A stretch of 37,053 bases of DNA, from contig PWGF01000233.1 of NCBI GenBank assembly GCA_003554375.1, forward strand, positions 1-37,053, read 5' to 3'. Positions within the stretch are counted from its first letter, which is position 1, and each line of letters opens with the position of its first letter. The notes under the pieces were generated by a model. That model was not told where the DNA came from. It was given only the letters and a program-made list of their open reading frames with translations, and made no database searches. The translations under genes and the position numbers were made by a program. Shown one piece after another: positions 1 to 37,053 of the stretch. This DNA is from Spirochaetaceae bacterium (GTDB lineage Bacteria; Spirochaetota; Spirochaetia; DSM-27196; SKKC01).

Positions 1-12
1 GGATCTTGATGC

Positions 13-1266
13 ATGCCTGTGCAAGTGGGGGAGGCATGCGCCGCGCGGGCGGGGGCAAGGAGGAAGCGCCTTTTGCGCCAAGGAAAGCAGTTCATAACGA
101 TCACCTTCAGTCTCCTGGCCCTGCTCGCAGCGACGGCACCGGCTGAGCGTGTCCACGAGCCGCGCCTCGCCCCGGCTGACCCCATCGCCGAGGGGATGGG
201 ATCAGCAACGGTCGCGCTTCCCGGAGACGGCCGTTCGTTCTTCAGTAACCCTGCAGGATTCGCGTCGCCCGGTGGAGAGTTGACGGTTGCCACAGGGGCG
301 GGGGCGGTGCGAGCTTCGCGCTCCAGCTTGGCCCGAATGCCTACCGATCTGCTGCTTGGGAACATGTCATTAACGCCGGACGGTCTCCCACGCTATTTCG
401 ATTCCGCCGTGTACGAAGGCCGGTTTCGACAGCGGGGCTCTGCAGGGATAGGCTTCGCCGGTAGTGGTCTTGGGCTAGCCCTCTTCGGAGCCGGGGAGAT
501 GACCTTGGAAGGTGGAGATGAGCCGACGGGGAGCTTGCTGAGTGAGCTGACTCTGGTAGGAGGACTCGGTGCTCCGCTGGAAGCGCTTGGGGGGCGATTC
601 CAATTTGGTGTTTCCGCGCGGCCGTTCGTGCGAATCTACGCCCCCGAGCTGTTCGGGGCGGAGATGGAGCGATATGAGGCGCTTCGTGAGGGGGAGTCCG
701 TAGTGGGAGCGTTCGGTGATGTGCCGACACGGAACGGCTTCGGTATAGCACTGGACGCGGGTGCGCTTTTCGAGCGGGGACCGTTCAGTGTTGGCATAGC
801 GGCGTTTGATATCGGTGATACGTCACTCTCGTATGAGGGGCACCCGTTGAGCAGTGTCGCGGACTCGTTTGCCGACGGCCGGCTGCCGGAAGGCGGAACT
901 GATGGTAACGAGCAGTTTGACCCTGATGCCCGCTACTTGGTACCGATGCAGACGCGCCTCGGAGCGGCCTTTTCCTCGGGTGTTGGCGCCTCTCTCTTCG
1001 GGACTGACTTGCTCTCAGTTACGCTAGGCGCGGAGCTTCGTGACTTACATTCTCTATTCTTCAAATCCTATTCTCCGACCGAGAATCTGCACACCGGGCT
1101 TGAACTGGAGCTTGCGCGTTTTGTTTCCGGACGGGCCGGCTACGCCGGAGGTGACTATACGCTCGGCGCTGGAATCCGGCTGGGCATCTTTCGATTGGAC
1201 AGCACGCTCCGTTTTGCCGAAAATGAAAGTGCGGAAGCTACGTTAGGTGCGTCGATTCGATTTTAG
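13..1266 (+). CDS. UPF0164 / FadL-like outer membrane protein (PorV-like fold), first paralog
   Basis: 417-aa ORF; hydrophobic signal-like segment (FITITFSLLALLAATAPA); 'GMGSATVALPGDGRSFFSNPAGF' motif typical of UPF0164/FadL-type OMPs; ends with a C-terminal aromatic (ASIRF). Exact start uncertain. Confidence 0.75.
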   Translation: MPVQVGEACAARAGARRKRLLRQGKQFITITFSLLALLAATAPAERVHEPRLAPADPIAEGMGSATVALPGDGRSFFSNPAGFASPGGELTVATGAGAVRASRSSLARMPTDLLLGNMSLTPDGLPRYFDSAVYEGRFRQRGSAGIGFAGSGLGLALFGAGEMTLEGGDEPTGSLLSELTLVGGLGAPLEALGGRFQFGVSARPFVRIYAPELFGAEMERYEALREGESVVGAFGDVPTRNGFGIALDAGALFERGPFSVGIAAFDIGDTSLSYEGHPLSSVADSFADGRLPEGGTDGNEQFDPDARYLVPMQTRLGAAFSSGVGASLFGTDLLSVTLGAELRDLHSLFFKSYSPTENLHTGLELELARFVSGRAGYAGGDYTLGAGIRLGIFRLDSTLRFAENESAEATLGASIRF

Positions 1267-1453
1267 ACGCCCGGTCGCCGAGCCTGGGGATTGCGGGCAA
1301 GCGCAAGGTTGCGGCAGCAGCGCCGGTTTGCGGTATTTCGATCCACCTGCAGGTGGTTTCCGCCGAGAGGCAGCGTCTTTCTCGGGACGACGCGAAGCGC
1401 TTCTGTGCCGGCGTGTCGGTCCAATGAGTAGACGTGCGATTAAAGGGGGTCCC

Positions 1454-2134
1454 ATGGGACGAGTACCGGCGGTTATGATCCGGGTGTGCGTGGTCGCGCT
1501 ATTGTCGCTTTCTTTCGTCGCATGCGAGCAGGTGTTTACCACCAACTGGTTCGGGTGGGCTCGGAGTCAGCCCGGCTCTATGTCCGACGAGGGGTTGGAC
1601 CGTTATGCTCGTGACGCGCTCCGCAGCGGAAACGACGTCCGTATGGCCGATGCGTTCGAGGAGCTGGCCGAGCGTTATGAAGACGAAGACGGGGATCTCG
1701 ACGAGCAGTACTGGCCGACGCTTCTGGATCTCGGGTTTGCCGTGTCCGGCGTGGGCGCCGTCGTGCTTTCGTTTCCGGAAGCGGGGGACGAGGGGTTCGC
1801 GGCCCTCGAGACGCAGATTCTGGCGGTTGATGACGAAGTAACGGACAGAACGCTGGCATGCCTCGATGAGATCGAGCCCGAAGCCGCGGGCGGCGATCGC
1901 TTTCTGTATGGGGCGTTGGCGGCGACCTTTCGGGCGGTTCAAGAAGCCGAAGGATGGGACGAGGTAGCGTCTGCTCCCTCCATGGGGGACCTGGATACGG
2001 ACGTTGCCGATAAGCTCGTTCGCGCGTTGGAATATGCGGATGAGGCGGAAAGGCTGCTCCTGGAGGGAGGCAAGATGAACGAGTTAAGAGAAGAGATGAT
2101 CGAAGTGGTCCGGGGGCTCGATCCTGATGAGTGA
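1454..2134 (+). CDS. Putative lipoprotein (SVAC-type lipobox) located between two UPF0164 paralogs
   Basis: In-frame ATG at 1454 preceded by AAAGGGGG; signal MGRVPAVMIRVCVVALLSLSFVAC. The longer ORF start at 1247 looks spurious. Confidence 0.65.
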   Translation: MGRVPAVMIRVCVVALLSLSFVACEQVFTTNWFGWARSQPGSMSDEGLDRYARDALRSGNDVRMADAFEELAERYEDEDGDLDEQYWPTLLDLGFAVSGVGAVVLSFPEAGDEGFAALETQILAVDDEVTDRTLACLDEIEPEAAGGDRFLYGALAATFRAVQEAEGWDEVASAPSMGDLDTDVADKLVRALEYADEAERLLLEGGKMNELREEMIEVVRGLDPDE

Positions 2135-2298
2135 TTCGGCTGCGTGGCCCCTCCAGCTGCGTAGGGCGATACAAGAGACGCCCGATCGCGCTATTCGCCT
2201 CGTCTGAGCAGGTCCCGCCGGGACCTGCAGTGGTATCCGGAGGTCCGGATCGGAATGACCAGATCAGTCGCTTTCGATAGGCGAAAAGGAGAGTTCGT

Positions 2299-3477
2299 GT
2301 GAGGTGGGTTTCGGTTGTTCTAGCAGGTGTTATGACCTTTGCGGCCGCTTTCTCCGCAGCAAGTTGGGAACGAGAGGCGGAGCTCTTCCGCGTGGTCAGC
2401 CCCAGGGCGCGTGCGTTGGGAGGGTATCACGCGGCGATGGCGGATGATTTCTACACCATGTTCAGCAATCCAGCGGGGTTTCGTTCGGTGGAGCGTACGA
2501 TCAACCTTGCAAGAATCGGCGGACACGCGTCGGGTCAGGGATTTCGCCTTCTTGAGCATGCTCTGGACGAGGACTTGGACGCGGAAGCGGTGTTCGGCGA
2601 TGACGGCGCAGCGGAGGATCTCTTAGGTGGCCACGCAGCGCTCGAGGTAACCGGGCCGCTGGCTTTCGGCTACGCGGGGAATGGAGCGGGGTTTGGACTC
2701 TTCAACAGCACAGGCGCAGTAGTCGCGGCGGACGCAGTGGGTGCCACGGAGTTGGTAGTCCGGGAGCACCTTGTCATGCGTGGCGGTTACGCTTTTCGTC
2801 TTGCCGGCGCTCGCGAGTCCTTGCCGACTGTCGACGCCGGCCTCACGTTGAATGCGTTCGTGTTGGGAGAGGGGAGGGACACCGTCCAGCCACTCGATGT
2901 ACCGGACTTGATCGATGATCCGTTTCAGACCGTGCAAGGCGATTTGCCGTTCGCGTTGCGGACGGGGGTCGGGCTTTCGGTGGGATTACTGGTGGACTGG
3001 GGAGGAGATTTCGCGGTCGGTATTACCGCGGATAACGTGTACGCGCCCCGGTTTGGGTTCGAATATGAGTCCCTCGGTGCGTTTATGAACGGCGACGGCG
3101 ATGGTGAGGAGTATACCGATCTCGATCTCGCGCCACTCGATTTGTCCTTCGGCGTAGCGGGCGACGTTCCGATCGGACCGTTGGCGCCTTACATCGACGG
3201 CGTGCGGCTTTTCTTGGATTACCGGGACGCCCTCGATTTCGTCGTGCTCGACCATGCGGATCATCCGCTTCTGAAGCTTAGCTTGGGCAGTGAAGTGACG
3301 GTTCTTGATATCGTCGATCTGCGGTTCGGACTAGGCCGCGGTCTCCCTGCCGTGGGAGTAGGGCTCGATCTGGAGTTTCTGAGCGTGAATGGAGCCGTCT
3401 ATGGCGCGGAGCTCTCTTCGCAACCGGGGGGGAATCCGGTGTATAACGTCGCCTTCGGCATAGACGTCACCTTATAG
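2299..3477 (+). CDS. UPF0164 / FadL-like outer membrane protein, second paralog
   Basis: 392-aa ORF with signal-like N-terminus; 'RARALGGYHAAMADDFYTMFSNPAGF' parallels the first paralog. Confidence 0.75.
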   Translation: MRWVSVVLAGVMTFAAAFSAASWEREAELFRVVSPRARALGGYHAAMADDFYTMFSNPAGFRSVERTINLARIGGHASGQGFRLLEHALDEDLDAEAVFGDDGAAEDLLGGHAALEVTGPLAFGYAGNGAGFGLFNSTGAVVAADAVGATELVVREHLVMRGGYAFRLAGARESLPTVDAGLTLNAFVLGEGRDTVQPLDVPDLIDDPFQTVQGDLPFALRTGVGLSVGLLVDWGGDFAVGITADNVYAPRFGFEYESLGAFMNGDGDGEEYTDLDLAPLDLSFGVAGDVPIGPLAPYIDGVRLFLDYRDALDFVVLDHADHPLLKLSLGSEVTVLDIVDLRFGLGRGLPAVGVGLDLEFLSVNGAVYGAELSSQPGGNPVYNVAFGIDVTL

Positions 3478-3535
3478 AACAAGCGCTCATAGAGCGAGGG
3501 TGGGCTGCTCGCTATGCGTGACGGGCCGGCGGCCG

Positions 3536-3563
3536 TTGACACAAGGCTTGGCCACGGTATAAG
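3536..3563 (+). promoter_or_regulatory. Sigma70-type promoter for tRNA-Lys
   Basis: TTGACA (3536-3541), 16-nt spacer, TATAAG (3558-3563), about 13 nt upstream of the tRNA 5' end. Confidence 0.7.
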
Positions 3564-3576
3564 TTAGCGCCCGTTC

Positions 3577-3649
3577 GGGCCGCTAGCTCAGGTGGTAGAG
3601 CAACGCCCTTTTAAGGCGTGGGTCGATGGTTCGAATCCATCGCGGCTCA
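3577..3649 (+). tRNA. tRNA-Lys (anticodon TTT)
   Basis: GGGCCGC acceptor pairs with GCGGCTC; anticodon arm ACGCC-CTTTTAA-GGCGT; T arm GATGG-TTCGAAT-CCATC. Confidence 0.95.
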
Positions 3650-3896
3650 TTATAGCCCTTTGCTTAGCCGTTGGTTATACTTCTTTCCGCTTCATTGCAT
3701 CCGTACCCTGAGATGCGGTCTGAGAAGGATCGAGTGTGGGAGGTGCGCCGTGCGGCGTTCCCAGATGACAGGCGGTATGGTTGTCGATACCGCGAATGCC
3801 GACTGCGAGCGTTCCCGCGGGTTCTCCGAACGGGGGTTTCCCCGAATCGGATTGACGAGGCGCCCTTTCAAAACGGCGGTTTCGGCTTCCGCGGGT

Positions 3897-5393
3897 TCAC
3901 CTCGGCAGATAGCTGCTGCGAAGCTGCTTGAAAACCGCGTGGCGCCGGCGGAGCCATTCGTGCCGATCGGGACGCGGCTCAACGGGGGCTGAAGGAGGAG
4001 GTGCGGCCCGGGCGACCGCGTCTTCGAAGTCGGAATAGTGTCCGCCGGCAATAGCTCCCAACATTGCAGCCCCGACAGCCGACGCATTGGGTTGCTGCAT
4101 AGGCCGAAGCGGATGGCCGACCGTGTCCGCAAGGAGCTGGAGATACTCGGGGGACCGCGCCCCGCCGCCGCCTACCTTGATGGTGGCTCCGTTGCGCCCT
4201 CCCGCGGCCGCTATTCCCGCGGAACGAAGAACTGCTTCCAGTGCCTCACTGATCGCGAAGACTACGCCCTCCAAAGAGGCGTACCGGAGCGCGCGGCTCG
4301 AATGGGCCCGCCGGAGTCGCAGCCACGCGCCTGTTGCATCCTCACGCATGATCGGTGTCCGCTCACCGGTCAGATACGGCAAGAAGAACGGGCCATCCGG
4401 ATCGCTCGTAGTTTCGCAGCATTCAGCGGCTTCGAGCAGCTGATTCCATTCGATGCCGAGGATGTCGCAGACCCAGGTTAGTGAAGCCCCGGCGTTCTTG
4501 ACGCTTCCCTGAAGGGCGGTACCGCGAAGATGGCTGAAGACGTTCAGTCCGTGATGAACTCCGATCGTACCGAGGGTCGGCGAAACGACCTGGCCCCCGG
4601 TCCCGAGCATTACCTGAACGTCCCCCGGAGCAAGCACGCCGTTAGCAAGACATGCGGCTTGCTGGTCTCCGGCGCCGGTAGCGACGACGGTACCGGGCTC
4701 GAGAGCGAGAATCTGCGCTGCTTCTGTAGTCAGTTTGCCGCCGACTTCGCCAGGCTCCTTGACCGGTGGAAGAATGTGCTCGGGCAGATCGAAGAGCCGG
4801 CATACTTCGGGTGCCCACCGGCGCCTGCCTACATCGAACATGAGCGTAGCCGAGGCGTCGGTAGGGTCGGTCGCGATGTTGCCGGTCATGCGGTAGCGAA
4901 CGTAGTCTTTCACATGGAGAAGGACTGCCGCCTTTTCAAGCGACTCCGGCTCGTTCCGCGCGAGCCATACGAGGGGGCAGAGGGTTAATCCCGCAGCCAC
5001 TTGGTTCTGCACGCGCGAGAGGAGACCGGCCGCGGAGAGCCGCGCTTCGATTTCCGGCACCAGTGGACCCGCACGGGTGTCCATCCAGGTGACGGCCGGA
5101 CGGATCACCGAGCCGGTGTCGTCGAGCAGAACGAATGAGTGCATCTGTCCGGTAAGTCCGACCGCTAAGACTCGTAGTGCGCCTTGGCTCTTTCGAGCTG
5201 CTTCGACGGCCTCGCGGGTAGCTTCGCAGACGGCCAGCCACCACTGCTCGGGTATCTGCTCGGCCCATCCTGAGCCTGGTAAGCTCGTCTCATACGGACG
5301 TTGCGCTTCGCTCAGGATATGCCCGTCGAAGTCGACAAGACATACCTTCAGCGCCGAGGTGCCCAGGTCGACTCCGATTGTCGTCTCTCTCAT
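3897..5393 (-). CDS. xylB: Xylulokinase (FGGY family)
   Basis: 498 aa; IGVDLGTSALKVCLVD N-terminus, GLTGQMHSFVLLDD, TWMDTRA, GTGGQV, KVGGGGARSPEYLQLLAD. Confidence 0.88.
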   Translation of the reverse strand: MRETTIGVDLGTSALKVCLVDFDGHILSEAQRPYETSLPGSGWAEQIPEQWWLAVCEATREAVEAARKSQGALRVLAVGLTGQMHSFVLLDDTGSVIRPAVTWMDTRAGPLVPEIEARLSAAGLLSRVQNQVAAGLTLCPLVWLARNEPESLEKAAVLLHVKDYVRYRMTGNIATDPTDASATLMFDVGRRRWAPEVCRLFDLPEHILPPVKEPGEVGGKLTTEAAQILALEPGTVVATGAGDQQAACLANGVLAPGDVQVMLGTGGQVVSPTLGTIGVHHGLNVFSHLRGTALQGSVKNAGASLTWVCDILGIEWNQLLEAAECCETTSDPDGPFFLPYLTGERTPIMREDATGAWLRLRRAHSSRALRYASLEGVVFAISEALEAVLRSAGIAAAGGRNGATIKVGGGGARSPEYLQLLADTVGHPLRPMQQPNASAVGAAMLGAIAGGHYSDFEDAVARAAPPPSAPVEPRPDRHEWLRRRHAVFKQLRSSYLPR

Positions 5394-5516
5394 AGCCCCA
5401 TGTCCAATTCTGAGTGATATGACCAGACTCGCGTGTTGTCACGGAGGAAGGCGGCTTCCCCGCGCCGGCGCGAGCCCGGGCAGTAGCTGTCGGCCGGAGC
5501 CCGACATGCGAGGATC

Positions 5517-6548
5517 TCACATGAGCGGGATGCCGTCCTTCCTGCACTCCTCCGCCATGGACTCCGGCCAGACCGATGCTTGGACCTCGCCGATGTGTGC
5601 TTTCCGCAGCAGGAACATGCAGAGACGCGACTGCCCGATGCCACCCCCGATCGTCTGGGGAAACTCACCCGCCAGAAACCGCTTGTGCCAGTAGAGCTCC
5701 TGCCGCTCCTGATTCTCCGTCAGAGCGAGCTGCCTGAGCAGCGCCTCACGATCCACTCGAATTCCCATAGACGATAGCTCCAGGGCTTTGTCGCGTACGG
5801 AGTCCCAGACGATGATGTCACCGTTCAGGCCGAAGCGACCGGGAGCTGTTTTCGTGGACCAGTCGTCGTAGTCCGGCGCGCGACGGCCATGAGGTTGCCC
5901 GTCGGAGAGCGCCCCACCGATGCCAACGACGAAAACGGCTCCATACTCTTGCGCAAGGCGGTCTTCGCGCTCTTCCGGGGTGAGCTCCGGATATCGTGTC
6001 CGAGCCTCTTCTGCATGGATTATTGCGATGCTTTCGGAGAGGCGGAGCGGGATGTCGGGATACTGTTCGTGGACGGCAAACTCGGTCCGCTTGACGGCGT
6101 TGTATATTCGCCGCACGATCTCGTACAGGAACGACTCGTTGCGCCGTCCTGATTGCATGACGAGCTCCCAGTCCCACTGGTCCACGTAGATCGAGTGCGT
6201 GGCATCGATGACGTCGTCCGGCCGAATTGCGTTCATGTCCGTGTATATTCCGGTTCCCGTCTCGTAACCGTAGTCGGCGAGCGCCATTCTCTTCCACTTG
6301 GCGAGCGATTGGACAATCTCCATTTCCGCTTCTTCGAGGTGGGCGACCGGAAACCTCACCGGCCGCTCGACGCCGGTCAAATCGTCGTTAATGCCGCTTC
6401 CCCGCCGCACAAATAGCGGCGATGTGGCTCGGAAGAGCCTGAGCTCGGTCGACAGCGTTCGCTCGAAAAAGGTCTTGATCTGCTTGATCGCGGTCTCGGT
6501 TTGCTTGATATCCAGAATAGGCCGATACGGCTTCGGTACAATCGACAT
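5517..6548 (-). CDS. asnA: Aspartate--ammonia ligase
   Basis: 343 aa; LFRATSPLFVRRGSGINDDLTGVERPV and GRFGLNGDIIVWDSV, QTIGGGIGQSRLCMFLL motifs of AsnA. Confidence 0.93.
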   Translation of the reverse strand: MSIVPKPYRPILDIKQTETAIKQIKTFFERTLSTELRLFRATSPLFVRRGSGINDDLTGVERPVRFPVAHLEEAEMEIVQSLAKWKRMALADYGYETGTGIYTDMNAIRPDDVIDATHSIYVDQWDWELVMQSGRRNESFLYEIVRRIYNAVKRTEFAVHEQYPDIPLRLSESIAIIHAEEARTRYPELTPEEREDRLAQEYGAVFVVGIGGALSDGQPHGRRAPDYDDWSTKTAPGRFGLNGDIIVWDSVRDKALELSSMGIRVDREALLRQLALTENQERQELYWHKRFLAGEFPQTIGGGIGQSRLCMFLLRKAHIGEVQASVWPESMAEECRKDGIPLM

Positions 6549-6590
6549 GGCGGTGAGAATAGTGTGGTTAAGGCCGGAAGAGCAACCCTG

Positions 6591-8411
6591 TCACGGTACG
6601 AGCGCGCCGGCCTGTGCAATGACTCCGCCCAGGAGAAATGCCGTGAGAACCGTCAGGACAAGTAACGCGATCGCAGCGCGCAGGCCGAGCTCTCTGGCCA
6701 AAGTGGCTACCACGGCAATGCACGGCACGTAGAAAAGTCCGACTGTGGCGCCCACGAAAGTCTGAAGCGTCGTGATCTCCATGTCCAGGAGCGGAAGCAC
6801 GGTGAGCTCCCGCCGCACGACGCCGAGTAGCAGCGGCGTCGCAGCCTCCTCCGGGAGACGAAGCCAGCCGGTCACGATGGGTGAGAGAAGCGCGCCGACC
6901 CGAGTCAGGATTCGGGTTTCGTAGAGGACCGCCGCGACGCCGACAGCCGCGACCATCGGGAGGGCACCGTCGACGAGGAAGTGCCGGACTCTTGCCAGAA
7001 GCTTCCGGCCCAGAACGCGCGGCTGTGGCACCAGGAGCTCCGGGATCTCCAGGATGAGTTCCGAGCGGCGGCCGGGAAGGAGTGCGTCCATCGCGAGACC
7101 TGCGACGGCGATGACGGCGAAGGAGAGACCGAAGAGCGCGACGACAAGCAGTATGCTCCGCTCGGCAAGCAGCGCAAAGATAGCGCCGGTTTGGGCAATG
7201 CATGGGACGGCAAGCGATATGAGGGTCGCCACGATGGCGCGTTCTCTGCCGGATCCCATGGCGCGCGTCGAGAGAATGCCCGGAATCGCGCATCCGTACC
7301 CAAGCAGGAGCGAGATGACATGTGACCCCCGCAATCCGATCTTACCCAGAAGCCCGTCGAGGAGAATTGCCAGTCGCGGAAGGTATCCGGAGTCCTCGAG
7401 GAGAGCCAGCACGAAGTAGAAGGAGAGTACGTATGGCAGCACCAGGGTAAACGGCCACTCGATGCCTTTGATGAGGAAGCCGTACTCGCCGATGAGAACG
7501 TCACGGGCAATCCCGGCCGGGACGAGTGACGCGACCCCTTCGCTCAAGGCCGGGAAGAGGTATCCTCGAGCTATAGGGAGGAGGAATGCCTGTCGAACCC
7601 CCATCCCGATGCCCACGATTGCCCCGAAGCTCACCGCAAGCACCCCGAAGGCAATCAGGAGTCCCGGCCACGGGTGCACCAGGGCGTCGCTCTGCGCTGG
7701 GTAGGATGCGGTCCGATCCCGCGGGTGGCCCGCCGGAGGCGCAGGTGCGGCCGGATTCCGCCCTTCGAGGTCCTGGATCTCCTCGAAGTGATCGGGGCAG
7801 TTGGAGCGCTCGGAGACGCATTCCTGTGCGATCTCTTCCGCGTGACGCCAGTAATCGCCTGTGAACGGTTCGGGGACTCTCGGGTGACTCAAAGTATCGG
7901 CAGCCGCAGCCTCCAATCGGTCCAAGCCCCACCCCGTGGGAGCGGCAGTGGGGATCACCGGTACGCCGAGGCGCTTCGCCAGAGTCTCCGAATCGATGTG
8001 TTTCCCCTTAGCGCCGGCAATGTCGCTTCGGTTGAGCGCGACCACCGTAGGCTGCCCCGCGGGAAGAATTTCGAGAATGAGGTGTATGCTACTATCCAGG
8101 TTGACCGCGTCGGCAACGATGAGAACGAGGTCGGCCGGCTCGCGGAGCATGGTGGTGGTGACTCGCTCGGCCTCGTTTGTTGCCGAAAGCGAATACGACC
8201 CGGGTAGGTCGATCAGGGATATCCGGTGGTCGCCGAGCCTGCCCGTGCCCTGAGCAACGTCCACCGTGGTCCCCGGGTAGTTCGCCACCAAGGTCCCGAG
8301 TCCGGTGAGCCGGTTAAAAATGACGCTCTTGCCGACGTTCGGCGGTCCGGCAAGAAGCACGCGGCGCGTGCCTCTGCAATGGGCTGTTCGAGAAGCTTTG
8401 TGGCATCTCAT
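6591..8411 (-). CDS. feoB: Ferrous iron transport protein B (short, divergent permease core)
   Basis: 606 aa; G1 GPPNVGKS, VANYPGTTVDVAQG, G3 DLPGSYSL, G4 NRSD; Gate-type repeats around GYGCAIPGILSTRAM and multiple TM helices. Start lies 3 nt after the stop of the upstream FeoA-fusion ORF. Confidence 0.88.
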   Translation of the reverse strand: MRCHKASRTAHCRGTRRVLLAGPPNVGKSVIFNRLTGLGTLVANYPGTTVDVAQGTGRLGDHRISLIDLPGSYSLSATNEAERVTTTMLREPADLVLIVADAVNLDSSIHLILEILPAGQPTVVALNRSDIAGAKGKHIDSETLAKRLGVPVIPTAAPTGWGLDRLEAAAADTLSHPRVPEPFTGDYWRHAEEIAQECVSERSNCPDHFEEIQDLEGRNPAAPAPPAGHPRDRTASYPAQSDALVHPWPGLLIAFGVLAVSFGAIVGIGMGVRQAFLLPIARGYLFPALSEGVASLVPAGIARDVLIGEYGFLIKGIEWPFTLVLPYVLSFYFVLALLEDSGYLPRLAILLDGLLGKIGLRGSHVISLLLGYGCAIPGILSTRAMGSGRERAIVATLISLAVPCIAQTGAIFALLAERSILLVVALFGLSFAVIAVAGLAMDALLPGRRSELILEIPELLVPQPRVLGRKLLARVRHFLVDGALPMVAAVGVAAVLYETRILTRVGALLSPIVTGWLRLPEEAATPLLLGVVRRELTVLPLLDMEITTLQTFVGATVGLFYVPCIAVVATLARELGLRAAIALLVLTVLTAFLLGGVIAQAGALVP

Positions 8412-8414
8412 GCG

Positions 8415-10193
8415 CTAGCTCTCGGCGGGCGTGACCCGGATTGCCGCGGCTACGGAACGCTGAAGAGCAACCTGACGCTCACCTACGGAGCACACGATCG
8501 GACCGCCCCATGGCTGCGCGGCTACGACCGTACACGGTTTTCCCGGCCGGAACCCAAGGGCTGCAAGCTGCGGGAGGTCAGGAGCATCTGCGATGGTTCC
8601 GCGTTGTTTTGGAGCAAGGTCGCAGAGGGCGCAGGCGAGCCCCCCTTCGCCGGCGCGGGGGCAGGGCTCGGAGGGCGGAGAGGCTTTGCGGCCTGCCCCG
8701 TCTGCATGCGCCGGTACTTCCGGGTTGCCTGAGTGCCGGCTGCCGGGGCGGGCCGGATTCAGCGAGCGAGCACCGTCTTTTGTTACCATCACGAGCTCCT
8801 TTCCTGCCGGCAGTTTCCGGCTCCTGCCGGGATCGAGAATCCCGAGATTGGCGGGTGTTAACCGCTCGTAGACACGCGACAACTCCCCTCTTGGGTTCCG
8901 ATACAGTATACGTGTTCCGGGTTCCGCTGCCGCCACGATGTGACGAAGCACTGCCGCCTTTGGAACGACGTGGAGCGCAACTATCACCGCAGCGAATCCG
9001 ACGCACGGGAAGCGCAGGGCATCACGGCAGATTATCCGCACGACCCCGCGTACGGAACGCCTCCGAACGACCTTGCGGGCTCGCCGGGCAGCGGCGCGAT
9101 CTCGTTCGAGGACGGTAACATAGCATCCTCCTGCGGCAAGCGCAATCGCAGTCGCAGGAAACGGGCCTCCCCCGACCATCAACACGTGATCTCCCGGCCG
9201 GACCCGCGCGGCGGATCGTTCCCGGTCGATCAGCGTCGCGTATGCCGTGCGGGCATAGAGCGCCCCCATCCACGGAATAGCCGCAGCCAAATGTTCCAGA
9301 GCGCCAACTCCGCGACAGACAAGGCGAGGTAGACGGGTTCGTTCAAAGCGGAAGTACCCCATTAGTGAACGTCCAACATGCCTCGTGGGCGTGTAAGCTC
9401 TGAGCGCAGGCGCGTGCCCGGATCTGTTGCGCTTTGCGGAGCCGACGTAAGCGTCGGCATTAAGGCCGGAGCTCGGGGTAAAACCGGCCCGACTCCCCGC
9501 AGCCTGAGATCGGCGGGCCTGAGATCGGCGGGCGTGACTATGGTGGGTCTGAGAATGGTCGGTCCGCCGAGAATGATTGGCCTGCTCGGTCGCGGTCGTA
9601 CCGGCCAGATGCAGCTCCGAGCGGTCGAACGTCGGCATCAGGTGGCGAACCGAGCGGCAGGGCGTATTGCGCTCCTCGAAGCGGCCGTACTCAGCTTCCA
9701 GGCTCCGCCGCGGCAGGCGAAACACCATTCGCCCTCCGACCCCATCGGCACCGTCCCCATCGGCATGCCCGGCCTGGACGCCCTTTACGAGAGAACGAGC
9801 TACGTTTCGTCGGATTGCGTCTTTCGGCTTTGCCTGGAGTGCAATCAGGGCGGCGTCCGCTGTAGGGAGATCGTCGGCTGCCGCATCCGCGCGTATTACC
9901 GTGAGCTGGTCCTGGAGCCCAAGGCGAATGATCAGCTCCCGCGCGTGTGTAACCGCTTCCGGATCCCGATCGATTGCAACCACCTGCACGCGAGCCATCT
10001 GTGCGCAGAGAATGGCGCTGAAGGGTACGGAGCCGCACCCCACGTTCAGGAGCCTGGTTCCGGGAACAAGCGCGAGGAGCCGGAGCTCCCGCCTGACGAG
10101 ACGCCGGTACGGCGCCGCGTAGAGCGCAAAGCCATACCGGCTTGTAGCAATTCGACGTTCCATTCTGCCAACCGCGTTGCAGATCACACCCAT
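8415..10193 (-). CDS. Tandem nicotianamine-synthase-like SAM-dependent transferase domains fused to a C-terminal FeoA domain
   Basis: Internal ATG at 10193 with upstream AGAAAGGA Shine-Dalgarno (592 aa; the N-terminal part of the annotated 794-aa ORF is probably non-coding). Domain 1: LLNVGCGSVPFSAIL...VVAIDRDPEA. Domain 2: LMVGGGPFPATAIALAAGG...VTVLERDRAAA...FAAVIVALHVVPKAAVLRHIVAAAEPGTRILYR. FeoA: LCDLAPKQRGTIADAPDLPQLAALGFRPGKPCTVVAAQPWGGPIVCSVGERQVALQRSVAAAIRV. Confidence 0.75.
   Translation of the reverse strand: MGVICNAVGRMERRIATSRYGFALYAAPYRRLVRRELRLLALVPGTRLLNVGCGSVPFSAILCAQMARVQVVAIDRDPEAVTHARELIIRLGLQDQLTVIRADAAADDLPTADAALIALQAKPKDAIRRNVARSLVKGVQAGHADGDGADGVGGRMVFRLPRRSLEAEYGRFEERNTPCRSVRHLMPTFDRSELHLAGTTATEQANHSRRTDHSQTHHSHARRSQARRSQAAGSRAGFTPSSGLNADAYVGSAKRNRSGHAPALRAYTPTRHVGRSLMGYFRFERTRLPRLVCRGVGALEHLAAAIPWMGALYARTAYATLIDRERSAARVRPGDHVLMVGGGPFPATAIALAAGGCYVTVLERDRAAARRARKVVRRRSVRGVVRIICRDALRFPCVGFAAVIVALHVVPKAAVLRHIVAAAEPGTRILYRNPRGELSRVYERLTPANLGILDPGRSRKLPAGKELVMVTKDGARSLNPARPGSRHSGNPEVPAHADGAGRKASPPSEPCPRAGEGGLACALCDLAPKQRGTIADAPDLPQLAALGFRPGKPCTVVAAQPWGGPIVCSVGERQVALQRSVAAAIRVTPAES
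9502..9561. repeat. 4 x 15-bp tandem repeat within the linker of the NAS-like/FeoA protein
   Basis: GCCTGAGATCGGCGG x2 perfect, then GCGTGACTATGGTGG and GTCTGAGAATGGTCG; encodes His/Ser/Arg-rich DHSQTHHSHARRSQARRSQ. Confidence 0.8.
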
Positions 10194-10720
10194 CCAATCG
10201 TCCTTTCTCGTTCGTTGTAGCTCTTCCGGCTCGGCCCTTCGGGCGAGCGGCCTGTCCCGTCGGGCGAGCGGCCCGGCCCTTCGGACGCGAGGCGGCGCGG
10301 GAGCAGGATCGAAGCATGCGAAACGGCCGCGCGTGCCGGCACAGGACAGTTGCCCGGCGAACCTCTGCGGGCTCGATTCCGCCCTCTCGGCAAGCCGTCT
10401 GCGCTGCAGTACTCCGCAAGCGGGCAAGAGCGACTTGCAGGGCACTTCTCGCCTGCGACCTCCTTGTTTGCCGGAGCGCCAATCTTTGCCGGGGCGCCAA
10501 CGCTCGTACATTGAGGAGAGTCGAGAAGCCGTAGACCCGCAGGCCCGTGATGGAGAAACGCGAACGCAGCCGCCGCAGCCTTCCAGAATGCGTAGACGAG
10601 CGCGCCGGCAACGCGCGCGCATCCCCATACCACGCGGAGACCTCGCCGAGTGTGTTGTGCGCTCGGCGTCACGGAAGCCGAGATTGCGCTGGGACGCTGG
10701 GCAAGGCCCGCGAAACTCAC
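10184..10720 (-). CDS. Small putative membrane protein with Cys-containing tail, first gene of the feo locus
   Basis: GTG at 10720 preceded by GAAGGAGAAA; one hydrophobic segment (VVWGCARVAGALVYAFWKAAAAAFAFLHHG), then KCPASRSCPLAEYC. Its stop overlaps the ATG of the downstream gene (10193). No family recognised; coding status inferred. Confidence 0.45.
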   Translation of the reverse strand: MSFAGLAQRPSAISASVTPSAQHTRRGLRVVWGCARVAGALVYAFWKAAAAAFAFLHHGPAGLRLLDSPQCTSVGAPAKIGAPANKEVAGEKCPASRSCPLAEYCSADGLPRGRNRARRGSPGNCPVPARAAVSHASILLPRRLASEGPGRSPDGTGRSPEGPSRKSYNERERTIGWV

Positions 10721-10802
10721 CGCTTTCTCCTTCTCGAGTAACCCAAGTGGCACCGAGACCCCTCGAAAGCCGGCGTTCCCGAGGAGTTTCGTGGAGCACA
10801 CT

Positions 10803-10822
10803 AGGTTGGTCCCGCCCAACTT
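10803..10822 (-). promoter_or_regulatory. Inverted repeat at predicted feo transcription start (possible metalloregulator operator)
   Basis: AGGTTGGtcccgcCCAACTT: perfect GTTGG/CCAAC arms; the left half TAGGTTGG resembles the IdeR/DtxR half-site TTAGGTTAG. Confidence 0.4.
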
Positions 10823-10849
10823 TCTACTATATGGCGCATGGATTGTCAA
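10821..10849 (-). promoter_or_regulatory. Putative promoter of the feo locus
   Basis: Minus strand TTGACA (10849-10844), 17-nt spacer, TAGAAA (10826-10821). Confidence 0.55.
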
Positions 10850-11075
10850 TGATGATCTGTTGAGAACGATAAGTCAGTGTCCTTCCATTAAATAGCTCGA
10901 ATGGTATTGATAGAAGGCGATACTCAAACGACAATAGCGTTCTCTTCACTCCAAGGCATTCTTTGCGTTCAACGCGCTTGTTCGTCCCCCTCTTTAGCGA
11001 GCTTCGAACTTACGATACCATGCGGGGCGCTCCGAAGCACGCGTAGATTCCGAGGTGGTAGAGAGGCGGAGGCTC

Positions 11076-11822
11076 ATGGCGGAGACAATGGGTACAAAAG
11101 CAGCCTTGCCCGGCAGCAGAGGCCGGGTGGTCATTGATACCAGCATATTCGTGAATCCGGACTCGATGAAATACTTCGGCGAAGGCGTAGGCCCCGCCGT
11201 GGAACGGTTCCTCGAGATCTGCCGCGAGCTCGGGCTCGAGATATACGTACCGCTCTCGGTGTTTCGAGAGCTTGCGAGCTTCCTCCCGCCATATACGCTC
11301 AAAACACTGCGCAGCCGTGCCGTGGTACGTGAGCCGGACCTCTACCATACGCATGTTCCCGCGGTGACGTTTCACACCTTCGTGCGGGAGCTGCGCCACC
11401 GCGTGAACAAAGGGCTTCAGATCGCCGAGCAGGCAATTAAGAGCGCCAACAATCCGGAGAATATCCGGTGGGTCAGACAGCACTATCGTGAGGCGCTGCG
11501 GACCGGAATCGTGGACAGCGTGGAGGATCTGGAAGTCGTGCTGCTGGCGCGCGAGGTGGACGGGATCGTCCTTACTGCGGATCAGGGGATTGCGTCGATG
11601 GCGGGCTGTTTTGGGATCGAGGTTTTTGCCGCGGAGGAATTCCTCGACTATTCCGAAGACAGCCGGACGCAGCATGGCGGGCGCGTTGATGGCGGTTCCT
11701 CAGAGGACGGCGGTTCCTCAGAGGACGGGGGTGCCTCAGAGGGTGCCTGCGCCCCAGAGGACCGTGGCACCTTAGGGGGTGACGGCACCTTAGAAAGTGA
11801 CAGCGCGTCAGAGGATGAGTGA
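11076..11822 (+). CDS. RNA ligase partner protein, PIN domain (UPF0278 / MJ_0548-like family)
   Basis: VVIDTSIFVNPDSMKYFGEGVGPAVERFLE and VDGIVLTADQGIASMAGCFGIEV; adjacent to an RNA ligase. ATG 11076 has GGCGGAGG upstream (ORF track start is GTG 11055). Confidence 0.85.
   Translation: MAETMGTKAALPGSRGRVVIDTSIFVNPDSMKYFGEGVGPAVERFLEICRELGLEIYVPLSVFRELASFLPPYTLKTLRSRAVVREPDLYHTHVPAVTFHTFVRELRHRVNKGLQIAEQAIKSANNPENIRWVRQHYREALRTGIVDSVEDLEVVLLAREVDGIVLTADQGIASMAGCFGIEVFAAEEFLDYSEDSRTQHGGRVDGGSSEDGGSSEDGGASEGACAPEDRGTLGGDGTLESDSASEDE
11694..11819 (+). repeat. 7 x 18-bp imperfect tandem repeat at the 3' end of the PIN-partner gene
   Basis: Units begin at 11694, 11712, 11730, 11748, 11766, 11784, 11802; encodes GSSEDG GSSEDG GASEGA CAPEDR GTLGGD GTLESD SASEDE, directly followed by TGA. 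Confidence 0.9.
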
Positions 11823-12909
11823 GATGGAGCACGATCGAGATCGCGACTTCGAGCAGTTCACATTCCAGGGGAAAGCGTATCGCCGGTACAAGAAGGACCG
11901 GGAATCGCCTCGGGGGACAATCGAGATCCTGGACCAGGAAGGAGCCGGAGAGCGCAGTATTCCGGGATTCCCCTCCATCAGGCGGGTATACCGTCTGAAG
12001 CAGGGAATCCGCCGCCTTTTCGGGAATAGCCCGTTTCATGCCGAAGAGAAGCTGGACGGGTACAATGTGCGGATATTCCTGCACGACGGGCGTCTTCCGG
12101 CAGCCTCGCGGGGCGGCTTCCTCTGCCCGTTCACCACGGAGTGGGCGGAAATCTGGGGCGAGGACTGTAATCTTCACCGGTTCTTCCGTGACTATCCGGA
12201 TCACGTACTGTGTGGCGAGGTTGTGGGCGATAACCCCTACAACCGGCAGCGGGATCCGGAGCTCTCCGCCGGGGCGCATTTCTTCGTCTTCGAGATTGCC
12301 GCCCCCGACGGACAGTTCCTTCGTCCCGCCGATCGCTACCGTCTCGTGGAGGAGTACGATCTTCCTGCGGTGCCGAACCTCGGCGAGTTCCACGTCCGCC
12401 GTATCGATGCGCTCTACGAGCTGCTCCGGGATCTGAACGAGCGCGGGCGGGAGGGTGTGGTGCTCAAAGATCGCCGTGGGAAACGTCGCCTGAAGTTCGT
12501 CACCCCGACGAGCGACTTGCAGGATATCCGGGATGCTCTGGCGATCGGCTTCGATATGGCGAGCGGATACTTCTTCAACAGATATATGCGTGCGGTCATA
12601 TTCGTTCGCGAGCTGGGGTTGGACGAGGCGGAGTACGCACGCCACATCGGTCAGGCTTTCCTCGACGGTGTCCCGGGTTCCCACGAGTTCTCCGAAGCAA
12701 GCGAGCAGTATCGCATCTACGTGCGTGAGAGGCGCACCTGGGAGGCCCTGTACGAGAGACTTCAGTCGCACGTTCTTCTCAAGGAGGACAACGTCGTACC
12801 GGGCAGTGCTTTCGGACGCGACATGCTTCGGGTTGACTTCCGGCGCGTCTTCCAGCGCAGCTCACACCGTTACCGGCTCATGCTCGGCGGATACCTTCAT
12901 GCCGATTGA
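11815..12909 (+). CDS. ATP-dependent RNA ligase, archaeal Pab1020/Rnl3-like family
   Basis: Motif I EKLDGYNVR, motif III-like FFVFEIA, motif IV EGVVLKD, motif V RRLKFVTP; ATG at 11815 overlaps the upstream stop (11820-11822). Confidence 0.87.
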   Translation: MSEMEHDRDRDFEQFTFQGKAYRRYKKDRESPRGTIEILDQEGAGERSIPGFPSIRRVYRLKQGIRRLFGNSPFHAEEKLDGYNVRIFLHDGRLPAASRGGFLCPFTTEWAEIWGEDCNLHRFFRDYPDHVLCGEVVGDNPYNRQRDPELSAGAHFFVFEIAAPDGQFLRPADRYRLVEEYDLPAVPNLGEFHVRRIDALYELLRDLNERGREGVVLKDRRGKRRLKFVTPTSDLQDIRDALAIGFDMASGYFFNRYMRAVIFVRELGLDEAEYARHIGQAFLDGVPGSHEFSEASEQYRIYVRERRTWEALYERLQSHVLLKEDNVVPGSAFGRDMLRVDFRRVFQRSSHRYRLMLGGYLHAD

Positions 12910-13115
12910 GGCCCGCGGTCGGCGCGGGTGGGCAGCTGCGAAAGCTTCCGAGGTTGTCTTCGCGGCTCCTGCCCCGGTTCGCGCCCGCGGCCCCGCACGC
13001 GGGGCAACCAGCAGAGCTCGCTTCTCGAACTCGAGCCTCCCGACCGTTTCCCCACACGCGGAACCGAGCTTCCGCTTGCGTGCACATGAGACCATCTCGG
13101 GGTACAATCGTCGCC

Positions 13116-14174
13116 ATGAAGCGCTGTGTGAAGGTCTTGTCGGCCGTCATTCTGGGCCTTGTTGTGCTCGGAGCCATTGCGTGCGGAACTTCGCGGTTCC
13201 TTTCGCCTCCGAATGCTGGGCGTGAGCTGGCCCGGGTGTGGGAGGTTCCTCATCCGGCGGTGGTTGCCCACCGGGGCGCTTCGTGGCTTGCGCCGGAATC
13301 AACTGCGCCGGCCTATGAGTTGGCGCGAGATCTGGGTGCGGACTATCTAGAGGCGGATCTTCAGCGTACCCGTGACAGGGTCGTCGTGGCTTTTCACGAC
13401 GAGACGCTCGAGCGCACGACCAACGTGGAGGAGGTCTTCCCCGACCGTTCAACGGATCGAATCGAGACGTTTACCTACGGCGAGCTCATGGAGCTCGATC
13501 ACGGAAGCTGGTTTAACCAGGCATACCCTGAGCGCGCTCGCGATGCTTACGAGGGCCTGGGCGTCGTGACGCTTCGGGAGCTCATTGAAATTGCGGAGGC
13601 GGGACCGAACAACCCCGGCCTCTACCTTGAGACGAAGTCCGCTCAGAACCATCCGGGGATCGAGGAGGACGTCCTCGCGGTACTCGAGGACTTGTGCTGG
13701 TATCCGGAGGGGCCGGAGCTCGCCGGCCCGGACGTCACGGCAAACGCGGCGGTCGGGGCGCCGACGATCGATGTGGCCGCCGGCCGGAGCGGGATCATCT
13801 TCCAGTCATTTCACACCGGTAGCCTCGAGCAGCTTATCGAGCTGGCGCCGGAGATCCCAGCGGTCTATCTCATCAGCGCTGCGATGGCGGAGGAGAACGG
13901 TTTTCGCCGACATGTGAAGACCGCGACCGAGATGGGAGCTCTCGGGGTCGGGCCAGGTGGCCGGCTCGGGCTCCCGTGGAATACGGGGCACGCCCACCGG
14001 GAAGGGCTTTTGGTTCACAACTACACGATAAACCAGCCGTGGCAGATGCGGCTTCTGCGGAGCTTTGGTGCGGACGGAATCTTCACGGACCGGCCGGCGG
14101 TGGCGCTGGAGGTATTCGATCGCGCCGAAGAGATCGACGTCGATGCTATTCTGGATCGGTTGGAGCTAAAATGA
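13116..14174 (+). CDS. Glycerophosphodiester phosphodiesterase, putative lipoprotein
   Basis: MKRCVKVLSAVILGLVVLGAIAC lipobox; VVAHRGASWLAPESTAPAYELARDLGADYLEADLQRTRDRVVVAFHDETLERTTN; GIFTDRP. Confidence 0.88.
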   Translation: MKRCVKVLSAVILGLVVLGAIACGTSRFLSPPNAGRELARVWEVPHPAVVAHRGASWLAPESTAPAYELARDLGADYLEADLQRTRDRVVVAFHDETLERTTNVEEVFPDRSTDRIETFTYGELMELDHGSWFNQAYPERARDAYEGLGVVTLRELIEIAEAGPNNPGLYLETKSAQNHPGIEEDVLAVLEDLCWYPEGPELAGPDVTANAAVGAPTIDVAAGRSGIIFQSFHTGSLEQLIELAPEIPAVYLISAAMAEENGFRRHVKTATEMGALGVGPGGRLGLPWNTGHAHREGLLVHNYTINQPWQMRLLRSFGADGIFTDRPAVALEVFDRAEEIDVDAILDRLELK

Positions 14175-14192
14175 CCCCAAGGGAGGAAGGCT

Positions 14193-15227
14193 ATGACGTA
14201 CGTACCGGATTCGGAGCGATATAGCAGTATGGCATACCGGCGATGCGGTCGCAGCGGCCTTCAGCTGCCGGGCGTATCGCTTGGTCTTTGGCACAATTTC
14301 GGTGACGAGACGAGCCTGAGCAACGCGCGGGCGATGGTCCATAAGGCGTTCGATCTGGGGATCACCCATTTCGATCTTGCCAATAACTATGGCCCTCCCG
14401 CGGGCTCGGCGGAGTACAACTTTGGGCGCATCCTCCGGGAAGATCTTGCCGGGTACCGCGATGAGCTCGTTATCTCCACCAAGGCAGGGTACTACATGTG
14501 GCCGGGGCCCTACGGAGAATGGGGGTCTCGGAAGTACCTTCTGGCCAGCCTCGATCAGAGTCTCCTGCGGATGGGCCTTGACTACGTGGACATTTTCTAT
14601 TCCCACCGGTTCGATCCGAGCACGCCGCTCGAGGAGACGATGGGAGCTTTGGCAAGCGCGGTGAAGCAGGGTAAGGCGCTGTATGTGGGCATCTCCTCGT
14701 ATTCGGCGCGAAAGACGGCGGAGGCCGCGGAGATACTCCAGGACATGGGGGTCAAGCTCCTGATCCATCAGCCTTCCTACTCGATGTTGAATCGCTGGGT
14801 GGAGGAGGGGCTTCTGGACGAGCTCGAGCAGCGCGGGATCGGCGCCATTGCGTTCTCTCCGTTGGCTCAAGGGCTTCTGACCGGGAAGTACTTGGACGGC
14901 GTCCCGGAGGATTCGCGGGCCGTAACCGCTCCCGGCACTTTTCAGCGCGAGCGCTATCTCTCACCGGAGAATATCGAACGGATCCGCGCTCTGAATCGGG
15001 TAGCTCAGGAGCGCGGGCAGTCTCTGACACAGATGGCCCTGGCGTGGGTACTGCGAGATCGACGCATTACGTCCGTCCTGATTGGGGCGAGCCGCCCCGA
15101 GCAGATCGAGGAAAACGTAGGAGCTCTGGCCAACCTCGAGTTCTCGGAGCACGAGTTGGCGGAGATCGACCGCCACGCCCAAGAGGGGGATATCAACCTC
15201 TGGGCGTCTTCGAGCGAAGCCGGATGA
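14193..15227 (+). CDS. Aldo/keto reductase, YghZ/L-glyceraldehyde-3-phosphate reductase-like
   Basis: LPGVSLGLWHNFGD, FDLANNYGPPAGSAEYNFGRIL, STKAGYYMWPGPYGEWGSRKYLLASLDQSL, DYVDIFYSHRFDP. Confidence 0.9.
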   Translation: MTYVPDSERYSSMAYRRCGRSGLQLPGVSLGLWHNFGDETSLSNARAMVHKAFDLGITHFDLANNYGPPAGSAEYNFGRILREDLAGYRDELVISTKAGYYMWPGPYGEWGSRKYLLASLDQSLLRMGLDYVDIFYSHRFDPSTPLEETMGALASAVKQGKALYVGISSYSARKTAEAAEILQDMGVKLLIHQPSYSMLNRWVEEGLLDELEQRGIGAIAFSPLAQGLLTGKYLDGVPEDSRAVTAPGTFQRERYLSPENIERIRALNRVAQERGQSLTQMALAWVLRDRRITSVLIGASRPEQIEENVGALANLEFSEHELAEIDRHAQEGDINLWASSSEAG

Positions 15228-15409
15228 TCTCGGAGGCCGGGCGCCGAACGCCGAAGCCGCTCCAGACGAACCAAGGTTACGGATAGACGGCAAGACTCCG
15301 ACGCGCCGGCGATCCGGAAGGTCGCGAAGCGAGTCCCGCGGGCGCTGTCCCCACGAGGAGATAGAAGAAGGGAGGCGAGAATTGATATACTACAATCGGA
15401 GGGCCTCGA

Positions 15410-15634
15410 ATGAGTGTGAGTATCAATCTTGACTTTGAACAGCTGAAATCGCTCGTGGACCAGCTCTCGAGCGAAGAGGCCGCTGAGCTCGCCGAGTATT
15501 TGCAACGAAAGGCGGCGTTGGATCGTCTTGAGCGCTTTCAGGAAGAGCACAAGGATATCTCGCTGACCGAAGAGGAGATCGCCGAGGAAGTCGAAGCCGT
15601 GCGCCGCGAACGCTACGAAGGCCAACGGCACTAA
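15410..15634 (+). CDS. Antitoxin component of a PIN-type toxin-antitoxin pair
   Basis: 74-aa acidic helical ORF ending directly before a PIN ORF (stop ends 15634, next ATG 15635); upstream GGAGGG. Confidence 0.65.
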   Translation: MSVSINLDFEQLKSLVDQLSSEEAAELAEYLQRKAALDRLERFQEEHKDISLTEEEIAEEVEAVRRERYEGQRH

Positions 15635-16042
15635 ATGACGATTGTCCTCGACACCAACCTTTGGGTAAGTATGTTGCTGGGATTACGGGTCCGTAGACTT
15701 AGGCGGCACCTGTACAATCCGCGAATTCGGGTAGTGACCAGTAGCGAACAACGCGTCGAGCTTACCACAACGCTGTCGAAGCGAAAGTTGACGAGAGTTC
15801 TTACTCCCGCAGACCGAGAGTATCTTCTTCGCATCTATGATGACGTTGCCCACGAGATATCGGTAAGTGAGCAGGTGCACATGTGCCGGGACCCAAAGGA
15901 TGACTTTCTCCTCTCACTCGCTCTTGCCGGCCGGGCCCAGGTCATCGTCTCCGGGGACAAAGACCTCCTTGAGCTCCGAAGCTTCCGCGGGACTGAGATA
16001 CTCTCCTACAGCGAGTTCGAGAAACGGCTTGTCGCTCGATGA
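15635..16042 (+). CDS. Putative toxin, PIN domain (TIGR00305-like)
   Basis: MTIVLDTNLWVSMLLG, CRDPKDDFLLSLALAGRAQVIVSGDKDLLEL. Confidence 0.85.
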   Translation: MTIVLDTNLWVSMLLGLRVRRLRRHLYNPRIRVVTSSEQRVELTTTLSKRKLTRVLTPADREYLLRIYDDVAHEISVSEQVHMCRDPKDDFLLSLALAGRAQVIVSGDKDLLELRSFRGTEILSYSEFEKRLVAR

Positions 16043-16165
16043 AGGATTTCTTCGCCGGCAAGAACATGCCTTTGCGCCGGCGGGAACCGGCGAGTCCGGC
16101 AGGGAAGGCGCCCAGAACACCTCGATAAGCGCACGGGAGCAGCAACCTTGGGACCCAGCGACGGC

Positions 16166-16999
16166 TCAGCCGCATAGCGCCTGCTCCTCGGTGGCCTGGA
16201 GCGAGACCGGAACGCGTTGGCGCCGGCGGAACTTGACGAGCGTCTCGACGCCGATCTCCTCGAGCAACCGGGTTACATGGTGCCGGCCGTGAGCGACTTG
16301 CTGCGGTGTGTGAGCATCGGAGCCGTAGGTCAACGGGACGCCGAGCTCGTGGAGAGCGCGGATGACCCACGGGGCCGGGAAGGTCTCTCCGCACTTGCGG
16401 AGGCCGGAGGTGTTGATCTCTACTGCTACATCCTGGGCGGCGATGACCTGGACGGTCTCCTCGATAAGCGGGGTCAGATCGGTATCGATGGGAGGGCCCA
16501 TCGCCTTGATGGCGTCGGGGTGCGCGATCACGTCGAAGAGCCCGGAGCGGGCGGAGCTCTGAACGGCTTCGAAGTAGCGCTCGTATATCTCGAGCGGGTC
16601 CGATGCGTCCGCCCACCGGCGGGGCGCGTATACGTGGTACGGGCCGAAGTCATGTACCGAGCCGATGACGTAGTCCACGCGGCTGTCTGCGAGGGCGTCG
16701 CGGTAGACCTGCTCGGTCCCCGGAAGGTAGTCGGCCTCTATTCCCACGAGGACTTCGAGCTCGTGCGCGTGTTCCTGTTGGAGGGCGGTGGCCTCATTCA
16801 GGTAGCGGCCGAAGTCGCTCCGTGCCATCTGAATCTTCGGCGAGGGGTGGTCGTCGGGATGGGCGAACAGGGGAGCGTGGTCGCTGAAACCGAGCGTGGA
16901 GACGCCGTTAGCTTTGGCGGCATGGACGTAGTCGGCAAGCGAGCCGCTTGCGTGGCCGCAGCGCTTGTGATGGGTGTGAAGATCGATTGTGCAGTACAT
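16166..16999 (-). CDS. PHP-domain histidinol-phosphatase
   Basis: DLHTHHKRCGHASGSLADYVHAAKANGVSTLGFSDHAPL; DYVIGSVHDFG; DVIAHPD; LTYGSDAHTPQQVAHG. Confidence 0.88.
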   Translation of the reverse strand: MYCTIDLHTHHKRCGHASGSLADYVHAAKANGVSTLGFSDHAPLFAHPDDHPSPKIQMARSDFGRYLNEATALQQEHAHELEVLVGIEADYLPGTEQVYRDALADSRVDYVIGSVHDFGPYHVYAPRRWADASDPLEIYERYFEAVQSSARSGLFDVIAHPDAIKAMGPPIDTDLTPLIEETVQVIAAQDVAVEINTSGLRKCGETFPAPWVIRALHELGVPLTYGSDAHTPQQVAHGRHHVTRLLEEIGVETLVKFRRRQRVPVSLQATEEQALCG

Positions 17000-17111
17000 A
17001 GTTACTCCTGTATGGGATCGTGAATCGACTCGAACGGACGCGAACGGTGCGCCCTGAGGGCCAGGACGGCGAGCTCCGCAATCGTTCCACCCGCGTCATG
17101 GACCGCGCGCT

Positions 17112-17645
17112 CTACGATGGGCCGTAGCGGTCGAACCAGGCGCGCTCGCCGAACGGCTTCTTTGGGGCCTGTGACGGTTCTTCAGCTGGGACGCCAACGG
17201 GCAGGAGCACTCGCACCTCCTGCTCCGCCGGAACGCCGAGCAGGCGGCCAATCCGGCCCGCCACGTCGTTGCTGCGGAGCACGCCGTCGATCCAGACCGA
17301 CGCGTAGCCGAGCGCGGTTATTGCGAGTAGCATATTCTCGGTTGCCGCGGCGTAGTCCTCGACGCCGAAGCTCAACTCATGGTCGCTTGTCGCGTCCGGG
17401 TCCATCACGACGGCGATGATGGCCTGGGCGGTGGTGAGGGCCGGCGAGCCCCCCGCGAGCTCAGCAATCTGTGACCTGATCTTCGGATCGGTGACGATCA
17501 CGAATGACGTCGACTGTCCGTTGTACCCGCTGGGTGCGCGGATACCGGCGTCTACGATTTTTACCAGGTGGTCGCGGGGCACCGGCGAGTCGGTAAACGA
17601 ATCACGGTAGCTCGCGCGGCGTGCTATTGCATCAAACAGTTCCAT
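17112..17645 (-). CDS. Nitroreductase family protein
   Basis: MELFDAIARRASYRDSFTDSPVPRDHLVKIVDAGIRAPSGYNGQ; LLPVGVPAE. Confidence 0.85.
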   Translation of the reverse strand: MELFDAIARRASYRDSFTDSPVPRDHLVKIVDAGIRAPSGYNGQSTSFVIVTDPKIRSQIAELAGGSPALTTAQAIIAVVMDPDATSDHELSFGVEDYAAATENMLLAITALGYASVWIDGVLRSNDVAGRIGRLLGVPAEQEVRVLLPVGVPAEEPSQAPKKPFGERAWFDRYGPS

Positions 17646-17883
17646 CTCATCCTCCTCTCTGAAGCCGGCTGGTGTGTGGCACCGTTCCGGTCAAAGCATC
17701 ACCGAGTGCGGCGGCCGCCGCAGCGCGCAGACGTTGAGCGGAAGGGGCAATAACCCGACCCTGGAAACCGGCGGGGCCAGGTCTTGCGCGTCTTGTTTAC
17801 AACCGCGGCGGTAGGGGGGCTCGATGACCGTCTTTGTGGTGTGTCAAAGCGCCTGACAGACAACACAAAGCCCGCGAGCACAC

Positions 17884-17918
17884 AAAAAGGGCCGAGCCAC
17901 ACGGAGTGACCCGGCCTT
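17884..17918 (-). terminator. Rho-independent terminator downstream of tRNA-Met
   Basis: Minus strand GGCCGGGTCAC-TCCGT-GTGGCTCGGCC (11 bp with wobbles) followed by C then TTTTT. Confidence 0.8.
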
Positions 17919-17923
17919 CTCTA

Positions 17924-17996
<73 letters not shown>

Positions 17997-18084
17997 ATGT
18001 CTGCTGAGAACATACCAAAGGCCCTGCTCAAGCGTCAACAGCCTTCCACGGTTCTCCGGCGCAATTCCTGTTGAACATCCGGCT

Positions 18085-18741
18085 CTATCCGTGTCGGTAC
18101 CGAATGATGAGCGTGAGCGCAACGGCAAGCACGACCGACACCACTGCGATGACGGGCCCCAGCAGTTGAAGCGCACCGTCCTGCTCCACGGATATATTAT
18201 ATCCGGCGTGCAGAACGACTGCTAGAACCAAGCTCCGCCCGATATGCCATTCGCGGATACGTCCCGCTATCGCTCCGCTGATGATGGCGGTGCAGCCTGC
18301 GTGGAGCGGGATTGCGGTGAAGGTTCGCAGCAAGACGGCGCTCCCGCCCGGTGACAGCAGCGCGCTCTCGACGATTCCGAATCCTGCTCCTACCGCCGCA
18401 CCGAGGACCGCCCCCTGTGCAGCGTCATATGCGGCCGGTGCTATACGGCGATCTCGATTGCCAATGAATCCGGCTGCAACGAGCGCTTTGGGGGCTTCCT
18501 CAGCAACGGCGACGTGTACGAAGTGGCCGAGCAAGTAGCCGGCGGTCGCTGCCCCGAATGGGATGAAGCCTAACAAGGTAGCGATGCCTGCTGAGGCAAG
18601 AACGAGCACCCCGCCGCTCAGTCCGGATTTGAGCAACCGCCCGAAAGGTGGTTGCTCCTGGAGGGGCAGGAGCACTGTTGCAAGCACGAGCGCGAGTGCC
18701 GTTATGGATACTGCAATCGCGAGTGCGGCATGCGGGTTCAC
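18085..18741 (-). CDS. PrsW-family glutamic intramembrane protease
   Basis: Multi-TM protein with VAVAEEAPKALVAAG (EExxK), GAAVGAGFGIVE and AIPLHAGCTAIISGAIAG, LHAGYN motifs. Confidence 0.8.
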   Translation of the reverse strand: MNPHAALAIAVSITALALVLATVLLPLQEQPPFGRLLKSGLSGGVLVLASAGIATLLGFIPFGAATAGYLLGHFVHVAVAEEAPKALVAAGFIGNRDRRIAPAAYDAAQGAVLGAAVGAGFGIVESALLSPGGSAVLLRTFTAIPLHAGCTAIISGAIAGRIREWHIGRSLVLAVVLHAGYNISVEQDGALQLLGPVIAVVSVVLAVALTLIIRYRHG

Positions 18742-19823
18742 CGTTTCGTCGTCGACCTTGCAGGGGCTTCATGAAGGGCCGCAATGGCCGTAAGCAGCCC
18801 TTCTGTGTCTTCCGGCTTCCCGACGGTTATGCGAACAGCCTCAGGAAGACCGAAACTCTCCAGTGGGCGAACCGCGTAGCCCGCGTCCATGAGTTGTGCG
18901 GCAAAGAGATGGGCCTCCATACCGGCTTCGATACACACGAAGTTCGCTGCGCTGGGGTAGGGCGTGAAACCGAGTTGGGATAGCCCTTTCGAAAGGCGGG
19001 CCCTCTCCTCAGCATTGCGAGCTACACAGTCACGCACGTATGACGGATCTTCGAGCGCTGCGGCAGCTGCCGCCTCGGCAACGGAGCTGACGTTGAACGG
19101 CGGCTTGACGCGATAGAGCGCTTCGATTAGCTCGGCACATCCGAACCCGTATCCAACGCGGAGTCCCGCCAACCCGTATGCCTTGGAGAACGTGCGAAGA
19201 ACGAGCAGGTTTTCGTACTGGTCCACGAGCTCCCGGGTGGGGGGGCGCCGACCTTCCGGGACGTAATCCACGTACGCTTCGTCCAAGACCACGAGGATCT
19301 GCCGCGGGATGTACTCGAGCAGATCCTCGATAGCGTCGGGAGCCATCGCCGTACCGGTTGGGTTGTTCGGATTGCACAGCCAAACAATCCGGGTGCGGTC
19401 ACCGAGGAACCGGCGAAACGCATCGGGATCGTGTGCACCGTGCCTCATCGGAACCTTCACCGGACTGCCGTCGTAGAGGGAGGTTACGCTGTGATACTGG
19501 CTGAAGGTGTGTTCCGCTGCGAGGCTCTCTTCTTTGGTATTCAGAAACGTCCCGGCGGCGATTGCCATGAGCTCATCCGAGCCGTTTCCTATAATGATCC
19601 GCTCTTCCTGGATGTCCAGATGTCCAGCCAGTGCGCTTCGCAATTTGCTGGAGAACTGATCAGGATATCGGCTGACAGCGGGCGCCACCAGTTGAAGCGC
19701 GGCAAGGGCTGCTGGGTGGGGGCCGTACGGATTCTCGTTACTCGATAACTTGACCGCCCCAGCCTTGGAGGTGCCAGGCGAATAGGTTGGGATCTGTTGA
19801 ACGGACAAACGCGGTGGAACCAT
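18738..19823 (-). CDS. hisC: Histidinol-phosphate aminotransferase
   Basis: LSSNENPYGPHPAALAAL, IIIGNGSDELM, CNPNNPTGT, VLDEAYVDYV, RTFSKAYGLAGLRVGYGF. Confidence 0.93.
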   Translation of the reverse strand: MVPPRLSVQQIPTYSPGTSKAGAVKLSSNENPYGPHPAALAALQLVAPAVSRYPDQFSSKLRSALAGHLDIQEERIIIGNGSDELMAIAAGTFLNTKEESLAAEHTFSQYHSVTSLYDGSPVKVPMRHGAHDPDAFRRFLGDRTRIVWLCNPNNPTGTAMAPDAIEDLLEYIPRQILVVLDEAYVDYVPEGRRPPTRELVDQYENLLVLRTFSKAYGLAGLRVGYGFGCAELIEALYRVKPPFNVSSVAEAAAAAALEDPSYVRDCVARNAEERARLSKGLSQLGFTPYPSAANFVCIEAGMEAHLFAAQLMDAGYAVRPLESFGLPEAVRITVGKPEDTEGLLTAIAALHEAPARSTTKR

Positions 19824-20143
19824 GTCTTAACCTCCCCAATTCAGCTCCCGTTGGACGCGCCCCAAGGGCCCCGCGAGTACCAGGCGTCTATAGACGCATC
19901 TTCCGGGTAATCAAAGCAGCTGTCAACGCAACGCCTTCCTGGAAGAGGACAAACGCAGTTAGACAACGCCCCCAGAAGCGCGGCGGCGAGTGCCCTTCCT
20001 TGACGCTTGGCCGCGACGGGTGGCGACGTGCTCAGATAGGGAGGAATGCTCGTCTCATCGTATTCCGGCCGCCGATATACGACATAGAGCCATAGTGGTC
20101 CAACTGCGTTTGCTCTGTGGTCGGAAGAGGGCTCGGCGCGGCG

Positions 20144-20560
20144 CTACCGGCCCTCCGAGCTGCCCGGCTCCGCCTCCGAACGCCGTTTCGCTGTGTTCGG
20201 CGGGTTCTTCTTGAGGTATTCGTGGTCCTCCGACATGTCCTCGATAAGGTCGGCGAGCTTCATCTGCAGGCTTGTCTCGGTTGTCTTTGCGAAGATGAGG
20301 TCGCGTGGATTGTCGAACAGCGATTTCACGGATTTCATAATTCGTGCTATCTCGGCATTGCTGAAGCCGTTCATTATGATCACCTTATTCTCGAGCGGAC
20401 CGTGCGCGCCTGGGTCGGCGCCGGACGTGGCGTTGGGCTCGGCGTCCGGCCCGGCGTTTGGCTTGGCCCGGCGTTTGGAGTCCGGCTCGGCATTGGGCTC
20501 GGCGACCGGCTTAGCGTCGGGCCGGGGAGCGCCCGGTTCATTGTGCGACGTCTCGGACAT
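20144..20560 (-). CDS. DUF3783-family protein with repetitive N-terminal extension
   Basis: NKVIIMNGFSNAEIARIMKSVK...DLIFAKTTETSLQMKLADLIEDMSEDHEYLKK. Confidence 0.7.
   Translation of the reverse strand: MSETSHNEPGAPRPDAKPVAEPNAEPDSKRRAKPNAGPDAEPNATSGADPGAHGPLENKVIIMNGFSNAEIARIMKSVKSLFDNPRDLIFAKTTETSLQMKLADLIEDMSEDHEYLKKNPPNTAKRRSEAEPGSSEGR
20402..20521 (-). repeat. 10 x 12-bp degenerate tandem repeat encoding (P-N/D-A-E)n
   Basis: PDAK PVAE PNAE PDSK RRAK PNAG PDAE PNAT SGAD PGAH in phase. Confidence 0.75.
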
Positions 20561-20582
20561 TGCAGTACTCCTGTGTAGGTCG

Positions 20583-20601
20583 TGGTATTATCTTGATACC
20601 A
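20583..20601. promoter_or_regulatory. Inverted repeat between divergent DUF3783 gene and clpB
   Basis: TGGTAT-tatcttg-ATACCA, perfect 6-bp arms. Confidence 0.4.
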
Positions 20602-20701
20602 TAGGAGGGGGGATATCGGGCTGACAAGAGGGCGGAGTCAACCGGACATCAATCACCGGCGTTGCCGGTGAGATATCATCATTTTTATACTTTTTAGAGA
20701 T

Positions 20702-23305
20702 ATGAAGTACGATAGTCTGACACTAAAGGCCCAGGATGTCTTGCAGCAGGCGTCCGGGGTAGCACAAGAATACAAGCATCCAACACTCGACGTAGACCAC
20801 CTGGCTTTGGCGATGATCCGCCAGGAGGAGGGCGTGGTACCGCCGTTGCTGAGCCGGATCGGCGCCGATCCGCGCGACCTGGAGGCCGGCATCCAGTCCG
20901 TGCTGGGCCAGAAACCGGTCGTGCATGGCGACGAAGCGCAGATGCAGCTCTCCTCCACCATGCAGAAGGTGCTCAACAGCGCGGAGAAGGAGGCGTCGGA
21001 TCTTAAAGACGAATACGTCTCGACCGAGCATCTCCTCTTGGCGGCGGTGAGCCGGAAGCATCCGGTGGCGGATAAGTTCGCTGAAGCAGGAGTCACGCGC
21101 GACGCAATTCTCACCGCGCTCAAATCGGTGCGCGGCAACCGGCGCGTGACGGACCAAGATCCGGAGAGCAAGTACCAGGTACTGGAGAAATACTGTCGCG
21201 ACCTTACCGCTGAGGCGCGCAAAGAGAAGCTCGACCCGGTCATCGGCCGTGACGAGGAGATCCGCCGGATCATGCAGGTGCTGAGCCGCCGCACCAAAAA
21301 CAACCCGGTTCTGATCGGAGAACCGGGCACGGGGAAGACTGCGATTGTCGAGGGCGTTGCCCGGCGCATCGTCTCCGGCGACGTGCCGGATAGCCTCAAG
21401 GACAAGCGGCTCCTCGCGCTCGACCTGGGATCGCTCGTTGCAGGGACCAAGTACCGTGGCGAGTTCGAGGACCGCTTCAAGGCGGTGATCCAGGAGATCG
21501 CGGAGTCGGAGGGGCAGATCATCCTCTTTATCGACGAGCTGCACACCGTCGTCGGTGCAGGTGCGGCCGAAGGCGCAGTGGACGCTTCCAACCTGCTCAA
21601 GCCCGCGCTTGCGCGCGGCCAGCTCCGGGCAATTGGCGCAACAACGCTCGATGAGTATCGCAAGCACATCGAGAAGGACGCCGCATTCGAGCGCCGCTTC
21701 CAGACCGTCTACACGCAGGAGCCGAGCGTCCAGGACACGGTCGCCATTCTGCGGGGACTCAAAGAGCGCTATGAGGTACATCACGGCGTCCGGATCACCG
21801 ACGAAGCGATCATCGCGGCAGCAACGCTCAGCGATCGCTACATCACCTCGCGTTTCCTGCCGGACAAGGCGATCGATCTCATCGATGAGGCGGCCAGCCG
21901 GCTCAAAATGGAGATCGAGAGCCAGCCGGTGGAGCTCGATCAGCTCGAGCGGCGCATTCTCCAGCTCGATATCGAACGGCAGGCGCTGACCAAGGAGAGC
22001 GATCAAGCCAGCGTCGAGCGTCGTGAGAAGCTGGAAGAGGAGCTTGCCGAGCTGCGGGCCAAGCGGGATGAGATGCAGATGGAGTGGCAGAACGAGAAGG
22101 AGCTCATCGAAGGGATCCGCTCGCTCAAGCAGCGGATCGAGGAGCTCAACGCCGAGGAGGCGCAGCAGGAGCGCCAAGGCAACCTGACTCGCGCCGCGGA
22201 GATCAAACACGGGCTCATTCCGGAGGCGGAGCGCGAGCTGGCCGAAAAGACGGCCAAGATCGACGAGCTGCAGGACGAACGGCGGCTGCTTCGCGAGGAA
22301 GTCGGGGACGAGGACGTTGCCCAAGTCGTGAGCGCTTGGACCGGTATTCCGGTGAGCAAGATGATGGCAAGCGAGATGGCGAAGCTCCTTGAGCTCGAGG
22401 CAACGCTCGGCGAGCGCGTGATCGGCCAGGAGCGCGCGGTCAACGCAGTCTCGGATGCCATCCGCCGGAACAAGAGCGGGCTCTCGGACATCAGCAGGCC
22501 CACCGGCGTGTTCATGTTCGTTGGGCCGACCGGCGTCGGAAAGACGGAGCTCGCCAAGACGCTTGCCGCGTACCTCTTCGACGACGAGCGGGCGCTGACC
22601 CGGATCGACATGAGCGAGTACATGGAAAAGTACTCGGTCAGTCGTTTGATCGGCGCGCCGCCCGGCTACGTGGGATACGAGCAGGGCGGTCAGCTTACGG
22701 AGGTCGTGCGGCGAAGGCCATATTCGGTCATTCTCTTTGACGAGGTGGAGAAGGCGCATGCGGACGTTTTCAACGTGCTGTTGCAGCTGCTCGACGAAGG
22801 ACGGTTGACCGACGGCCAGGGTCGCGTTGTGGACTTCCGGAACACGATCATCATCATGACGAGCAACCTCGGCAGTGACGTCATCCTGGGCGCCGAGAAC
22901 CCGGAGGAGCGGTGGCCGCAGATTCGGGAGCTTCTGCACGCCACGTTCAAGCCGGAGTTCCTGAACCGGCTGGATGAGATCATCATGTTCCACCGGCTGT
23001 CGAAGGAGCAGATCAAGAAGATCGTCGACCTGGAAGTCGAACGGGTGGCTCGCCGCCTTGGCGAGCGCAAGATGTCGATCGATCTGGACGAAACGGCCAA
23101 GGAGCATCTGGCTGCGGCGGGCTACGATCCGCAGTTCGGCGCGCGGCCACTCAAGCGGGCCGTGCAGAACCAGCTGCAGAATCCGCTGGCGCGGAAGCTC
23201 TTGGCCGGCGAGTTCAAGGAGGGCGACCGTATTGTCGTAAGCGCCGCCGACGGCGAGCTAACCTTTGAGAAGAGCAAGGAGCTTGCCGAGGCTGCAAGCG
23301 CGTAG
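20702..23305 (+). CDS. clpB: ATP-dependent chaperone ClpB
   Basis: 867 aa; two Walker A motifs ([28 protein letters not shown]), ClpB middle domain, [24 protein letters not shown]. Confidence 0.97.
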
Positions 23306-23401
23306 GCGCCAACCGCGCAGGTCGAAACGCGTAGCCGGGTGGGCCGCCGGCTCGTCCGGCTACCGATTGACCTGCCGCCTCGGCCCGGATAGCCTCCGGT
23401 C

Positions 23402-24772
23402 ATGGGCAAACTATGGGACAAGGGCTACGAGCTCGATGAGCTGATCGAGCGGTTCACGGTAGGGGAGGATTATCGGTTGGACCGTTCGCTTCTGGCTGCC
23501 GACGCGGTGGGAAGTGCAGCTCACGCGAAGATGCTGGCCTCCGTGGGAATCCTGAGCGATGAAGAAGCGGACGCGTTGGTCGGCGAGTGCCGCCGGATCG
23601 CTCGTGACGCGGCTGCCGGCCGGGTGGAGATTGCGCCGCAAGACGAGGATGGGCACACCGTGATCGAGCGGCGGCTTACCGAGCGTGTCGGAGAAGCGGG
23701 TAAGAGGATTCACACCGGCCGGTCTCGTAACGACCAGATACTTGCGGCGCTCCGCCTGTACGGTCGGGAGGCTATCTGGCGCCTTCTGGAGGAGGCGGGC
23801 GCGCTTGCTCGGTCATTGCTGGACCGTGCCGAACAGTCGGCTTCGGTGCCGATGGTCGGGCGTACGCATCTCCAACCGGCAATGCCGTCGAGCGTCGGGG
23901 TCTGGTTGGCTTCGTACGCCGAAGGGCTTGTCGATGACATGCTGCTTCTGACGACGGCGCGCATGCTCACCGATCGCTCACCGCTCGGGGCCGCGGCAAG
24001 CTACGGTACGCCTCTTCCGATCGATCGGTCGATGACGGCGCGGCTGCTCGGGTTCGCCTCAGTGCACAACAACGTTCTCGCCGTCAACAACGCACGCGGC
24101 AAGGTCGAGGCGGTCACCGTGGATGCCGTGGAGCACGTGATGCTAACGTTGTCAAAGCTCGCCACGGATCTGATCCTCTTTTCGCTTCCCGAGCTCGGAT
24201 ACGTTCAGCTGCCGGAGGAATTGTGCTCCGGCTCGAGCATCATGCCACAGAAACGCAACCCGGACGGTCTCGAGCTTCTGCGCTCTCGCGCTGCTACCGT
24301 GTCGGGATGGAGCACGCAAATCAAGAACGTGATCCGAGCTCTTCCCTCGGGGTATAATCGCGACTATCAGGATGCCAAAGAACCGTTTCTCCGCGCCGTG
24401 GAGACCGGCATACTTGCGCTCCAAGTGGCGCGACGGACTGTGAGCTCGATGGAGATTGACGCAGGGCGGCTGCGAGAGGGCTTTAGGCCGGAAGTCTTTG
24501 CCACGGATGCGGCGCTTGAGCGGGTGCGCGGCGGGGAAACCTTCCGCGATGCATACCGGTACGTAGCTACCCATCTCGAGGAGCTTGGGGAGCGAAATCC
24601 GGACGCCTCGCTCGCCGACCGTACGGCTGTCGGAACCGCCGGAAACCTGAACCTCGAGAGCACCAGAAACGAGGTGGAACGGATCGAGAAGAGCGAGGAA
24701 CGACGCCGGAGCGAGGCGCGGGCTGCGCTGCGAAGTCTCATGGGAGACGACCTACGCCTTGCGCTCCTGTGA
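23402..24772 (+). CDS. argH: Argininosuccinate lyase
   Basis: MGKLWDKGYELDELIERFTVGEDYRLDRSLLAADAVGSAAHA; HTGRSRNDQ; GSSIMPQKRNPD. Confidence 0.95.
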   Translation: MGKLWDKGYELDELIERFTVGEDYRLDRSLLAADAVGSAAHAKMLASVGILSDEEADALVGECRRIARDAAAGRVEIAPQDEDGHTVIERRLTERVGEAGKRIHTGRSRNDQILAALRLYGREAIWRLLEEAGALARSLLDRAEQSASVPMVGRTHLQPAMPSSVGVWLASYAEGLVDDMLLLTTARMLTDRSPLGAAASYGTPLPIDRSMTARLLGFASVHNNVLAVNNARGKVEAVTVDAVEHVMLTLSKLATDLILFSLPELGYVQLPEELCSGSSIMPQKRNPDGLELLRSRAATVSGWSTQIKNVIRALPSGYNRDYQDAKEPFLRAVETGILALQVARRTVSSMEIDAGRLREGFRPEVFATDAALERVRGGETFRDAYRYVATHLEELGERNPDASLADRTAVGTAGNLNLESTRNEVERIEKSEERRRSEARAALRSLMGDDLRLALL

Positions 24773-24831
24773 CCGTGGCTGGTCGGCCGGCCGGCGGGTA
24801 AGTCCCTGGTCGGCGGGCGAGTGCTGCCGTA

Positions 24832-26001
24832 TTACTCGGGCAGGGTGGTCGGCATCTCCAAAGTGATCTCTCCGTCCGACAACCGGCGGAACATGCTCTG
24901 GATCTCCGCCCGGACCGCCTCGGGAACGTGGTCGGTGAAGCTCCGGTGCTCGAAGTCGAAGGCTACAGCGTTGTCGGCGACTCCTACGGTCTCATTGGTA
25001 CCGAATGCGAGCTTCCCCTCGATGAAGCGGTTGACGCGCTCTGCCGTAATCTCTTGGAGGCGCGCGTGGACAACGCCAACTACCGTTCCCACGGCGTCAT
25101 CATACGCGCTTCGATAGAAAGAAATCACCTTTCCATTGAAGGTATCCGCGGCACCGTGGACACCGGTGTCAGCGGCACCCGCGTATGTGAGGACCACACT
25201 GGCTCCATCGTCGAATAGCGCCCCGGCAGTGACCTCCGCGTGTTCGTGGTCCTCGAGATCTCCTACGAAGGCCGCCGGCACCGCCGCGTCTTCCTCGACG
25301 GTGCGGGCTCCGATTCGAGCAGCCGGCAGGAACACCTGGTTGAAGACCGGGGTTTCGCGTCCCCCGACTATCCCGACGTGGACGGTCCCTGCGTCATCGG
25401 CACGGTAGCTACTGAGAAGTCCCGCAAAATAGCCAGCGAGAAACGCTTGCTCTCGCCGGTTCACAAGAATCGAATGGATAGCGTCGTTTCCCTCCCAATG
25501 ACCGTCGATCACCAGAAATCGCGTGTCGACGAAGCGGGCCGACACGCTGTCGGCGACCTCGGCGAGCTTCGATCCGACCACTACGACAAGGTCGTATGCC
25601 TCCTCGGATAGCTCCGCGAGGCGCTCCGGCCACATCTCACGGTCCAATGGTAACTCATACACGGTGCGATTGACGTTGGCGAACTGTCCGGTTGCTTCCT
25701 CTGTACCGTCGGTCACCTCCTGAAGCTCCGGATTCGTGTCGATTGATCCCGGCGATACAACCGCGATGGATAGATCCCGCTCAGCCTCTCGCGGTTCTTC
25801 CGCCCGATCGCACGCGGCGATGAGGATGGTTGAGGCAAGCATCCAGGCAAGCGTCCGGATAAGGATGGAGAGCGTCCTCCGTTCAGGCTTTCCGCCGGTC
25901 GGCGCTGAGAAACGCATGTCGGCCGGCCTCGGGTTAGTGCTGGAAACGGGAGCGGTGGGGTTCGCCGCGGGCGTCTTGGCAGAGTTATCATCGGCGTTCA
26001 T
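24832..26001 (-). CDS. BMP-family (BmpA/Med-like) substrate-binding lipoprotein
   Basis: LASTILIAACDRAEE lipobox; VVVVGSKLAEVADSVSARFVDTRFLVIDG; REQAFLAGYFAGLLS; VGIVGGRETPVFNQVF. ATG 26001 preferred over ORF-track start 26082. Confidence 0.8.
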   Translation of the reverse strand: MNADDNSAKTPAANPTAPVSSTNPRPADMRFSAPTGGKPERRTLSILIRTLAWMLASTILIAACDRAEEPREAERDLSIAVVSPGSIDTNPELQEVTDGTEEATGQFANVNRTVYELPLDREMWPERLAELSEEAYDLVVVVGSKLAEVADSVSARFVDTRFLVIDGHWEGNDAIHSILVNRREQAFLAGYFAGLLSSYRADDAGTVHVGIVGGRETPVFNQVFLPAARIGARTVEEDAAVPAAFVGDLEDHEHAEVTAGALFDDGASVVLTYAGAADTGVHGAADTFNGKVISFYRSAYDDAVGTVVGVVHARLQEITAERVNRFIEGKLAFGTNETVGVADNAVAFDFEHRSFTDHVPEAVRAEIQSMFRRLSDGEITLEMPTTLPE

Positions 26002-26188
26002 GATACGGGCATCCTCCGTATGAGTGCATGGGCTGATCCGCCCTTGAACCGGACCAGCAGACGGTACACTGATCCACAGCACGTGTCAAAACGTGCGGCC
26101 TGGGCTTAGGCATGGTGCCCGGTTCTGTGCGCACCTCTTCTGTCAGTGCCCGGTTGACCGCCGCCCTGGTCCCTGCTAAAGAAGGCTC

Positions 26189-27592
26189 GTGCAGGTCCCG
26201 CTGATTCTGTCCATAGACGTAGGAACAACCTCGATCAAGGCGGCTCTTATCGAGACCAGTGGCCGTCTTCGGGAGATGCGCCGGACTCCGGTTGTGCCCC
26301 AAGGAACGCCCGCCGCCGGTCTTCTGGGGAGGACCCTGGCAGAGCGTTGTTTCGCGTTGTGCCGGCAACTCGCACGCGATCAACAACCCGCGGTTATTGT
26401 AATCAGCGGCAACGGTCCCTCCGTTTTCCCGGTGGACGGAGATGGAAACGATCTAGCATATGCCTCGCTCTGGTTCGACCAACGCTCAGTGGAGCGGGTT
26501 GACCTGGGCGTGTCATACTACCTTCCGCGTGTGGCTTACTTCGTGGAGAAGGAGCCGCGGGCGGCGGCGCGCGCACGGTGGTTTCTCCCTTGCGCCGAGT
26601 TCCTAACCTTTCTGTTGACCGGGGAGGCGGCTGCGTTTATCCCATCGCCGCGATATGAGCCGTTCATGTGGACCGCCGAGTCTGCGCGTGCGGTACCAGT
26701 GGCTCCGGAGACTCTGCCGCCCTTCGTGCAGACCGGAAGCGAGGTGGGTAGGGTCACCTCTGTTGCCGGCAAACGTTCGGGTGTCGCGGCGAGGACCCCT
26801 GTGGTGGCGGGAGGCGCGGACTTCCTCATGAGCTTGTTGGGTACCGCGACTGTGGAACCCGGGCGTGTGTGCGACCGGGCAGGCACATCTGAAGGGGTGA
26901 ACTACTGTAGCCGGCACGAGGTTCGTGATGATCGCGTGCGGTGCCTTCCGCACATTCTTGAGCCGTTCCACAACGTTGCAAGAGTGCTTGCATGCACGGG
27001 CCGGGTTTTCGAGTGGTTTCGGGGAGTCAGCGGGCAAGATGAGCTCCCATATGACGAGATAATGAGGCGAATCTTGGCGACGCCGCCAACCGGAGGGCCT
27101 CGCTTCTTCCCGGCGGTAGGCGGCGAGGGAGGTCGTTGGGAGCTCTCGAGCGGTGTCTTTGAGGGGATAGAGGCCACTCACGGTCCCGGTGAGATTGGAC
27201 GTGCTGTTGTTGAGAGTATCGGGTTTGCTGCCCGCGAGGCGGTGGAGATACTGGAGGATGCCGGTTGTCCGGTGCGGGAACTCCGTCTTTGCGGCGGACA
27301 AGCCAGGAACTCGTTGTGGAGTCGGTTGAAGGCAGATATTGTCGGGCGGCCGATACTGGTTCCGGAGGTGGTGGACGCGGAGCTGCTAGGGAACGCAACC
27401 GCCGGACGGGCCTTCCTCGACGGAGAAACAAGGCTCGGCCAGGTGGCGGAGCAAGTCGTTCGCTTTGCACGCCGTGAAGAACCGCATTCGCGCCGGAGCG
27501 CTTGCTTTGCCGATCGCTACGGAGCGTATCAGGAGCGATACGACCAGTTGAAACGGCAGCACTTAGCGGGAGCGGGGGCAACCCCTGAATAG
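26189..27592 (+). CDS. FGGY-family carbohydrate kinase
   Basis: LILSIDVGTTSIKAALIETSGR, FDQRSVERV, GGADFLMSLLGTATVEPG, LRLCGGQARNSLWSRLKADIVGRPI. Confidence 0.85.
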   Translation: MQVPLILSIDVGTTSIKAALIETSGRLREMRRTPVVPQGTPAAGLLGRTLAERCFALCRQLARDQQPAVIVISGNGPSVFPVDGDGNDLAYASLWFDQRSVERVDLGVSYYLPRVAYFVEKEPRAAARARWFLPCAEFLTFLLTGEAAAFIPSPRYEPFMWTAESARAVPVAPETLPPFVQTGSEVGRVTSVAGKRSGVAARTPVVAGGADFLMSLLGTATVEPGRVCDRAGTSEGVNYCSRHEVRDDRVRCLPHILEPFHNVARVLACTGRVFEWFRGVSGQDELPYDEIMRRILATPPTGGPRFFPAVGGEGGRWELSSGVFEGIEATHGPGEIGRAVVESIGFAAREAVEILEDAGCPVRELRLCGGQARNSLWSRLKADIVGRPILVPEVVDAELLGNATAGRAFLDGETRLGQVAEQVVRFARREEPHSRRSACFADRYGAYQERYDQLKRQHLAGAGATPE

Positions 27593-27643
27593 TCTCCCTT
27601 CCCCGGGAGAGATGGCACTGGGACACTTTTTCAATCGCCTCGA

Positions 27644-28216
27644 TTGCGGTATATTGGAGGAAAGGAGGTGCGTGTCGGCGTGTTCTTCTTTCTCTTCGGG
27701 TACCCATTCATCTTTCTCCTTCCGTTCCTGCTTGCCATCTTGGCAGTTCGGGCGGGTAGCCGCTACTTCGGGCCGCCGCCGGATCGATACGGATATACGG
27801 TTGACCGGTGGGGTGCGCCGGCCGACATGTTCCCGTATGACCCGTATCGTCGGCGGGTTCGGAGCACCGAGGCGCAGATTTTCAAGCTTGCGTACCGGTT
27901 AGGGGGGCGGATTACGGTTTCCGACGTCGTAGTAGCCTCCGGGCTGAGCGTGGATCAGGTCGAACGCATTCTCGAGCACATGGTGGATAATTCACGGGTC
28001 CGGATGGACATAGATGATGAGGGGATGGTCGTCTATGAGTTCCCGGAGATTCAAGCCCGTCTTCGGGAACGGGAATCCGGAAACTACGGGAGCACTGACG
28101 ACGCACAGCGGTCTCAAGGCGATTCGGCGTTCCGGACTGGTCATGAATGGGAGCCGGGCGAAAGTAGGCATACGAAGCGGCGGAATGCCGCGGAGGAAGC
28201 TTCCGGTACTCCCTAA
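27644..28216 (+). CDS. Small membrane-anchored protein with possible winged-helix-like domain
   Basis: N-terminal hydrophobic helix FFFLFGYPFIFLLPFLLAILAV, then helical segment AQIFKLAYRLGGRITVSDVVVASGLSVDQVERILEHMVDNSRVRM. AAAGGAGG lies within the annotated 5' end, so the true start may be a GTG downstream. Confidence 0.55.
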   Translation: MRYIGGKEVRVGVFFFLFGYPFIFLLPFLLAILAVRAGSRYFGPPPDRYGYTVDRWGAPADMFPYDPYRRRVRSTEAQIFKLAYRLGGRITVSDVVVASGLSVDQVERILEHMVDNSRVRMDIDDEGMVVYEFPEIQARLRERESGNYGSTDDAQRSQGDSAFRTGHEWEPGESRHTKRRNAAEEASGTP

Positions 28217-28394
28217 CGGCGATGAGCGCGAGGCGAGGATCGTCGGCACTCGCCGGCGGAGCTCCGGCAGATCCGCTCGGTTTTCAGCGGTGCCTCCGGG
28301 TTCGCTCTCCCGTTGTGAACAACAATCACCGCCTCACCCTCAACGGCGATCGGGTGGACGCGTAGTACCCGGCAATCAGAGCAGTCTGACTCAC

Positions 28395-29960
28395 TTACTC
28401 TCGGTACTGGCGTGGATCGATCCCGTGCTTCTGCACCCTTAGTCCCATTATTCGCTCTGTTATTCCCAGCAGCCGAGCGGCGCGGGCCATGTTCCCTTTG
28501 GTGCTCTTGAGTGCGTCCAATATGACCTCTCGCTCGACGCTGTCGAGCGTTTCCTGGAGAGAGCCTCGAACCCCCGTATCCGTTGATTCCGCACTCTGGA
28601 GTGTCGGAGGAAGGTGGTGGCTGTGGATTACCTCGTCCGTCGAAAGGAGAATTGCCCGTTCGATGCAGTTTTCCAGCTCGCGTACGTTGCCCGGCCAGTG
28701 ATAGCTCATGAGAAGGTCGATGGCCGGCGTAGAGATCCGCCTGATGTTCACGTGACTCTCCCGCGCGTACTTCTCCACGAAGTAGTCGGCTAGAAGCGGG
28801 ATGTCGCTCTTCCGTTCTCGCACTGGGGGAAGGTGAATGGGGAAGACGCTGAGACGGTAGTACAGATCCTCGCGAAATGCTCCCCGTTCTAGGAGTTGTT
28901 CCAGGTTCTTGTTTGTTGCGGCTATCACTCGAGCATTTATCCGGATCGTCTCGTTTCCGCCGAGTCGTTCGATCTCTCGGTCTTGAAGGACCCGTAGCAG
29001 CTTGACCTGCGTAGTAGGTGACAGGTCGCCGATTTCGTCCAGGAAGACGGTCCCTCCGGCAGCCATCTCCAGGCGCCCCTTCCGGGCGGCAATTGCACCC
29101 GGCACGGCTCCCTTCTCGTGTCCGAAAAGCTCGCTCTCGATAACGTTTTCGGGCAGAGACGCACAGTTGACTTTGACAAACGGCTTCTCAGCGCGGCGGC
29201 TGTTGTAGTGGATTGACTGGGCGGCGAGCTCCTTTCCGGTACCGCTTTCGCCGCGAATAAGCACCGTGGTATCGCTCTGCGATGCTCGGGCGATCATCTC
29301 GAACACAGCCTGCATGGGCTTGCTCTTGCCGACGATGTTGGCAGGCCGAAACCGTTCCTGGAGCTCCTCGTGGAGCCGAGTGTTCTCTTCCAGCAGGCGC
29401 CTGCGTTCCTCCATGAAGCTCTGCCTGACTTTGACCGCCTGGGCGATCATGGAGCAGATAATCTGCAGCAGCCTCAGGTCCTCCTCCAGCTCCTCTTGCG
29501 AGGCCTTAGGTCGATCTACGCTAAAGGCACCGAGCGTCTCATTGCCCGTTTTGATTGGGACGCAGATGAAGCTGATCTCTTTTGCATGGTCCGCGGTGCG
29601 CGATTCGGTCCGGTCCAGGAAGTCCGACGCCTCCTCAACGTGAGGAATCACTGTCGGCTCCCCAGTCTCCACTACGCGGCCGGTAATGCCTTCGCCAAGC
29701 CGATAGCGGCCTTTCCGGCGCTGCTGCTCGCTGAGGCCATATGCGGTTTCGATGATGATCTCATCCGTCTCCCGGTCCAGGAGCGTAATGGCTCCCCGGA
29801 GTAACCCTAGATGCTCAGCTACCTCATTCAGAACCGGTTGGATAACCTGCTTCAGGTCCGGGCTTTGATCCAGAATCCGGCTGATACTGAGCAACAGGCG
29901 AAGCTCTTCCACGGTATTACGGCGCGGTTCGGTCTGTCGTGAAGCTACTCTGTCCGCCAT
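28395..29960 (-). CDS. NifA-like GAF-AAA+-Fis-HTH bacterial enhancer-binding protein with non-canonical GAFTGA loop
   Basis: GAF domain, Walker A GESGTGKE, GGTVFLDEIGD, Fis-like HTH NMARAARLLGITERIMGLRVQKHGIDP; L1 loop reads GAVPGA. Confidence 0.9.
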   Translation of the reverse strand: MADRVASRQTEPRRNTVEELRLLLSISRILDQSPDLKQVIQPVLNEVAEHLGLLRGAITLLDRETDEIIIETAYGLSEQQRRKGRYRLGEGITGRVVETGEPTVIPHVEEASDFLDRTESRTADHAKEISFICVPIKTGNETLGAFSVDRPKASQEELEEDLRLLQIICSMIAQAVKVRQSFMEERRRLLEENTRLHEELQERFRPANIVGKSKPMQAVFEMIARASQSDTTVLIRGESGTGKELAAQSIHYNSRRAEKPFVKVNCASLPENVIESELFGHEKGAVPGAIAARKGRLEMAAGGTVFLDEIGDLSPTTQVKLLRVLQDREIERLGGNETIRINARVIAATNKNLEQLLERGAFREDLYYRLSVFPIHLPPVRERKSDIPLLADYFVEKYARESHVNIRRISTPAIDLLMSYHWPGNVRELENCIERAILLSTDEVIHSHHLPPTLQSAESTDTGVRGSLQETLDSVEREVILDALKSTKGNMARAARLLGITERIMGLRVQKHGIDPRQYRE

Positions 29961-30095
29961 CTCGTTACGCTCCGTGCTGTGCCTACATCCCTCACCATCC
30001 TACCGGTTTACCGATGCCGGCTCAAGGCGGCCGGCGACCGCACTTGTGAGGCTTCAAGGGCTCGGACGTCTCTCTTCGGTGGCCGCCGAGTTGCT

Positions 30096-31871
30096 CTATC
30101 GAGGGCCGATGACTCCTTCGTATACAATGAGCTCTTCGCCGTCCACGCTCACATGGAGGCCGTTTTCGAGGGCGGCGTACGCACCAGGGAGCTCGGAGAC
30201 GAAAACCAAATTCGGGTTCGATTCCCGGATCTCGTCGAAAGGAACGGGGCTCTTGTCCTCGGAGATCACTGCGCCGATTCCCTGGATGGTGTCCAGGTAC
30301 TCCCTCTCGAAGTGCCTGACCAATAGGACTTCGTCTCCCCGGTGGGCAAGGCGGCGGTAAGCTTCGTCCCTATCACCGCACTTTACGACGCGCCCGGACG
30401 TAACACCGCCGAAACCGGAGTGCCCACGGCTCAGAATATTGCCTAGGAAGTGTACTTTGACAGTGTTCATCATAATGGGGGAGTTGACCGGAATGCCCGC
30501 TGCGGTCACGACGCGGTCAAGGCGCTTCACATAGCCTGCTGCGAGTGCCTGACGGATAGAGTTCTGGATCATCTGGTCCGAATCGTTCACAAGCTCAGTG
30601 AGAACCGGGATCACCCCCCAGTGAAGCAGAAGCTGACGTTGGACTGTTTCGCTGACCGTAGCTGCGATAATATCGGCTTTCGGGCGAAATCGGCTGAGCA
30701 TCCGCGGGCTATTTCCCCGAAGCGTCGGGGTGATGATGGCGGCGGCTCCCACGTCCTGTGCCAGCGAGAAGGCCGACTTCGCAACGGCATATCCAATATC
30801 GGGCGTGTCGGGTGTGGTTTTGGCGTGCCGGGCGCAGCTGGCGACATATTCTTCCGAGCTCTCGACCGCCAGGGCAATTCGGTCGAGCACTTTGACCGAT
30901 TCCACCGGGTATTTGCCACCCGCCGTCTCTCCCGAGAGCATCACCGCGTCGGTACCGTCGAATATCGCGTTTGCCACGTCGGTCAACTCGGCGCGGGTGG
31001 GGTGGGGGTTGTAGATCATGGAGTCGAGCATCTGGGTAGCGGTTATGACCGGTTTACTGCTCCTGTTGCACTTATCGATTATGCGCTTCTGCGCCATGGG
31101 GATTTGCTCAATGGAGAGTTGTACTCCCAGGTCGCCCCGGGCGACCATGACACCATCGGAGACGCGGATAATCTCATCGACATTCTCGAGTCCCTCCTGG
31201 TCCTCGATCTTGGCAATCACTCGCATTGGCGAGTCGTACTCGCTCAGAAGGTCCTTGACGCCGGCTACGTTCTCAGGGCGCCGGACGAAACTGGCTGCAA
31301 CGAAATCCAGCCCCTGATCGGCGGCGAACGCGATATCCTCTCGATCTTTGGCGGTAACGGCCGGCAGGCTTGTTCGTACGCCGGGGACGTTGACGTTCTT
31401 CCGCGACCCAATGGTGCCGCCGCTCCGAACAACACAGTTGATGCGCTTGTCTAGGACGCCGACCACTTCGAGCTCGATAAGACCATCGGCGATGAAGATG
31501 CAGCTACCGGGGCGCACTTCGTCGGGTAAGCGCCGGTAGGAGACTGAGAGAAGCTCGGCGTTCCCCGGAACTTCTTCGGTAGTGAGGGTTATGCGGTTTC
31601 CGACGCGTAGCTCGATATCGCCGTCGCCTTCGATCCGGCCGGTACGGATCTCCGGCCCCTTGGTATCTACCATGAAAGCGACCGAAAGTCCTGTGCGCCT
31701 GCTTGCCTCTCGGGCCCGCCCGATACGCTCCTGGTGCTCTTGGTGTGTTCCGTGAGAGAAGTTCAGGCGCGCCACATTCATACCTGCCCGAAGCAGGTGC
31801 TCAACGGCCTCTACGCTGTCGACCGCAGGCCCAAGCGTACATACGATCCGCGTCTTTCGAAGTCTACTCAT
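30096..31871 (-). CDS. pyk: Pyruvate kinase with C-terminal PEP-utilising mobile (swivelling) domain
   Basis: KTRIVCTLGPAVDSVEAVEHLLRAGMNVARLNFSHG; MVARGDLGVQ; TATQMLDSM; C-terminal GVTSGRVVKCGD...AVISEDKSPVPFDEIRESN. Confidence 0.95.
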   Translation of the reverse strand: MSRLRKTRIVCTLGPAVDSVEAVEHLLRAGMNVARLNFSHGTHQEHQERIGRAREASRRTGLSVAFMVDTKGPEIRTGRIEGDGDIELRVGNRITLTTEEVPGNAELLSVSYRRLPDEVRPGSCIFIADGLIELEVVGVLDKRINCVVRSGGTIGSRKNVNVPGVRTSLPAVTAKDREDIAFAADQGLDFVAASFVRRPENVAGVKDLLSEYDSPMRVIAKIEDQEGLENVDEIIRVSDGVMVARGDLGVQLSIEQIPMAQKRIIDKCNRSSKPVITATQMLDSMIYNPHPTRAELTDVANAIFDGTDAVMLSGETAGGKYPVESVKVLDRIALAVESSEEYVASCARHAKTTPDTPDIGYAVAKSAFSLAQDVGAAAIITPTLRGNSPRMLSRFRPKADIIAATVSETVQRQLLLHWGVIPVLTELVNDSDQMIQNSIRQALAAGYVKRLDRVVTAAGIPVNSPIMMNTVKVHFLGNILSRGHSGFGGVTSGRVVKCGDRDEAYRRLAHRGDEVLLVRHFEREYLDTIQGIGAVISEDKSPVPFDEIRESNPNLVFVSELPGAYAALENGLHVSVDGEELIVYEGVIGPR

Positions 31872-31937
31872 TGCGCCCTATGATACCCGGACTTGGGGGG
31901 AGCGAAAACCGCGTTGGTTGCGAGTGCTGCCACCTTC

Positions 31938-32402
31938 CTACGGCTTTTCCTCATTGTCTTCCTCGGCAAGAAGAAGACGGTACTCGTCCTGGCTAACCAG
32001 ATCCTCTGCTTCCGCATCGTCATTGGTTTCTGCCTCCAGAAGCCCCTGGACTTCCGCCACTACCCGACGATGCCGCGTCAGAAGGTCCTCCAGCTTCTGT
32101 CGAAAAGGGGTGAGATTGTCCGCGAAGGGGGCTGAATCGCTGAGAGCTTCCTCGAGGAGCCCTACGAATCGCCGTTCGGCCTTTCCTACGCTTCGTAAGA
32201 ACTCTGCGCGGCGTATGAGATAGATGTTCTCCCGTAACGACTCGCAGAGCCGGTTCAGCGTGCGGTCAAGGAAGATTATGTCCTCGATCATCTTATCCCG
32301 GAACATCTCCGCGTCCGGCTGCAGGTTCAGACCAGTCGAAAGGCCTTTGATGAGTGCATCGATGAACAGTAAGTTGTCTTCGTAGTTGATGCGTGCAGAC
32401 AT
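31938..32402 (-). CDS. Conserved-looking hypothetical protein
   Basis: 154-aa ORF, codon-position consistent helical protein between pyk and rpsF; no family recognised. Confidence 0.6.
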   Translation of the reverse strand: MSARINYEDNLLFIDALIKGLSTGLNLQPDAEMFRDKMIEDIIFLDRTLNRLCESLRENIYLIRRAEFLRSVGKAERRFVGLLEEALSDSAPFADNLTPFRQKLEDLLTRHRRVVAEVQGLLEAETNDDAEAEDLVSQDEYRLLLAEEDNEEKP

Positions 32403-32667
32403 GGAGCTCTACCCTTTCGAATCATCGGCAGCTAAGTATCGATCTTGACACTAGCCGGCTCTGCGTGGTAGCGTCCAGCTCACCTCTTTACTACTGGGTG
32501 GTATCGCTGGAAAGTTACATCCACCGGCCGAATCCGATGTAACTTTTCGTGTTTGCCTGAACGGCTGCACGATGACCGGATGGTGCCGGCCACAGTTGCG
32601 GACGGCTTCCGGCAATGACACAAGTATAGGGCTCAGTAGTCGCACATGTCCACAAGGAGGCTGAGTG

Positions 32668-32949
32668 TTGAAAACATATGAAGCGATGTGCGTCTTTCGT
32701 CCGGAGGACGAGACGTTCAGTAGGGGTAAGGATGAAGTTCGCAGCGAGCTCGAAGGGCTCGGGGCGAAAATTGTCAAAGAAGATGATATGGAGTTGCGGA
32801 CTCTGGCGTATCCAATAAACGGGTGCGAACAGGGGCATTACTATCTCTACGTCTTCGAACACGATCCGGCACAGGTTCAAGGGGTCGACCGGGCGCTCAA
32901 GTTCAAGCCTGATCTGATCCGGTTCCTCGTAGTACGCCAGGAAGAGTGA
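32668..32949 (+). CDS. rpsF: 30S ribosomal protein S6
   Basis: KTYEAMCVFRPED...LRTLAYPINGCEQGHYYLYVFE; AAGGAGG at 32654-32660; TTG (32668) or GTG (32665) start. Confidence 0.9.
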   Translation: MKTYEAMCVFRPEDETFSRGKDEVRSELEGLGAKIVKEDDMELRTLAYPINGCEQGHYYLYVFEHDPAQVQGVDRALKFKPDLIRFLVVRQEE

Positions 32950-32956
32950 GACGTAT

Positions 32957-33391
32957 ATGGCCGATATTAACCATGTCGTGTTGGTCGGGCGGCTCGTGCG
33001 TGATGCCGAGTTGAAGTATGCCTCGTCCGGCGTCGCCATCACAAAATTCGGCCTGGCCGTTAACCGGCGGCGGAAGCAAGGTGACCAGTGGACGGATGAG
33101 GCTAACTTTTTTGACGTTGTAGTGATGGGGCGAATGGGGGAGGCCATTCAGCGATATCTGACCAAAGGTAAGCAGGTCGGAATCGAAGGAGAGCTCCGTC
33201 AGAGCAAGTGGGAGCAGGACGGTCAACCTCGGAGTCGGGTTGAAGTGTTTGCGAACAATGTTCAGCTTCTCGGTAGCCCGGGCGAGCAACGCTCCGGTGC
33301 AGCTTCGGAGGCATCGGCACGTGGAAGTGGATCAAGTGAAGCCGGCCGGGCCGGGATAGATGACGATTTCGAGGACGATGTGCCGTTCTAG
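32957..33391 (+). CDS. ssb: Single-stranded DNA-binding protein
   Basis: [35 protein letters not shown]; acidic tail [10 protein letters not shown]. Confidence 0.95.
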
Positions 33392-33492
33392 AGCTGGATG
33401 CTCTGAAGGTCTGGAGCACGACGCCGGGCCACCGCAATCGGGTCCCATGCGCTCCAGCGCAGCCAACGAAGACAGTAAAGGGAGTCAAGCAT

Positions 33493-33870
33493 ATGTCGGA
33501 TCAAGAAGCACGTGAAGGTACGGATCGACAGCAGGCCACGCAGGAAAGACAGCAGGCCACGCAGGAAAGAGAGACAGGTCGCTCCGGTCCTTCTGAAGGC
33601 CGGGATTCGGCCGGAGGCGATAGACCGCCTCGCGGCGGTCGCGGTGGAGGCGGCCGGCGAGGGCGCGTGTATTTTCGCCGCAAAGTCGACAAGATCAAGA
33701 CACAGAACCTAACGATCGACTACAAGCATCCCGAGGTGTTGCGCCGCTTCATCACGGACAGCGGGAAGATTCTCCCGCGGCGCATAACCGGCACAAGCGC
33801 GAAGAACCAGCGGCGGCTTGTTCGGGAGATTAAGCGTGCTCGGGTGCTCGGCATGTTGCCGATGGGTTGA
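33493..33870 (+). CDS. rpsR: 30S ribosomal protein S18 with extended N-terminal low-complexity region
   Basis: [64 protein letters not shown]. Confidence 0.95.
33527..33568 (+). repeat. Perfect 2 x 21-bp tandem duplication in rpsR
   Basis: GACAGCAGGCCACGCAGGAAA repeated twice in phase, encoding (RQQATQE)2. Confidence 0.9.
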
Positions 33871-34004
33871 CGCCGGGCGGCGTTACCCCGTCAGGTCGCG
33901 TCCCCCGAGCCCCCGGGCTTGCGACCCATGGCAGATACAAGCCGGATTGAGCCTCTTGAAGGCAGACTTCTGAGGGGCGGAGCGCAGAAGGTCCGGAAGG
34001 ACGA

Positions 34005-34943
34005 ATGGAGAAGAAGATGTCGAGCCGTAGTTCCGACTGGGTTGCAGTCGGCAGCCTCAGTGTGCTCTCCACTCTCATGTTCCTTACGGGCCCGTTTATG
34101 CTCCTCTATCTTGCTCCGCTGCAGTTTCTCTACGGGAAGACCGACGGGAAGCACCTGGCCTATGGGTTGATTATCACCGCGATTCTCGTGGGGGCATTAT
34201 TCGTTTACCAAGCGGAGGAGCTGACTACGGCGACCTGGTCGGAGTTAGCTGCTCAAGTAGGGGCAATAGCCGCGCTCGGGTACGTCAACTTGGGGCGGAG
34301 TCCGCGGCCGCGCGCCGTTCGACTTCTGATTGGAGCTGGAGTTGCCGCGATGCTCGGCTGGCCGGCGGTAAACGAATTGATCGAGGGCGAAGCATTCACC
34401 GAAGTGCTGACGGCTCAACTCGGGCAGGTCGAGCAGGTGATGGGTCCCGCTGGTATGGCGGGGACCATGGCAAACGGTGACGTTGAGACCTTGGTAGAAC
34501 TTGGGCAGGGAATAGCAGTTCGCGCGTACGCGGTCGGCTATGTGGTTCTGATCGGCGTGAACTGGGCAATCGGGACAACTCTGATCTCTCGGCAGTCCAT
34601 GGTTGCTCGGTTTCGCGTTCCGCGAGGAACCTTGACGGTACTCGGAGTCGCATTGGCCGGAGCCGTCGCTGATGTGGCGCTGCAAATCGGGGGGCTCGGA
34701 CTGTTTGCGTGGAACCTGGCCTTGGGGATTCTGGTTCTCTATGCCGCGCAAGGATTCGGGGTGCTGCAGTCGTGGGCATTTGCCCGCGGACCGGCGGCGC
34801 GGCTGCTTGTGCCGTTGGCGGTAGTCGTGTTGCTCCTGATCCCCGTCACGGGCGGGGTGGTAGCGTTGGCCCTCCCGTTGTTGGGTTTGGCCGAGGAGCG
34901 GGCCCGGTGGCGGGATCGGTGGCCGCGTTGCGGCCGGCCGTGA
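34005..34943 (+). CDS. DUF2232/YybS-like multi-pass membrane protein
   Basis: Many TM helices; FLTGPFMLLYLAPLQFLYGK N-terminus; position between rpsR and rplI. Confidence 0.75.
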   Translation: MEKKMSSRSSDWVAVGSLSVLSTLMFLTGPFMLLYLAPLQFLYGKTDGKHLAYGLIITAILVGALFVYQAEELTTATWSELAAQVGAIAALGYVNLGRSPRPRAVRLLIGAGVAAMLGWPAVNELIEGEAFTEVLTAQLGQVEQVMGPAGMAGTMANGDVETLVELGQGIAVRAYAVGYVVLIGVNWAIGTTLISRQSMVARFRVPRGTLTVLGVALAGAVADVALQIGGLGLFAWNLALGILVLYAAQGFGVLQSWAFARGPAARLLVPLAVVVLLLIPVTGGVVALALPLLGLAEERARWRDRWPRCGRP

Positions 34944-35057
34944 CGCGCCGGGCCTACATGAGGTAGCTCACGGGTGAAGTGAACGAGAAGATCGGCGGCC
35001 GTTGCCGGGCGCGAGAAGCCAAAGAACCGGAGCGGTCAAAGAGGAGAAGAGGAAAGC

Positions 35058-35738
35058 ATGAAGGTCATACTGAACACGGATATTCCTAGTCTCGGCGAAG
35101 AGGGGGATGTATGCGACGTGGCTCCAGGCTACGCGCGGAACTACCTTCTGCCGCGTAAGATGGTTCTGCTGGACAACAAGGAAGGGCGTTCGATTATCGA
35201 GGGGCGCCGTGCTTCCATTGAGCGACGCAAGGAAGAGAAGCGAAAGGCGGCGCTGTCGACGAAGGAACGAATCGAGTCGGAGGCGCTCGAGCTGAAGATG
35301 CCCGCCGGCGCAAATGGGAAGCTCTTTGGATCGGTGAACAGTGCCACTATTCGTGAGGCGCTGGGGCGTCGAGGACTTGAGATCGACCGTAAGAACATCG
35401 ATATCCCGGAGCGCACGATCAAGGCTACCGGAAACTATCGCGTCGGTATCCGCCTCTATGGCGGCGAGGTAGCAGACCTTCAGGTGCAGGTTAGCCCGAC
35501 CGGCGGGCAATCCGCCGCAGCCGAGAAGAGTGCAGATGTCGCCGCGGACGGCGCGGAAGCAAGGGGAGAGAGCGCGGAGACTGCCCCCGAGGGCGCGCAG
35601 ACCGGCGGGGAGAATGCCGAGGCGACTGAAGCGGACAGTGAACAGGCTATCGGGGAGACCGGCCGTGAGACTGTGAGTCAAGAAGACAGCGCCGTGTCTG
35701 AGGCTGAGGCCGAAGAGACTGCGGATCAGTGGCAATAG
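35058..35738 (+). CDS. rplI: 50S ribosomal protein L9 with long acidic C-terminal extension
   Basis: MKVILNTDIPSLGEEGDVCDVAPGYARNYLLPRKMVLL; L9 core ends near residue 147, followed by about 79 residues of Ala/Glu/Gly-rich sequence. Confidence 0.94.
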   Translation: MKVILNTDIPSLGEEGDVCDVAPGYARNYLLPRKMVLLDNKEGRSIIEGRRASIERRKEEKRKAALSTKERIESEALELKMPAGANGKLFGSVNSATIREALGRRGLEIDRKNIDIPERTIKATGNYRVGIRLYGGEVADLQVQVSPTGGQSAAAEKSADVAADGAEARGESAETAPEGAQTGGENAEATEADSEQAIGETGRETVSQEDSAVSEAEAEETADQWQ

Positions 35739-35794
35739 TAGCTCTGTTAGCGAAACGGACGCCAGTTAACTGAGCACTGCATGGTGGAGTCGCT

Positions 35795-37053
35795 ATGAGC
35801 GGAATCGGAGGGCGTGTACCCCCTCATAACAACGAAGCCGAGATAGCGACACTCGGTGCAATGCTCCTGAACCCGGAGGCGGTGACAAGGGTCATTCCGA
35901 TTGTGCGTTCGCGTGACTTCTATCATGCAGCACATCAGAAGGTTTTCGACGCGGTCGTCCGGTTGATCGACAGGGCTGAGAGGCCGGACCTTATCACTGT
36001 CACGGAAGAGCTTCGTAGTTCCGGTGAGCTTGAAGGGGTTGGAGGTCCCGGCTATGTTGCGCAATTGACTTCGGAAGTTCCGGCAGCGGCCAATGTCGAG
36101 TATTACGCGAAGATCGTTCGCGATACCAGCACTCGGCGACGGCTGATCTCGATTGCGGACCAGCTAAGACAGGATGCGTTCGATGACGCTCAGGATGTGC
36201 GCCTGATGGTGGAGGAGGCGGAACGGCGGATCTTTGAGATTACCGATGAGAGTCAAATTGAGGGCTATAAGCCGGCACGCGAGATAATCGAGCGTACGGT
36301 GGAGGCCATTGAGCATCTTTACCGACACAAAGAAAGCTACACCGGGGTGCCGAGTGGACTGACGGAGCTCGACAATATGTTGAGCGGTTTTCAGGACAGC
36401 GAGTTCATAGTGGTCGGCGCTCGGCCCTCAATTGGCAAGACGGCGCTTGCTTTGTCGATGGCGGCAAATATGGCGCTCCATCGCAGCACACCAGTCGGTT
36501 TCTTCACGCTGGAGATGTCCGATATGGCGTTGATGCAGCGCCTCGTGTCGAGCGAAGCGCGGATCGGCAGTCAGAAGATCCGAACCGGATATCTTCTGCC
36601 TGCAGATTTCAAAAACTTGACGGACGCTGCAGGTCTCATCTACGACGCTCCGCTCTTCATCACCGACCAGCCGAATATGAAGCTCTTGGACTTGCGGGCT
36701 CAGGCCCGGCGCATGCGAAGTCAGGCGGGAGTGCGTATTATCTTCATCGACTATATAACGCTGATCCGGGCCGAGAATCCTGAGCTTCCGCGTCACGAGC
36801 AGATTGCTGAGGTGTCCCGTAGTCTGAAGGCTTTGGCACGGGAGCTATCTATACCCATCGTAGCGCTATCGCAGGTGAGTCGCGACAGTGAAGGGCGGCG
36901 TCCCACACTGGCGAATATCCGTGAGAGCGGATCGATCGAACAAGATGCGGATGTCGTTCTCTTTCTGCATCGAGAACGAGGTACGAACGAAGAGCACGAG
37001 ACGAATAACGTGGAAACGGAGCTGATTGTCGCAAAACAGCGAAACGGGCCACA
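35795..37053 (+). CDS. dnaB: Replicative DNA helicase DnaB (partial, runs off window)
   Basis: MSGIGGRVPPHNNEAEIATLGAMLLNPEAV...; Walker A GARPSIGKTALALSMAAN; no stop before window end (not in the ORF track). Confidence 0.95.
   Translation, partial: MSGIGGRVPPHNNEAEIATLGAMLLNPEAVTRVIPIVRSRDFYHAAHQKVFDAVVRLIDRAERPDLITVTEELRSSGELEGVGGPGYVAQLTSEVPAAANVEYYAKIVRDTSTRRRLISIADQLRQDAFDDAQDVRLMVEEAERRIFEITDESQIEGYKPAREIIERTVEAIEHLYRHKESYTGVPSGLTELDNMLSGFQDSEFIVVGARPSIGKTALALSMAANMALHRSTPVGFFTLEMSDMALMQRLVSSEARIGSQKIRTGYLLPADFKNLTDAAGLIYDAPLFITDQPNMKLLDLRAQARRMRSQAGVRIIFIDYITLIRAENPELPRHEQIAEVSRSLKALARELSIPIVALSQVSRDSEGRRPTLANIRESGSIEQDADVVLFLHRERGTNEEHETNNVETELIVAKQRNGP

Follow-up and report, generated by a model that had tools for sequence, protein, structure and literature searches.

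Genes and features at the locus

The window, which is the whole stretch of 37,053 nucleotides analyzed here, contains an iron transport locus with a promoter region, a small cysteine-rich open reading frame (ORF), a long frame that joins two domains resembling nicotianamine synthase (NAS) to FeoA, and feoB. The individual features, all on the minus strand, are as follows.

10844 to 10849, minus strand: -35-like TTGACA of the cassette promoter (in relatives TTGAC, at an equal distance before the palindrome)
10803 to 10821, minus strand: degenerate dyad AGTTGGGCGGGACCAACCT, where relatives carry TTAGGTAAGCCTAA (DtxR/IdeR-type box)
10184 to 10633, minus strand: small Cys-rich ORF with an uncertain start and a stop that overlaps ATG 10193
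8415 to 10193, minus strand: NAS1-linker-NAS2-FeoA open frame, 592 aa, ATG at 10193
9612 to 10193, minus strand: NAS1 domain, residues 1 to 194 (about 1 to 195); Foldseek match MtNAS 3fpe
9363 to 9611, minus strand: linker of 83 codons, residues ~195 to 277, low complexity, flat GC content by codon position
8760 to 9362, minus strand: NAS2 domain, residues 278 to 478 (about 290 to 480); Foldseek match MtNAS 3fpg
8616 to 8633, minus strand: C521ALC524DL, a motif of the CxxC type at the junction to FeoA; many relatives have CxxCxLCDL
8427 to 8627, minus strand: FeoA domain, residues 523 to 589; Pfam PF04023, 52.5 bits
6591 to 8411, minus strand: feoB, 606 aa, cassette-specific clade, N-terminal MxCH

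A preliminary description of this DNA had reported a single open frame from ATG 10193 with two similar SAM domains and a C-terminal FeoA domain, and both statements were borne out by the frame length and the Pfam match. Upstream of this ATG the frame stays open to a GTG at 10799, and homologues align only from ATG 10193. Domains NAS1 and NAS2 share 29% identity over 175 aa (BLASTP, 3e-7), and a profile-profile comparison gave 99.8% with an E value of 5e-30; judged by these alignments, the two SAM domains of the 592-aa frame are paralogues. The feoB gene begins 3 nt past the stop of the frame, and its product matches the Pfam families FeoB_N (152.6 bits), Gate (92 bits), and FeoB_C (28.1 bits), with intact G motifs; the score against TIGR00437 was 312.3, just below the cut-off of 315.65.

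In the aligned upstream DNA of relatives, TTGAC is followed by TTAGGTAAGCCTAA, which lies over the likely -10 element. This palindrome resembles the DtxR/IdeR iron box (TTAGGTTAGGCTAACCTAA). A lone iron box that overlaps a promoter represses uptake genes (PMC9132128). The dyad of the window is weak and scores under the matrix threshold, and we consider it a putative box of the DtxR/IdeR type from the match of its position with that of the relatives. In 18 whole genomes, the pattern TTAGGTNNGCCTAA was found five times, each time in the cassette promoter; because seven occurrences of the reversed control pattern were counted in the 18 genomes, the significance lies in its placement and not in its count. 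Other genomes carry weaker versions of the palindrome at the same place, the matrix scores of which are not independent, because the matrix was trained on them. A DtxR family protein was found in 45 of the 46 genomes of the order.

The small ORF of the window contains FLHHG at 10544 to 10558 and CPASRSCPLAEYC at 10406 to 10444, and the motifs FLHHG and C..CP[ILV]...C recur in nearly all copies of the relatives. An assignment to a FeoB-associated Cys-rich family was rejected, since the four relatives' copies scanned matched no Pfam family. With pN/pS values of 0.25 to 0.68 in relatives, this ORF is the weakest-supported part of the cassette. A riboswitch in the conserved upstream DNA was also dismissed: no Rfam family was detected in 11 relatives, and the window gave tRNAs only. 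The upstream conservation is that of the promoter palindrome and the small ORF.

Conservation of the cassette in a spirochaete order

A conserved cassette, of which the window contains one copy, is present in 18 to 19 genomes of one spirochaete order, distributed over 8 genera and 6 families. A cultured example is the alkaliphile Alkalispirochaeta alkalica, and several isolate names suggest soda lakes. The usual order is a promoter with a DtxR/IdeR-type palindrome, the small Cys-rich ORF, NAS1, often a PF03706 domain, NAS2-FeoA, and FeoB. NAS1 was found in 18 genomes and NAS2-FeoA in 17, with NAS2 and FeoA fused in all 17 (17/17). The comparison of these 17 neighborhoods upheld the earlier proposal that a NAS-like domain is physically connected with FeoA and coupled with FeoB; an assembly join as the origin of the NAS-FeoA fusion is ruled out, because 17 genomes have it. 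The genes that flank the cassette vary between genera, and the cassette is therefore the conserved unit. Values of pN/pS were 0.19 to 0.31 for NAS1, NAS2-FeoA, and the PF03706 membrane domain and 0.06 for FeoB; these cassette genes are under purifying selection.

The PF03706 domain, an MprF-type membrane domain of ~300 aa that scored 94 to 104 bits where scanned, is located between NAS1 and NAS2 in many genomes. It is (i) fused N-terminally to NAS2-FeoA in five cassettes (L031, L032, L033, L035, and L038), (ii) encoded by a gene of its own in L037, L040, L041, and L043, with contig-edge copies in L045, L049, and L050, and (iii) absent in six cassettes, namely, those of the window, L034, L036, L039, L047, and L048. 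In genus g12 (L041 to L044) the cassette is divided between two operons that lie on separate contigs, one with the order palindrome-NAS1-PF03706 and the other with palindrome-small ORF-NAS2-FeoA-feoB. The similar palindromes at both operons make this genus a natural test of co-regulation.

The profile searches used A1 (NAS2-FeoA, 14 sequences) and A2 (NAS1, 17 sequences). The search with A2 in 394 genomes of the phylum produced one weak match outside the order, in G098 (L087), which belongs to another family; this match to the NAS1 profile is partial (43.6 bits, positions 30 to 138) and may represent a distant relative or a generic methyltransferase. An alignment-based scan of genome contigs retrieved nine loci, in A. 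alkalica DSM 8900 and eight spirochaete metagenome assemblies; a single-sequence scan of genome contigs gave no match, nor did tblastn against plasmids.

The FeoB proteins of the cassette form a clade with 48 to 73% identity over the matched part. This clade and NAS1, each present in 18 genomes, co-occur in 17, and the exceptions (G032 and G035) are at contig ends. The remaining genomes of the order contain only more distant FeoB/GTPase matches (E value of 1e-54 or weaker). The nearest FeoBs outside the clade, those of G034 and G026 (~41%), sit behind a plain stand-alone FeoA, and for this reason the NAS domains seem to have been added to a feoAB pair of the ordinary kind. Nearly all copies of the clade start with MxCH (8400 to 8411 in the window; L031 to L048), an extra possible metal ligand at the cytosolic N terminus of FeoB.

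The in-frame join of NAS1 and NAS2 was observed in the genome of the window only. The tandem NAS-NAS-FeoA protein had initially been taken as the native form, but wherever relatives have both domains on one contig, NAS1 and NAS2 are separate genes that usually overlap or are adjacent. At the place of the linker, relatives show either a boundary between genes or the PF03706 domain. Its GC content by codon position is 0.65, 0.66, and 0.63, compared to 0.74, 0.49, and 0.70 for NAS1, and the second-position value is outside the range of equal-size windows in both domains (0.43 to 0.63). Since the join is unique to the window and the linker has no codon bias, the tandem protein may be the result of a one-base indel or of a local event. 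A merger of two adjacent, coupled genes, by an error of one base or by loss of a stop codon, would also agree with a second frame that crosses the linker and ends in a TAATG stop/start exactly where NAS2 begins and with an assembly that is 70% complete and consists of 559 contigs. We give such a non-native origin a little under an even chance, since the 83 codons are free of stops in frame, a disordered linker would give a similar pattern, and neighboring Feo genes are often fused (PMC8749426). This doubt concerns the NAS1-NAS2 join alone and has no effect on the NAS2-FeoA fusion or the cassette.

Relationship of the SAM domains to nicotianamine synthase

Against the Pfam NAS family (PF03059, cut-off 27.1 bits), the tandem protein scored 39.3 bits only as the sum of both domains, which reached 22.1 and 21.0 bits alone; NAS1 of G010 (L034) obtained 32.2 bits. 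On single domains, generic methyltransferase Pfam models scored equal to NAS. Profiles and models were compared as well. (i) When all PDB sequences were searched, the archaeal thermonicotianamine synthase MtNAS ranked first for A1 and A2 (2e-15 and 4e-15), and CntL, an enzyme of staphylopine synthesis, was the second sequence family (1e-9 and 6e-12). (ii) The two AlphaFold models are confident, with pLDDT values of 81.8 and 88.6. The NAS2 model retrieved MtNAS 3fpg first in Foldseek (E value of 7.9e-13), the next family being ~9,000-fold weaker (7.4e-9), and the NAS1 model retrieved MtNAS 3fpe first (8.6e-12), the next family being ~100-fold weaker (9.4e-10); the latter alignment covers 199 columns with a TM score of 0.73 by query length. 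(iii) Tyr29 of NAS1 and Tyr318 of NAS2 align with Tyr107 of MtNAS and are invariant in the 17 NAS1 and 14 NAS2 sequences, respectively. The remaining motifs are GCGxxPF, PK, and R in NAS1 and GxGPxP, LHVxPK, and RN in NAS2. The NAS-likeness noticed at the outset is thus corroborated by MtNAS as the top PDB match of both domains, and the profiles and predicted structures support the view that SAM domains 1 and 2 are both NAS-like rather than members of another methyltransferase family. The suggestion that domain 1 is a degenerate copy did not hold, given a mean column identity of 49% in NAS1 versus 44% in NAS2 and 30 versus 24 invariant columns.

In MtNAS, Tyr107 and Glu81 are the proposed bases (PMC10491745), and the AtNAS1 mutants Y106F and E77Q, altered at the equivalent residues, are inactive (PMC10248798). 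An invariant Glu is found 17 to 18 residues ahead of the Tyr in the cassette proteins (Glu12 in NAS1 and Glu300 in NAS2); this spacing is 17 in CntL, by one HMMER alignment, and 26 in MtNAS. The N-terminal helical domain of NAS is absent from both models, and NAS1 begins ~28 residues before its Tyr. Because of this absence, we refer to the proteins as NAS-like and not as NAS. The preliminary description was silent on this point, as it was on the PF03706 domain, the Cys-rich ORF, and the promoter palindrome.

The equal Pfam scores leave room for a different reading, in which the NAS-like domains serve as methyltransferases or sensors of SAM, FeoB or FeoA is what they modify or regulate, and no small ligand is made. 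With the N-terminal domain lost, a protein substrate would have access to the reaction chamber. FeoA, an SH3-like protein, partners the G domain of FeoB, on which it acts in Bacteroides fragilis (PMC8980893). We nevertheless regard this reading as improbable, since the structure and profile rankings place MtNAS above all methyltransferases and conservation extends to the Tyr, PK, and R positions of the NAS type.

Comparison with known systems reveals the following similarities and differences. (i) With MtNAS (3FPE/3FPG/3O31; PF03059), the cassette enzymes have in common the SAM-binding Rossmann core and the positions of Tyr107, GxGPxP, PK, and R; they differ in the missing N-terminal helical domain, in an apparently shifted equivalent of Glu81, and in the joint use of two paralogues, one of which is fused to FeoA and linked to feoB. 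(ii) CntL, by HMMER alignment, has the Glu-Tyr spacing of NAS1 (17) and is the second-best PDB sequence family, but it has the N-terminal domain that NAS1 and NAS2 lack, and its partner transporter is an ABC importer instead of FeoB. (iii) Known Feo systems (FeoA, FeoB, and FeoAB fusions) share the FeoA domain and the FeoB G and Gate domains, and those with FeoB-associated Cys-rich proteins also resemble the cassette in having a small Cys-rich protein in the operon; here, in contrast, FeoA resides on a NAS-like enzyme, NAS1 and PF03706 are partners, the palindrome is of the DtxR type, and FeoB forms a separate clade. (iv) MprF, an aminoacyl-lipid synthase and flippase, likewise joins PF03706 N-terminally to a cytosolic transferase, as in five cassette genomes, whereas the transferase here is NAS-like and not of the GNAT fold, FeoA is at the C terminus, and there is one membrane unit of ~300 aa, which several cassettes lack.

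A possible ligand for FeoB-dependent iron transport

The role of FeoA and the way in which FeoB gathers Fe(II) and sets it free are long-standing open questions. We propose, at about even chances, that the cassette is a metal-repressed Feo variant in which the two NAS-like enzymes produce a ligand for Fe(II) from SAM at FeoB. The anatomy, conservation, homology, linkage, purifying selection, and dedicated promoter palindrome are observations, and we infer the chemistry, the product, the direction of transport, and the metal specificity. When metal is plentiful, a DtxR/IdeR-type repressor, which we postulate because of the promoter palindrome, would shut the operon off; when metal is scarce, the distinct FeoB would be made together with NAS1 and NAS2. 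FeoA would serve as a tether that places NAS2 beside the FeoB G domain. NAS1 and NAS2, most likely as a pair, would then donate the 3-amino-3-carboxypropyl group of SAM to an amino acceptor and so form an Fe(II) ligand of the nicotianamine kind. This product would capture Fe(II) at FeoB or pass it on there, for which alkaline soda lakes rich in carbonate offer a plausible need. In cassettes that have it, the PF03706 domain may move this ligand through the inner membrane, either free or bound to a lipid. Without the N-terminal domain, the chamber may be built jointly by NAS1 and NAS2, or the acceptor may be large (a lipid or a protein).

Several observations count against a ligand, namely, the missing N-terminal helical domain of NAS and CntL, the uncertain equivalent of Glu81, the six cassettes without PF03706, and the degenerate palindrome of the window; moreover, no FeoB is known to take up metallophore complexes. 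The opine dehydrogenase CntM (PF10100) of the staphylopine pathway was found in none of the 46 genomes of the order, in a search that lacked a positive control. A fuller version, in which all parts form one machine, would consist of a trimmed two-subunit NAS-type enzyme held on FeoB via FeoA, with the chelator moved by the MprF-like domain; it would combine ligand-assisted and G-protein-driven iron uptake, with a SAM-derived chelator that is free or lipid-linked. We consider this version conceivable but rather unlikely.

A lipid acceptor is a serious rival because of the MprF-like layout in five genomes. NAS1 and NAS2 would load aminocarboxypropyl groups on a membrane lipid and PF03706 would flip it, leaving a lipid-anchored ligand for Fe(II) in the outer leaflet, close to FeoB. 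In MprF, a flippase domain is followed by a cytosolic synthase domain (PMC8131360), the arrangement seen where PF03706 precedes NAS2-FeoA, and BtaA uses the aminocarboxypropyl groups of SAM for betaine lipids, although it is described as non-homologous to NAS (PMC10491745). The six cassettes that have no PF03706 also speak against this route, and we judge it quite improbable.

Returning to the soluble or lipid-linked ligand made at FeoB, FeoA is fused to a chelator-synthase-like enzyme, and 8 genera have kept this arrangement. A ligand made by the enzyme would give FeoB a small-molecule partner and bring nicotianamine-type chemistry into both Feo transport and the spirochaetes; the enzyme would then be a two-protein NAS that lacks the N-terminal domain present in the structurally known NAS and CntL. 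An iron-pump operon with chelator-synthase-like enzymes appears to be undescribed so far. The available parts of two Feo surveys (PMC8749426 and PMC8980893) do not mention NAS fusions. In the open-access literature, NAS and FeoA were named together only in work on Pseudomonas siderophores, and nothing joined NAS with spirochaetes, a weak absence because only open-access texts were covered.

The surroundings of the cassette in the window contain further genes. The gene for AsnA (aspartate-ammonia ligase; 5517 to 6548, minus strand) is located 42 nt past feoB on the same strand; it was not seen after feoB in the relatives examined, and genus g9 has a Na/Ca-antiporter-like gene at this place. Divergent from the Feo cassette, a PIN_5 ribonuclease gene (11055 to 11822, plus strand) overlaps that of a Pab1020-type RNA ligase (11797 to 12909, plus strand), and the two products are a possible RNA cut-and-join pair.

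Follow-up and report, generated by a model that had tools for sequence, protein, structure and literature searches.

The window analysed here, 37,053 nucleotides from a Spirochaetaceae bacterium, is in its entirety one contig (C499) of a 559-contig, 70%-complete MAG. Two co-directional genes lie within it. The first (11076–11822, forward strand) encodes a predicted PIN_5 metallonuclease with a spike-helix domain (248 amino acids), and the second (11815–12909, forward strand) encodes a predicted ATP-dependent RNA ligase (364 amino acids). The genes overlap by 8 bp at 11815–11822 on the same strand (ATGAGTGA): the ligase ATG at 11815 sits inside the 3′ end of the nuclease gene (...gATGAGTGA), whose stop codon is the TGA at 11820–11822. 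The initial annotation had reported this overlap, as well as the PIN motifs VVIDTSIFVNPD...YFG and VDGIVLTADQGI and the ligase motifs EKLDGYNVR and EGVVLKD, and each was found again in the respective reading frame. The start of the nuclease gene is ambiguous, with GTG at 11055 or ATG at 11091 as alternatives to 11076. Its 3′ part contains 18-bp tandem repeats (11691–11801, +; Tandem Repeats Finder) that code for the C-terminal tail of the protein.

The product of 11076–11822 is almost certainly a HARP, a homolog of the Aquifex RNase P. HARP is a protein-only RNase P for which complexes with pre-tRNA have been solved. The window protein scored 143.7 bits against PF08745 (cut-off 27, E 6.4e-42) and 143.2 bits against TIGR03875, "RNA ligase partner" (cut-off 95.3, E 7e-42). 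The family profile aligned over positions 1–200 of 206, and the core comprises residues 17–191. Its PDB matches were RNA-free RNase P chains only (best E 1.3e-34). The AlphaFold model has a pLDDT above 90 across most of the core, and the first 34 Foldseek matches were all HARP structures (E 1e-16 to 1e-9), with VapC-like PIN proteins ranked behind them at about 1e-3. A VapBC toxin-antitoxin identity was rejected on this difference, and because the partner is a ligase and not a small upstream antitoxin. The initial annotation was therefore correct in naming an "RNA ligase partner" distinct from ordinary VapC, but it missed that this family is HARP.

Residues were mapped onto Aq880, the Aquifex aeolicus HARP (PDB 7f3e, 8kd9), with which the window protein shares the fold at about 35% identity. 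The predicted active-site aspartates D21, D147, D151, and D169 correspond to Aq880 D7, D138, D142, and D160, and are invariant in all 13 HARPs of the tandem lineage described below. Two long helices in the model (96–122 and 128–142) form the spike-helix domain, and the basic tRNA-elbow residues R107, R109, K112, R134, R138, and R142 are kept. The Aq880 elbow arginines R94, R96, R125, R129, and R133 are retained in the window protein and, according to the alignment, are likewise invariant in 13/13 tandem HARPs. In Aq880 the mutation R129A abolishes activity and R125A cripples it (PMC8266387). Because these arginines are invariant and their loss is damaging, an RNA with a tRNA-like elbow is a plausible substrate, altered in detail.

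Other positions differ from Aq880. In the window HARP R102 is replaced by Q115, K127 by H136, and R123 by W132. The K127 position is H, Q, or E in 12 of the 13 tandem HARPs, and the R102 position is Q or H in four of them, the window among these. The spike hairpin measures 15 residues between two fixed anchors in the window protein and 15–16 in all 13 tandem HARPs, against 17–22 in all 37 others measured (19 in Aquifex). Since the hairpin is shorter and the basic residue at 127, and in some at 102, is partly lost, tRNA-elbow binding in tandem HARPs may differ from that of Aq880. The window HARP also carries an extra acidic tail of 45 amino acids, a low-complexity region at about residues 202–248 that is predicted to be disordered (pLDDT about 50–60). 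None of the other HARPs aligned has such a tail, and its length is possibly variable. The alignment had raised the suspicion that tandem HARPs lack the oligomerising C-terminal helix. This was discarded, as the window model retains a helix at 186–201.

The second gene product is, with near certainty, Rnl3, the Pab1020-type RNA ligase. It scored 234.9 bits against TIGR01209 (cut-off 136.9, E 1.3e-69) over residues 21–363, covering profile positions 30–374 of 375, and 87.7 bits against PF09414 (cut-off 27); Pfam Lig_C stayed below threshold (22.2 bits against 25). Among PDB sequences it matched PAB1020 (2vug, E 1.3e-50) and the Palaeococcus RNA ligase (8uce, E 4.4e-53). The structure model (pLDDT 92) found 8uce in Foldseek with E 6.8e-37, and the fold match to 8uce and 2vug is full-length, C-terminal region included (TMq 0.86–0.88). 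The predicted nucleotidyl-lysine is K79 in motif I (EEKLDGYNVR), and motif IV (EGVVLKD) lies at 213–219. Residues E77-E78-K79-x-D81-G82-Y83-N84, E213-G214, and K227 are invariant in 18 aligned ligases. An ATP-dependent DNA ligase identity was rejected (PF01068 16.3 bits, cut-off 26.2), and the earlier assignment to Pab1020/Rnl3 thus held. The window ligase resembles the Pab1020, MthRnl, and Palaeococcus enzymes (PDB 2vug, 5d1o, 8uce) over its full length, including the motif I lysine and motif IV, at 30–33% identity (Foldseek). It differs from them in lying directly downstream of, and overlapping, a HARP gene.

Composition argues that the contig is a true part of its MAG. Its tetranucleotide make-up correlates with that of the other contigs of the MAG at r 0.93 (26 kb of those compared) and with a same-family genome at r 0.83, but only at r 0.42 with a Desulfobacteraceae genome that has a related pair. 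GC and GC3 of the HARP–Rnl3 pair are those of the surrounding contig. A GDPD–aldo/keto reductase pair resembling window 12906–15227 was found in a same-family genome at 28–33% identity (about 0.74 Mb compared), a weak match as to contig taxonomy. Nothing shared among HARP–Rnl3 loci was found beside the pair, whether a third gene in the operon, an ncRNA, or a tRNA. At 15410–16042 (+), close to the HARP operon, a small ORF precedes a gene for a PIN_3 domain protein, and the two make up an ordinary toxin-antitoxin-like pair of the VapC type. On the reverse strand, directly upstream of feoB (6591–8411), lies an ORF (8415–10799) that combines nicotianamine-synthase/methyltransferase-like domains with a FeoA domain at its C-terminus; for iron or metal uptake genes this layout is unusual.

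The association of HARP with Rnl3 was published in 2025, and its function was left unresolved there (Seshadri & Gopalan, mBio 2025, PMC12153264). The initial annotation had likewise called the role unresolved, and it had overlooked this publication. According to that paper, the ligase is also present in 665 of 751 HARP-positive genomes, and the two genes are close together in about 80% of bacterial cases, usually in a bidirectional arrangement. Co-linear HARP and ligase genes are given there for 10 cases only, in Sulfolobales and one Desulfonatronospira. Spirochaetes are not named as HARP bearers in its main text, and they are likewise absent from the list of HARP-bearing bacterial phyla in a 2024 review. 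The window pair is like the published association in that the same two families co-occur and are often adjacent. It is unlike it in being co-linear and overlapping, and in belonging to a tandem bacterial lineage whose HARPs have a hairpin length peculiar to them.

The earlier expectation that the two genes co-occur in other genomes was borne out in two phyla. In the window's phylum (393 genomes) HARP and Rnl3 exceeded their cut-offs in the same 5 genomes, and they were adjacent in all 5. In a second phylum, that of a Desulfobacteraceae relative (395 genomes), both full-length families were found in the same 21 genomes; G430, with a marginal C-terminal PIN match, was left out of the HARP count. 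The chance of identical sets is 1.3e-11 in the first phylum and 2.6e-35 in the second if genomes are assumed to be independent, which they are not. In 15 of the 21 second-phylum genomes a search of 1.5 kb on either side of the ligase gave no HARP, so the genes are kept together in genomes even if unlinked. Co-occurrence could arise from shared selection without a shared substrate.

Gene order was compared at 35 ligase loci with named organisms, gathered by ligase alignment, of which 30 had HARP within the fetched DNA. HARP is followed by Rnl3 on the same strand in 12 of these (13 with the window), the genes are tail to tail in 17, and they lie ~4.5 kb apart in one. The tandem set extends over several bacterial phyla and includes Desulfobacterales, Dadabacteria, a record titled Deltaproteobacteria, HR37, Anaerolineae, and the spirochaetes UBA5550, UBA5763, and AS06. 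At every one of the 13 tandem loci the ligase start (or an ATGA overlap) is about −8 to +18 bases from the HARP stop. This spacing is therefore a lineage trait and not chance, and the co-translation proposed in the initial annotation is probable on this evidence. Tandem pairs are set apart as one clade by a branch that is supported at 100/100 in the ligase trees and at 100/99 to 100/100 in the HARP trees. The branch was unchanged after 18 further HARPs and more ligases were added, the larger HARP tree coming with long-branch warnings. Branching of the tandem pairs is largely alike in the two trees: HARP and Rnl3 have been co-inherited. The window pair is thus the co-linear, overlapping form that marks a distinct bacterial lineage of a known two-protein system.

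At one tandem locus, in the spirochaete AS06rmzACSIP_338 (L044:3254–3300; G192, the same as L071), the ligase starts in an ATGA overlap and is interrupted about 12 codons later by a TAG in frame. This may be a pseudogene, a sequencing error, or a sign of a downstream start. At L116 (G470:C1:981406–983234) a ligase and a HARP stand side by side and both appear frame-broken, through either joint decay or assembly indels.

Both protein trees nest the window pair among Desulfobacterales (ligase 100/99, HARP 100/97), and a topology uniting the window ligase with those of the other tandem spirochaetes was rejected (AU p 0.0014). Within the window's family HARP is present in one of 7 genomes, that of this species only, and the 6 others lack the pair. 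As the pair is absent from these six and its ligase does not group with other tandem spirochaetes, the trees and gene content support a lateral transfer into this spirochaete. The initial annotation had also proposed such a transfer, with emphasis on archaea; when compared with archaeal homologues, both proteins were closest to bacterial Desulfobacterales. The immediate source was probably bacterial, from a Desulfobacterales-like pool, and an archaeal immediate source was rejected on the same trees, many archaeal Rnl3 being outside the sampling. In the fifth spirochaete pair (G202) the two genes converge. Since the window ligase stands apart from other tandem spirochaetes and the G202 pair is convergent, the phylum probably gained HARP–Rnl3 about three times.

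Most carrier genomes also contain the housekeeping RNA enzymes. Of 13 tandem-lineage genomes, 9 have a match to rnpB, the RNase P RNA gene, above its cut-off and one more has a weak match; HARP is therefore usually not the sole RNase P. In this respect the lineage differs from Aquifex, the host of Aq880, which has no RNA-based RNase P. RtcB was found in 12 of 14 HARP–Rnl3 genomes. It joins other RNA ends than Rnl3 does, so Rnl3 is not simply a general RNA ligase.

RNase P-type cleavage by PIN nucleases leaves a 5′-phosphate and a 3′-hydroxyl, an established chemistry. The same ends are joined by Rnl3, as described for MthRnl (PMC5599603). The preferred reading, held at about even confidence, is that the operon cuts tRNA-elbow-like RNA and then seals its 5′-P/3′-OH ends in an accessory RNA-maturation or repair task. 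A HARP oligomer would bind the RNA through the conserved spike-helix arginines, and cleavage would leave the 5′-phosphate on the RNA body and the 3′-OH on the upstream piece. Rnl3 would join these ends after lysine- and RNA-adenylation, and sealing the HARP-made 5′ end to a 3′-OH would circularise or rejoin the RNA. The pair would work alongside RtcB and the RNA-based housekeeping RNase P. Against this reading, four recombinant bacterial HARPs are reported in PMC12153264 to have left pre-tRNA uncut, and archaeal knockouts of HARP or ligase to have grown normally.

Stress repair of RNA without a common substrate is a somewhat unlikely alternative. HARP would be a rugged backup RNase P, and Rnl3 would independently reseal RNAs that break in saline, alkaline, or hot cells, the same conditions favouring both. 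The report of HARP mainly from extreme habitats (PMC12153264) fits this, as do the persistence of both genes unlinked in many second-phylum genomes and the retention of elbow-binding residues needed for pre-tRNA cutting. However, identical presence and absence over 788 genomes, together with a tight conserved operon, exceed what a shared habitat would lead one to expect. Most of these genomes have an RNA-based RNase P, and at least one tandem-lineage record (L063) is titled a groundwater isolate, which is not obviously extreme.

A more specific form of the cut-and-seal reading is unlikely: the tandem pair would be a specialised machine in which the short-hairpin HARP, no longer mainly an RNase P, generates a 5′ end in a bacterial RNA, which the co-translated ligase circularises at once. 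If true, bacteria would own a dedicated protein-only RNA circularisation pathway.

The PIN fold and the two co-directional, overlapping genes also recall a toxin-antitoxin-like or regulated-nuclease pair, in which HARP would damage tRNA or other RNA under stress and the ligase would reverse the damage. VapC structures rank many orders of magnitude below HARP structures, however, and both genes are retained though often unlinked. PADLOC defence models match neither HARP nor Rnl3, and a defence system was rejected on this result. The toxin-antitoxin idea is raised in PMC12153264, where the archaeal ligase knockout is nonetheless viable, and it is very unlikely to apply.

As in Aquifex, HARP could instead have taken over from the RNA-based enzyme as RNase P in this organism. 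Neither rnpA nor rnpB was found in the window's MAG, and both are present in 8/8 other spirochaete genomes tested. In relatives the two genes stand in a fixed order (dnaA-dnaN-recF-rpmH-rnpA-yidC-jag and rpoD-Zn ribbon-rnpB-TPR-mreB), with neighbours that we take to be these genes from a reading of their proteins. Searches of the MAG for the neighbours (recF, rpmH, yidC, jag; the zinc-ribbon gene, mreB) gave weak matches of 25–30% identity and no clear orthologue. Because these conserved neighbours are also missing from the 70%-complete MAG, what is best seen here is an assembly gap, with the loci probably unassembled, and no claim is built on it. As rnpB is also kept in other tandem-lineage genomes, replacement is highly improbable.

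Fibrillarin, the methyltransferase of C/D RNPs, was absent from all 14 bacterial HARP–Rnl3 genomes searched, with positive archaeal controls, which disfavours C/D-box RNA as a bacterial substrate; judged by gene content, it is probably not the substrate in these bacteria. C/D-box maturation as proposed in archaea, with HARP trimming 5′ ends and Rnl3 circularising guide RNA, is therefore scarcely credible here, although circularisation by archaeal Rnl3 is published (the role of HARP is a hypothesis in PMC12153264).

It is a standing puzzle why some prokaryotes retain a protein-only RNase P in addition to an RNA-based one, and the 2025 ligase link is a leading clue to it. Two standard explanations are weakened by a tandem operon whose host genomes lack fibrillarin and mostly have a normal RNase P. 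The HARP–Rnl3 system itself was already known; the tandem bacterial lineage, the identical genome sets in two phyla, and the nesting among Desulfobacterales are added here, with no claim that any one genome is new. A lineage with one operon offers a compact two-gene unit that eases biochemical and circRNA testing. In addition to the groundwater record L063, the tandem locus L071 comes from what resembles a bioreactor-type MAG, and the two do not easily fit the published rule that HARP is a marker of extreme environments.
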